64,000 nucleotides of DNA, taken from assembly GCA_963669155.1 (NCBI GenBank), contig OZ022576.1, positions 16,555,035 through 16,619,034 on the forward strand. The letters are read 5' to 3'. This DNA comes from Arbacia lixula (taxonomy: Eukaryota; Echinodermata; Echinoidea; Arbacioida; Arbaciidae). Each line of letters opens with the position of its first letter. Positions within the stretch are counted from its first letter, which is position 1. A model generated the notes under the pieces. It was given only the letters and a program-made list of their open reading frames with translations. It made no database searches and was not told where the DNA came from. The position numbers were made by a program, and so were the translations under genes. This document shows positions 1-64,000 of this stretch, piece after piece.

Positions 1-725
1 TCACTCTCCTTGCTCCTCTTTCTTTCTCGTTATCTGTCTCTTTTTCTCTCCTTATCTCTCCCTCTCCCTCTGCCTCTGCATCTACCTCTTCAAATCTCTC
101 TTTCTCTCCCTCCTCCTTGCTCCACCCCTCCCTGTCCTTCTTCCCCTCCACCCTCCCCCCCTCTCTCTCTCTTTCTCTCTCCTCCATCCGCCTACTCAAC
201 TGGCATCTTTCAGTGTGACGCAAGTTGTGCATTTCCCAATGAGATTCACAAGTGTGCATAATGCATTGTGCTGAATCTACTGTGCACCAGTGTGTACCAC
301 TCCCTGTGTAGAGCTGTTCTATTGCCTGTAATGTGAAGGACACATTTTCTTTTAACCATATGTTTGATCTCACAAGCTGGTACTTCTCATATCATCTGAT
401 ACTATCAAGATTTTTCTGTTCCACTTGCACTGAACAAAGTACATGGTTTCATGTATTGATGTCGCATTCCATTCAAGGTGCATGAGTGTGATTTGTGCTA
501 AATGTTAGAGTGCTCCTTAACCTGTCCAATTGTTCATCTCACAGATATTTTGCACCAATCTTACACCATCAAATAAGCATATTAAGATTGTTTTTATAAA
601 ATCTTGGGGGGGGGGGGGTAGGATGAGTGTATACATGTATTCAGACAAATTAACATTTTGTGTTAATGTTATTTCACTCTTACATTGATTTTTCTCTTCC
701 TTTTTTTTTTATTTTACCATACTAG
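1..725. other. Intron of RUSC-family gene (3' part), no exon seen
   Basis: Bases 1-200 are a C/T-rich low-complexity tract. The rest is ordinary AT-rich sequence with a 12-base G run near 605. A T-rich tract at 695-715 followed by AG at 724-725 is the splice acceptor for the exon at 726. The short plus-strand frame across 10-261 is a translation of the pyrimidine tract and is not taken as a gene. Confidence 0.7.
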
Positions 726-831
726 GTCCTGGCACCAGACTGCTCCATGAGTTATCGTCAACAGTCTCCAAAGACATCCGGCTGAAAGACAGCAAGTTGC
801 GGACACATGCCTTCTTCCTGGGTCTCCTCAA
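726..831 (+). CDS. RUSC: RUSC-family exon (end of RUN region), first visible exon
   Basis: This is an internal exon of a RUN and SH3 domain-containing protein (RUSC1/RUSC2 family), the first visible in the window. It encodes about 35 residues starting GPGTRLLHEL and ending FFLGLL. It runs from an AG acceptor at 724-725 to a GTAAGT donor at 832. The exon starts with two bases of a split Gly codon and ends with AA of a split Asn codon that the next exon completes, so the phases fit. The basic, helix-forming peptide corresponds to the last part of the RUN region. In vertebrates, RUSC1 and RUSC2 are AP-4 accessory proteins that link ATG9A vesicles to microtubule transport; RUSC2 (iporin) also binds Rab1 and GM130. 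The N-terminal part of the protein lies before base 1. Assignment to RUSC1 or RUSC2 is not possible, and invertebrates may carry a single RUSC. Confidence 0.85.
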
Positions 832-2939
<2,108 letters not shown>

Positions 2940-2986
2940 CATCCGGTGTATGGAGACATGGTTGGAACACATCAAGACACATCCAG
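2940..2986 (+). CDS. RUSC: RUSC-family micro-exon
   Basis: A 47-base exon between TTTTCTCACAG (acceptor, ends 2939) and a GTTGGT donor at 2987. Joined to the exon at 726-831 it completes the split Asn codon and reads IRCMETWLEHIKTHP. It ends with one base of a Glu codon finished by the exon at 11424. Both boundaries keep phase, which is the main support for so short an exon. The Trp/His-rich helical peptide fits the RUN-proximal region of RUSC proteins. It is too short for the family to be recognised from this exon alone, and the following intron of 8.4 kb is long. Confidence 0.75.
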
Positions 2987-4019
2987 GTTGGTTTCTTTCT
3001 ATTTTGCTCTCTACTTCATTTCTCTTCCCTCGCTCTGTCTCTTTCATTCTTTCTGCCCCCCCCCCCTCCCTGTCTCTCTCTTCCTATTGTTGTTTCCTCT
3101 CTTTTTTCTCTTTTTTTTTTCTCTTTTCATTTTCTCCCTTCACCTATATCTCTAATTCTCTTCGCAATTTCATCCTTCTCTGTAATTGTTTATTACCCAG
3201 TATATCCATTCTTCGGCAACTTCCCCCCTAATCTTACATTAATTTCTCTTTGTAATGTGATGATTAACGTTTTGCTCTAGAATATAAAAGTATACATTGC
3301 TCTTTTTTCCATGTCCATGTCACCTTAAAAAAGCACATGAATTGTTCCTATTTCGGTCTGTGCAGACAATCAGGCAAAAAATGGGAGGAAATGTGTAGTT
3401 ATGGATGATGTCATCAGATAACAAAGTTCTGACGTTTGCTTTATTACATTTTCAATCTGTGACCATACACATCACCTGAATTAGAGACACATGTATTAGT
3501 TTACCTTTCGCACCTGTTTGAACCAGACAATGCTGTACTTGTTATATGACAGAGTAGATTGTTATCAAGAGAAGCTATGATAAATCCTGACATGGAGTAA
3601 ACAGGAAAAGTGACTTTGATAAGATCTCAGCGTGAGAGTGATTGTATTATGTGTGCAGTGAATACAGGGATGTATTAAAGGATGAATCAATATAGCAACA
3701 GGACTGTTTTTTTTTTTTTATCCAGCTCACTTCCTTTTGCATGAAATATCATAACAAAGTTACAATGAGTTCTGGTTTAAATTTGTTTTTTCCCCATTCA
3801 GATGCATGGGCCATTGTTTTCCATTCTCCCTGCCGAAAATTACATTTTGGATGATATTACATGACAAAGAGTTCACTCATAGTTCATCATTTTTGCTTGA
3901 AATCAGATTTCCTGGGTATCACATGGATTTAAGTTCATTGAGATTAGGTATTTTATTTGTTTTGCAGCTGTCTGTGGAGTCTGTGTTACTGTATATGAGG
4001 ACTAAATATAACATGAACT

Positions 4020-4230
4020 GTTGAGGCATAGGGATATACAAATCTGCTAAAGTACAGTGGTTAAGAACAGGAGGTCACAGGTTCAAATCCTACCATGGTA
4101 CTATCATATGTTCTTCAGCAAGATATGAAATCCAGACTTCTGATCTCCACTCTGGAATGTAAATGGATAACTAATAGGAATTTAATGATTTTGTGAATGA
4201 ATTTGATGTAGCACCAGCAATAGTGTACAG
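4020..4230 (+). mobile_element. tRNA-derived SINE (degenerate)
   Basis: The head carries an A-box-like stretch (GTACAGTGGTTAAG, about 4051-4064) and a near-perfect B box GGTTCAAATCC at 4080-4090, spaced as in a tRNA gene. Downstream at about 4145-4180 it has CTCCACTCTGGAATGTAAAT followed by a TAGGA-type sequence, which resembles tails of tRNA-SINEs common in marine deuterostome genomes. It cannot fold into a full tRNA cloverleaf, so it is called a SINE. The ends are approximate. Confidence 0.6.
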
Positions 4231-5624
4231 ACAGGGAATACTTACAATGTAGTGGAGATATTGCACATATTGTGCATATGATGTGTTTATGTATCCTGTG
4301 ACCAGGACTATGATTATAACAAATATTACCATTCAGTCTATGGCATACGATGGGACAGACCCCTACAAACTATTGAAAATTTATTAATTGCTGATTGCTG
4401 GAAGAAACAAGAAATTTACTGAAATTATGTTTTACTTTTACTTTTACCATATATGATATAGAATTCTTTTTATAAGGAAATGCCCTATTTGAAATATGAT
4501 CTTAATAGTGAAACTTCAATTTACTGGGCTAAACTCGAGCTTCTATCAGCTGATCATGTACTTTTGCAGTTTTCAGTTCATTGAACTGATCTGACTTTCA
4601 GATGGTATAAAGTTATGTGGACACAGCAATGGAACAGTAGTGAAGTACCGGGACATACAAAAGTGCTCCACATCAAATACAATTCACTTCCCAGGTGTGA
4701 AGTTCAATGCAGTTCAAAGTAGTCTTTGGACTTTGAAAATTGACAATGCCAGAAAAACTGTTTGCTGTTTGTGCATTGGAATTATGAAAATGCTTTGTGC
4801 TGTATTTCTAACTACTTCTATGCATTTGCAATGCATACTTACAGACAAAATTAATACAGGGATATGATATGAAATTTTTGCTTTACTCTCATGAAATGCC
4901 TCTGTCCATTAAATCTTGAAAGCAATCACTTTTTCCAAATTTGCAAATGGAAGCTGTACAAGATATGTTAACGATTGCACACTAAAAATATACCTGCCCT
5001 TTCATAGAATGAGATTGAATATGCTGCCAAGATTTATGTCTGAAAACATCTTAAAAGGATTTTAAGTGATTTCATTGTCTTTGTCAAGTGGTATCCTCCT
5101 TTTTATCTGCATAAACATGTTTTGGCCTTCCAAAATATCTAAGAGGAAATCAGAGCTAGTCCCCAGTGCAATCTTACATGATTCTGTGAAAAGATAATTT
5201 ATAGATTGTGATGATAGTTTCTGGTTCTCATTCTCAGTGGTCTACCAGAAAATCAGCGAAATGTGGCAAACATTTGAAAAATAGGAGGAAGACAGGATAT
5301 TATGATTTCAGAAGATGACAGGTCCGGACATTATTAAGGATCTATTTACGTCATTGGGCCATTTAGCTTGTAGGATATGTGGGTTGTGGCTGCAGACTTG
5401 TTTTTAGGAGTCCTTTCTAGCATGTACAGTTTCTTGTGAGATGGGTTCAGTTGTCATTTTTGTACTTCAGAGATAATTGATATTTCCCTCCAGAAAGAAT
5501 ATGAAAGACTATTGTGTTGCTCCAGTTTATGCAAAGAAAATTTCCTGAGGGAGAATGGGGGTTGATATCAATTATTAATGAGAAGCATCTGACAACATGT
5601 GAAAGTTAAATTTGTTTTTATTTC

Positions 5625-5735
5625 TCAAGCAACACACGCACACATATATGGGCACACATGCATACGTGCATACATGAATACACACATATAAACATATACG
5701 TTCATGCACACAAAGAAACACATGCAAGACCCTCC
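5625..5735. repeat. Alternating purine-pyrimidine CA/TA-rich stretch
   Basis: Imperfect runs of ACAC, ATAT and GCATAC-type steps without a fixed unit. This is low-complexity alternating sequence of the kind that can adopt Z-DNA. No gene is seen. Confidence 0.5.
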
Positions 5736-7565
5736 CCCAACTCTCTCCCACGTAACAGTGTCATTGCTTAACTACCTATTCTTGCCCAGTTTACTTTATC
5801 TGAAATTCAATTTACATTCTAAATTATACTTTTAAGGAAATATTGGGTGTGAATAGGTGACTAAATCCAGTGCTCACCAGTTCCCACAATACACTTGTGA
5901 TACTGTTTAATTCAGCGGAGGGTTTGCCTGGAGAAAGAGAGTGAGGATAGAAACAGGAAGACAGGTAAAACCCGGAACAGGGTCTGACGTAGGTTGGCCA
6001 TATTTGGAAGCGCCATCATGGACGCATGACCTGGGCTTCTGACAGCACAGAAATGATTACTGGTGGTCCTTTACCATGATGGTCTCTGCATCATCACTCT
6101 CTGGCTTTGTTTCAGAGGAAGGGTGTGTTTTGATGCCAGATAGGGACTGATTGTGTGCTTCTATCACAGTTAATTGCTGCCAGTCTCTGTTAGTAGGGTG
6201 AGACCTGTATAAAGACTGCACGAGGGAGACTATAAATGTAACTTCATAGGGAGGTTTTCTTTTCATAAAGTTCATTTTCATTGAGAAACATTTTTAATGG
6301 AAACAGAAAATGTGGTCTTAATAGGCTGATGGTCTTTCTATATGGATGGTCAATAGAGCACTTATCACTACACTTAAATGAGAGGAACACTCAATAAGAG
6401 TAAACTAGTACAATGATGACTATGAAATTCAACTGAAATAATAAATACAAACAGGCAATCAAACAATTTAATAGAGCAAAATTGATAAAGAGGAAGGGAT
6501 ATGATATCTATTCATACTTATATTATTTTTATCCAATATTGTAATATGAAAAAACTTACCTGAATAGCCCAATGCTTTAAAAACACATACCAATATTTTC
6601 CAAATGCATGTATATAAAAATACTTTTCAGTTGTTTGAATATTTTCCAATTATAATGAAAAAGATTAATATAGGATAATTTCATTTTATATTGTTGACCT
6701 GCAATGGCACAAACATCTACTGGCGTCGACCAGAATATATCCTTTAAGCTAGATTATTATGATGTGCCATACCACATGGGAGACGCATCAGCATTATGTT
6801 TGTCCTTGACTTTTTGCTGTTGCTGTCTATCATAACTCAACAAAGCTTGTGTTTATGCTGTTGACATGTATTGTAGAGGTATATGTTGTATTTGATTGAT
6901 GAATCTATGTTTATGGGACACTGGCACAGCATCAAAGCCATCATTCTAATTGCTATCACATCTGTTGTGAGAGAGATTTAGGACTACATGAATAGTACAC
7001 TGATAGAAAAAAAATAGAAAGGAGATATGAGATATTGCCTTTCAACTTGCCGCAGTTGCTATTGATTGGAAAAACAGCATTCTGATTGGAAGGCTTAAGT
7101 TTTGCATGAATTCAAACAAATTGTTTCATTAATGGCTTTGACCTCTAACTGATAATGAAGAAATCAGTATAAATTAAAGAAAGCAATAACATGATGAATA
7201 TAACCTTGTGTGTAGTCCAAACATTACCAATTCACCAATCTGTAGCAGGTAAAAGCCTGAATGATCATATTTAACAAGTGGATCATGTAGTAGCCTGTTT
7301 TTGTGAATACTGTACACATGACATCACAAGTGTCTTACAAAGTGTAATTCATTTAAGTGCTTCCCTGTGTTTAATTGATGGCATTCTTTGCTGCGAGTGC
7401 TAACTAGTGATCAAACTCTCATTGTATTATGCCACACCACATTAGATTGATATATTTAGGACTAATTACAAGGTTTTGTGCTTCTATTTCTCATACCAGC
7501 TAGAAATCCAATAAATCATTACAGTAGTCAGTAATCCACTTAACGAGGATGAGATGATACTCCCG

Positions 7566-7607
7566 AAGGGGTGTGGGGTGGGGAAAGGGGAGGGGGGTGG
7601 GGGGGAC
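7566..7607 (+). other. G-rich run, potential G-quadruplex
   Basis: Successive runs of four to seven G separated by one to four bases (GGGG, GGGG, GGGG, GGGG, GGGGGG, GGGGGGG) satisfy the usual G-quadruplex pattern. It lies inside the long RUSC intron just before the GA microsatellite block. Confidence 0.55.
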
Positions 7608-7841
7608 TGGAGTTCATGGTCTAATTAAGAGGTCACTAGACTTGTCAGGGGTGCATCAGTTGACACCCTTATCTGGACCCTCCCTCGACCTATTTGGGTA
7701 GCGGGGAGGGGGCTCAGGGGCGCGGGTCTGCCCCCTTTGGCCCTCAGGGTAGCGGAGCGAACAGGATGTGACTAGCTCCAGGCGTTTGATAAAGGTCACC
7801 AGATGTGCTACTTGTAATGTGGGGGAAAGGTGGAGAGGGTG

Positions 7842-7844
<3 letters not shown>

Positions 7845-7902
<58 letters not shown>

Positions 7903-7913
7903 GAGAGAGAGAC

Positions 7914-7960
<47 letters not shown>

Positions 7961-7989
7961 AAAGGAAATAGATATATATACATGTAAAT

Positions 7990-8027
<38 letters not shown>

Positions 8028-8124
8028 ATAGATGTGTAAATATATATACAGAAAGAGAGAGATATTGAAAGAGAAAATGTGGAGGGAGAGATATATGGAG
8101 AGAAAGAAAACAAAACAAGGGAAT

Positions 8125-8178
<54 letters not shown>

Positions 8179-8460
8179 GGGGGGGTGAGAGCAAGAGCCA
8201 GAGCAAATAAGATAGCTAGAAGCTAGATACATAAATATATATACAGAAAGAGAGATATATATATATATACATGTATGTAGATGTATAAATATATATACAG
8301 AAAGAGAGTCAGAGATATTGAAAGAGAAAATGTGGAGGGAGAAGATATATGGAGAGAAAGAAAACAAAACAAAACAAGGGAGTATTAAGAGAGAGGGAAA
8401 AACAAAGAGCTATGAGAGAAAGACAGAACAAGAGAGAGAGAGAGAGAGATACACGCACAC
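7845..8460. repeat. GA/TA microsatellite block with internal duplication
   Basis: Long (GA)n runs at 7849-7960, 8128-8167 and 8431-8450, a (TA)n run at 7992-8020, and a G run at 8168-8186. A unit of about 110-130 bases (from the ATATATACAGAAAGAGAG motif through AAACAAAACAAGGG) occurs at about 8038-8165 and again at about 8290-8400, so the block includes a segmental duplication with roughly 250-base spacing. Open frames here encode only Ser/Leu or Arg/Glu runs. Confidence 0.9.
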
Positions 8461-10146
8461 ACTCACATTCAATTAGATGTGTTTCAATACAGTTTTGGTC
8501 AATATGGGAAACTGTACATGAATAATACGAAGGAAACAAGTTGTTGGAAAGGAAATAAACAGAAAGAAGAAAACAGATTTTAAAAAACAAATGAACAGAA
8601 ACTAATATCATATACATCTTATATGTCAAAACGAATCCAATAATTTCCTCATGCCTTTCAGCATATGACCTACATCTGTACATATTCAATATGTGTTGTA
8701 CATATGAAATTAATATGATGGGAAAAAAAATTATTGAATAGTTTTGTAATAAAACAGAGTAGGAGAGGGGAAGATTGAAGATTTTGAAGCATAGGAGAAG
8801 TAGAAAGAGAAGAGAGGGGGGGGGGGGGGATAAGAATGGTTGGAGCACAAGAATAAGATGACAAGAAAACAAGAAATACAGAGGAGGATGAATTAAATGC
8901 AGGAGAAGAAAATTGAGGACAAAGAGAATGAGGAGAAGAACAGGGAAAAGAGGGAAGAAATTGTTAGTAATATCAAAATATTCTCAGAAAATGGATGTGA
9001 TTGTGCTATCCGCATATGACCTCTATGTAATTTAAATACAAGTTTATAGCACTCACAGGTCTTTCATATTTAATATATTTCTCTTGCGCTTCTTAAATTA
9101 ACCCCTCTCACCTCTGTGGATGGCAGATCTAATTGTTTGTGCATACTCTGGTAATTTAGCTGGCAAGAGAAGGATTAATGAGAGGGAGAGTGAGAGCCCC
9201 AAACTCGTGCTTACCTACGGAGGTCCGCCTCGTCAAATTTCACAAGTTTCATGGCCAGATATATTTTTAACTCTCGTCATTTCCTCGGTCGCGCTCACCT
9301 TGTGCCCCTTCCATCTTCAGGGGTGTGAGATCCATAGATTATCATATGCAGCCTCATTGATCTTGATCAAGAACTTTTTGAGAAGGATAAAGTGTGGTTT
9401 CTTAATCAGTAAGGTGAAGTTACCTCCTTGATTAAGTTTGTGTTTGAAGTACATGCAACATGTATACTCTTCAGACTCGATAATGGTGAATGAGAACTTT
9501 TGAAAAAGTGAAATGGCCTACAAATTCATACTTTTATCAGTAATGACCAAGAACTTACCTGAAAAGAGATAATAGAGGTTTGATTTAACTCCTCTTCTCA
9601 GGTTTTCATATGCTTTTGATTTTAAGGAATTTGTAAGTGATATTTATTACAGAAGGGAATAATATCTTTCAAAATATGTGTCAAAACCTTTGAAAGATGT
9701 TGCATTTTCTTCATAAGTTTTATAAATACCTAGATGCCTTTCTCATACCATTTTAAAGTTTGGCATTCATCACCTTTAGAAGTGTTTATACAGTATGACT
9801 GATGTGTGAAATTTCTAAAAAAAATATGATTAGCTTGTTGGACTACAAGATTGCAAATGGCTCTCCAATGGTTAATTCCTTAAATGTCAATGTCACTTCT
9901 ATCAATAGTACACACAAATCCTATAGAACAGCATCTTGTTTGAAACAGAAGGAGTTGAACAACCTTCTCCCTCTGGTCATCTTTTATCACACTCCATTGT
10001 TGGTTACACCTCATCACCCTCCATCTCCCATTATCTTCCATTTCCCATCACCTTCCACCGGAGACACGTACCATCTTCAGAAGAGATGCTGCATGGCCAA
10101 GTTGACCTTCGCTAATCCCCATTACAGCAGTGTGACATTTAAGGAG

Positions 10147-10183
10147 TGGGGGGTGGGGGTGGGGGTGTTAGGGCTGGGGGTGT
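10147..10183 (+). other. G-rich run, potential G-quadruplex
   Basis: GGGGGG, GGGGG, GGGGG, GGG and GGGGG runs with loops of one to five bases. The region stays G-rich to 10322, including (GGT)n at 10248-10270 and a further G run at about 10312. Intronic. Confidence 0.6.
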
Positions 10184-11423
10184 AATGGATCGTTCACTTG
10201 GATCGTGAGATGCTGGTGATAGGATTGGGGGTGGGAGGAGAGGGAATGGTGGTGGTGGTGGTGGTGGTGATGCATGGGGATGGAGGAAGAGGGGGAAGAA
10301 TCAAAGGGCTTGGGGGGGGGGGTATTGGAAAAGTAAAGATTTTGAATAGATACATGTGATGTTAAAGATGCTGATTATGTTTTTTTATGTTGGTGTTCAG
10401 ATAATGCTGACTTTAATGTAAAGAGTGGCCAGGAGAAAGGAGGGGGTGGGGTAGAGGAGAATGAAGTGGTGGAGGATGTATGTTTTAAGTATTGAGAATA
10501 CACTGCTGAATGTGAAGAATTATCACTCACAAAGAGGGATCCAGAATAATGTATTGATTCATTCAAATAACTTCTACATTTTAAACAAGTGGTTTAGAGG
10601 AATTTACTAACATAAAAAGTAGTATGTGGTGAAGAGAAATATCTAATCCATGTGTTATGGAGCATTTTGTCTTTTTTTTCTGTTATATCACTGTGGGGCC
10701 TTGCCTTTATGCTAATGTATGGTACGATACTGACAGGGATGAGTCAGTGAAGAATGACACATTAGTGCGGCGTTTCTCTCTTTGTGGTGTCTGTGCATCG
10801 ATTCAATAACCTCTAAAACTTTGCGCTGTCTCTCATGATGATTGAATCATGACTTCACCTGTTGCTCATGCCGGGTTAGATGATTAATGTGTACATTACA
10901 TGCAGAAAATGTTTGGAAAAGGTCATGCGTTTGACAAATCGTGAGCGAGCTGTCATTGTCTCTGGTTTTCATGTAATCGGGTAGAACCCTAGCTGTGATT
11001 CAAGCGATTAGGATTAGCATTGTATTGATTAGAAACAGGTTTCACTCATTTTAGTGGTTACAGTATTATTATACACAGCTAGTATTGATACCAAAGAAGA
11101 CATGCATGTGTGACGCATTCTAGCACATAACTTCATCACAAGTAAACATGTAAGTAGGTTGAGTATGAAAAATTCTGCTGAGAGACAAGTACACCATGTA
11201 TGTCTTAAAGGTGATTGTCATGGGTTAGTCATTATGGGCTTAATTGATGAGCAGCTAGGGTAAGTGCATGTGCCGGGTGATGAATTGATAATGGGTGGAA
11301 TATCTATACAAGCTGGCAATTATTAATGCATCAGATGACGCTCTAGTTTTGGCTGTTTGATATCATTGTGACTCATCGTATCTTAAATGTTTGTTATTTT
11401 ATACTTTCTTTGTCTGTGTACAG

Positions 11424-12213
11424 AATCTATTAGACGCCTGTACGAGCCCACCGCCTTTCTCTCCCTCATCTGCCACGCCCCCTTCCAGCAGCTCTTCAGT
11501 GACCTCCTGGTGGCTGTTCAGCCTCTTGCACAGCTCCCCTTCAACCTGGACCATGGGTTTGAGTATGGCTACATCCAGGCTGAGAGCATGAGGCAGAGAG
11601 AGCAACAGCAGCTCATGGAACAGCACAAGGAAAGCATGCCAATCGGGTCTCTAAATACAAACAGTCTAGTCGATGCAAGACAGCACCCTGAAGCGAACGC
11701 TCCTACTAGTGGCTTTCCCACGGTGCGTCTTTTTGGGCGGCCACCGCGCCGTGATAGCGCGCCCTCCCAGAGGCCTGTTAACACAGGCATGTACAGTTCA
11801 ATGACAGTCATGCGCAACATGCGGCGAGTTACTCCAGTGGGGACGCAGGAGTCTTCAGAACAGCCTACTATGCATGGAGGGCTGTTGAGGACAGTGAATA
11901 GCACCCCTGCGGAGAATCGCGCAGCTAACCATGAACTCGAGGTGGGTGGGGCCCCGCGACGGCCCCTCCCCCAATCTTCGCAGTCCAACCGGTGGTCACT
12001 TGGGTGGATTAAAGACTTTGCCACCTCTGTGGCTGTACAGCAGACAACGAGGGCTCCTGCATGGAGCGAAAGCAGGAGCAGGAGCACTGCTTCTGGCTCC
12101 AGGAACAGTGTGGGGAGTGAAACTAGGAGGAGTAAGAGCGTAGACATCCAACCAAGCTCAGTAGTCAACCACAACATGGGCCTGACATCAGGCTGGGGCA
12201 AGCTTGGAGCAAG
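11424..12213 (+). CDS. RUSC: RUSC-family large exon: RUN-distal helix plus disordered linker
   Basis: The 790-base exon encodes about 263 residues between acceptor TCTGTGTACAG and donor GTGAGC at 12214. The first 60-70 residues are helical and well conserved in style (RRLYEPTAFLSLICHAPF, then LPFNLDHGFEYGYIQAESM), matching the region after the RUN domain of RUSC proteins. The remainder is predicted disordered. It is rich in Ser, Arg, Pro and Gln, with a Gln run near REQQQLMEQ and an Arg/Ser-rich stretch near SESRSRSTASGSRNS, so phosphorylation and adaptor binding are likely there (inference). It ends with two bases of a Ser codon completed at 12938. Base composition is clearly GC-richer than the introns. 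The visible five exons give about 430 residues of the C-terminal half. Confidence 0.9.
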
Positions 12214-12237
12214 GTGAGCACACTCCACTCCTCCAGC

Positions 12238-12323
12238 ACCTGATTATACACATAGGGTCATCTAGGTCAAGCGGACAATCACCTGATTATACACATAGGG
12301 TCATCTAGGTCAAGCGGACAATG
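12238..12323. repeat. Perfect 43-bp tandem duplication in RUSC intron
   Basis: The 43-base unit beginning ACCTGATTATACACATAGGG occurs twice head to tail without a mismatch that I can see (second copy begins at 12281). It starts about 25 bases after the splice donor at 12214. The identity points to a very recent duplication. Confidence 0.95.
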
Positions 12324-12937
12324 ATTTCCATCATTGCTAACAACACTCTGAAAAACGCAATTGGCAAATCACAATCGTAAATTTTAAGTTTCATTAGTGA
12401 TGTACCTGTTTTTAATGTATTACTATTTTGTATCAGCTGAAAGCCATGTGTAATTATTATACAATATGGGTGTGCAGTGCACCTGAAACTAATACAATGA
12501 GGATTTCTATTGTAATTTTTTTTCCTTTGCTTTGGAAGAAAGGATGTGTATTGCATAACCAGTTCACTATGAAAGATAATACCCATTGACAATAGAAAGG
12601 AAATTTTGCATCATTTCACTTCTTATCGACCTTCATATACTGCACTTCCCAGGATCACATATTTGTGATGAATTGGACATCATAATACGGGGAAATGAAC
12701 AGGTTTCATAATGAAACCAAGGACATTGATAAAGATATTCCATTGTAATAATCAATAAGAAATTAATTTGTATAACTATTACATGATAATTGCCATTGGA
12801 ATGCCAAATAATGACAAGTGGATGCAAGGGTCATTTAATGGTTAATCCTGGAAATGTTTTCATTTACTACATTAGTTTGCACATTCCATATGTGTAAAAT
12901 CATGCACTGTTCCAATCATCTCTTCCTCTTCCTGCAG

Positions 12938-13114
12938 CTTCACCAAGATCTGGAACCAGGTGATGCAGCCCCAGCCAGTGGAGCCTAAGCCCCTCCCAGC
13001 AACGCCCCCTCCCACCCCCTTGGAGGAGGAGACAGTGAGAGAGGGAGGTGATGGGCAGAGCCCCTCCCAACAGTACACCTCACCCATTGGGGCATCCCCC
13101 AAAACAACCCCAGG
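12938..13114 (+). CDS. RUSC: RUSC-family exon: proline-rich linker before SH3
   Basis: A 177-base exon between CTTCCTGCAG and GTAAGG. It completes a split Ser codon and reads FTKIWNQVMQPQ, then a strongly Pro/Thr/Glu-rich segment (KPLPATPPPTPLEEE). It ends with two bases of a Gly codon finished at 13817. The FTKIWNQV start resembles the short conserved helix in RUSC proteins upstream of their C-terminal SH3 domain; the proline-rich part could serve as an SH3 or WW ligand (inference). Phase is consistent on both sides. Confidence 0.88.
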
Positions 13115-13816
13115 GTAAGGAACTACCACATGTAGATTTTGTGTTTTTGAAACAAGAAACCTCTTAAAGTGTCACTCAGTATATGGACTATAGCACCTTC
13201 ACCAATCTACTACTCAATCTGAAAATTCACACCCCATTTTGGCCACAGGGAATGTCTCCCTATGTAGAAATATTGTTCACAGTGGTAGTAGTTAAGTGTG
13301 GATATCATTTGTGGTTCTCTGTCAGCATACTAGCACTTTAGATGAGGAGAAAACCCTAAAATTCAGCTTGATTTGTATAAAAACCCGAAAATCACATTTC
13401 AGCAAATTGTCAACATTATTTGAATACGTAAGTCCTTGCCCTTATTTGCCCTTTCTATACCAAGCGAAAATGTGAATTTCTACACCTTTACAGGAACAAT
13501 GTTATTGCTCACTTCTTGTGACAGAATAAATACGGGGCTGGTTTCCAGTGAATTTAAAGTAGCACCTGCCGTTTTGCTTTGGAAATGTCAATAAAGCACA
13601 CAAAATGTTGTCATTGGATGCTATTCTTGATCTGTTCTGATAATAATCAATTGGAAATCATTGTTTGGATAGAATGATTAGATCATATAGTCCTGATGCA
13701 TTCTGGTAACAGTCTGTGCAGAATTTGTGTAGGGTCAAATAGAAAAGGTGGGTCAGCTTGTTGTCAATTTAACAATATTTGTTTTCTCTCCCTCTTCCTC
13801 TCTCTGCCTGCTCCAG

Positions 13817-13988
13817 GAGCCCAGTGAAGGCTCTCTGCCATCATGTCTCCATGACGGAAGGTGAGCTCTGCTTCTCCAAGGGAGACGTGCTCACCGTCGA
13901 CCGACAGGTTGACCCCGACTGGCTCCTCTGTTCCCATGGCAACGAGACGGGCCTGGTCCACATCGAGTACGTCCAAGGCTTAGAGTGA
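13817..13988 (+). CDS. RUSC: RUSC-family terminal exon: C-terminal SH3 domain
   Basis: The last coding exon has 172 bases, begins after CTGCCTGCTCCAG and stops at TGA 13986-13988. It encodes a compact SH3 domain of about 54 residues. It has VKALCHHV in place of the canonical ALYDY strand, GELCFSKGDVLTV (diverging turn and acidic region), a DWLLC tryptophan strand, and GLVHIEYV at the end where most SH3 domains have VPxNYV. The ALCHH variant is itself a hallmark of RUSC1/RUSC2 SH3 domains and is the strongest support for the family call. The protein ends only three residues after the domain, as in vertebrate RUSC proteins. The His in place of the usual Pro before the NYV-like strand may weaken PxxP binding (inference). 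Confidence 0.92.
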
Positions 13989-16900
13989 AGAAGATGAACC
14001 GGGGATGAATTTCTTGGGTTTCGATCAAGTCTGAACCTTTGGATGAAAAAATTGGCGAGATGAATTAAAAGCCCAGCCAGGGGAGGATGCATGCTTGAGG
14101 TCGTGTGATTAATACAGGAGGAGGCCTCAAATATGATATCATGAGACACGCATGATACAGGTGAATGCCACAGTAGTTATCTGGGAATGTGGCTCAATTC
14201 TTAGCCCTTCTCTTGGGGTGATATACTGAGAAGGGAAACAAAATGAACGCTTTTGTACAGCAACAATGATAAACATGCAAGTGTGAAATGCAGTCTGACA
14301 GCATCATCTATTAAAACGTTATCCATCTGTCTGTGTCAAAAAGTGTATGCAACATACTATTATCAATCTGCCATGACACCAAGATTTTGTGATACCTGCT
14401 AAATATATTTCAAATGAAAAAATGCCATGTACAACACAATTTTTATAAAAATACAGTTAGCATAGTAACCGCTAATTCTATATGTGAGCATATTAATCTC
14501 AACATTTGTCATACGCTTCAGCATACACAATGCCAAGGATAACACATGATCAATGTATGTCAACTAACATTTGGGAATATTTCTGATAAGTAGCTCTCTA
14601 TTTTGCGAATGATATTTGTCTCAATACTGACTGTAACACAAGATATTATTTGCAGTCATTACCTCAGTGAAATGTTACAAAATCTTGAGTTTATTTCAAC
14701 ATTGCCTATTACAAGGAAAATATTCAAAGTGATGAATTTTCTTGCATATTATTGAATCAACAGAACCAAACACCAGCCAATAAAGACCAATGTATTGATG
14801 TAATTCATGTTAATTGTTAAGTATTATAGTTTGTATTATTTCAATCCACTCCTTACCACATATTCTACCATGCCCATAGATTGTATCAATGTACTAGAGC
14901 AAGCCTCTTTATGCAGTTATGTGAAACAAAACCCAAGGATTGTAGCACATGTTGATTGGTAAAGATTAAGTTAAAATAACTCACAAAGCTGTCTGAGAAA
15001 GAGCATACTATCATTATATAATATACTCACATATAAAATAAAATTAAAAACACTACAATTTCAAGTGTTTGATTGAGATAAATATGAAATACATGTAACT
15101 TTTCAAGATTTCATCTTTTATGCTATTCTTGTCTGAATATTATTTTACCATTTGCGGCGAGTACTTAATGTAACAATGCAGAATAGAGTGTATGATATCG
15201 TATACACACAGGTATCTTTATTTTTTGTCTTCAAGAATATGAATATCAGTCTGTAACTGTATTACAGGAAGCTCTTTCAATAAATATTTTCAGTGAAAGA
15301 ATTTGAAATTTACAAAGGTCATCTGGGACATAATGTATGCATAGAGATCATCAATAATCTTATATAAACCTCATATTTTATCTATTGTTCTTTGTATTTT
15401 CATTCCCATTATGTTTTACCGTGGTCTTGCCTTCTGATCATCTCAGTGAAAAATACATTTAAGTGATTATGAGCATCAACATTAATCTTAGTAACATTGT
15501 AAATCTCTCTTGTAAGTATATAAATACTTAATATATCTACACCCTTTGTAAAGGGAGTGTTGCTTCATTTTTAGTGTAGACCCATGTGTAAATTTCCACT
15601 TAATTTGTACAAATATGTACATATTTATTTATTCTCTGTTGTTTGATGATAGAGCAATGTATGGCAGTCTACTACATGGGAATAGCATTGTTTCAACCCC
15701 CATCAAAAAACAAAAGCTAAAATCACAAACACAACAGAATTGATAAGAACAAATAACCTTTACTGGTGGTTAACATCCAGTTATCAGAATTTGTGAACAT
15801 TGCTAATTGGAATCAAAGAAAACTTCAACAGAGCTTGGGCTATAAATTCATATCTTGGAAACATAACTCCCTACATAACAGTTTTGTGTTTTTTGTTTCC
15901 TTTATTTAGTTTTGAAAAAAAAATATAATGATAAGTGGATCAATATATAATTCCCAGTACTATGCTGCCATTTCATTTGTAAATTAATTGCATCAGCTTT
16001 AAAGTAGATTTGCGCATTTATTGTGTTACAGTGCATATATTAATTTGATGATTGATAGATCAGAATCTCAGATCCCATGTGCTATACATTTGTACAAAAC
16101 CCCTCCCATGGTCCTATGCATGCTGACTTTAAATCTTTTAGTGCCAGAGGTGCATGACATTTGTAATAAGTCAATGGGCTTTCCAGAATGTTTGATGCCC
16201 TTTGACCACATTGAAGTCAAAATCTGGAACGGTGAACATTGCGCATTGTGTAATGTGTAATAACTTGTCATAGTTCATTGCGTGGCTTTACAAGTAACAA
16301 AAGATCATATGGTTACCTGTACATGCAATTTTTCAGATGATTCGGGGTGAGTCTGACAGAGGGAATATCGACCCGTATCAAGTCTGTTCTTGATCATTCG
16401 GTATCTGTCTATGACTACTCACGAGCAAATCACACAGCGTTCAGTACAAACTGATCCCTTTGAATCTTCTAAGTAATTGGACAGTTTGCTCCAGACCCTT
16501 GGGATATATAGTTGCCAATTTTATGGCAAATCCTAAATTCTCTTGTGTGAGCATTGTAAGGTGATGTGGTGTGGAGATGTTCAAATTATGCACACATTGT
16601 ACAGACAGGGTGTTCTTTTTGGCTTTTAAATTAAATCCCCAATGTAAATTTTCTGCCACTTGTATATTATCTTACAGCCCTAAAAAATATAAAAATTACA
16701 AATGCAAAGAAAAATAAATATAAACTTGTCCTCATAATGTCAGGATGTAAATTGATTTGTGTATGTGACTTGTTTTATGTTATGTTTGCAATCCCAATTC
16801 ATTGTAGTACTCATTTTGTAAGGAATGGAATTCTAACAAGTAGTCTTGTAAGAGATTGTACTGATCAGCTCAAGGAGATGCAAAATGATGCACATTGTTG

Positions 16901-18490
16901 AATATGAATTATGACATAGCTTTGATTATTCGGGAAATATCTTGAAATATATTCAATTAATTATCAAACTTAAAACTACTGGGTGTATGCCAAAAATAAA
17001 TACTGTTATGCAAGATTATTTTTTATTACCTTCAGAAAAATATTCATAAAGTGTAAGCATAGAAACTGCCAGTGTAGTAAAAAAAAGTTGCATAGTACAC
17101 CAATTATCATGTATTCTAATTCTTGGTATTGAACAAAGGGCTCATCTCATATTGAAGCTGTCATTGAAACTTCCTATATATGGAGTTTAATGCAGCACAC
17201 AGTTTTGATTTTTTTGCAATAAGTTTCGGTATTTTGCTGTAGTTATATGATGCATGCCATCGGCTGAAATATATAAAGTGCAATATGCAAAATATTACGC
17301 ATATACTATCAAATGAGCTGTAGTGGTGACTTTAATGAACAAAAATCCTCATTTTAACCCTGTACAAACAAAACATAATGGTCTGTGTTAAAGAGAGATT
17401 TGAATAATTACATTTTAATTGATAGTTTTGTTCATGAAGAGCTATGCAGATGTCACAGTCATTACACTTGTGTCTATGAAATGTATTTTGTACATCACCA
17501 CTTAGTGCTTGATAGCAGAGTAGAATTTTATAAGAAAAATTGGGAAATCCTTAAAGAGTAGGCCAGGAACATAATGTAACATGATGTGGAATGCTCCATG
17601 CTAATGTGCTATTACTTAGATTAAACAGTCACCCATTGCCATTGGAGGATTTTAATCTGCTTCTTACATCATGTTATGCATTGTTGCATTTAATATATAA
17701 CTGGTACTATTGAAAAATTTAATCATGGAAATTAAAGATTTGTATATGCAGCAACTTAGGATACAGGAGATTCCTCAAGAGCTGAAATTTACGCCAAATG
17801 CTCTTAATGCTTTGTTCGCTAATGCAAAGAGTAAGATTAAAATGAAGGGGAAAAACAGCTGATGACAAGTAGTCGATCAGTTGAAACTAGATACTTGGAA
17901 AAAGGCAAAGAACTGTAGCAAAAACTGAGCAGCAACCAAATTGTAGCAGTTACAAATATCTGTGAATGGTGTATCATGTTGTGGAATTACTCCTTATTAT
18001 GTGAAAAAAACATTATTTTAGGATGTATATGTGAAAATAAAGAGAGAATTTGCAAAGTGAAATTGAGTGAGAAACATACTAGAGACATGTAGATGTGTAA
18101 GATAATCCCATCGGTGTAAATCTTGTGCATGTTTCTTTTTGTTTTGTACTCAGGAAGACAACTTGAGAGAGAGGATGACTGACTTGATAGACAACAAAGA
18201 GAATGTATTACTTTGTTTTGTTTCCATACTATTAAACTCGTTAAAATACCTTTGACACTGGGTTAAACCACTTTAAATGAGTAACAATATTATCATCACT
18301 TATTTTAGCACTCTCCATAGATTATACTATTTTATGTGACTGTTTATGTAATGTTTTGCCATTCCATTGTTTTAGATCATTCAGAAGAGTGGTTTGTCAA
18401 ATAGTTCTGTGGGCTATCCAAAGCTCAGCCAATGTATCGTTTATTTAACCCTTGTTTTGTTGTCTGTTTGTAATAAAATGTTGTCCTTGT
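13989..18490 (+). other. Probable long 3' UTR / intergenic AT-rich region after RUSC
   Basis: About 4.5 kb of AT-rich unique sequence with no credible open frame or exon. Several AATAAA hexamers occur, for example at 14779-14784 and 18472-18477. The latter lies in TTTGTAATAAAATGTTGTCC and would be a plausible distal polyadenylation signal. How far the transcript extends cannot be decided from sequence alone. Confidence 0.45.
18472..18477 (+). terminator. Candidate distal poly(A) signal of RUSC
   Basis: AATAAA followed by a GT-containing stretch (TGTTGTCCTTGTGAAG) within 20 bases, as expected of a cleavage site region. There are other hexamers upstream, so this is only one candidate. Confidence 0.3.
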
Positions 18491-18608
18491 GAAGTAGAAC
18501 TTTTGAATTGTTAGTTTTGTTTTCTTACAGAATCTAAATTTCTTTTGGGTGAGAGGTAGAGACAAATTGTATGAGTGGATAGGTTTGCAGGTTTATGGTA
18601 AAATATGT

Positions 18609-18662
<54 letters not shown>
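18609..18662. repeat. (TG)n microsatellite
   Basis: About 26 uninterrupted TG dinucleotides. The Val/Cys reading frames across it are artefacts. It may lie inside the 5' part of the LINE if that element starts near 18565. Confidence 0.95.
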
Positions 18663-18665
<3 letters not shown>

Positions 18666-18680
18666 AAGGGCAGAGTCAAG

Positions 18681-18868
18681 AGAGGTTTGGTATCACTATT
18701 TGTATGGAGAGAAGTTTTGGACATATTTTCCTTTTTTTTTTGTAACCCTGTTTCAGTTCTTTGAGGTTTTTGTTGGTTTAAGCATGGAGGTAGAACCTCC
18801 ATGGTTTAAGGGAAGTTTGGTATCACTAGTTTTATGGAGAGAAGTTTTTGACATATTTTTTACCTTAC
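18681..18868. repeat. 130-bp spaced direct repeat upstream of LINE ORFs
   Basis: The stretch GGTTTGGTATCACTATTTGTATGGAGAGAAGTTTTGGACATATTTT-like sequence at 18681-18728 recurs with a few differences at 18811-18859. This could be a tandem promoter-type repeat in the 5' UTR of the LINE, or an unrelated duplication. Confidence 0.6.
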
Positions 18869-19465
18869 ACTGGTCTGCCATTATTTTATGTCTATTAAAT
18901 GTCTTGCACATTGACTACTTTACAAACACTGTTGAAGTATGTACAAGTAGCTAGATGATACAACAGGTGTAAGGCCTGGGAAATTTTAAGGTTTACATAC
19001 ATCTCATTGGGATTTTTGATGAGGTATTTGAATGTAGTTATTCCTCCTTTTTTTTTTCCATGTTTTTCTATGCATTTCATTAAGATCCAATACAATGTAG
19101 AAAGCTGAAAAACCAAACAAACTGAATTTTTGAAAATGCGGTTTGGAGATAAGAGTTTTCAATTCTTCTCTTCTCCTATATTTCTTGGGTAAAATTTTCA
19201 GGTGGTTGATGACTTTGCAAACAACTGTTTACATGTTTTATTTATAAGGTTATTTGCAAGATATTTCCTAATAGAATTTGTTAAACACAATGGTAGGGAG
19301 CTCTCTAGGTTTATGCCATTATGTTAGGTATGTGGGTTAATTACATGGCTGTGTGCTTTTTGATGAATAGTGTACATGTTTTTGTGTTTGTATCTACATG
19401 CTCTTGGTATTGGGTGAATGCGTGTGTCTGGTATGAATGGGAGTGTCTTTGGTGTGGTTTGGTGA

Positions 19466-20644
19466 ATGTGCGTGATTGTTTGGAGTGTAGAGTTGCCTGT
19501 TCACATTCAAATCTGCCACTTGTTCATGTTTATTTATATATGCGGGATAGGATGTTTAAATTTCAATAGAAGGTCATATTTTACTCTATTAACTTTAAAT
19601 GTCAGAGGGTTGAGAGATAGAAATAAAAGGAAAAACATTTTTGAATTTTGCAGAAATAAAGGTAGTAACATAGCATTTTTACAGGAAACCTATAGTACGG
19701 TAGAGGTTGAAGAAAAATGGAAATCAGAATGGAATGGTCAAATATTATTTAGTCATGGAACAAATCATAGTAAAGGGGTTTTAGTTTTGATTTCTCCAAA
19801 TTTAGATATAAAAATTAAAAATGTGGTTATTGATGAAAATGGAAGATATATTATAATGAAATTAGAATTTCATCAGTCTTCTATTTTATTAGGGAATTTC
19901 TATTTTCCCACCAGAGATAAAGAGAAAATGCAAATTGAATTTTTAAACGAATTGGATAATTGTATTTCAAAGCTTTACAGCTCTGGGGAAACTATTCTTT
20001 TAGGCGGAGATTTTAATATGATAATGAATGGGGATTTGGATTACATGGGGCCTCGGAAGTTCACTAAAAATAGATTTAATGAAAAATTTGGAGATCTTCT
20101 AGACAGTTTAGGTTTAGTAGATATATGGAGAAAGAAGAACCCAGAAAAAAAACAATTCACATTTAGACAAAAGTGTCCGGTTGTTCAAAGTCGTTTAGAT
20201 TATTGGTTCGGTTCCTCTGCCTTACAGGATTCTGTTAATTGTTGTGATATTTTGACATCAATTACACCAGACCACTCGGGCGTTTTCCTCCAATTACAGA
20301 ACTATGTAAATGCTCCACAATTTGGGAATTCTTACTGGAAATTTAATAACAGTTTGTGCATAGATCAAGAATTTGTGAGAATTTTTAAAGATAAAGTAGT
20401 TGAATTAAAAGCAGAGTGGATTCCAAAGATTAAGGATAAATTACTGTTATGGGACTTTTTGAAAATGAAAATGAGACAGTTTATTAATACCTATACAAAA
20501 GATAAGGCAAAGCTTAGGAAACTTGAAATTGAAAAATTAGAGAAAGAAATAAAAGAATTAGAGAGTCAGCTTTTGGTTCGGCCTTTGAGAAATATAATTG
20601 ATTGCATTGATGAGAAAAAAATCAAATTTGAACAAGTTGTATGA
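19466..20644 (+). CDS. LINE endonuclease domain (N-terminal part of ORF2)
   Basis: An exonuclease-endonuclease-phosphatase fold that nicks target DNA for target-primed reverse transcription. Motifs in order: LNVRGL (Asn at residue 45), FLQET (catalytic Glu 74), GGDFNMI (Asp 182, Asn 184), SRLDYWF (Asp 245) and SITPDHSG (Asp 269, His 270). All active-site residues expected of L1-type endonucleases are present. After residue 320 comes a Lys/Glu-rich coiled-coil-like linker (KLRKLEIEKLEKEIKELE). The first Met at 19466 is nominal, and the conserved domain starts near residue 38 (SYFTLLTLNVRGL). The frame ends at TGA 20642-20644, 47 bases after the reverse transcriptase frame opens. In relatives, EN and RT form one protein, so the stop is probably the result of a one-base indel. 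Confidence 0.9.
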   Translation: MCVIVWSVELPVHIQICHLFMFIYICGIGCLNFNRRSYFTLLTLNVRGLRDRNKRKNIFEFCRNKGSNIAFLQETYSTVEVEEKWKSEWNGQILFSHGTNHSKGVLVLISPNLDIKIKNVVIDENGRYIIMKLEFHQSSILLGNFYFPTRDKEKMQIEFLNELDNCISKLYSSGETILLGGDFNMIMNGDLDYMGPRKFTKNRFNEKFGDLLDSLGLVDIWRKKNPEKKQFTFRQKCPVVQSRLDYWFGSSALQDSVNCCDILTSITPDHSGVFLQLQNYVNAPQFGNSYWKFNNSLCIDQEFVRIFKDKVVELKAEWIPKIKDKLLLWDFLKMKMRQFINTYTKDKAKLRKLEIEKLEKEIKELESQLLVRPLRNIIDCIDEKKIKFEQVV

Positions 20645-23357
20645 TTATAGTCGACAAGGTTTAAAGATTCGGTCAAGGGCAGTTTGGTTTGAGGAAGGTG
20701 AACAGAAAACACAATATTTTGAACAGTTACTGAAATCCAATAAACGAAAAAGTGTGATTAAAGAATTGTATGATGATGATGAACATATCATTAAGGATAG
20801 GAAAGGAATATTGAAGAAGATTGGATCGTATTATGAAAACTTATACTCATTGAGTGAAGCAGTTGTTAATGGAAATTCCTTTTTCCTTAAAGACATTCCT
20901 GAATTAAGTAAAGAAAATCATGATATTTGTGAAGGTAGAATAAGTATGCATGAATGTTTAAGTGTTTTAAAAGAAATGAAATTGAATAAATCTCCTGGAA
21001 ACGATGGATTTACGGTAGAATTTTATTATACGTTTTGGAATTTATTGGGGGGACTGTTGGTAGATGTTTTAAATGAATCATATGATAGGGGTACATTGAC
21101 AACCTCACAAAGGCAAGGTGTAATAACATTATTAGAAAAGGAGGGTAAAAATCCATTATATGTCAAAAATTTTAGACCAATTACACTTTTAAATGTGGAT
21201 TACAAAATATTGTCAAAGGTTTTAGCAAAAAGATTAAAAAGCGTCCTAAATAAGACTATCCATAGTGATCAAGTTGGTTACGTGAAAGATAGAAATATTG
21301 GAGAAGGAGTTAGATTAATAGATGATATTTTATACCAATCTTCTTTTAAAAATATTGGATATTTGATTACCGTTGATTTCGAAAAGGCTTTCGATTCTAT
21401 TTCACATGATTTTCTTTTTGAGATCCTAAAGCTATTCGGATTTGGTCAATCATTTTGTTGTTGGATCCGTGTTTTATACTCTGATATCACTAGCTGTGTT
21501 ATGAATGGGGGTTTTTCTACTGGTTATTTCAATATAAAACGAGGAGTAAGACAGGGGGACCCCCTCTCCCCATATCTCTTTTTGCTCTGTATAGAAACAC
21601 TTGCCTTGGCAATAAGGAAAGACATAAATGTGGAAGGAATTCAATTTGAAAACCATGAAATTAAACAAATTCTATATGCTGATGATATATCACTCTTTGT
21701 TAAAAATACATACTCTTTAGAACGTCTTCAATATCTTTTTGAAGAATTCGAGAAAATTAGTGGTCTAAAGATTAATAAAGAAAAAACTAACATTTTGTGG
21801 ATGGGTAGGGATAATGATAGACCTCAGAGACTATTATTTGGGGACTTTGTTCAGCAAATCAAAATTTTAGGTGTTTACTTTTCTCTAAATGTCATAATAA
21901 AAGAGGACTTAAATTTCAAAGAAATACTTAGTAAAATAAAAAAACTTTTGGGATGGTGGAAACAAAGGGATCTCACACTTATGGGAAAAATACATTTGTT
22001 AAAAACATATGCATTATCAAAATTAAACTATGTCTCGTCACTTATAGTTGTTCCTCAGTGGTTGTTTGCTGAGGTAGAAAAGATTACCTTTGAATTTTTG
22101 TGGTCAGGAAATGATCGAATAAAGAGAAATATAATGTACCAGGATTACTCACAAGGAGGTTTGAAAATGATGAATTTTAAGTTGTTTGTAAAGTCCCAAC
22201 GATTGATGTGGCTTAAACGATTATTGTATGGAGAACGGGATGTAGGATGGAAGTTATATTTTGATTTTTGTTTTCAGTCTGTAGGGGGGAGATTTTTGTT
22301 TCTATGTGACTTTGACATTTCCAAATTAAATTTGAAAATACCCAAATTTTATTCAGAAATGATGAAGGCTTGGCAAGATTTGAGGAAATATAGATATTCT
22401 GGAGAGGAGGTAAATCCTATCATTTTTAATAATAAAAATATTTGTGTAAGAGGTAAAACGATTTTTGATAATGATCTTTTTAAAAAAGGAATATACAGCT
22501 TTAATCAAATTTTTGATAATGGACACATGAAGCCAGTTACCTACTTTCAAAATCTTGGTATTACTGCAAATCAACTTCTCCAAATTATAGAAATCGTTCA
22601 CGCTATACCAACAAGTTGGAAATGTTTTACTGGTGCAATTAAGTTTAAAGAAATAGATCTTGTAGATTTTGGGATAAGTATGAATATTGGTAAGCAGGAA
22701 GTAGTTTTTGAGGTAATTAAATCAAAAAGAATTTATAACTTGTTTATTACCGGTTTGCAAGAGTCATATCAATTAACTCTCAAAGACGGTCACAGTGACT
22801 TTAATTTTACTGATGTAGAAATTTGTAATTTTTTTGAATATATCAAGAGTACAACTCTTATAAGGAAACAAAGGGAATTTCAGTTTATGCTTTTACATGG
22901 AGCAATATATACAAAGGAACATTTGAAGAGATTTGGGTTTGTGGAGGACAATCATTGCTCTTTTGGTTGTACAGAAAAAGAAACATACTTTCATTTATTT
23001 ATGGATTGTAGGGAAGTTAAACCTCTATGGCAATTTTGTATCGATTATTTTTGTTTAGATGAATCAAGAAATATGGGTTGGAGGGATATTTTTGTGGGAC
23101 TACCCGGAAATACAAATAGATATAAATGTATTAATTCTGTCATTTTGTTCATAAAATATGCAATTTTTAAATCCAAATCTCAAGGCCGGGTACCTTCATT
23201 CACCAAAATACAGAAATACATTATGAGTTGTATAGAGGAAGAAAGTCTCTTGGCAACGAAGTCGGGCAAGTTTAGTTTACATGTACAGAAATGGGATGAA
23301 TTGAAGGTGAATAGGGAATTGAATGTGAACAGGTATGATGTGTCTAGTGTGATGTGA
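20598..23357 (+). CDS. LINE reverse transcriptase with C-terminal zf-RVT motif
   Basis: A 919-codon frame. Its first base is a TTG, the first ATG is at 20610, and it probably has no start of its own. Reverse transcriptase motifs in order: SPGNDGFTVEFY (about 132-143), NFRPITLLNVDYKILSK (191-207), QVGYVKDRNIGEG (225-237), LITVDFEKAFD (first catalytic Asp 260), GVRQGDPLSPYLF (316-328), ILYADD (catalytic Asp pair 362-363), GLKINKEKTNI (thumb-proximal), and ILGVYFS. Near the C-terminus is a zinc-binding Cys/His set, HCSFGCTEKETYFHLFMDC, with a following PLWQF (zf-RVT type). No internal stop is present. The element is on the + strand, in intergenic DNA between RUSC and KLHL. Function as an active transposase source depends on the frame break at 20598-20644. 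Confidence 0.95.
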   Translation: MIALMRKKSNLNKLYDYSRQGLKIRSRAVWFEEGEQKTQYFEQLLKSNKRKSVIKELYDDDEHIIKDRKGILKKIGSYYENLYSLSEAVVNGNSFFLKDIPELSKENHDICEGRISMHECLSVLKEMKLNKSPGNDGFTVEFYYTFWNLLGGLLVDVLNESYDRGTLTTSQRQGVITLLEKEGKNPLYVKNFRPITLLNVDYKILSKVLAKRLKSVLNKTIHSDQVGYVKDRNIGEGVRLIDDILYQSSFKNIGYLITVDFEKAFDSISHDFLFEILKLFGFGQSFCCWIRVLYSDITSCVMNGGFSTGYFNIKRGVRQGDPLSPYLFLLCIETLALAIRKDINVEGIQFENHEIKQILYADDISLFVKNTYSLERLQYLFEEFEKISGLKINKEKTNILWMGRDNDRPQRLLFGDFVQQIKILGVYFSLNVIIKEDLNFKEILSKIKKLLGWWKQRDLTLMGKIHLLKTYALSKLNYVSSLIVVPQWLFAEVEKITFEFLWSGNDRIKRNIMYQDYSQGGLKMMNFKLFVKSQRLMWLKRLLYGERDVGWKLYFDFCFQSVGGRFLFLCDFDISKLNLKIPKFYSEMMKAWQDLRKYRYSGEEVNPIIFNNKNICVRGKTIFDNDLFKKGIYSFNQIFDNGHMKPVTYFQNLGITANQLLQIIEIVHAIPTSWKCFTGAIKFKEIDLVDFGISMNIGKQEVVFEVIKSKRIYNLFITGLQESYQLTLKDGHSDFNFTDVEICNFFEYIKSTTLIRKQREFQFMLLHGAIYTKEHLKRFGFVEDNHCSFGCTEKETYFHLFMDCREVKPLWQFCIDYFCLDESRNMGWRDIFVGLPGNTNRYKCINSVILFIKYAIFKSKSQGRVPSFTKIQKYIMSCIEEESLLATKSGKFSLHVQKWDELKVNRELNVNRYDVSSVM

Positions 23358-23457
23358 GTGTTAAGCCTTGTGTGAATGTTGGTGTTGGGGGAGGGGGGTG
23401 TGCAAATTCTGTACTTTTTCTTTCTACTTTATTTTAGTTAGTTTTCAGTATACTAGT

Positions 23458-23869
23458 AAAAAAAAAATATTAGGTATTTCATTCCATTATGTGCTTCAGT
23501 TTGTTTGGTGAATGACTTTTTTTTTCCTTTGTACACTTTTTGTAATACGAAATGAGGAAATTGTACACTTTGTTTGTAATTATTTACCTGTACCATGCAA
23601 TTGATTATGGATGAAATCCTGAATAAAAACATGTTTGGAAAAAAAAATATTAGTAAACTTTTTTTTTTTCAGGTATTTCATTCCATTATGTGCTTCAGTT
23701 TGTTTGGTAAATGATTTTTGTATATATTTTGTAACACAAAAATGAAGAAATTGTACATTTTGCTTGTAATTATCTACCTGGACTATGTATGTAATTATAT
23801 CATGTCATTGATTATGGATGAAATCCTGAATAAAAAAATGTTGAAAAAAAAAAAAAAAAAAAAAAAAAA
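23458..23869 (+). repeat. Tandemly duplicated LINE 3' tail plus poly(A)
   Basis: The unit starting GGTATTTCATTCCATTATGT occurs at 23473 and 23672 (period 199). Each copy ends GATTATGGATGAAATCCTGAATAAAA and a run of A. The copies differ at many positions (for example TACACTTTTTGTAATACG versus TATATTTTGTAACACA). The second copy ends in about 27 A at 23843-23869. A run AAAAAAATATTAG precedes each copy. Either the family carries a repeated 3' UTR or two insertions are joined. Confidence 0.85.
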
Positions 23870-23949
23870 TGAGAGGGAGAGAAATGTGAAGCTAGATGGA
23901 GATGGGCAACTAGATAGGTAGAACCATCTAGAGGAGGGTGAGACAGAGC

Positions 23950-24118
<169 letters not shown>

Positions 24119-24315
24119 AATATATATGGGGAATGAAAGAAAGAGTGTGGTGGAGAGCCATGTATAGATCTAGAAATCAGGGTTTGGGGTGTGTTGGGGG
24201 GGGGGGGATGTGGTGAAAACAAATTGGGTAAAGGAGTTGTACGGATCAGGTATCAATTACATGTATGAACTAAGGAAGGAAAGTAAGAATACATGTATTA
24301 CAAAATTGAAAGAGA

Positions 24316-24354
24316 GGCGTGGCCTTGGTGGATGGGGGGGGGGGGGGGGGGGGG
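24316..24354. repeat. Poly-G tract
   Basis: A run of about 21 G after TGGATG, preceded at 24197-24207 by another G run. These mark the boundary between low-complexity DNA and the CpG-containing stretch upstream of the KLHL gene. Confidence 0.8.
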
Positions 24355-24565
24355 GCTTTCAAGGGCTAAACGTATCAGCCCAGCGCGCGATGAAACTCAG
24401 CGCAACGATATCGAGTGATTTTTCGCTCTGTATACGAAATCGGGCTGATGAAATACGTCTAGAACCTAGACTAGGCTTTGCGTTGCCACGATCCCAGATT
24501 AAACAGGTGGCGCTATTCAAGTTTTGGAGCGGTCTACTCTAAAGGTTCCTCTGAACAAAATTCAG
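24355..24565 (+). promoter_or_regulatory. CpG-rich stretch, candidate promoter / non-coding first exon of KLHL
   Basis: This is a locally CpG-rich segment in AT-rich surroundings (GCGCGCGATG, AACGATATCGAG, TTTCGCTC, ACGAAATCGG, GGCGCTATTC), ending in AACAAAATTCAG followed by GTAAAA at 24566, a usable splice donor. The KLHL coding exon begins at an acceptor at 25731 with only 27 untranslated bases before its ATG, so an upstream non-coding exon is required. This is the best candidate I see; the link is inference. Confidence 0.4.
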
Positions 24566-25680
24566 GTAAAATATTCATTTTCTTGTGAAAGAGCTTGACA
24601 AAATATTTCAGTAAAACGTTGTGGACCTATGCTTATGACACGTATTTCTGGATCATCCTTGTTTTTGTATACTTTAAAAAAAAAAAATTATTAAAGACTT
24701 ATCTTGTGGGATAAATCGATTCTGCGATTGTATTGGCCGATCCATTATGAGGGTCCCATACACTCACTCTTGCGTCATGTCATAGATGATGAACCCAGAA
24801 TTTTCGATTGTTGGTTAAGTCATCTACTAAAGTTAGCATCTTACGCCATTCAATCTGACCTTTGATGAGTGTCTGCTTTACTGTATCTCCGCAGCTGTTT
24901 TGCATATTAATTGATTAATCTTCCATTGCTAGTCCAATATACCTACCTAGATCTACTCATTCATGTGACATTTTACTAGACTAGACCTCGTGAAAATTGA
25001 CCATGTCCAAATTGTCAATGAATGATCAGAAAGATCCTTACAACCTTAGACATGAGTCTCCTTTTCTTCTTCTTCTTCAAAAAAAAAAAAAAGGGAGGGT
25101 ATTGTGTACTTTACCAACTTATATCCCAGCGTTAGCTGTAGCAGATCTCAAAAATCGGGGCACTGAATCAATTCATTTATGAGGAGCTAAAACAATTTTT
25201 CAAACAGTCTAGTCTAGATCTACTCTAGATATATTTTCTCGTGAAAAAAACACAAAAAGTAATCAAAGTCAGAGAAAGTCTGAAGTTTACATGTGAGTCG
25301 GTAAAGTGCGTGATACCCCCTTAGACATGGGTCCCATAAAAAAAACTCCCCGATAGACAATTTTTTTCCTGTTTATAATTCTTTTCCTCTCTTTTCTCTC
25401 TAATTTTCACCAGGATTTGCTCCAAGTTGTCCCGCTCTTAATAAATACGGTGTCTAAGTATTAAGGGATCCTTTGATGATTTGTAAATTCAACTAGGCCC
25501 GAGGGTACAAATTACATATCAGGACCCTGATCAGGACCCCATACAACTACAAGCTACTTATCCAGGAAATGTACAGTGCGATACTTAAGTTTGTCACCCT
25601 TAATGTTTTGTAAAAGTTAAACATACCAGTTGAAGAAATGAGGATCAATGGCAAAATCCTATACTGTTTACCCATGCCTA

Positions 25681-25730
25681 AGATGATAATGACAGTTTGT
25701 TTTTCTCTTTCTCTTGTTTGCTTCTTCCAG
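25681..25730 (+). promoter_or_regulatory. Splice acceptor before KLHL coding exon
   Basis: TTTTTCTCTTTCTCTTGTTTGCTTCTTCCAG is a strong polypyrimidine tract and acceptor ending at 25730. It decides the translation start: everything 5' of it in the same frame is intronic, and the first downstream ATG (25758, context TTCGCGATGG with G at +4) opens the conserved protein. Confidence 0.8.
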
Positions 25731-25757
25731 GCTATCCTGATCCCTCCTCTGTTCGCG

Positions 25758-27722
25758 ATGGCAGAATTGAATCCACCAACTGAAGACTGCGTTGGACGAC
25801 ATGAAGATAAAGGGGACACAGCTATAGATAATGAAGGAAACAAAGACTTGAATAATGATGTCATGACTGTAACAGGAGATCTCCAAGTTATTGAGCTTGA
25901 AGACAATGATGAGTATGTCAACCACAGTCAGCGAACAGATGCCCCTGATGGAACACATTTGAGTGACTGTCATGCTGGTGCTTGGGTCATGCAGACCATA
26001 CAGCAGCCTGAGCAGAGAGAAACCAGCATCCATAGACACTACAAGTATCCAGAGAAGTCCAGTCAACTGCTGCTTCACTTGAATGACCAGAGATGTGCCA
26101 AAAGTCTTGTGGATGTAACATTAGTGTCTTCAGACCAGATGGAGTTTCCATGCCATAGAGCAGTGCTAGCTGCGAGCAGCCCCTACTTTGCTGCAATGTT
26201 CACAGATGATCTCCAAGAGTCTCGGAGCAAGCGAATAGAACTGACTAACATTACAGGGAGCTCTCTATCTTCTATCTTGAATGCTGTGTATGTGTGTGAT
26301 GTAGAGATTACCAGCCAAGCAGTCCACGATCTTCTTGCCACTGCCCACTTTCTCAGCTACCCCCATATCGTTGCATCTTGCTGTCAGTTCTTCATCGATT
26401 CATTATCACCTCAGAATTGCCTCGGGATTGTGCAGTTTGCAGAGAAGTATGGTTGTCACGAGCTACAGACTAGTGTCTGGAATTACACACTCAAGCATTT
26501 TAATGCTGTTTCATCAGGGCAGGAGTTCTTGAGCCTGAACTCATCTGTCATGGAGAGTTTAATCAGTAGTGATGATGTTCATGTTGCGATAGAGGATGAA
26601 GTGCTATTTGCTGTGCTGCAATGGGCTAAAAGTGATGAGACCCATGTTGCGTCCTTGCCGTCCGTTCTGGCTGTTGTGAGGCTGCCTCTCGTGAGTGATG
26701 CATTCCTGACCAGCTCCCTGAATGCAAACCACATGCTGCATGGCAGTGGGAAGAACTTGTCACTGATTAAGGATGCACAGAACCTGAAGGAGCTGGCCAA
26801 GAAGGGGTTGCGCCGAGACCACCCGCTGCTGAGGCCTAGGCATGCCATGAGGAGCGAGGTTCTGGTAGTGGTGGGAGGGATGATGGACACCAGGGAATGG
26901 GTGCCATATGTCTCCTGCTTCAATCCTAAGACAGACGAGTGGTCAGCCATGGCTAGCCTGCCCTTTGATCACTCCGACTACAGCGCCGCAAGTGTCAATG
27001 ATGCCATCTATGTATCAGGTGGGTTCCACCGCACAAAGGGAACCATCTCTGAAGTCTGGCGCTATGATGAGATGCATGATAAATGGGGGCAAGTGCGCGA
27101 CCTCATTGTCCCACGGTTCAACCACACATCTGTCGGCTACGACCACCACATCTATGTCTTGGGAGGAGAGGATGCGGATCAGACGGTAACGGACGTTGAG
27201 CGGTACTCTCCTGCCTCGGACACCTGGGAGCTGGTGGGCGCCATCAACCCCACCGGGAGTGGCATGGCCGTGGCACCGCTCAACGGCAAGCTATACATCA
27301 TCGGCTGGCTGACCAATGTGCGGCTGATGTGCGTGGTACAGTGCTTTGATCTGGTGACCCACGAGTGCTCCATCATCCCTTCCTCGGGCCTCAACAGACA
27401 GCTCTTCCCGGCCGTGCCCCTCAACAACTCTATCTTCATTCTGGGTGGTAACCGCATCAAGGAGGTCGCGGTCTACAACCCAGAGACCTATCAGTCAGGG
27501 AAGGCAGAGCCCATGAGGTATAAGAGGAACACGCCCAGTGCCACCGTCGTGGGTGGGAAGATCTACGTGACAGGGGGAGAACTGAGGCAACATGTGGCCA
27601 AGGCAGAGTGCTATGACCCCGATCTTGATCTGTGGGACAGTGTCTGCTCTATGCCTCATGCTCTGTGTTTCCATGGCTGTGTCATGATCAGAAAGTATTT
27701 AGGCCCACCGTACAATCAATGA
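25758..27722 (+). CDS. KLHL24: Kelch-like protein, KLHL24/6/35 group (BTB-BACK-Kelch)
   Basis: A substrate adaptor for CUL3 ubiquitin ligases, 654 residues in one coding exon. An N-terminal acidic extension (1-95, many Asp/Glu) is followed by a BTB domain at about 105-210 (SLVDVTLVSS, FPCHRAVLAASSPYFAAMF), a BACK domain at about 215-325 (NCLGIVQFAEKYGC, EFLSLNSSVMESLISSDDV, EDEVLFAVLQWA, VRLPLVSDAFL) and six Kelch blades at about 365-647 (EVLVVVGG, AIYVSGG, HIYVLGG, KLYIIGW, SIFILGG, KIYVTGG). Blade four has Gly-Trp where the double Gly is expected. The end HGCVMIRKY matches KLHL24-type proteins, which end in a similar HGCVTI strand. The start is the ATG at 25758 because the in-frame ATG at 25638 lies beyond a pyrimidine tract and splice acceptor (CTTCTTCCAG, ends 25730). 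The true ortholog within the group is not resolved. KLHL24 in vertebrates controls keratin and kainate receptor turnover; the target here is unknown. Confidence 0.93.
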   Translation: MAELNPPTEDCVGRHEDKGDTAIDNEGNKDLNNDVMTVTGDLQVIELEDNDEYVNHSQRTDAPDGTHLSDCHAGAWVMQTIQQPEQRETSIHRHYKYPEKSSQLLLHLNDQRCAKSLVDVTLVSSDQMEFPCHRAVLAASSPYFAAMFTDDLQESRSKRIELTNITGSSLSSILNAVYVCDVEITSQAVHDLLATAHFLSYPHIVASCCQFFIDSLSPQNCLGIVQFAEKYGCHELQTSVWNYTLKHFNAVSSGQEFLSLNSSVMESLISSDDVHVAIEDEVLFAVLQWAKSDETHVASLPSVLAVVRLPLVSDAFLTSSLNANHMLHGSGKNLSLIKDAQNLKELAKKGLRRDHPLLRPRHAMRSEVLVVVGGMMDTREWVPYVSCFNPKTDEWSAMASLPFDHSDYSAASVNDAIYVSGGFHRTKGTISEVWRYDEMHDKWGQVRDLIVPRFNHTSVGYDHHIYVLGGEDADQTVTDVERYSPASDTWELVGAINPTGSGMAVAPLNGKLYIIGWLTNVRLMCVVQCFDLVTHECSIIPSSGLNRQLFPAVPLNNSIFILGGNRIKEVAVYNPETYQSGKAEPMRYKRNTPSATVVGGKIYVTGGELRQHVAKAECYDPDLDLWDSVCSMPHALCFHGCVMIRKYLGPPYNQ

Positions 27723-29999
27723 GCTAGGACTAACACCAGCATTTGATAGTGTTTAATTGCACTCATTGTCCTTTCATAAGGGAAGACAATACTGAGACAT
27801 GGATGAACCTATTCCAATGCATGGAAATATCATTGACTGGTCATGAAAGGACATGTACAAATTTGTGGGTTGTGTTGAGTTGGGCTTCCTTAAAGCAATC
27901 ATGATCCGTCGTCAAAAAGCCAAGGTATGGTCATCTGACATGAATTCTAACAATTTTGACAATTTCTATTTCACTCAATTCTAAGCGTTGAAATTATATT
28001 TTGTTTGACTGTGTTTTTGCATGCATGAAATGCTACAACAGTCATCATTGTATTTTTTTTGCCATATCCATATTAATGACTTCACCCAGGTAATATGGGG
28101 ACAAATCATTCTTGTAAAGGGTGTTGTCTTCAACATGAAATATAAGTAACCATTGCGTTTGTGTGCCATATATGTCTTACTTATTTCATATCTACATGTA
28201 TATCACACATAAACTCTAAAATGTTTTTGCTAGTTGATAAATACACAGCTCTTCAAAATATGGGGTAGTAGAAATAATGATTTTCACTTCTCCTGAAATT
28301 GCAAGAATGTATCCAAAGAATATTTAAATGGTGTGAGAGTGTGTATGCAGTAACATTGGTCTGTTCATACCAGTTTTGATAGATCTTGGGCTAAGAGAAA
28401 TTAAAAATAGCCATTAGTTAAAACTTTAAGATAATTTTGCTTGAAATCTGCAATGTATAGTTATACCAGAGCTATCTATACAAAATGCTTGGCTAACTCG
28501 GTTTCCATAGGTAACAACATGACTCATATTGTTTTGTTATCTGCTTGCCCAACAAAGCAACATGTCCATATTGTGACCTATTGATCTCGAGTTGGCCAAA
28601 CTCTGTGTATAGATGGCTCTGGGCTATTCCACAATCTAGCACTTTCTGTTTGAGCCTTTCAAATAGCAACTGTGTTGCAGGGATTTTGGGGCCCCTTAGT
28701 AATGCTTTTATGTAACAAATAAGTAGACAAAAGCATCATAGAATGGAAGTAGAATGAAATAAAAATCTTACAAATCAGATTTTGGGCTCCTCACAACTAC
28801 TACCCCGTACCTCTAAGGTGAAACTTTGGTCAAAATTATAACTTTTTTGTACTGATAGTGAGAGGTCAACAAGCCCTGTAAGTCAATGTCAAGATGTTTT
28901 TTTCAATATCTGCATAGTTCTGTCAAAAAAAGAGCTTAAAAGGGACAACAAATTGTATGACATGTTGACATCACTATTGTCTTCCATTTATTTGACAGTA
29001 CTGCTGTATCTGCAACTTACAAGAAGTGAAAAATATTGAAATGTGTGCAACTATGAAGTATTATTTATAACATTCTTAAAAATATTTGTGGAATATCTGT
29101 TCTCTTTATATGGTGGATTAAGAAGTACAGTAGAAATTTTTTTTGGATACAACTTGTAGGAGATACATTATGATTGTGATTATAATCTTTCAAACATAAT
29201 TCATTATTATCTATGCCATTTTGATGCATCTTGTAAAGCTTGCTGTATTTGACTGGTGTGAAGTTGATTGGAAACTTACTTTTCCCTAATTCTTTATTTA
29301 AAGATAGGCATCTGATCTGTGATCACGGTGAAGTAGGGAGAGTACCTTTCTTTTTTCTAGTTTTCTTTTTTTGGGGAGGGGGGGGGGTACACTGTTGGGC
29401 AGCATTAAATATGGACCAATGCATTGAAGACCACAGTAACATTAATCGATGGATCAAGCAAAGTGCTCTGCCATATATATTATGGATTAGCAAAAAAAAA
29501 AAATGCCCCATTGGCATAAGAGTTGGCGCTGCACTTTTAATTTTCATTCCTAGGAAAAGCGTTGCTTTAGAAGCCAACAGTTGGCTCAAAAATGAAAAAA
29601 AAAATGTCTTTCATACATTATTTATGCTATGCCTATTGTATAACTGTATAAAGTGATGGTGCAATGATTTTATTTTTTGGTTGTCCATCGAACCATCAAT
29701 CTGTCCCTATTTATGTGTCCATCCTTATTCTGATACACCCTATGTCACAGTCAAAAGTCAAATTGTAAACTTCTATTTTTAGGCATAGGACAAGCAACTT
29801 TAAGAAGGGTTATTGCAATGTGGCAATGTTAAATTCTAGTTGAATTCAGATTTCATAACCTGTATATTTTGAAAGATTGACATTCTCTACTTGCCAGTTC
29901 AGTATTGTTGTGAATACAAGTCTTGACAACATGTTCATGTGATGTCACACTTTAATGTTGTATTTGTTTCCCGTACCATAATTCACATATTGGCTGCTG
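27723..29999 (+). other. KLHL 3' UTR and intergenic DNA
   Basis: AT-rich unique sequence without exons. AATAAA at 28758-28763 is one candidate polyadenylation signal. A poly-G run at about 29375-29388 and A runs at 29491-29502 produce a spurious frame at 29240-29656. No other gene is seen. Confidence 0.55.
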
Positions 30000-30004
30000 T
30001 CCTC

Positions 30005-30150
30005 TACTTGTCGAGGACGAGAAATCTCAGAATTCACATTCTCGATTCCCTGCGCGGATTCCAGAGCGGGCGGTGGCGCATGCGCAGATCGATCTTGGTG
30101 TCGGATTACCGTTCTGGAGCCCGTCCGTCCTCAAAACAAAAGCTCGCTAT
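30005..30150. promoter_or_regulatory. CpG-rich patch with NRF-1-type palindrome
   Basis: A sharply bounded CpG-rich segment (GAGGACGAGAAATC, CTGCGCGGATTCC, GAGCGGGCGGTGGCGCATGCGC, GATCGATC, GGAGCCCGTCCGTCC). The core GCGCATGCGC at 30076-30085, followed by A, is a perfect match to the NRF-1 consensus, typical of CpG promoters in animals. No coding exon is recognisable beside it. Which transcript it would drive is unknown; it lies between the converging KLHL and NAXE genes. Confidence 0.45.
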
Positions 30151-30530
30151 TGAGAGGGGGAGGGAGACATTGAGAGGGGGAGGGAGACAGGGAGAGAAGG
30201 GGTAGAGAGAGAGGGAAAGAGACATTGAGAGGGGGAGGGAGACAGAGAGGGAAGGGGTAGAGAGGGAGGGAGACATTGAGAGGGGGGAGAGACAGGGAGA
30301 AAAGGGGTAGAGAGGGAGAGAGACATTGAGAGAAGGGAAGAGACATTGAGAGGGGGAGGGAGACGGGGAGAGAACGGGTAGAGAGAGGGAGAGAGACATT
30401 GAGAGTGGGAGAAGGACAGAGGGAGTGAAGGGGTAGAGGGGAGAGAGACATTGAGATGGGGAGGGAGATCGAGGAAGAGGAGGGGTAGTAAGAGAGGAGA
30501 GACATTGAAGGGGGGGGGGGGGAAGAGAAA
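30148..30530. repeat. Purine-rich minisatellite, about 55-bp unit
   Basis: Six to seven imperfect copies of a unit of the form GAGACATTGAGAGGGGGAGG followed by GAGACAGGGAGAGAAGGGGTAGAGAGAG. Unit length varies between about 45 and 60 bases. All three minus-strand frames stay open across it and encode Ser/Leu/Pro repeats; these are not taken as genes. It ends in a G run at about 30511-30522. Confidence 0.9.
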
Positions 30531-30588
30531 GAGAAACAGAGAGGGGTGGGGCACAATGGGAGGGAGGGAGATGGAATTTTGAGCTATC

Positions 30589-30713
30589 AGGACCCGTTGC
30601 ATAAAACTTCTGTGGAAACATTGAATTTGATTGGCTGTCCAGCTATGTTACCATGGTAGTTACCATTGATGGCAGAGTTACCTTTAATGGTAAGTTTTAT
30701 GCAATGGGGCCAA
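30589..30713. mobile_element. Foldback MITE with GTTGCATAAAACTT-type termini
   Basis: The left end GGACCCGTTGCATAAAACTT (30590-30609) is matched, inverted, by the right end AAGTTTTATGCAATGGGGCC (about 30693-30712), with three mismatches. The interior contains TTACCATGGTAGTTACCATT. Size (about 125 bases) and terminal inverted repeats are those of a MITE. The superfamily is not identified. Confidence 0.7.
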
Positions 30714-33396
30714 GGTGGGGTTAGTATTACCAATTATGATTGGGGTTGGGCTTAATCCTTAGCCCCAAACCAAAATATTAAAATCTTAACTCCTAAGAAA
30801 TTCTCAGACATTCTCAGACATTTGTGGAACCATCTTTTATTGCTACTGAAATTTTCTTTCATCGAGTAGGTTGGCAAAACTATTCAAAGCCATGGTTGCC
30901 TGTTCACACACGAACACCAAATCAGTAATACTCGATGCTTCAAAATTAAAACCTAAAAGTACCCCCTCTATGGGGAGAGCTCAAGAAGAATTATATTCTT
31001 CCAAGAAAGACAGTCTTTCTTGTGTGTATTCACCCATCTCTCTTTCAATCATGTTCGTCATATGTTTCTCTTTCTCTCTGTCCATTTCTGTTTCTCACCT
31101 TCCTCTCTTCTGTATTTTTCTTCTTCTCCCAACCCCTTTCGTTATGTCTCTCCTCCTACTCATGTGCTCTGTTGATTTTCTAATAATGCTAATTGAAAAA
31201 AATTCAATAATCAATATTGCCTACATATCTTTTTTTTTTTACATTTAAGTACTACACCTAGTTTTAGCATGTTGTAAATTTGGTATTCTTAAAAACATCA
31301 CATTCAGTAAAATTTTATAAACACTAAATAGGTCATACTCAAACACAAATCAGCCATCATATTTACACTTCTTTTGTTTTATTAGTATAATTTATCCATG
31401 TGTTTTACATGTAATTTACATAACTAAAAATACAAAAGATCACTACCCCATTAAGTTGTAAGAAATATTTATAGCAAACTCAAGCGAAGGGCTAATGGGA
31501 AAATAAAAGAAGTACATAAAATCTTATTGTAATAGGTTGCAGTAGGCAAACACAACAAAGTGGTGTTAAAATAGATTGAAAAGAATAGAAATTCAAACTA
31601 TGCTTCATTAAAAGCTACAATTCACACTGCTACGGAGAGTTGAATTTCAATTAAAAAACAAAATGATGTGTCATAATTTATCCAATCTTTAGACATACTT
31701 GTAGTTACTTTACCCTCCTACATCTCCATGGAAATTTTGAAAGAAAATTTTTACACCACGCTTTATCTCAATTAAAACCACTGACCCTACAAATTATACA
31801 TAACTTGGATACTGTACTACAAAACAGTACATATGATTTTCATATTGTACTGTTGATGAAAATCATCTATCTTGACAAACAGCATATTTCTAATTATCCT
31901 TTTTCTCATAATAAATTTTAAAAATCAATATGATTACCATGCTTTTCAATATAATGAATATGTAGGAGGTAATCTGTGACCTTTAAGGAAAAGAGTGAAG
32001 TAGAACAATTGATGATATATGTGATAAAGAGCAACAACCCATAGAGAGTGTATTAATAGGAGACCTGTCAAGCAACGCAACATATTACTACTCGCTATAT
32101 CAAACTGATAACTGAGTACCGGTATAATGTAGAACGCTGGTAAAACAAAGTTGAGTACCCTGCTTGAATCATGTGATATCAGTGATACTTGAAGCTCTCT
32201 TTTCATCTTTGATATGACTTTATGTACAAGCTCTGTTATAAATGACGAAATTAAGAAAAACTTACACGCGTCAGAATAACTATTGTATCCACAGCTACTA
32301 TCAGAAATGATAATACACATTTGATGGATTTTCTTAATGCAACCCTTGTGTATAAAGTGGCAATGGGCTGTCTTAATGTTTGAGCAATAAGATTTTCTAT
32401 GAAGAAACATATCTAGTGAGATCTTTTTTCTGGAAAGGAATACTGATCAAACAGATTTCATACAGAGTCTGTGTTATGTATGTGTATACAACTCTCAATT
32501 GTGTTATGATTTAAAAAAAATTATATCTTCTTTGTCTCAAAATGTCAAATAAGTAAGTCATATTACTTATAATAAACTGGATGTATGGGAGCCCATTTTG
32601 CACCAAGTGTATGGAGAAATATTATCACACTTGTTGTAGTCTGTGTACTTGTAAAATTCATGCCAACAATCAATCAATGAGAGTGCAGAGATGTGGAATG
32701 ACAATACGTTACTGTGAAAACACAAGTATGCATAATTCTGGAAGTTACCATGAAAACTGGACTGTGATTGATTATGGAAAAATGCGTTAATATAGTAAAT
32801 TCCTGCATATAAATGATAATTGTAAAAACTTTGGAGTGGTTTATGATATCATAGCAGCATATCAATGTTTATACCTTTACATTCATAATATATTCCTTTT
32901 GTTCAAATATTCAGATTTGTACATCACATGACATGGAAATGAGTGAGATTCTCATCAAACAAGATAGACCAACAAATTGGAAACTCCTGTAAGAATGTAA
33001 AGCCTGATAATCAATCTGAAACCTCTGTTTATAATGAAAATCCTGATAAATATCAAAATAACATGTACAAAGAAAAAATGAAAGTAACACATGTTAAAAA
33101 GAAATTTCAGGTCTATTGGTATTCAAATGTAAATGGGTATGATATTTCTTGTACTGGGTAACTGATGTCGCAATATAACTACAGAGGCAAGCATTTGTAC
33201 TACTGTATATAAACCAAATACATGAAATAAAATGAAATAAGGATAACAAATATATCATGAATATGGCATCGATGAAACTATAAAATAAATGATTCAATAA
33301 AATCTTACATTCTTTTCAGTACATAAGCTGTTAAAGAACCTTTGGACATCTCTACAAACATAACTAGGAAGATATCTATACAAAAAGCAAACTCAT
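30714..33396. other. Intergenic / distal NAXE 3' region, AT-rich
   Basis: No exon recognised. A C/T-rich stretch occurs at 31040-31150. A 154-codon minus-strand frame at 31946-32410 has no recognised motif and sits in AT-rich sequence; I do not count it as a gene. Parts may belong to the NAXE 3' UTR. Confidence 0.5.
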
Positions 33397-33540
33397 TAGC
33401 ATTTCCTTGGCCTCATGGTTAAGGCATTTGCATTCTAAGTCAGAGACCAGGATCACACTCTGTTTTTGTCCCTTACTGTCTTACTGCAGGGCAACATTTT
33501 GAAGGAGCTTCGAATATATAGTTCTGCTAATAATTTCTCT
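33397..33540 (+). mobile_element. tRNA-derived SINE (degenerate)
   Basis: The head TTGGCCTCATGGTTAAGGC (33407-33425) is a good tRNA-like A box, followed about 25 bases later by a decayed B box in CCAGGATCACACTC (33448-33461), then TTACTGCAGGGCAACATTTTG, typical of the body of marine invertebrate tRNA-SINEs. Ends are approximate. Confidence 0.6.
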
Positions 33541-33589
33541 TACATTTCCATCCCTTCCATCACTGTTGGCTATGTTATGCAGAATGGGT

Positions 33590-34060
33590 GAATTTTGCAA
33601 CTTTTTGAGCTGATAATAATGATTTGGAGAAATTTGGAAGGTATTTTAAAATTATCAGATGAACCACTCTGTAAAGAAATAGGCCCTGCTACAAAATATA
33701 ACATAAAATTAATATAAAATTGTTTATCATACTCTCTTTCCTTCCTATTCTCATCTTTTTTTTGAGGTGATGATAATGAGTGGGAGAAATTCACAATGAC
33801 ATGAAAATTATTAGATAAATGAGTGGGTCATGTTGCAAAATGCACTCGCAAGAAAAAAAATAACTGATGATCGTACTCTTCTCTTGTATTCACATCTGTT
33901 TTTCGAGCTGATGAAAATTAGTGGGAGAAATTTACAAGCACATGAAATTTATCAGCAGAACCACTCTCTAGATAAATGGGCTGCATTGGAAAAAAACACA
34001 TCAATATTTCATTGATTATCAAACTCTTCTCTCATTATTATCACCCTCATTTGATTTATA
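33590..34060. repeat. Three-copy tandem repeat (about 140-157 bp) downstream of NAXE
   Basis: The motif GAGCTGATAATAATGATTTGGAGAAATT recurs at 33607, 33764 (GAGGTGATGATAATGAGTGG) and 33905 (GAGCTGATGAAAATTAGTGG), each followed by a stretch like ATGAAAATTATCAG, ACCACTCTGTA or AGATAAATG, and a C/T-rich CTCTTCTCTTCTATTCTCATC segment. Copies are well diverged. This lies in the probable NAXE 3' UTR or flank. Confidence 0.8.
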
Positions 34061-34148
34061 CCCTGCAGAGACTAAGACCAAATGTGACATTATCTAGTAA
34101 GTCTGTGCAGTGAGCTAATCCCATAGCGTCTGTCGCCCTCTACCAGCC

Positions 34149-34351
34149 TCATTTTAGCTGAACTATGCAGTCCGTGCCGGGATAGTCTGGCAGCGAGAGT
34201 TCATATCGGCAGGCCATTTCTGGCGGGACGAAGCGGCCGCCCAGGTAGTGGTACTTTCCTTGGAAGTGTCTGGCACACTTCTTGGGTGCTGTCAGTGAGA
34301 TCAGCAGGTCTGGCTTCAGACCATCCTCATTGCCCTCCTCCACGTCCCAAC
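34149..34351 (-). CDS. NAXE: NAXE last exon (YjeF_N domain C-terminal part)
   Basis: The terminal coding exon of NAD(P)H-hydrate epimerase. The acceptor is CTGTGCTCAG (minus strand), the exon opens with GT completing a split Gly codon, then reads [41 protein letters not shown], ending [13 protein letters not shown] and TGA. The 203 bases keep phase with the exon at 35263-35521. The WDVEEG segment follows SIDVPSG and forms the conserved active-site/potassium-binding loop region; LISLTAPK and GGRFVPP are family signatures. The visible three exons give about 225 residues, which is the whole catalytic domain compared with the human enzyme (288 residues including a mitochondrial targeting sequence). 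Confidence 0.96.
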
Positions 34352-35262
34352 CTGAGCACAGAGCAGTAGAAAGGAATTGGGGGGGGGGGAGCATTAATGT
34401 TATACAATTACTGTTTTCATTTGTTGAGCAACTCCTTCTTTCCTCACATCCCACTTCGCATCTTTCCTCAAATTCCTTTATAATATTTTGTGTTCTTTTG
34501 AAAAAATAGATATGTTAAGTTCAATATAAACATTGCTTTTTAGTGTATGTTATATATGTAATGAAATCCATTGCTTTTGTTTTTGTGGCAACAATTCAAG
34601 CTGTAAAGTTGATATTGCCATATTTCTGTATGCTTCATTGTATAAAAGTACATGTATATTTTATTGCTTTCTACTAATCTATCTATAATAGCTTGTTAGT
34701 ATCCATGTTAGAATTACATTACATTGATATTATGACGAACATGCAGTAATGAACAAATACATAAAATAATGTACAAGATAAGTAGAAGAAGGGGAAAAAG
34801 CAGACAAAAGATACAAATATAGACAAGAGAAAGTATTGGAATAAGGAAGAGGGGGAGACTACAGGAGGGGATAGTGCTTCTTCATATAAACATAAGCCTA
34901 GCTACAGGTGAAGTGAAATAGCGCCACCTTACCAAAGACTTTGGAGTGAGAGAGCCTTTTATACAAAATTCACATTTAAAAGTCACAAAGATATGTGCTA
35001 AATATACTTTAAACTTCAACACCTGAGATACATAGTAAATTAGGAGAGTGCTAAAAATGGATGTAGTACAGACTGAGTTACCCTTCTCAGTTGGATGGGC
35101 ATATATATGTGTAACTAGTCGTTGGGGTTTTCATAGTTTGGAATTGAGAGGGTATATCAACTTTCTCAGTCCCATGGGCACAATAGTGTCTTAATTAGCT
35201 AATGGGGTTTTCACAGCTTGGTACTGAGAGGGGTACACTGAGGGTACTGAACGGCCACTGAC
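34352..35262. other. NAXE intron 3 (minus strand)
   Basis: Runs from GTCAGT donor at 35262 (minus strand) to the acceptor at 34352. It has a G run at 34380-34389, A/T-rich middle, and an 80-85-base tandem duplication at 35070-35240. No other exon. Confidence 0.8.
35070..35240. repeat. Two-copy tandem repeat (about 80-85 bp) beside NAXE exon
   Basis: TTCTCAGTTGGATGGGCATA...TTGGGGTTTTCATAGTTTGG and TTCTCAGTCCCATGGGCACA...ATGGGGTTTTCACAGCTTGG are the two copies, beginning near 35084 and 35163. They end about 25 bases from the exon donor. Confidence 0.8.
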
Positions 35263-35521
35263 CTGAAGGGACATCAATGCTGCACAGCGGAATGCTGATG
35301 TTCTTCAAGTTCTCCAGGACCTCTCCAAAGGGTGCCCTCACCTCCCCCTTGAAGCTGAACCCAAACAGCGCATCAACGACAAAGTTGTAGGAAGAGTTGA
35401 TGAGAGAGGGCGACGGGAGGTAGGAGAGAAACGGGAGGTCCAGAGCAGCGCATTGCGTCATCAGATTGTTGAAGAGCTTCTTATCTGGACGTTTAGGGTA
35501 GAAGATGGTTGGTAGATAACC
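35263..35521 (-). CDS. NAXE: NAXE internal exon (YjeF_N domain middle part)
   Basis: An internal exon of NAD(P)HX epimerase, 259 bases, from acceptor CTTGTCCCCAG (minus strand, at 35522) to donor GTCAGT. It reads GYLPTIFYPKRPDKKLFNNL, then MTQCAALDLPFLSYLP, NFVVDALFGFSFKGEVRAPF, and ends SIDVPSG with Gly split across the intron. VVDALFGFSFKG and the SID(V/I)PSG loop are diagnostic of NAXE; the Asp of VVDA is in the catalytic site of the family. The enzyme interconverts R- and S-NAD(P)HX so that the S-specific dehydratase NAXD can repair it; it acts in mitochondria and cytosol. The intron just upstream holds decayed copies of the first 105 or so bases of this exon. Confidence 0.96.
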
Positions 35522-35569
35522 CTGGGGACAAGAAGAAGGAATGAATGAATGATTAAATGACTGACAGCT

Positions 35570-35885
35570 GGGAGGTAGGAGAGGGGAAGGGCATTATATC
35601 ATTTCAATGTTGAAGAGCTTCTTGTCTGGACGTTAAGGGTAGATGATGGCTGGTAGATAACCCTGGGGACAAGAAGAAGAAGGAATGAATGAATGATTAC
35701 CAGATGGAATGTAGAAGAGGAAAAGGACATCCAGAATGGTACATTGCATCATAAGATCGTTGAAGAAGTTAGATCGAAGAAGAATGAATGAATGAATGAA
35801 TGAGTAAATTACTGAATGAATGATCAGATGGGAAGAAGGACAGGAAAGGACATCCAGAGCCTTGAACGCACACTGTCGGGAGGAC
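35570..35885 (-). pseudogene. Tandem decayed partial copies of NAXE exon 35263-35521
   Basis: Copy 1 (about 35576-35682) repeats the acceptor and exon start exactly enough to read GYLPAIIYP and then an in-frame TAA where the real exon has Lys; its GGTTATC start is at about 35663 and the CCCCAG acceptor remains intact. Copy 2 (about 35703-35800) retains a frame like NDLMMQCTILDVLFLFY, and copy 3 (about 35820-35885) QCAFKALDVLSCP, both resembling NNLMTQCAALDLPFLSY of the real exon. Spacing is about 142, 148 and 120 bases. (GAAT)n has expanded at 35785-35805. These are intronic fragments, not functional exons. Confidence 0.8.
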
Positions 35886-36504
35886 AAAATGACTTACAAT
35901 ATAACAAACATGTGATGTTCAAATCAATTCTTTAGTCAAAGTTTCTTCAAAGTTACAAAAACGTCTCGTTGACATTTACGAACATCACTTGACTGTTTTA
36001 ATGATGTCTAGCAGTGCCAGTATTAAAAATGTTCAATATGACATCTCACTAAAGAAAGGAGATGGGAAAATTGAGATAGTGGCCTCCAAGAATAGCCATT
36101 ACCAATTTCCTCAGCTACCATGCTTTTCAGATAGATATATGTACATGCATTTAGGAAGAGTGGCCTGATGGTAAGTAAACATAAGGCCACAGAAACCAAT
36201 TACAGAACAATATGCCCTACGTTGAGAGAAAAGGAGAGAAGGGGGAGGGGGTTAGAGAGATAGAAAGAGGAAACTTAAAATATTTTGCATGGGGAGGGTA
36301 AAAAAAAAACTGAGAAAAAAACAATGATAGAAAATGAATTAAAAAGGATTTAAAATGGGGGATTGAGACAAAGAAAAAGAGTGAGTGATGGAGATAGAGG
36401 TAGAGAAAGAGAAAGAGAGATAGCGAGGGGAGTGGAAACATATGAGTAAAAAAGAAAGGGGGAGAAGCTAAGAAGAAGAGGAGAGGTGATAGAAAGAGGG
36501 GGAA

Positions 36505-36665
36505 AAGGAAAACACACAAACACCCACCACACACACACACACACACACAAACACAAACACCCACCCCCACACACACACACACAGACATACACATACACAT
36601 GCATGCACACGTGCACACACACACACACACACACACACATACGCACACATATTTACACTCCCATA
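36505..36665. repeat. (CA)n compound microsatellite
   Basis: CA runs interrupted by AAACACCCACC, CCCACCCCC and ATGCATGCACACGTG. Frames encode Val/Cys or Thr/His repeats only. Confidence 0.92.
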
Positions 36666-37017
36666 CATACATACAAACAAGCATGAGAATAATTAAACTA
36701 TTCATTCAAGATGCACATCATTACTTATTCTGCTTTCAGATTTACTTGCGAGAGTGATCAAAACATGTCAAGCAGGGGCTAATATAGCTGTACATGGCAT
36801 CAAGGCATGTATGGCTTTATAGGGAAAGAGGCAGATAGAGAGAATATTTCTGGCACCCCACTTGAACCCTCCTTATGATGTTCACATGTCAGCAGTTGTC
36901 AAAATAGATTGCTTAGCAGTTGATGGTTCAAAAAGCAATGACAAGCACTGGACTTCTCATCTCATTGCCTGCTTCTCAGAAATTAAAGGTTGACGGATTT
37001 GGCAGATATCCTGGGAT

Positions 37018-37018
<1 letters not shown>

Positions 37019-37072
<54 letters not shown>
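37019..37072. repeat. (GA)n microsatellite
   Basis: About 24 GA units, followed by more loosely GA-rich DNA to about 37470. Confidence 0.92.
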
Positions 37073-38417
37073 GAGAGGGGTGGCAGAGAGGGAGATTGTA
37101 TAAAGGAGAGGAGAGAAGATGGAGATAGAGTATCATGGACTGGGTCACCTCTAGGGGGCAGAACCAGAGCATGAGTAAGAGTGAGAGAGAGAGAGAGAAC
37201 ACAAATAACACAAACAAATAAATAAAAACACTGGAGAAGAGTAGTATGCGAATATAAATAGACAAACAGACACACAACCACACAGACACACACAGGCAGA
37301 CAGAGAGGTATATAGAGAGACATACCCAGACAAGACATGAAAACGAGAGAGAGAGAGACTATGGAAAAGACAGACTGGGAAAGTGAGATGGAGTAAGAAA
37401 GAGTGAGGGAGAGCAAGGGGGAAAGAGAGAGAAAAAGAAGTGAGTGGGGGAAAGAGAAAGAGGGAGATGCAAATCAATGAGATTGTGACTTTATAGCTGT
37501 AGCTTGATAACCAACCACACGAACTAGTATACGCTTTGTGCTTCTGACAGGGTGTATTACATCTTGATGCGCCATACTGTCTCGTACAGGAAAGAACATG
37601 TCTGATATGCCTTTTCAATGTGTAAAAAACAAGAAGACCTTGATATACAAGAAAAACTTCAACTTCTTTGTTCATACCTCAATGGCTTTACAAGTACGAG
37701 TATTGTTATAACCCCTGCTGTCCCAATCAAAACTGCGTCTCTATAGGATTTGTGTGCATTACCGATGCAAAGCCCATACATAAGTGGTGCTTAAAGAGTT
37801 AATGAAACTCCTGCCACTCAATCAACATTAGACACAGCCCAAGAGGTACAGAAAGAGGGATGATATCCTGTATGGATGCATCGTTAAATACACCACTGAA
37901 TCAAAATGATCTCATGGCAACATACTGTAGGATGGTATGGATACAATGGTATGATTTCTATGAACAATTATATCTGGGGCCACCACCATCCCATCCCATA
38001 AGCAAAGGCTTAAAGAACAAATAGACCTTGTTTATTGTATAGATTTATATCAATCCTACAGCTGTATCACACCACTTCAGTACTCTAAGTGACTTGGACG
38101 GTACTGAGAGAATGCCATTCATTGTCATGTTAAACAGTTCTTAGGAGTGTAACAGTATTTGGGACACATTCTATGCGGCATCTACATGAATGCATGAGGA
38201 ACTCTAAAGCAGCCTTTCTCTCAAATGCACAATATGACTTTCAAGAATCTGTGACAATTAATTTTCATTGATTGTTGTGTAGCATACTCACGAATAACAA
38301 TCAATTCATATATATACTAATGATGCATATAGAACAGTGTGATGATTCTGGAGGGGAAAAGGTAATAAATGAGTAGATAGTTCTGTCTTTTATTGCTGTA
38401 TCTGAGGTGATTGTCGG

Positions 38418-38457
38418 ATGTATCATCTGTTAAAACTAAATTAAACAGATGATACAT
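38418..38457. repeat. Short perfect hairpin
   Basis: ATGTATCATCTGTT and AACAGATGATACAT form a 14-base perfect stem around an 11-12-base AT-rich loop. It lies within the NAXE intron. It is too short for a pre-miRNA. Confidence 0.7.
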
Positions 38458-40673
38458 GAAGAGAGATGTGAATATGTACTTCCTGTGGTATACGAGCACA
38501 GACAAGCAAGCTTGTATGTGTACCCAGTCTACTCATAGTAAGGGGAGCACCACTGTCAGAGCAACATTTTAATGAGAAATGGGTCTTAATCACTCGCCAA
38601 ACAGGTCTAATTTGATATCGACAAGGAAACATGGAGTTTTGCCCCACTTTCCCCCCCACTGATTAATTGGTGAACGCTTGCGCACACAGGTACCTTGAAG
38701 AGCGGAGAAGCCAATCTGCAGAAGAAGTGCTTTTTTGTGTGCTTTTCTGCTCAAATCAAATAACCATGCCTAAATAGCCTTATTAGAGAGTAAATGGATT
38801 GAAATTACTGCACTCACAAGCCTAATTCTGTGTCGGTAGGGGTGCGCGGGTCGGGTAATTTGGATAACTTGCGTGAGGCATGAATATATGTATTACAATG
38901 TACACCGTTCGGTCATGCTAATGCTCTAAGCATGCCTTGCTCTCATTACAGTCAAAATGAGCAGCGCAACTACTTTGTCCTGTAAATTTTGCAATCACGA
39001 AAGGAAAGTGGTCGGAAGGTAGAAAGTAGATGTGTTCAAAGCAGGTAGATTAAACACCAACTTTAAAGAAATGTAACACGCACATATATCTGCATTGAAT
39101 CATTCTAGACACTAGCTCAAGTACATGCTGTGGGAAATAATGATGTAGATTCGGGTCTCTCCTTCACTCCAGTGGGCTCAGGCCTTTTCATCTTATATTT
39201 TTTGCAACAAAAAATTCACTTTATCCAAAATGTATAGTACCATGCATTCATAATTCAATATTTTTTCCACATTCATTCAGTAAAGTGAGGTTTACATCTA
39301 AAAGTGAGCTAAAGATGAGTCAATAATCAAGTTAGAAATTAATGTCTTTGACCATTACTCAGACAAACACTATGAATTTCCAGCTCATTAAAAGTCTAGG
39401 GGAATTAATGTGGGCAAACTGATTTCAGCCCTCTAGTCATAATACAGAAGCACAAAAGGTTTATGGTTAATCTTATATCCATGTCAGTAGAAAGGGGAAA
39501 GCAAAATTAGGGAAATAAACATATTTGGCATGTCTTATATACATACCCCTAATTCCCCAACTTAGGCAATCTATACAAGCTAATTGCCTTATCAAAAAAT
39601 AAAGCCAAAAAGGAATGAAGTAACTTTTCATCAGTGTGACATAAACAAAAACACTCAAAATGTCATTCAGACATTAACCTTCTTTTTTAATGTTTAATTC
39701 TGAACCCATGACTGCACAATTTTAATTATTTGGGTTCATTCACATCTACAGAAGATAAAGGGCAGATTAGAATGAGTGACATCCACTACTTGCTTTCTCT
39801 TGGGGATGTTGCATTTGGAATAGACTGAATAAAGTAAGAAAATAATGGCGACCAAGAACTGGAATGAGGTCTGACTTAAAAGGTGTAGAATCATAATGAA
39901 ATGATAAAGAGGAAGGCTCAAGACAGAGAGGATTGGATAAAGAACTCATGACATGGCTCTGGTGTGTGAATCGATCTGCACTAGGCCAGAACACCTTAGA
40001 AGCAGAAGAAGAAGAGAACCGATTTAAACCTGTCTTTATCTATTCAGTAACTGATTTTCAGCAATACAGATGGAAATGATATGTTCATTATTATATTTTC
40101 AAAAATACATTTCCTTATATGGTCCTTTATGAGGTTGGCTCTTGATTTCTTTGATGGTGCATAATTTGTAGACTTATTCAATTCTCTGTTTATTACAAAT
40201 TTTGTTGAATATTATAGGTACTGCGTGTCATTTCCAGCATATTCATACAACGTTGACCTACTCTATATTTTCAAACTGAACGTCTGCGTTTATCTCATAC
40301 TCAGCCGAACATCATTATGCACTACACGTCATGTCAACACCATTCTCAAGGCACTGTTTTACACATCAAGCTGCATTTTTCCCATCGAGGGCACCCTTGT
40401 ATGACGTTAGAGGCATATGCCCCAGGAAGGTATTGTAAAATTACTGAAAGAGAGAACCAAAGTCTATGTATTCTCCCTTATTTCTTTTACATTTACTGGT
40501 AATACTAGCCAATGTGCAGCCATGCACAAGTGATAGTTCATAATTAAATATTGACTCAAGTACGTATTGCATAAAAAAGGATTTCTTCCTTGCTCTAATG
40601 TTTCTAAAAAATGTGAGTTCCTAGTGAACATGTTGATCACAAGAGAGCTTTCATAACAATAATCATTACGATA

Positions 40674-40866
40674 TACAGTGAAACCTGTATATAAAGACCA
40701 CTCAAGGGAGCCAAGAAATGTGGTCTCTATAAACAGGTGGTCTTTATGTGCAGGTTACTTTAATACAGGTCTTAATAGGAAACATTTTCCACAGGAAAGA
40801 CAGAAATTCTATTTATAAGCAGATTGTCTTTCTATAAAGGTGTTTGGTATAACAGCTTTCACTGTA
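40674..40866. mobile_element. MITE, Tc1/mariner type
   Basis: The 189-base core begins CAGTGAAACCTGTATATAAA (40676) and ends GGTATAACAGCTTTCACTG (40864). The ends are inverted repeats with a few mismatches, and both are flanked by TA. A second inverted pair inside (ATAAAGACCAC and GTGGTCTTTAT) is present. TA target duplication and a CAGTG-type terminus are typical of Tc1/mariner-derived MITEs. It sits about 110 bases from the NAXE exon donor. Confidence 0.8.
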
Positions 40867-40972
40867 TTATAAAAAAAAATTTCAGTCTAACAGCCAAAGA
40901 AAGTAAAAAGCAAGCAGGAGCCCTTAGGAGAGCTTCATGACTCCTGAGGAAATAAAACAACTCCATACTCAC

Positions 40973-41189
40973 AAAGAACTTAAGATGCCGAGCACAGACC
41001 AGGCCGTCGCCGCCATTGTTGCCTGGTCCACAGCAGACTAGGACCGTGGGCTCCCCTCCCAGGCTGCCTACAGGGTAGGCCTGGGCTATGGCCGTGGCAC
41101 AGCTTAGTCCAGCCAGCTCCATCAGCTGGTCCACACTGAAGGCATAGTCGTCAAACAGCTCCTTGTCTATGTTGATGGCCTCTTGCTGG
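40973..41189 (-). CDS. NAXE: NAXE internal exon (start of YjeF_N domain)
   Basis: A 217-base exon of NAD(P)HX epimerase, acceptor GTACTTACAG (minus strand) and donor GTGAGT. After one base completing a split codon it reads [20 protein letters not shown], then [38 protein letters not shown], ending [16 protein letters not shown] is the nucleotide/phosphate-binding glycine loop of YjeF_N proteins, and QLMELAG carries the family signature. It corresponds to human NAXE from just after its targeting region, so at least one upstream exon with the start codon and any mitochondrial presequence is missing from my annotation. An in-frame minus-strand ATG at 41251 is beyond the acceptor and is intronic. 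Partial copies of the exon lie immediately upstream. Confidence 0.97.
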
Positions 41190-41259
41190 CTGTAAGTACA
41201 AACACAGAGAACAATGAATGGGACTTTGGCCACAAACTTAAACTGCATCATACTTAAGA

Positions 41260-41725
41260 TATGAGTCCTAGCTTAGGACCACCTGTACCATGAGTTGCCT
41301 TATGCTGAAGGCATAGTCGTCAAACTGCTCCTTGTCTTTGTTGATGGCCTCTTGCTGGCTGTAAGTACAAACACAGAGAACAATGAATGAGACTTTGGCC
41401 ACAAACTTAAACTGCATCATACTTAAGATATGAGTCCTAGCTTAGGACCACCTGTACCATAAGTTTCCTTATGCTGAAGGCAGAGTTGTCAAACAGCTCC
41501 TTGTATATGTTGATGGCCTCTTGCTGGCTGTAAGTGTAACACACAAGAAACAAGAATGGATGGGACTATGACTACAAACTAAAACTTGACATATCCTTAA
41601 TAAGAGCCTTAATTCAGGACTTCCAGTTCCGTACACTGGTCTATGCTGACACTATAATCATTAAAGAGCTCCTATTCTTTATTGATGGCCTGTTGTTGGC
41701 TGTAAATATAAACATACAAAACATT
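41260..41725 (-). pseudogene. Three tandem decayed partial copies of NAXE exon 40973-41189
   Basis: The real exon start (41189) recurs at 41358, 41527 and 41699, spacing 169, 169 and 172 bases. Each copy includes the TTACAG acceptor, the first 45-55 exon bases and the upstream intron. Copy 1 reads QQEAINKDKEQFDDYAFS and copy 2 QQEAINIYKELFDNSAFS, both open for about 29 codons until a TAG that comes from intron sequence. Copy 3 reads QQQAINKE and then an in-frame TAG. Copies become more diverged with distance from the real exon. No copy has the glycine loop or the original donor. They could act as decoy acceptors; there is no evidence that they are used. Confidence 0.88.
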
Positions 41726-44560
41726 AGAAGGGACAAAAGCTACAAAATACTCAAACAACCCACACAGAAAACATGGTGATAAATATACCTCATATAAATT
41801 TCAAGACATGCTGATATTCATCTGTTGGTCGGAAAATGCCTTCCCTTTGCATCAAACTTTTTACAAAAAGGACATCAACCTGTATGCTTTATAGACAGCT
41901 GTCAAAGTATTGAATCTCCATAAAGAAACACAGCAAGTTTCAGTTTTACATGGTAAAATGTAATTATGATTAGTAAGTTGAAGTGAAAACTGAATGCCAC
42001 AAATTTGAGAAAATTCAACAAAATATACATAAGTCATTTTTGTTTTAAATCATACTGATTATGATTCAATGCTAGTGATTATGGATCTTTCAGTTCAAAT
42101 AAATTCATTTTATATGTTTGCATTGCCCTTTAATGGCTATTAGCTTGGAGACATATGTTGTACCCAAATGCACATACCTCCAACAGGATGTGAATTACAA
42201 ATATATATGTTTCTTTTACAAGGTTGAACATGTATATCCTACTCTAATGCGGGTTATGACCAGCCATGGAGCGTGTCATGTGTGCTGGTTATTCAGGAAT
42301 GTATGATAAACTAAATAACAATCTCATAACAAAACAACATCTTACACAAAGAAGTTAAAACATACTCAAATTATCAAAGAACTTATCACTGTGCAAAGAA
42401 CAAACATCACTCATCCCTGCAAAATAAGAATAAATCATTTTTTGCATATATCAAATGAGTCAAATCTATCTATTTTTACTTTCACTGGGTTACAAATTTG
42501 TTTATCAAAATGACAGCTATTTACCAGCTCTGTGCAAACAAACAAAGCTATTTCCTTCAAACATCACATATCACTGCGTAAACAGAAGACCCTTAATGCA
42601 TTCCAGTTGAGTCCACTTATTTTCTACTTTTACTGGGTTACCAATATGTTCATCAAAATGGCGGCTATTTACCAGCTCTGTGCAAACAAACAAAGCTATT
42701 TTCTTTCCTCCTTCCCATCACCCCCATCCAGGAGTCATCACGTTCCCCGCTAGGAGCACTCAGCCCCAACATTCCCCCCACTTCAAGCTCCCACACGATC
42801 CTCGCACCTCCCCCCTGGGACGACGGACTCTGAATTGTGGAATGCCCACAGGCATATATACTACAGTCCCATGAATAATGAATGGTGTCACCATCATCCG
42901 CCTCCATCTACACGTTGGCAAGCACCATGCCGTATCAGTTTATGCAATAACTCTACATCGGGAACATACTGCAGAAGTATTATCTCTCAATCAGGTTTTC
43001 GATTTGATATCTTTCTCATTTTCTCCCCTCATCTTCCATCCTTAAAGGCAAGGTGAAGTCGTGGTTAAGACTACATGATCTGTAAGGATGGAGTGCTATT
43101 CTGCCAACTTCATTTATCCTATTCTTGTTTGATTTCAGGATACCAAGAAGGAGTCATCTCAAAATGATATAATCTTTGAAATAAAACAAAGTTTGTCCCC
43201 CGTGATGACAGCATAATGGTTCTGCTGTGATTACAACCTGTAATCAATATCCCTCCTACCTCTTCCCTTTAACCGCTTGACTTTCAGGAACACCTAATTC
43301 CAATGACCTTAATACAGAGACTATGCAATTCCATAAGGTATAGAAAAGGGAGTACAATACAACAACACTTCTAGGCCTTCATGTGGTAACTAATTGTATG
43401 ATATTAACACAAAAAAATCATATTACTAACATTACTCTTCCTTGATTTCTTGAATGACGTCAAGTTACCCTGCTTCAGATCTATGCTACTCCCAATCTAG
43501 AATGACTTAATGATCATCTTCATTATGTATGATTTTCTTGAAGCAAGCATGCAGGCCATTGACCTGTTATATGAGCCTCAACTTCACCTGTAAGTGCCAG
43601 TTCCAGGTGAGAGTTCTCCATTTCATATCTTGTCATTCTCTTATGCGGGTACAGAAGCATCAGACAGGAATAGGGGAGGCAGAGGGGTGGGGAGGGGGAA
43701 AGCTCTCACAAATCACCCAGCAGTTTTCCCTCCTCCACAGGATATTTAGGACAATGTTAACACGTTTGAAGTGCATATTAGTCAACTTGATGAATTCTCC
43801 CTCATTACTGATATAATATTAATTGTGTAATCATCGTAAACTCAGCTGTTATCAGGGTCATTATGTATTAGAGTACAGGTTATGCTCTTATCAACCATCA
43901 AAGAGTACATATAGGTGAAAGACTGATATGAATGAGGCACATGGACGGGTGAGGTATTTGAAGGAGATACGTTGATAAAGTATAAATGATGATGATCTTA
44001 AGTCACAAGAAAGAAAGATCATGGGTATAGAAAAGAGGAAAAAGGGATACATGGAGAAGGATATATATAGATAGACATACAAAAGATCTCACATATTGAT
44101 CATGATCACACAATTCACATGATATAGGAATTGTATAAACATCCGTCATTAGATAACAATTTGATACTGACAATTTCAAATATAATTAATGAAATACTGC
44201 CCACTAAAAGAAGTTGTATGGGATTACATCAGATTCTCATTCTCTTTCTCTTCCTGGACACTTAAATAAACTAGAGAATATTGCTTTTTATTAACAACAT
44301 CATTAATCTGACACTGGAAATATTTACATTTAGACAACCATACAGTCTTGATATGTTACAAAAGAAGCCTTTCAAGCTGTAAACTGGAATATATGCTTTC
44401 CCCCTCAACTGAAGCTATTTGCTGAAATATCATTTTCAAATTACATATTATTAATCCTTATTATGCCAGCCACAATGGTGCTCTATAGGAATTGTGTGTA
44501 TCAAGTAGAGCCATAATGTGACTGTGGTACATAGAGCCTGATAAATTAAAATTCATACAG
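41726..44560. other. Probable NAXE first intron (proximal part)
   Basis: No exon recognised. It includes a two-copy 142-base repeat at 42475-42702 and moderately GC-rich sequence at 42700-42920 with no supported frame. Confidence 0.5.
42475..42702. repeat. Direct repeat with 142-bp spacing
   Basis: TTTACTTTCACTGGGTTACA...ATTTACCAGCTCTGTGCAAA at 42475-42560 and TTTACTTTTACTGGGTTACC...ATTTACCAGCTCTGTGCAAA at 42617-42702, with few differences. A third, more degraded copy may lie at 42380-42415. Confidence 0.8.
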
Positions 44561-44629
44561 TCATCTCCCATTTGTAGGGCAACAAAAGACATGTCTTGAG
44601 GGCTCTTGACTGATTTCAATTCTTCTCCC

Positions 44630-44815
44630 CTCCCCTAATGGCCAATTCTCGACCCCGCAGGCGGGACCCCGCGGCGAGACTCGACAGAGGGGCGGATGTG
44701 AAATAGAGACGTCAGCATCCCTCTGGCGCACGCACACCGCCACACCGCTTTCTGAGTGGAGGCGGCAGGGTGGCGTTACCATCGAAGAGGGGCCTGGCGG
44801 TGCCAACATTCAGCT
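44630..44815. promoter_or_regulatory. CpG-rich patch with CRE-like site
   Basis: A GC- and CpG-rich island (CGACCCCGCAGGCGG, CCCCGCGGCGAGACTCG, GGGGCGGATG, CTGGCGCACGCACACCGCC, GGCGGCAGGGTGGCG) in AT-rich DNA, including GACGTCAG at 44709-44716, a CRE-like octamer. Candidate promoter or first exon on either strand. An 82-codon minus-strand frame runs through it but shows no recognised domain. Confidence 0.35.
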
Positions 44816-44819
44816 GTCA

Positions 44820-45515
44820 TGACCAACACGGACACATGGTGCACAGCAAGAAGGATATGTGGTGAACGGGCAGGGGGAGCGGGTAGGAGTGTGGTTAGGC
44901 CCTTTGCAGGGATTCTAATTAAATGTTGCCCATGATGTATATATGCTGCAAGCTGCTTTAGGCCAATGCTCACCTTTAAAGAAAGACCACATTTTTTTTG
45001 CTGTTCCAAACAATATCAAGAGAGGGCATAGAATAAAGTGCAGAGGAAGAGGGATGTGTAGCAAACGGGCAGGGCTACTGGGAAGGAGCGTGGTCAGGAC
45101 CTTCGCAGGGAATCTAATTAAATGTTGCCCATGATGCGTATACAGCGAAAGCTGCTTTAGGCTAACAACCACCTTTAAAGAAAGACCACATTTTGTTGTT
45201 GCATCAAACAATATAAAGACTGACACTTGGTGTACAGTGAGAGGGATGAGTGGTGAATGGGCAAGGGTAGTGGGTAGGAGTGTGGTTAGGACCTCTGTAT
45301 GTCTTGGCAAGGAAGCTAATCAAATGTTACACATGATGCACAGGTAAATTATATACAGTGAAAGCAGCATCAACCCTCTATGCGCCCGAGAAAATACTAG
45401 TCTGTGGGGCTTGTGTGTATTACCTGTGCAAAAATGCATCATGGATGCATACAAGGTGAAAAAAAAACACCATTTAAGTAAGACCACATATGTAATTATA
45501 CCAAACAATAAAGAG
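44820..45515. repeat. Three-copy tandem repeat (199 and about 298 bp spacing)
   Basis: Anchor motifs TTTAAAGAAAGACCACAT at 44976 and 45175 and TTTAAGTAAGACCACAT at 45473, TCTAATTAAATGTTGCCCATGATG, and GGGCAGGG...GGGTAGGAGTGTGGTTAGG recur in order. The third copy carries about 100 extra bases. Minus-strand frames are open over two copies with similar translations, which reflects the duplication and is not proof of coding. Confidence 0.88.
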
Positions 45516-48500
45516 GTAGACAGTGATTTATCTCTTATTTAAACACTGCATATATGCTTTGCATGTGTTCTGCAGGGCGGAATTGCATTTTTATGAGAGC
45601 TAAACTGGAATTAAACTTCACCCTAAACCTCACCCGCAACGTGACTGCTATTTGCACCTGTATTTAACAAAAAATACAAATGTATCATATCATTTTCTCT
45701 CCACATTCTTAGAAACATCTTTGCATAAATATTCATAGAAATAACGGAGCAATTTGATGTATAATTTATTTGTTTAAAGCAGTTTTTGAAGACTATTTAC
45801 AGACGGAAGCTCACTTTAATTGATCAGTCTCTCCGTCAGCATAATACAACTTTACTATTTCTTTGCAAATATTCACCAAGATGAATTTTCGAAGATGGAA
45901 ATTGAAGCCTGCAAGCACAAGTTCCAGTCCAATTTAAACAATTTTGCAATGAAATCAAGTTATCCATGTACAATTTGAATGAGTGATGTTATCAACACTG
46001 ATACCACAGCCCCAAGTGTAAGAATATACGTTTTTGATTTGTAGATCTACAAATTTTTTAAAGGGGACATTATGTGCAAATATAATTCATATTAAATGGT
46101 GAATGATATTCAATTTATAGTCTTCTGAGGGATTTAAAAAGTTCCTTCAGAAAACATATTGCTTTAAAGAGCCACCTACATGTTGTAACACATTACGATC
46201 AGTGGAATACAAGAGGGCTGGACCTTTGGTACTCCCCCCCCCCCCTCCCACTCCCCTCCAGTGGCCTGTGGTATTTGATCTCTGATTCAATCAAATAAAG
46301 GGACCAACACTTCACTCAATATTTTTCATTCTGCCACTTGCTTTTCCACCTCCATTCACTTCACTTACTGACTCTAATCAAATTTTGTATCTCCTTTCAG
46401 GTGACAAATAAGTAATCAATGTAAAATTGGCAAATTGGTATATATTGCCCCTGGCCTTTTATTGATTCTGTCAGTCCTACAAAAGGGAGAAAGAGAAAGG
46501 TGGGTGGTACTACCTGGCTCCGTACATAACACTTGCAGGATGATGACCTTCTATTCTTGGGCACACTATGAATAGTGTTCATGATGCAAAGTAAATGAAA
46601 TATCTAATTGTGGCATGGCAGGACATATTTATAGATTTCTATTTTTAATAAATTTGAACTAAAACTCTGACTCACAGACCATGCTTGTAGTAATTTGGAT
46701 GTGAAACTGGTAACCAGCTAAACCACTATATGAATCACGCAGATCGGTATGCATCTCCAGGAATCGACCCAATGTGAAAGTACATTTGAACAAAGCTTCC
46801 AAACATGTCAACATTTCCATCAATCTAGCCCAATTTGTGGTCACATTCTATGTACATTTGTGAAATAAGTGTCTGAAAGGGAGAGAATTCATGACATGAC
46901 TGTGTAAAAGGATGAGGATGCCAGCGTATTCCACGCAGCATGGGACACATTAGATGTGATGCTGCATTAGGGACCTGAACCTGATTTAGGAATCAGGTCA
47001 ATGCATTTATCCACCCTTCTCTGAGTGACAGATGTGCACATAGAGAGCTGGGGACGGATTGTCCAGATTAAATGAAAGTCATGCACCACAGGACACCCAG
47101 TTCTTCCAACTACAGCCGGGGAGCATCACTAAATAAATAAAGAGAAGTGAGCATTCTTCTAACGACAGTGCAGGAGCATTGCTAAATACATTTGAGTGAG
47201 GTGAGCACGGTTTGGTTCGCTGCGCACAGAGAAAACAATGATGGCAAAAAGGGGCACGAGGAGAGAGAGAGAGAATGAGGAAGGAGGAATGGGTGAGAGA
47301 GTGGACGAAAAAGGGGGAACAAAAGATTGAGAATGAGAACGAGGGAAGAGAAGGGGGAATACAGAAGAAGTAAAATGTTGAACAAAAAGGGGAAGGCAAA
47401 AAATAAAAAGGAAGATAACTGCACAATGATGGCAAGAAGAACACAAAAAAGCATGAAGAAAGAGGAAAAAGAGATAAGAAAAAGGAAAGATGTCCCTTGC
47501 TATATGAAGAAAACAGAAGGAAAAGATGACAGAAAACAAGCACAATAAGAAGAAAACTTGTGACGATGAGGAGAAGGAAGGTCAAAGATAAAAAGGATAA
47601 AACTTCTAAAATTATGTCGACAAGAACTCTTCCATAATGGAAAAGGAGACGGGGAAGGAAATAAAATAAAAAAGAAGAATTAAGTTTTAGTGACCTACAG
47701 ATATAGATGGTTTGTGTCAAAACAGAAAAGAACTTAACCTTGCCATGTAAATGATTGCAGAACCAAAAACACCTGAGCATTCCTATTAGCTAACACTAAT
47801 GAGGAATGGAGAAACAATTAAACATGGCGCCTCATCTCTCAAGTGATGGTAAGTGCTGTCTAATGATCCCATAATGGGGAGAGATTTCTCCTAACATTGC
47901 TCTCAACTGCAGCTTAGAAGCATTTAATCAGAACAGGAAATGTGCCAGTTTTCTGGTACAACCTTCACAAGTTGCAAATTCTCTTCACCAATTCAATGGC
48001 ATGTGTCTGCAAAAACTATGTTTACATAGGTAGTGTTAAATTTAGAATTCACACAAATCAACACTCACACTGCTATCGTTAGCAATATGTAAATATTTTG
48101 AAAAAAAAACAGACATAAGAAAATCAATCTGCAGAATGCAAAAGTTGATCAAAATTTTTGTAGGCAGGATAATCTCAGAATGGTTTTCTCACTCTACGCG
48201 CTCAACTTGCTGTCATGTACATACATAAAGGTACACTGCCCATCCCAACAATCATTTTAAATCTGTGACTATTGGCCTTAACCATCACCTCCTGCCCATC
48301 AGATAAGGGCCTGAATCTACAATTGAGCTTAAATACAACCTGTATTGGCTCTTTTTAAAGCACCAGGGCAGCCTGTAATGAAGGCCGACGCCCACGTATT
48401 GCATGGTCAAGTGCTTCGTCAATAGTCCTAATATCCCCATTATTGGCTGGCCCCTCTCCACCCTCAACCGAGCTGCCACAAGCCCGAGAAATTTCTGCCG

Positions 48501-50160
48501 ATAATTTCTTGCTTTTTTGAAGGGAAGTGAGTGGCTGTATAGAATTGGAGTGTATGGCCATATAAGGTTTGAGTGCAAAGCATCCAAATGACCTTCTATA
48601 GTCGATAATACAACACCAAATACTAACAAGGAGATGGACTTTAATCATGAAATGAAGTGCATCTTCAGTGCCCCTCTTAATCATAAACCTCCCACATTAT
48701 TGATTTTCATTATTCCATCTATTATGAATTTGAGCTGAAATTTGTTGACCTTCCCCTACCAGTACTACATTATCATTTCTGCGCAGAGGACTAATCAAAA
48801 TTGTACCATTTAAATGAAATGTTATACTTACTGAATGTTTATTTTCATGCTCGGAAAGGTGGTGTTCTACAATTAAAACTTATGATTGAAGTGAACTACC
48901 AAGACAGCAACTATCATACTCTGAGCTAATTGGTTCTTCCCTATTGTAGTTACAGTTGTTGTCAGTTACAATAATTTAAAATGCAACACAGCCCAGCTGA
49001 TTAATACTTTAAGCCCTTCAGTCTGTTAATAAATAAAAACAGATTTTGGAGGTAATTTCATACGTAGTATACATTTATGATATCACAGGTAAGAGACTAA
49101 CGTGTTCAAGCTAAAAAGGCCGATGTATTCATAACTTTCTGATCATGTGCTTTATCATTCTCACTTTTAACTATTTGCCTCGCTAATTACCTTGCTTCAT
49201 CTGTACACATCGTCTCCCTATTTTAACACAACTACTGTGGAGAAATCGCGTACCACGCTCATATCAACATGTTAAAATGTTAACTTTAAGCAAACCTCTC
49301 CTGCTATCCTGATTGACAGAGCATGGATTATAAATACCACTTTTTATGATATTCATCACTCTCATGTTTGCAGTCAGCACTAATAGCAGTGGTGTTTACA
49401 TTTCATTTTGCGCTCGTGAAGCTCTATTGATTCTTGATATGAAGCAGTCAGAAACCTTGGAAACCGCGGTTAACTAATACTTGGTAAACGAGGCGTCATG
49501 GAGAATGATACCCATCATGTGAGTCCAGGTTTGTTTGCCATCAAGGCATTGATGAAAGCAGCCATGTTTGCAAGATCAAGACAACAGATTCCCTTTTAGA
49601 CCTGTATTATGAAGTTAGGTCTTTAAAGTCTTTACATGTCATTGTTATGCAAAGCAGCATTTCATCTGCAAAAAGGGTTCCACTGTTATCTAATGTCAAT
49701 ATCAATCAGTGAATTATACATTTAATTGATTTGTGCATGTTTATTTCCTGTCATTCCCCATGCTCATCAAGGTAGAACATCATAAAAGGCCATCAAACTG
49801 ATTGGCATTTAATTCAATATTTAACCAGGTCTGAGTTAACACATAATTTAGTATTATAGATGATTTAAAAACTTTGCTGTGAAGAAGTTAACATTTTCTA
49901 TAACTCGAAGCAATAACTTTTCCATCATTATTTTTCAATTGGATTACATTTTATTTTGATGTGTTGCTATTTGAGTATGAATAAAACATGTATCATTTAT
50001 GATGGATGAATATGTGATTATTTTTGAGCACTTAGTCAGTAGCTGGTGTAAGTCAATGTATATTCACAAAATTAAATCATGTGTAAAGGTCAGAAGCATT
50101 CAGAAGAAAACATTGACTACTGCAATGAATACAAAGAAGAAGCAGAAGATCACACATAAG
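45516..50160. other. Non-coding AT-rich region, no exon recognised
   Basis: Includes a C run at 46236-46246, a purine-rich stretch at 47240-47660 that gives false Ser/Phe-rich frames, and an unassigned frame at 48355-48684. Direction and transcription are unknown. Confidence 0.5.
48355..48684 (-). other. Unassigned 109-codon minus-strand frame
   Basis: Opens with an ATG and has a protein-like composition in its second half (KKLSAEISRACG, ANNGDIRTIDEALDHAIRG). I recognise no family. It might be a fragment of a retroelement or random; an overlapping frame of similar length exists on the same strand, which lowers confidence. Confidence 0.2.
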
Positions 50161-50166
50161 AGAAAG

Positions 50167-50225
50167 ATTAAGGAGAAGAAGAAGAAGAAAAAGAAGAAGA
50201 AGAAGAAGAAGAAGAAGAAGAAGAA

Positions 50226-50257
<32 letters not shown>

Positions 50258-50290
50258 AGAAAGAAAAAGATAAAAGGGGGGCGAGACAAA
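50167..50290. repeat. (AAG)n microsatellite
   Basis: About 100 bases of AAG triplets with a few GG interruptions; the poly-Lys, poly-Leu, poly-Phe and poly-Ser frames in both strands come from it. Confidence 0.95.
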
Positions 50291-50419
50291 GAAAAGAATA
50301 TTGAAAAGAAGAAGTTCCAGCAAAAGAAGAACAATTGGAAGAATGGAAGAAGAATAAGAACAAGAACAAGAAGTTAAAGAAGAACAAGAAAAGCTGTATT
50401 CATGAGGCTTTGTCATTGA

Positions 50420-53400
50420 TATTCTTTCCTGGACGTGATATAACCACGGCTCTACAGCGTAATGTACACTGGGCTCAGATGCGATCCCCTACTGACATAC
50501 CCTAGTATCCCACAAAGTAATGACCTTGGAATGGGCAGGAGAAAGGACAAAAAATCAGAGTATTTCTTCAAACCAACCCTGAACATTGCCCCCAATCTCT
50601 TTTCTCCTACCTCAATGGTGCATGCCACCTTTTGGTACACAACCATTTCCACATTTTTTTCCATGTTCATATACATCGAGACTGAAATGCTACGTGACAT
50701 CTAGCATGCCTCAGGCATAACCAACCATTTGTATGCCAGATAAAGTGTTGTTCTATGGAATTTCTGCGTAAATACTTGCAAAACAATGCATCAATTTTTA
50801 GTTAAAGCGTACTCTCTGAAAGAGCTTTATTCTACATGTAATGGTATTTAGGAGATCCTCTGGTAAATTAGTGAGTCAATAATGGGCGGAAAGACTATAG
50901 GAGTATTACAAATGGTTGGTCCCCTGAATTTTAAAGCCCACCATTCAGGTAGTCAACTGCAAAATCACAAGTGAAAATTACGTTTTAGAACTTAAGAATA
51001 CTTGGTCACCAGAGAAAATACTTAGAATACTGGGCAGTTTACTGCACCCAGGAATTTAAAATTAAAAAAAAATGAAATGAAACATTCGTCTAGAAAGATT
51101 CTCTTTGTGTGGAGGACCACCAGGCGCTACTAGCCAGCAGTCTCTGACATTGCATCACTTGAACCCCACAACTCCAGAATTCAATCTTTTGTAATCTTTC
51201 TTTTGTCCGAACGCCCCTCCTCAAGTCTTTATCACAAGATTAAGTTATGTATATACTACTGTTCATATAGGACCTTATTGCACCTAGCTTTTCAACAAAT
51301 GAAACTTAATATTCACGGTAACTACCATGACAGCAGCTGCAATGCCCAGAGCTCAATAGCTGTTACCATGGTAACCAACATAGATTGTAAATTACAATAA
51401 TTGAAGAACGAGAGTACATGACCCAGACCCAGACTGGTATTTGTTTGTGGTTACAAAGTAAACTTCTTGCTCACATAAATATAAAAAAAAAGTAAACTTC
51501 TTGCTGACAAAACATGGCTTCAAGTGGTTTGAAACATGACAATTAAAATTTGTTACAAGTAATGTTTCATAAAAATCTTTAAAAATGTAATCATTCACAA
51601 AAGCAATCAATCAGTTCTAATAACATAGGACAGCATAAATATGCCTCTCATAACAGCTAGGCTCAACAGTTGTCTCACACTTAAATATAGTATACTTTGT
51701 ATGTGTATATTTTTCGAAGTGTGTGCCCACTAATTCCAACTAAGCTTACATTCCAGACATTAAAATACTTGAAGGAACGTCAACCTGAACGTCAACCTGA
51801 AGGAACAATGGCTCCTAAAACTTGGAGATGGGATTTGTGACAATGCACATTGCTTCCATAGCACCCTCTCACAAACGCTCACCACCCCTCATTTCATGTG
51901 GTTGTTTATGTTTTGTTGGAAACCTTTAATCATTAAACTATGAGTCAGCAAAAAATTGCAGTGATTTTCAGCCTATTTGAACAACAGAATGTCAGATCTT
52001 TAATGAACTGATCATCATCAATCAGGAATCAAGAGGTAATTAAGATGTCATTTAGCTGTTGGATAAGCTTGACAGTGTCGCATATTCACCTATTTTATAT
52101 GTAGAGATTACACGATGGTCCATCGTTCAGTGATGTGGGTGTATGACATCTACATAGTTTATCACTACAGTATATCTATCTGGTTATGTGTGTACTCAAT
52201 GGTCTATAACATGTGTTTTATGAATTTAACTGCTCAAGTATATTCCATTCAGTGACATGTGTTTAATATGTTCTTTGGCTAAAGTATATTTCACACAATG
52301 ACATGTGTAAAACATGTTTTATTGATGAAATATAGTCCATAAAGGGAAATGTGTATTCCACCGCTTGTTTTTGATGAACATCTTGCTTAATATGGCATGT
52401 ACATGTAGCTATCACAGTTTTTAGCTCTTAATTCAACTGAACTCTAGAAAAAAATATACATCAGCAAGCCAAGTTCTTTTTATTGGAATTACATGATTAT
52501 TGATGCTGTTTTATGAGTACAGTATATGAAAAAATCCTTACTTGCTAAAACATTACTCATTTAAGAACTTGCATCGGAACATTGGAGTTTAAGTGGATTA
52601 GACATGTTTACCCATGTGAGTATTGCAATCAAAGTATTCTGTGACATGGAACAGCACTTTGCCAATTTGAGGAGTGATCAATCATAAATTAAACATAACT
52701 CCTTTATTTCTTGTTCAAAATTGTGAAAACTTACACTGATCTGTTTCTTGTATTTTTTTAAACTGCAGATAAACTTTACGCTGACGAGGGACAACACCTT
52801 TTAACTTCCTGAAATGAAGAAAAGGGATAACTCCATGTCTAAATTGACTCCAGTATTAAAGTGTTCCCTTTGTTATTGGCACATTGCAAAATATAACCAT
52901 GCTTTGTGTATTGCCAAGAACAAAGGGTAATGGAACTGTGTTTGAATAAAAATCTATGTTTGGTGACTGTATAATTATTCAGATAAATCTTTCAGAAGAG
53001 ACATAGCTCTCAAATTTTGAGGTCAAAAGCTATATAGACATGATATTTTTCAAGAGTGCTTTATTTTCTCAAATACAAACAAAATATGACTCATCCATAT
53101 TGATTAAATATCATTTACAAAATATTAAAAACCAAACGTTTTTCCCCTAAAAGAAATGAAAGGATGACCAAAGAGTTCAGCATTTTACGAACGTCACAAC
53201 AGCACTTCAGGAAATCCACAAAGACAAATATTTTCGTACGGGACATTTTATCTCAAAAAGAAGGATTGAATGAACATCTCTGTACTGACATGCTAGAGTA
53301 GCTGGAAGAGAGATGAAGCGCTAGCAAGTCTGTGTCGCGAGATAAATCCATCTACTTGTCATCCCACAAAGCATTGGGTTTCCTGCACGACCAGGGATAC

Positions 53401-55361
53401 AATCTCATTTGCAATGCATCGAAAATTGCAAGGAAACAGTCGGACTGTGAGCGGAAAGCCGGATTGTGTAGCACGCAGCTGCATGTAAGTGAGCCTGCGA
53501 AGGGAGAGCAGACACTTGGACAAGATGTGGTCCCACCTATGGGGAACGGTGTAGGGGAGGTTTCATCGCATTCAGCAGAAATCGCGTATTGTGCTGAGAA
53601 GGCGATTACATTACATCCTGAAATGATCACCACAATGGTTAGAGGAAGGACAAAAAACTATACAAGCTGGGAGCTCAATATCATCCACTGTCAGGGTGGA
53701 CTTTAATGAAAATATACAGACTTTTGTAGACAAAAGCAGCAATATGTCAAGTTCAACAGTAATCAAATGATCACATCATTTACTTTAATGAATAGAGTTA
53801 CATACATACAGTAGCAGCATACAAATCTTATCCAGTGGTGCTGCAGTAAAAAGTTGAACTTTAAAAAGGAGAAATTAAATACAATTCTTCTTCGCATGCC
53901 ATCCTGAAAAGATGAAGAGATAAAGAATAGTGCACTTCATTACGTTCATTGGTACAATGAAGATGAAGAGATCAGTTGATTGAAATCGAATATGATCATT
54001 AATAATCTACTGTTGATTTACTGATATTGATCGGGAAATAACATTACAAGTTTGAAAGATTGGTCAGATCCTTGAGGCAAGCAAATATTAGTGTTGTGAG
54101 TTCACATCTTCTTTAGATATGACAGAATGAATGACAAAGAGAGATACAGACAAACAGAACTAGAGTGAGAAACGTACAAAGACCAGCAGATAGAAGGAGA
54201 CAGAGACAGTGGTAGATAAATAGAGAGAGTGGGGACAAAGAAGAGAGAGAGAGGGCAGAAAGGGTGTAAGAGAGACATGGAGACAAAGAGACGCAGTGCA
54301 GAATGCAAGAAAATATTAGAGAATGTTGGGATTGGGAGAGAGTAAGAAAAAAGGTGAGGTGGGGTGAGACAAAAATCAAAGAGAATGGACGATAGGGCTT
54401 ATACAAAACCAATTCTGAAGACCCTCCCATCCTAACCGAAGACATGAACTCCTATCCTTCTACAGGACATGACATCATGTGGGAGTGGGATGTAGCTGAT
54501 GGAATCCTAGAAGTCAGCTCATTTTCTCGTTGTGGTGATTGCACTTTCCCCAAGACACGATCTGCATAATAACTACCCTCCCCCCTTAATAAACACACAC
54601 ACACACACACACACACCCACACCTGTCTGTCTGGATGGAATGTTAATCCTTACTTTTTATTCTTTCATCTTTTCTTTGAAGTTCCTCATGTGCAACTTTG
54701 TTTAAATTGTCACGGCAACAGCTTCCAACCAGCTTTAGAGAAAATTGGCGACCAGTGGAATGTTTTTTAAGGTTTATATGAAACAGAAATTGTAATGACA
54801 TTATCTCAAAATTGAAATACAACACAAGACATTCAAATAATCAAGTCAACATTCAATACACAAAGGTTCACACGTCACTGACTAAATCTGCTTGGAAAGA
54901 TTTGACACAAAAGTTGCACCCTCCCTAAACCCCCTTCCCTCCCCTTCCACTCATCACTCCCCAGTCAAGTCAAGAGGCAAGACTCATTACCATCTTGCCA
55001 TGAAAGGGGTTCCATCAAGGGGTAGAGTCAACAGCACTGGTAAATGATCGTCGCCCCACTTACAGCCGAGTGCTGTTTTACACCCCATATGGACTTTTTA
55101 TCCATGCAGTCCCATCAGCAAACCCTCTTTCCTTCCTTCCTCTTTCCTCCTACTTTTCTCACTTTCTAAACCCCTCCCCCCCCCCCCTCTCTATCTCTCT
55201 CTCTCACTCTATGTTTCCCCATCTTGTTGTATACCCTGCCTTGGTCCCCTTTCTCTCTTCTTTCTGATTGGGCTTCATTTCCATCCCTCCATTATCCCCT
55301 TCCCAGAAAGATGGAGATAGAGAAATAGGAAACGATAGGGATAGAGAGGAACAGAGCAGGA

Positions 55362-55365
<4 letters not shown>
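50420..55365. other. Non-coding AT-rich region, no exon recognised
   Basis: Contains a degenerate 46-base tandem repeat at 52165-52380, a short (CA)n at 54592-54616 and GA-rich DNA at 54120-54370. The frame at 53332-53706 lacks an ATG start and a recognised domain. Confidence 0.5.
52165..52380. repeat. Degenerate tandem repeat, about 46-bp unit
   Basis: Units begin AAGTATATTCCATTCAGTGA (52235), AAAGTATATTTCACACAATG (52281) and GAAATATAGTCCATAAAGGG (52327), each followed by ACATGTGT- or AAATGTGT-like sequence. Weaker copies precede them. Confidence 0.6.
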
Positions 55366-55408
<43 letters not shown>

Positions 55409-55438
55409 AGAAAGAGAGAGAGAGAGAGTGAGAGAGAA

Positions 55439-55478
<40 letters not shown>
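55366..55478. repeat. (GA)n microsatellite
   Basis: GA runs with AAGA and TGAGA interruptions. Flanked at 55090-55265 by C/T-rich DNA, so the two strands are asymmetric in purine content across the block. Confidence 0.93.
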
Positions 55479-55480
<2 letters not shown>

Positions 55481-58400
55481 GACAGAGAAAGAGAGTGGAG
55501 GACTGAGGGCGTAGAGATATATAGACTAAGAGGGAAAATCTAAATCTCATTTCTTGAGCCCTAGCCCCTTCTCTCAATTTGCTGCCCATTCCATGATGTA
55601 ATCTCATCACTCCCCACCTTTCATCTCACACCATTTTCTCTAGAGGAGGGTTCACACCATAACATCTTCCTACATGGAAAGGAGAAACTCTGCAACAAAT
55701 GGCACTGTTCATGAAGAGCTACAGTGTGTGGGATGTACAACTGGAATATATATCTTCCGTGCATAAATATCTAGAAGGACTTGCGATGGCCGTACATTAT
55801 TTGTGAGGTAAACCACCACATGAAGAATACATAGACATACCTGTATCTTTCCTTCCTTGTCTTCTTTCTCTCCTCCTTTCCATTTGTCACCATTCCCTTC
55901 CTCTTTACCTCCTCGTCATCTCACATGTGCAAATTGAATATTGTGCATTTCATTGATCCAGATTCATCTACCATATTTTGTCATACATGCCTACATTCCC
56001 ATCCCCCTCTCTGCCTGCCTCTCTCTTTCAGAGTGTCTTTCACACAAACAGACACATCCATACACACATTCATGTATACTGACTCATCTTCTCACTCTCT
56101 TATTTCTCCTCCTCTCCTGTCCTCCCACCCACACTGCCCCCACTCCTCACCGCACACCTCCCCCCCCCCCTCTTCTCTTTACCCTTCTTGTTCCTCTTCT
56201 CCCTTCCTCCATCCTACTGTCTCCCCATTTGCAGGCAGAGAGTCTGCATGTACACACATGCAGAAGACACATTTGTCATATCACCTTCTGCAAGTTTTCC
56301 CCTAATGAAACATCATTAATCAGTGAGATTGTAGTCTGTTCTCTTCAGTCTCGGTTCTTTAAATACGATTTCAACTCTTTATGCGCTATTGATGCATTTG
56401 TGCAGCATTTTGTCTGGCACGGAAAGGGTTAACCGTCTTCTGGTAAACCACACCCGTTGCCTGTCCCCTCCTACCCTCCTTGCTTCCCGCCTTAATAATC
56501 TGAGAGCCCTTCCTGATGGGGCCTTTGAGGGAAGATCCTATCACAATCCTGCTGCTTCTATCCCAACCTGATAACCAAGCCAGCCCATCTCTCATTTCAT
56601 TGCCCTCTATCCCACTTTATCTTCTAGAAAACAAACACGTCCCTGGTTAAGGTTTTTGACCGGTGACTACACTCCCCCCAACTTTCCACTAAGGGTGCTT
56701 TTATCAATTCTTTTCAAGTCCATAATCAATGTTTTCAAATATGATCAGAAATGCTGATTCTAACTTCAGAAAGTTGATAAACACAGCTCTCTACATTCCT
56801 TTTTTTTTCTTTTGAAAGAGTCATATAATTTCTTCCTCTCAAAGAAAGATAACAATATGTTTTTTTCATCAACTGATAAAGATGACCGTGTTGGCCAATC
56901 TAACTGAAGTGGATGTCACCTCAATATTCATTGGTCTCCCATTTCTTCTTGCACTTTTTTGTTATCTTATCCTGCTTTGATCATCTGTGTCTTCATTTCT
57001 TATTCTTCCTCTTCTCTTATGTGATTAAACATCATTGATGTCATCTGTTAACATTCAACTACATGGCCTTGATAGAAGCCACCCATGACCACTTCCCTTC
57101 AGTCAATCCTCTCACTCATGATTTTCATATGACAATATTGCTGTTCATCTTCTTCTTCTTTTTTTGTATTTGTGATCATCATTATGTGATCTTCCTCTGA
57201 TTCAATACTGCCAAAAACAGGTCATAAATCAAAGATACAATTACAAGTTTGCCTCTCCTTCAGAGTTCTTGTACAAACAGCTACCTCCTGCAATTTCCAT
57301 GAAAGCATTTAAGCAAAAGAAATTGATCCTGTCTTCTGAGACAAATTAATCTCCACTCACTGATCATTTCTCTATTGCATATCAAAGCAACACATCAATT
57401 CTCACCTCCCGGTAACACTTCACTAACATTGAACAGAAACATGCAGACTTTTCTATCACTGTATCCTCTGCGTCCTTCCCATTCCTGACCACTTTTCCAC
57501 AAGATAATTTTCTGAAAATTCATTTCATTAGAAATGCCAACCGGAAATAAAATCTCCTTTTTCTTTCTTCTCTCGACACACTTACAATCTTATCCCCGGA
57601 TCCTTGATTTTCATATTGGATTGTACCAGCCTCGTTGCGTACAAATTTAAATGGTATATTTTGCCCGTAGCCAAACAAAATAATCTGCACTGCAGAAATC
57701 TCATATGGATGAGAGATATCACAATCGAAGCGGGAGTAAAACTAGGCACGCTCTCTCTCTTCCTCTCTCCCTCCCTCTTTGTGCAAACTCGCCGGGTCCC
57801 AATTTGCCAATTCATTCCTCATCCAATGTAATCTAGATCTGTCATCAACATCTTGCCTGTACATGCCTTGGTTCAATCTACGCACTCTGTACTTTTCATC
57901 AAGTGATTCTTTTTTTTATCTCTCAAGCAGAATGTTGACCTGATTTGGCGTGGGATCATATTAAGAGAATCTGAAAGCATTTATTTTCAGTATCGTCACA
58001 TTACCATTGACCAGAAATGCCCTGGTGGTAAAGGTTGGGGCAGCGAGAAACAGATTTATTATCAAATCCTGCTGGTTCTAAAAAAAATCTTAATTTTTTA
58101 AAATTGATTTCTGATATCAAGCATTACTGACAGCAAGCCAAAATGTCTTTCATCAGTAAGTAATAAATTTGGTGGATTAAACTGCAATAGAATGTATAAA
58201 AAAAATCTTGAAAAACAGATCAACTGCAAGAAGTTCTAATAAACATTACAGTCACATATTTCAACATAAATTATTGTTTCTTACTGAAATTTACAAAACA
58301 AATATGAAGGAATTTCTTTTCACATAGCCACTAAAACTTCCAAGTGAGCATGTAAATAAAATAGAATGGTGATAACCGCAAGGGCATTAATGTAGCTTCT

Positions 58401-60436
58401 GAAAATTTTCTCGTCATTGCGGGAAAATACCTGACAGACAGTACAGGGCAAATAAAACATCGGAACATGAATTCCACCTCCCCTCCTTAACACTGATCTG
58501 CAAAATGGCCCAAAAAATCCTTTCCAGAGAGTGTATCCTTTGCTCTGGCCAAACAAGAAGACATGACAATCTTGGCAATGGCAGAGCTTCTATCTCAGAT
58601 CATCTGTAAACACCGCTAAGAGAACCCCCTGTCTCTGTTTGCTGTTCCCTCCCTAAATCCCTGTAGAAGTGCATGTGTAATGAATATGGGTCTGCAAATA
58701 TGCCAAATGCAGGGTAGCATGGTCTGTACATGAAGATTACACGATGTTAGTCTATAAGTATCAAATATGCCTTTAATTTTAACAACAGCATTAAAATGTG
58801 AACAATATCAACATTCTTTGATTCTGTATTTTCACATGCATGTAATGGGCTAGAAAGAATTCATCCCCCCTAAAAAAAAAACGAAATGATGCAATGGACA
58901 AATAAATTGTAGAAATATCATCCACCTATCTGTATTATTAATCTGATATTATCTACTTTTATTCAACACAATAAAGATATCGGTCTAAGAAATGTTCAAG
59001 TTCATGACCAAACTAGTCTTACAGTAAATTGTATTTTCTATACTTTTTCCAAGAACTCCAAAGAACAACCAAATTGGCTTTTAGATTGGACCTGAGCAAC
59101 GATCTTCATGTCTGCTGCAGTCATGCAGATGTCACTGCCCTTTGAATGCAAGATCGCTATCGCAAGTTTAATTCACTGTTTGACCACCCTGTCATGCTGG
59201 TTCCCTCGCATCACTACGCAATCACTCTAATCTAGCCATGCTCTGGCCTACGTTACAGTCTCAACCTAATTTCAGGGGCACTTTACAAGAACGACTGACG
59301 TCATCGGAGCAATCCTCTCACCCATGACAAGCTACACAATAATCTCTCATGCTTCGCAAATAATAACTCTATTTGCAGGAGCAGGGGGAGAAGCAGGTTT
59401 CAGAGGAAGGGGCTGGAGGGCTACATGACGGGCTCTTACGCGAGTTCCTGTCCCACCTTTTTTTCAACTTATGCCACAAATAGACCACACGCCGAATGGG
59501 AGAGGAGAGAAAGGACTGTGAGTTTGACGTCAAACAATCGTTGTGGAAGGTGAAATCACCGCCAAACGACGACGTGCCTTGTGGGGATGTGATATGAAGA
59601 AAATCAACACTTTCTCTGCGTAGGCAAAACATGTTTGTTAATTTTCTTTTGCAGCAGCATCCACATCTGTTGGCCATAGCCCCGGGTTAAAATCTCACAA
59701 TAATGAGGTTATGTTCGTCTAACAACTTGCACACTGTTAGAAGTGAGCCAACCGAAGAAAAGGAATTGATTCTCAGTAAAACCAACTCAGTAGAAAATGA
59801 TCGAATGAGATTCAAAAATTTGCATCCAACTCATGCTGCCAACATCACAGCTCAATTATGTGCTCAGATTGGATGCCATACTATTTAACAAGCATGAAAC
59901 AACAAGAACATTTCGCTATTATTTTGTAAATAATAAAAAAAAAATGTATCTCATACCTTAGAACATTTTCCCATATCTCATTTCCTTTTGTTTCCTTGCT
60001 GTCTTCCCCATCTTCCTCTGCTTCTTACAGTGCACTTCTATAGTGAATAACCATGCCATTCTGAGAACACAGCCTGTTTTCTTCTATGAAATCAAAATGT
60101 CTTTAACTGATGCAAAAATCTCTCAACTCGCAACACTCTTTGCAAGTAATTGTCAAGATGATAATAACATTTACAACTCTAATGTAATGTCATATATTCT
60201 GCACTTGGCAAGATAAGACTTTAGCTATGCGTGCAAAATAATTATTGGATTATAATGTCATCAAATATTGATGTCTATCATCTTTTTTTAGATCAAAGTG
60301 AATTCCATGAACAGATAATTAATTATTTGATTCTTTAATCACTGTGTTACTTGTACAACAGAAATACATACAAAACCTAACCTAAACAGCAAGATTGTGT
60401 GTGGCACAGTAAGGATTAAGCTTGTTGTGGTAGTTT
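55479..60436. other. Non-coding region, mostly AT-rich, C/T-rich at 55840-56230
   Basis: No exon can be assigned. A minus-strand frame at 59369-59677 in a slightly CpG-richer stretch is listed separately. Otherwise unique sequence without recognised features. Confidence 0.5.
59369..59677 (-). CDS. Hypothetical 102-residue minus-strand ORF
   Basis: The frame starts with ATG at 59677 (in-frame TAA just upstream) and begins MANRCGCCCKRKLTNMFCLR, with a basic, cysteine-rich N-terminus and a basic helix near RRVVYLWHKLKKRW. The stretch is richer in CpG than its surroundings. A GTAAGA at 59439-59434 (minus strand) could act as a splice donor ending a first exon after WDRNS. The family is not recognised. 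The phase of that donor does not match the NAXE exon at 41189, so it is not simply the missing NAXE first exon. It may be a real lineage-specific exon or chance. Confidence 0.22.
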   Translation of the reverse strand: MANRCGCCCKRKLTNMFCLRRESVDFLHITSPQGTSSFGGDFTFHNDCLTSNSQSFLSSPIRRVVYLWHKLKKRWDRNSRKSPSCSPPAPSSETCFSPCSCK

Positions 60437-60659
60437 ACATACACTCCAGCTCAAAGGAATTGGCATAGGGAAAGGGAAAGAGAAGAAAGGGAAGGACCTG
60501 CAGTTTTAAACCGCTGTATATTTTGTCCAGTTCAGAATGAAACACAATGCTTTAGCCTAAAAAGCATGTTTCATGCTGAACTGGACAAAATATACTGCAG
60601 TTTACAACTGCAGCTCCTTCCCTTTCCCTATGCCAATTCCTTTGAGCTGTAGTGTATGT
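60437..60659. repeat. Long near-perfect inverted repeat (foldback)
   Basis: The left arm ACATACACTCCAGCTCAAAG through TTTTGTCCAGTTCAGAATGA (60437-60541) is matched inverted by TCATGCTGAACTGGACAAAA through CTTTGAGCTGTAGTGTATGT (60571-60659). Only a few mismatches are seen, plus about 15 extra bases (AGAGAAGAAAGGGAA type) in the left arm. The centre, GCTTTAGCCTAAAAAGC, is itself partly palindromic. The folded stem would be about 90-100 base pairs. It is a foldback element or MITE; there is no coding capacity. Confidence 0.88.
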
Positions 60660-63600
60660 GTATCCATACTGTTATGAAGCCACTCAACTATGCATGCACA
60701 GAGACATGGTCATAAATTTGATTACGCTGAATTTGATTAACCCCAAATCCAAGAGGATATCACTGGAGTATTCAAAAGCAAGGTAAAAAATATCAATAAA
60801 TTAGCTCACCCATCCAGGGGAGAACATTGCTACACATAACATATGCAATTTTGTCATCAAATATTGGCACAATTGATCCTATTACATTGTCAATGCATAC
60901 TGCAGTCATTACATCTATTTTGTAAACAAAATAACAGGACAAGTAAGAGTATCATATTGCCATTGCATACATTAACCAAAGTTTAAAATGAAATATTAGC
61001 TCAGGTTTATTACGCTGACGCTGCTTCCGTGGCGAAATACCAGGAGTTAACAGTTTTGTTCTGGTACCTTTTATAGCAATGGTTAAAGTGTAAAGAAAAG
61101 CACATGTCATTTTATTGCACGTCTTGCTGTTGCTGTTCTGCATTTCCACAGTACAAGATATGATGGTAACGTGAAGTCCATGGATGAACTCTTTATACGG
61201 TAGGCCACACCCGTCTGCAGTGAAGTCATTCTGAGGGTGCAGTATTCATCTAGCATGAAGACAATGTGTTGCATGTCAGTAGCTATAACTTTTTACATGA
61301 ATTGATATTTTTTAATGATATCTTATTTACTCAATAAATAAGGGCTCACTCACAATAATCATGAAGTGACCACTTGAGAGACAGTAATTCTTTATTTCAA
61401 TGGTGGTCACTCTTGCTCATTATTGATTTTCTTCTACTACCAATGCACATGTACGAGTATACACTAGTGATAAACTTGTGTGCATCAGTGCATCTGTATG
61501 CCACATCGCCGATCGTGCAAATGTGCGAACGAACCGCGTAAAGAGTTAAAGGGGCAGTCCACACCCACAGCAAGTCCCTTAAAGTAAATGGCGCAACAAA
61601 ATCAAAGATTGTAATCAGTACAATTCTGAGTAGACTCCAAACAAATAATAACTAAATTCTGGCTGCTTGAAGCAAAATGATTGCTATGTGTTATGGGCAG
61701 AGTATGATGTTACACACAAAGAAATATAATATTCATGTACCAATACCTTGGATATCCTAGCATTCATCTCCATAGTCAATATACCATTCATCCATTATTT
61801 CATGCACGATATTCATGCCAAACAGTAAAAAGTCTTTCTTACTGAATAATACAATCAATGATCCCACAGTGATATATTTGAAACATCATCCCCCAAATCA
61901 TATCAGTTCATAATGGAGGCAAGCGGCAGTCTATACAGTTTCCCTCACCACTAGGACCTCCAGGAATCTGTTTGCCAAGATGAACCAGCATCAGTGGTCA
62001 AACATATCTTTATCAAATTGTAAAGGACACTCTTTTTTTAAGTACCAATATTTGAATATTCCATTGGGGTTCTACACATTCTTCTGCTCCTGGTAATGAA
62101 ACGGTTAATCCTTGAGTTGTTTTTCTCCTTCGCATCCTTGACACTGTTAAAATACTCCTGAGAGATTGTGAGTTTGATGACATTATCATTTATATTTTTA
62201 GGTTTATAATTTCTATTTCTAAAGGTAAAAGTATATTCATTTCCCTTGTTCATGACATGGTTAAAACACCCACGAGAGCCTGCAGCCTTACTGAAAAAAA
62301 AGATGATTATAATTTTATTTTACCATTTTTTATTTTTAGTGCTTATCAAAGTGGATCTCATTTCCATTTGATGTCTCCCCACTGTTGATATACCATTGAT
62401 ATCCTGCATACTTCATGATATAATGATTTTTATTTCTATATGATATGCACGACTAATGGGTTTTCATTTCATCGCAGTGGTTGGGTCAGGGATGAATATT
62501 GCGTCAATAATTAAACTTCTGTGTGAGAAATGCTTTTTCGTCCTCTCGGCTGTGTATTGAAGATGATTTGTTATCATTACATCATGATATGAAGTAACAC
62601 GTCTATTTCATGTATTAGAATGTTTTTCTAAAAAAGTGTCCTAACTGAATGACAATCCATAATCTAAAGGAGAAGAAAGAGAAAAAAAACAAGGACAAGA
62701 CTGGAGCACATTGCTTTTACTGACTGTTGACTCATATATTATCTCATGGACCATAAATTGAACACAAAGGTAAAAATCAACTGACGGTTAATTCCCATTA
62801 ACTAGTAACTGCCCTATAATGTGTGAATACTTTTTCATGTTTTTCATATAGTCCAATATCCAGACAGTTTAATCATTTATAAATCTACTCATAATGCGGA
62901 GGGATGTTTATACTTAACTGCAGATTGATATTATGCTGCTTTCACAAATGGCATCCCACTTAGATCAACTACACAATATGAAGGCATAGATTCATGAAAA
63001 TATAACCCTTTAAGATGGATGACAAGATGGCCAACAATCAGGGAAGCAAGGAAGGATGGGACATATGTCGTATCCATTATTGTGCCCGCCCGGCTAAAAC
63101 CCAGCCATGCTGAAACAGCTTTGCTCAGCATATCAATCATAAATGGCCTACACGATTCTCTACGCGGTAGCTCTTTTAAAGCTAATCAAAGCAGGCAAGG
63201 CAGAAAACTGGAGTATATATGACCCCATTTCATACCATATCAAACACCGACATCATGTGTGTGCTTTGGGGGGTAAAATATCAACCATACTTGAGCGTCC
63301 ATAAAAAATCTGCTTGACTTGCTGTTTGATAGATAATAACGTGGATATGAAGATGATGATGATGAAGAGGATGATATTGCATGAAATAATGCAGATAAAG
63401 GCTAGCTTGTGTTTTTTCTTTACCCTACACAAACAACTTACAGGGACAAACTGTAGACAGGTCATATCAAATATATCACCACCAGCAACACCATCATTAT
63501 CCATGCCAATATCATCATCATCATAATCATCATCCTCCTCATCATAATCATCTTCATCATATTAATTGTATCATCCATGAAACAATTGATACAAATCAAA

Positions 63601-63714
63601 TGCATACTTGCAGAAGAGCCAATGGACTTGATGCATGCCTCCAAATATAAAACAGTTATTCAAGCTGTGAAAAGTGATGCAAAACCCTGAGCAGTAAAAG
63701 AGAAATATTTCCCA
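60660..63714. other. Non-coding region to the end repeat
   Basis: AT-rich unique DNA. A short imperfect hairpin is at 61346-61427, and (GAT)n at 63346-63378 and (ATC)n at 63505-63562 are inverted relative to each other. No exon is supported. Confidence 0.5.
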
Positions 63715-63715
63715 T

Positions 63716-64000
63716 TGTATCGTGTGCTGAAAGGTAATTTAAGCTGGGAATGAAAGAGATTTAAAAATTTTCCCTAGCATCCTATGTGAAAGGGTTCTTT
63801 AAGCTGGGATGAAATAAGATGTTAACTTTCTCCTTGCATCCTATGTGAAAGGGTTCCTTAAGCTGGGATCAAATAAGATGTTAACTTTCTCCTAGCATCC
63901 TATATGAAAGGGTAATTTAAGCTGTGAATGAAAGAGATGTAAAGCTTTCCACTCGCATCCTATGTGAAAGGGTTATTTGAGCTGGGGTCAAATGAGATGT
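63716..64000. repeat. About 60-bp minisatellite, running off the window
   Basis: Units beginning CCTATGTGAAAGGGTT occur at 63780, 63839, 63899 and 63959 (spacing 59-60), with a more diverged first unit at about 63716 (TGTGCTGAAAGGTAATTTAA). Each contains TTTAAGCTGGGAT and AGATGTTAACTTTCTCC-like blocks. The array is cut by the window end, so copy number is unknown. Confidence 0.92.

Follow-up and report, generated by a model that had tools for sequence, protein, structure and literature searches.

What is the origin of the partial exons, each with its own splice acceptor, that stand upstream of an exon of NAXE in Arbacia lixula, and do they serve the gene? NAXE, a metabolic-repair gene of animals, encodes NAD(P)HX epimerase and is also known as AIBP. 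We examined the stretch of 64,000 nucleotides that contains it (the window) and compared the locus with other genes and with background sequence of the same assembly. We conclude, with a probability of roughly 85%, that the array is a by-product of local tandem duplication, which is common in this genome. Here it would have straddled a splice junction and been tolerated.

NAXE exons in the window

The gene was recognized by YjeF_N homology across its exons (Table 1). Exons 2 and 3 both match Pfam YjeF_N and the structure of mouse AIBP/NAXE (2dg2), which is the top solved-structure match of exon 2 (E 3e-28) and matches exon 3 with E 4e-28. The open reading frame of exon 4 had no Pfam match, and this exon was recognized by eye. 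Exon 1 was not located. Four more minus-strand open reading frames upstream of NAXE matched no Pfam family.

Table 1. Positions in the window of NAXE exons, units of the exon 2 array, and partial copies of exon 3
Feature	Positions	Strand	First exon base	Identity to unit 1	Description
NAXE exon 2	40973..41189	-			217 nt, ends HLKFF; acceptor TTACAG, donor TTT/GTGAGT
NAXE exon 3	35263..35521	-			GYLPTIFYPKRPDKKLF...IDVPSG; acceptor CCCCAG, donor TTCAG/GTCAGT
NAXE exon 4	34149..34351	-			ends QLK stop
Unit 1	41101..41269	-	41189		intron 41269-41190 plus first 89 nt of real exon 2
Unit 2	41270..41438	-	41358	89.3%	partial copy, mosaic
Unit 3	41439..41610	-	41527	75.6%	partial copy
Unit 4	41611..41785	-	41699	63.3%	most diverged copy
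Exon 3 upstream partial copy	35601..35742	-			acceptor and 5' part; lag 141; decayed
Older exon 3 copy or copies	35743..35900	-			more decayed; behind nearer copy

A tandem array precedes NAXE exon 2

The exon 2 array has four units, the real one and three partial copies upstream of it, with start-to-start distances of 169, 169, and 172 bases. TTACAG precedes the first exon base in all four. The initial annotation had reported three extra copies of the acceptor and exon start at just this spacing, and its coordinates were right. The 169-base periodicity on which it had staked the array is also present. Tandem Repeats Finder gave a period of 169 over 41136-41586, and autocorrelation at lag 169 was 0.456, the peak for 40900-42000. 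The highest peak in any of 200 dinucleotide shuffles (lags 20-499) was 0.322. The units are therefore arranged head to tail at a regular spacing that is beyond chance.

The repeated part had been given as 45 to 55 coding bases. The unit is longer, with ~80 intron bases, the acceptor, and ~89 exon bases, although the similarity of unit 4 is weak (57-59%) except over the first 54 exon bases. With distance, the units become less identical to the real one (Table 1), and the claim that divergence rises with distance holds overall. However, unit 2 has two parts with different affinities (see below).

Whole-exon tandem duplication seems to occur in this genome (L067 and L047, see below), and the copies might be relics of old alternative exons that were formerly complete and used and have since been truncated. 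However, the exon similarity of units 2 and 3 gives way to intron-like sequence at the same point, ~89 bases in, and the remainder of exon 2 and its donor are missing from all three copies. The shared truncation point better fits a unit breakpoint inside the exon, and we consider an origin from complete exons extremely improbable.

Two other identities were rejected. A 459-base NAXE query matched only this locus in the assembly (607 Mb in 590 contigs; the tool's count of loci is a minimum), and therefore the array is not a dispersed satellite. It was also rejected as an Rfam RNA, since a scan of the window at the gathering threshold had 0 matches.

Unit 2 is a mosaic of its neighbors

The intron part and first 54 exon bases of unit 2 are like unit 1, and its last 35 exon bases are like unit 3. 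There were 40 informative sites, defined as ungapped sites where unit 2 is identical to either unit 1 or unit 3 but not to both. It has 26 in common with unit 1 and 14 in common with unit 3. The first 25 are all unit 1 sites, and the later ones are the 14 unit 3 sites plus one more from unit 1. A single switch fits 39/40 sites, which was matched in 0 of 20,000 permutations (p 5e-5). Therefore, unit 2 combines a part of unit 1 with a part of unit 3. This single switch of affinity within a unit places the array with those shaped by unequal crossing-over. Unequal crossing-over between copies would be expected to give a sequence like that of unit 2, and gene conversion would leave a similar one. 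Because this copy resembles a crossover product, it is plausible that copy number at the NAXE array is mutable.

Units 1 and 2 differ at only 3/134 sites in their shared part (1/80 in the intron and 2/54 in the exon), and therefore the unit 2 event was recent relative to the others. Two alleles might be as close as this, and the array might then be an assembly artefact, with haplotypes or read errors stacked as a false tandem array. However, this is very unlikely because divergence is graded down to 63% and the structure is mosaic. Exon 3 and other genes have arrays of their own, which also argues against it.

Units 1 and 3 agree at 94% of the first 54 exon bases, 72% of the intron part, and 54% of the next 35 exon bases. 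In our reading, slow evolution of the real exon gives rise to part of this pattern and a short tract of conversion or crossover to the rest, since constraint on that exon may not be a full explanation by itself. The pattern counts against the by-product reading, and taken alone it is also compatible with selection for a decoy acceptor.

Splice sites and coding potential of the exon 2 copies

The two nearest copies had been described as keeping TTACAG and an open frame with amino acid changes. The acceptor and the amino acid changes are there, but translation from the acceptors of units 2 and 3 reaches a stop after 30 codons. The farthest copy was said to have a stop, and it does, after 9 codons. 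Compared with the real exon over its first 17 full codons, there are 0 silent and 2 changed codons in copy 2, 0 and 3 in copy 3, and 4 and 6 plus 1 stop in copy 4. At these few sites there is no sign of protein constraint. None of the copies is a complete exon with an acceptor, a donor, and an open frame, as mutually exclusive exons would be. With no complete copies and early stops, functional alternative exons were rejected.

Could the copies instead serve as poison exons or decoy acceptors? Splicing to an upstream acceptor would lead to an early stop, which might lower or tune NAXE output. TTACAG is in all three copies, and the 18 bases before it contain 12, 12, and 13 pyrimidines, whereas the real site has 13. 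Units 1 and 3 also resemble each other most over the first 54 exon bases, and every copy runs into a stop when read on. However, units 2 and 3 have no strong donor. The best within them is CAG/GTGGTC, which scores 0.36 compared with 1.18 for the real donor on a crude donor matrix. (The same crude matrix gives 1.49 for a donor-like site upstream of unit 4, at 41789, again compared with 1.18 for the real donor.) Furthermore, the codon changes look unconstrained, and similar debris occurs at other sites at about the background rate. We regard the decoy explanation as improbable, and as judged from these splice signals and codons, splicing regulation by decoy acceptors at NAXE is unsupported.

Partial copies at exon 3 and in other genes

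Exon 3 also has partial copies upstream. The nearer one is 84% identical to exon 3 over 128 aligned columns and keeps a CCCCAG acceptor before 35662. The older copy or copies behind it have no recognizable CCCCAG acceptor within the aligned part. Exon 4 has no overlapping partial copy at E 1e-6. Therefore, arrays are found at two of the three NAXE exons, for which the background rate gives p ~0.007 in a test that was post hoc and used exons of one gene. This is unusual and is a point against plain background duplication. (A third YjeF_N match in the genome, L004, has no local copy of the matched stretch and was left out of the exon count.)

Arrays of the same kind are present in other genes. 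The more striking case is an intron of a kinesin gene, L046 (G000:C21:15808500-15811900; L046:567-2015), most of which is made up of partial copies of the exons on either side. Six acceptor-side copies with lags of 105-111 stand before exon B, and the complete exon comes last. They are 84.5-94.5% identical to the real exon, with no steady fall with distance. Two donor-side copies (lag ~177) follow exon A, the second interrupted by an insertion. A donor-side partial copy was also found at a kinase exon that we take to be CDK10-like (L027; C16:6069537-6071230; L027:540-785), with a lag of 140, 80% identity, and the donor AAG/GTATGT kept. At another kinesin exon (L048), a decayed relic remains on the acceptor side.

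These cases could be taken further. Introns might grow by repeated tandem duplication anchored at junctions, leaving trains of decoy splice sites from both flanking exons, of which the L046 intron would be an example, and some genes, including NAXE, might use the trains to tune splicing. We think this unlikely.

Whole exons appear to be doubled at two loci. At L047 (C21:15710900-15712500), an entire kinesin P-loop exon is present twice with a lag of ~398, inside G-rich repeats, and the locus is partly N. L067 (C10:4472250-4473050), which is presumably katanin-like, has two complete tandem AAA exons, each with an acceptor and a donor. They are similar as protein and diverged as DNA, with no blastn pair at E 1e-3. 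Their sequences make them candidate mutually exclusive exons.

Frequency of arrays at exons and in background sequence

To set a background, twenty 10-kb stretches were taken at regular steps from a single contig, C1. These 200 kb contain 23 tandem arrays spanning 14.0 kb, and 13/20 stretches have at least one. The smallest lags run from 71 to 307, and a nucleosome-length period was therefore dropped.

The exon sample consisted of 38 exons (20 kinase and 18 kinesin) of genes picked by Pfam match. The kinase exons were short, stop-free, and hand-picked from 132 matches, and the kinesin exons were stop-free and taken from 126 matches in roughly list order. Partial copies outside the exon were found for 2/38 exons and for 15/304 random pseudo-exons at E 1e-6 (Fisher p 1.0), where the pseudo-exons all came from the 20 C1 stretches and their draws are not independent. 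At E 1e-3 the pseudo-exon background is 19/304. Array enrichment at exons was rejected on the first comparison. Duplication affects exon borders at about the same rate as other sequence. The small exon sample gives this a wide error, and 2/38 is compatible with a several-fold enrichment. L046 and L047 had been left out since their repeats were already visible in the match list. When they are added (L046 as a partial copy and L047 as a whole-exon copy), a local copy is found at 4/40 loci. Copies were counted up to a lag of 600, which left out an exact match of 20 bases in L032, with a lag of 767.

The window has six further tandem arrays, with lags of ~60 to 200, at 44825-45339, 23472-23852, 42471-42705, 33602-33955, 18678-18859, and 63703-64000. 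They have no obvious tie to exons. Downstream of NAXE, the one at 33602-33955 starts ~190 bases past the stop codon.

Discussion

How might the NAXE array have formed? A stretch of ~170 bases across the junction of intron 1 and exon 2 would have been duplicated, and later unequal crossing-over would have added units, with at least one relatively recent event giving the mosaic unit 2. When the duplicated segment contains the acceptor, the complete exon should stay downstream of the copies; when it contains the donor, the complete exon should stay upstream. Splicing would join the one complete exon with a donor, which is the copy nearest to the rest of the gene, and selection would keep that unit. 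The extra copies would stay in the intron and decay, probably neutrally, while crossing-over alters their number. The duplication would be tolerated because splicing joins the one complete exon. Exon definition would protect splicing by letting the spliceosome ignore the decoys.

The NAXE array shares features with several known systems. Minisatellites and short satellite arrays evolve by unequal crossing-over. Like them, NAXE has tandem units, of ~170 bases, one of which is mosaic. However, the NAXE unit is local, with one locus found, and its end unit lies in a functional exon that would be held by selection. Tandem exon duplication gives rise to alternative (mutually exclusive) exons, and there, as at NAXE, tandem duplication places extra exon sequence in a neighboring intron. 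The NAXE copies differ in being partial, in lacking the 3' part and donor, and in meeting stops on read-through.

Among described processes, the nearest is intron gain by tandem genomic duplication. As outlined in PMC3443670, duplication of a purely exonic segment that contains AGGT creates a new intron. In that outline, as at NAXE, a local duplication touches coding sequence, splicing removes the extra, and the protein is unchanged. However, the NAXE segment crosses an existing junction, and the old intron grows rather than a new one arising. The array adjoins an existing acceptor, and there is no new intron created within an exon by a duplicated AGGT. A word match of the open-licence literature, which is weak evidence of absence, found no partial-exon arrays at splice junctions and no report of NAXE exon duplication.

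The NAXE array is a clear example of how introns can lengthen and gain spare splice sites by local duplication, and it illustrates how genes may tolerate duplication of a junction. Together with the kinesin arrays, it offers natural test cases of how a cell chooses the true exon when up to seven acceptors are similar. It is also a warning to annotators, who may be led to false exons by partial copies that have intact acceptors.

One observation concerns a different gene. The mitochondrial COX1 (L066, G000:C590) has two AAA codons that are read as Asn in the echinoderm code and as Lys in the invertebrate code, and at these it agrees better with the echinoderm code. We take Asn to be nearly universal among animals at both positions.
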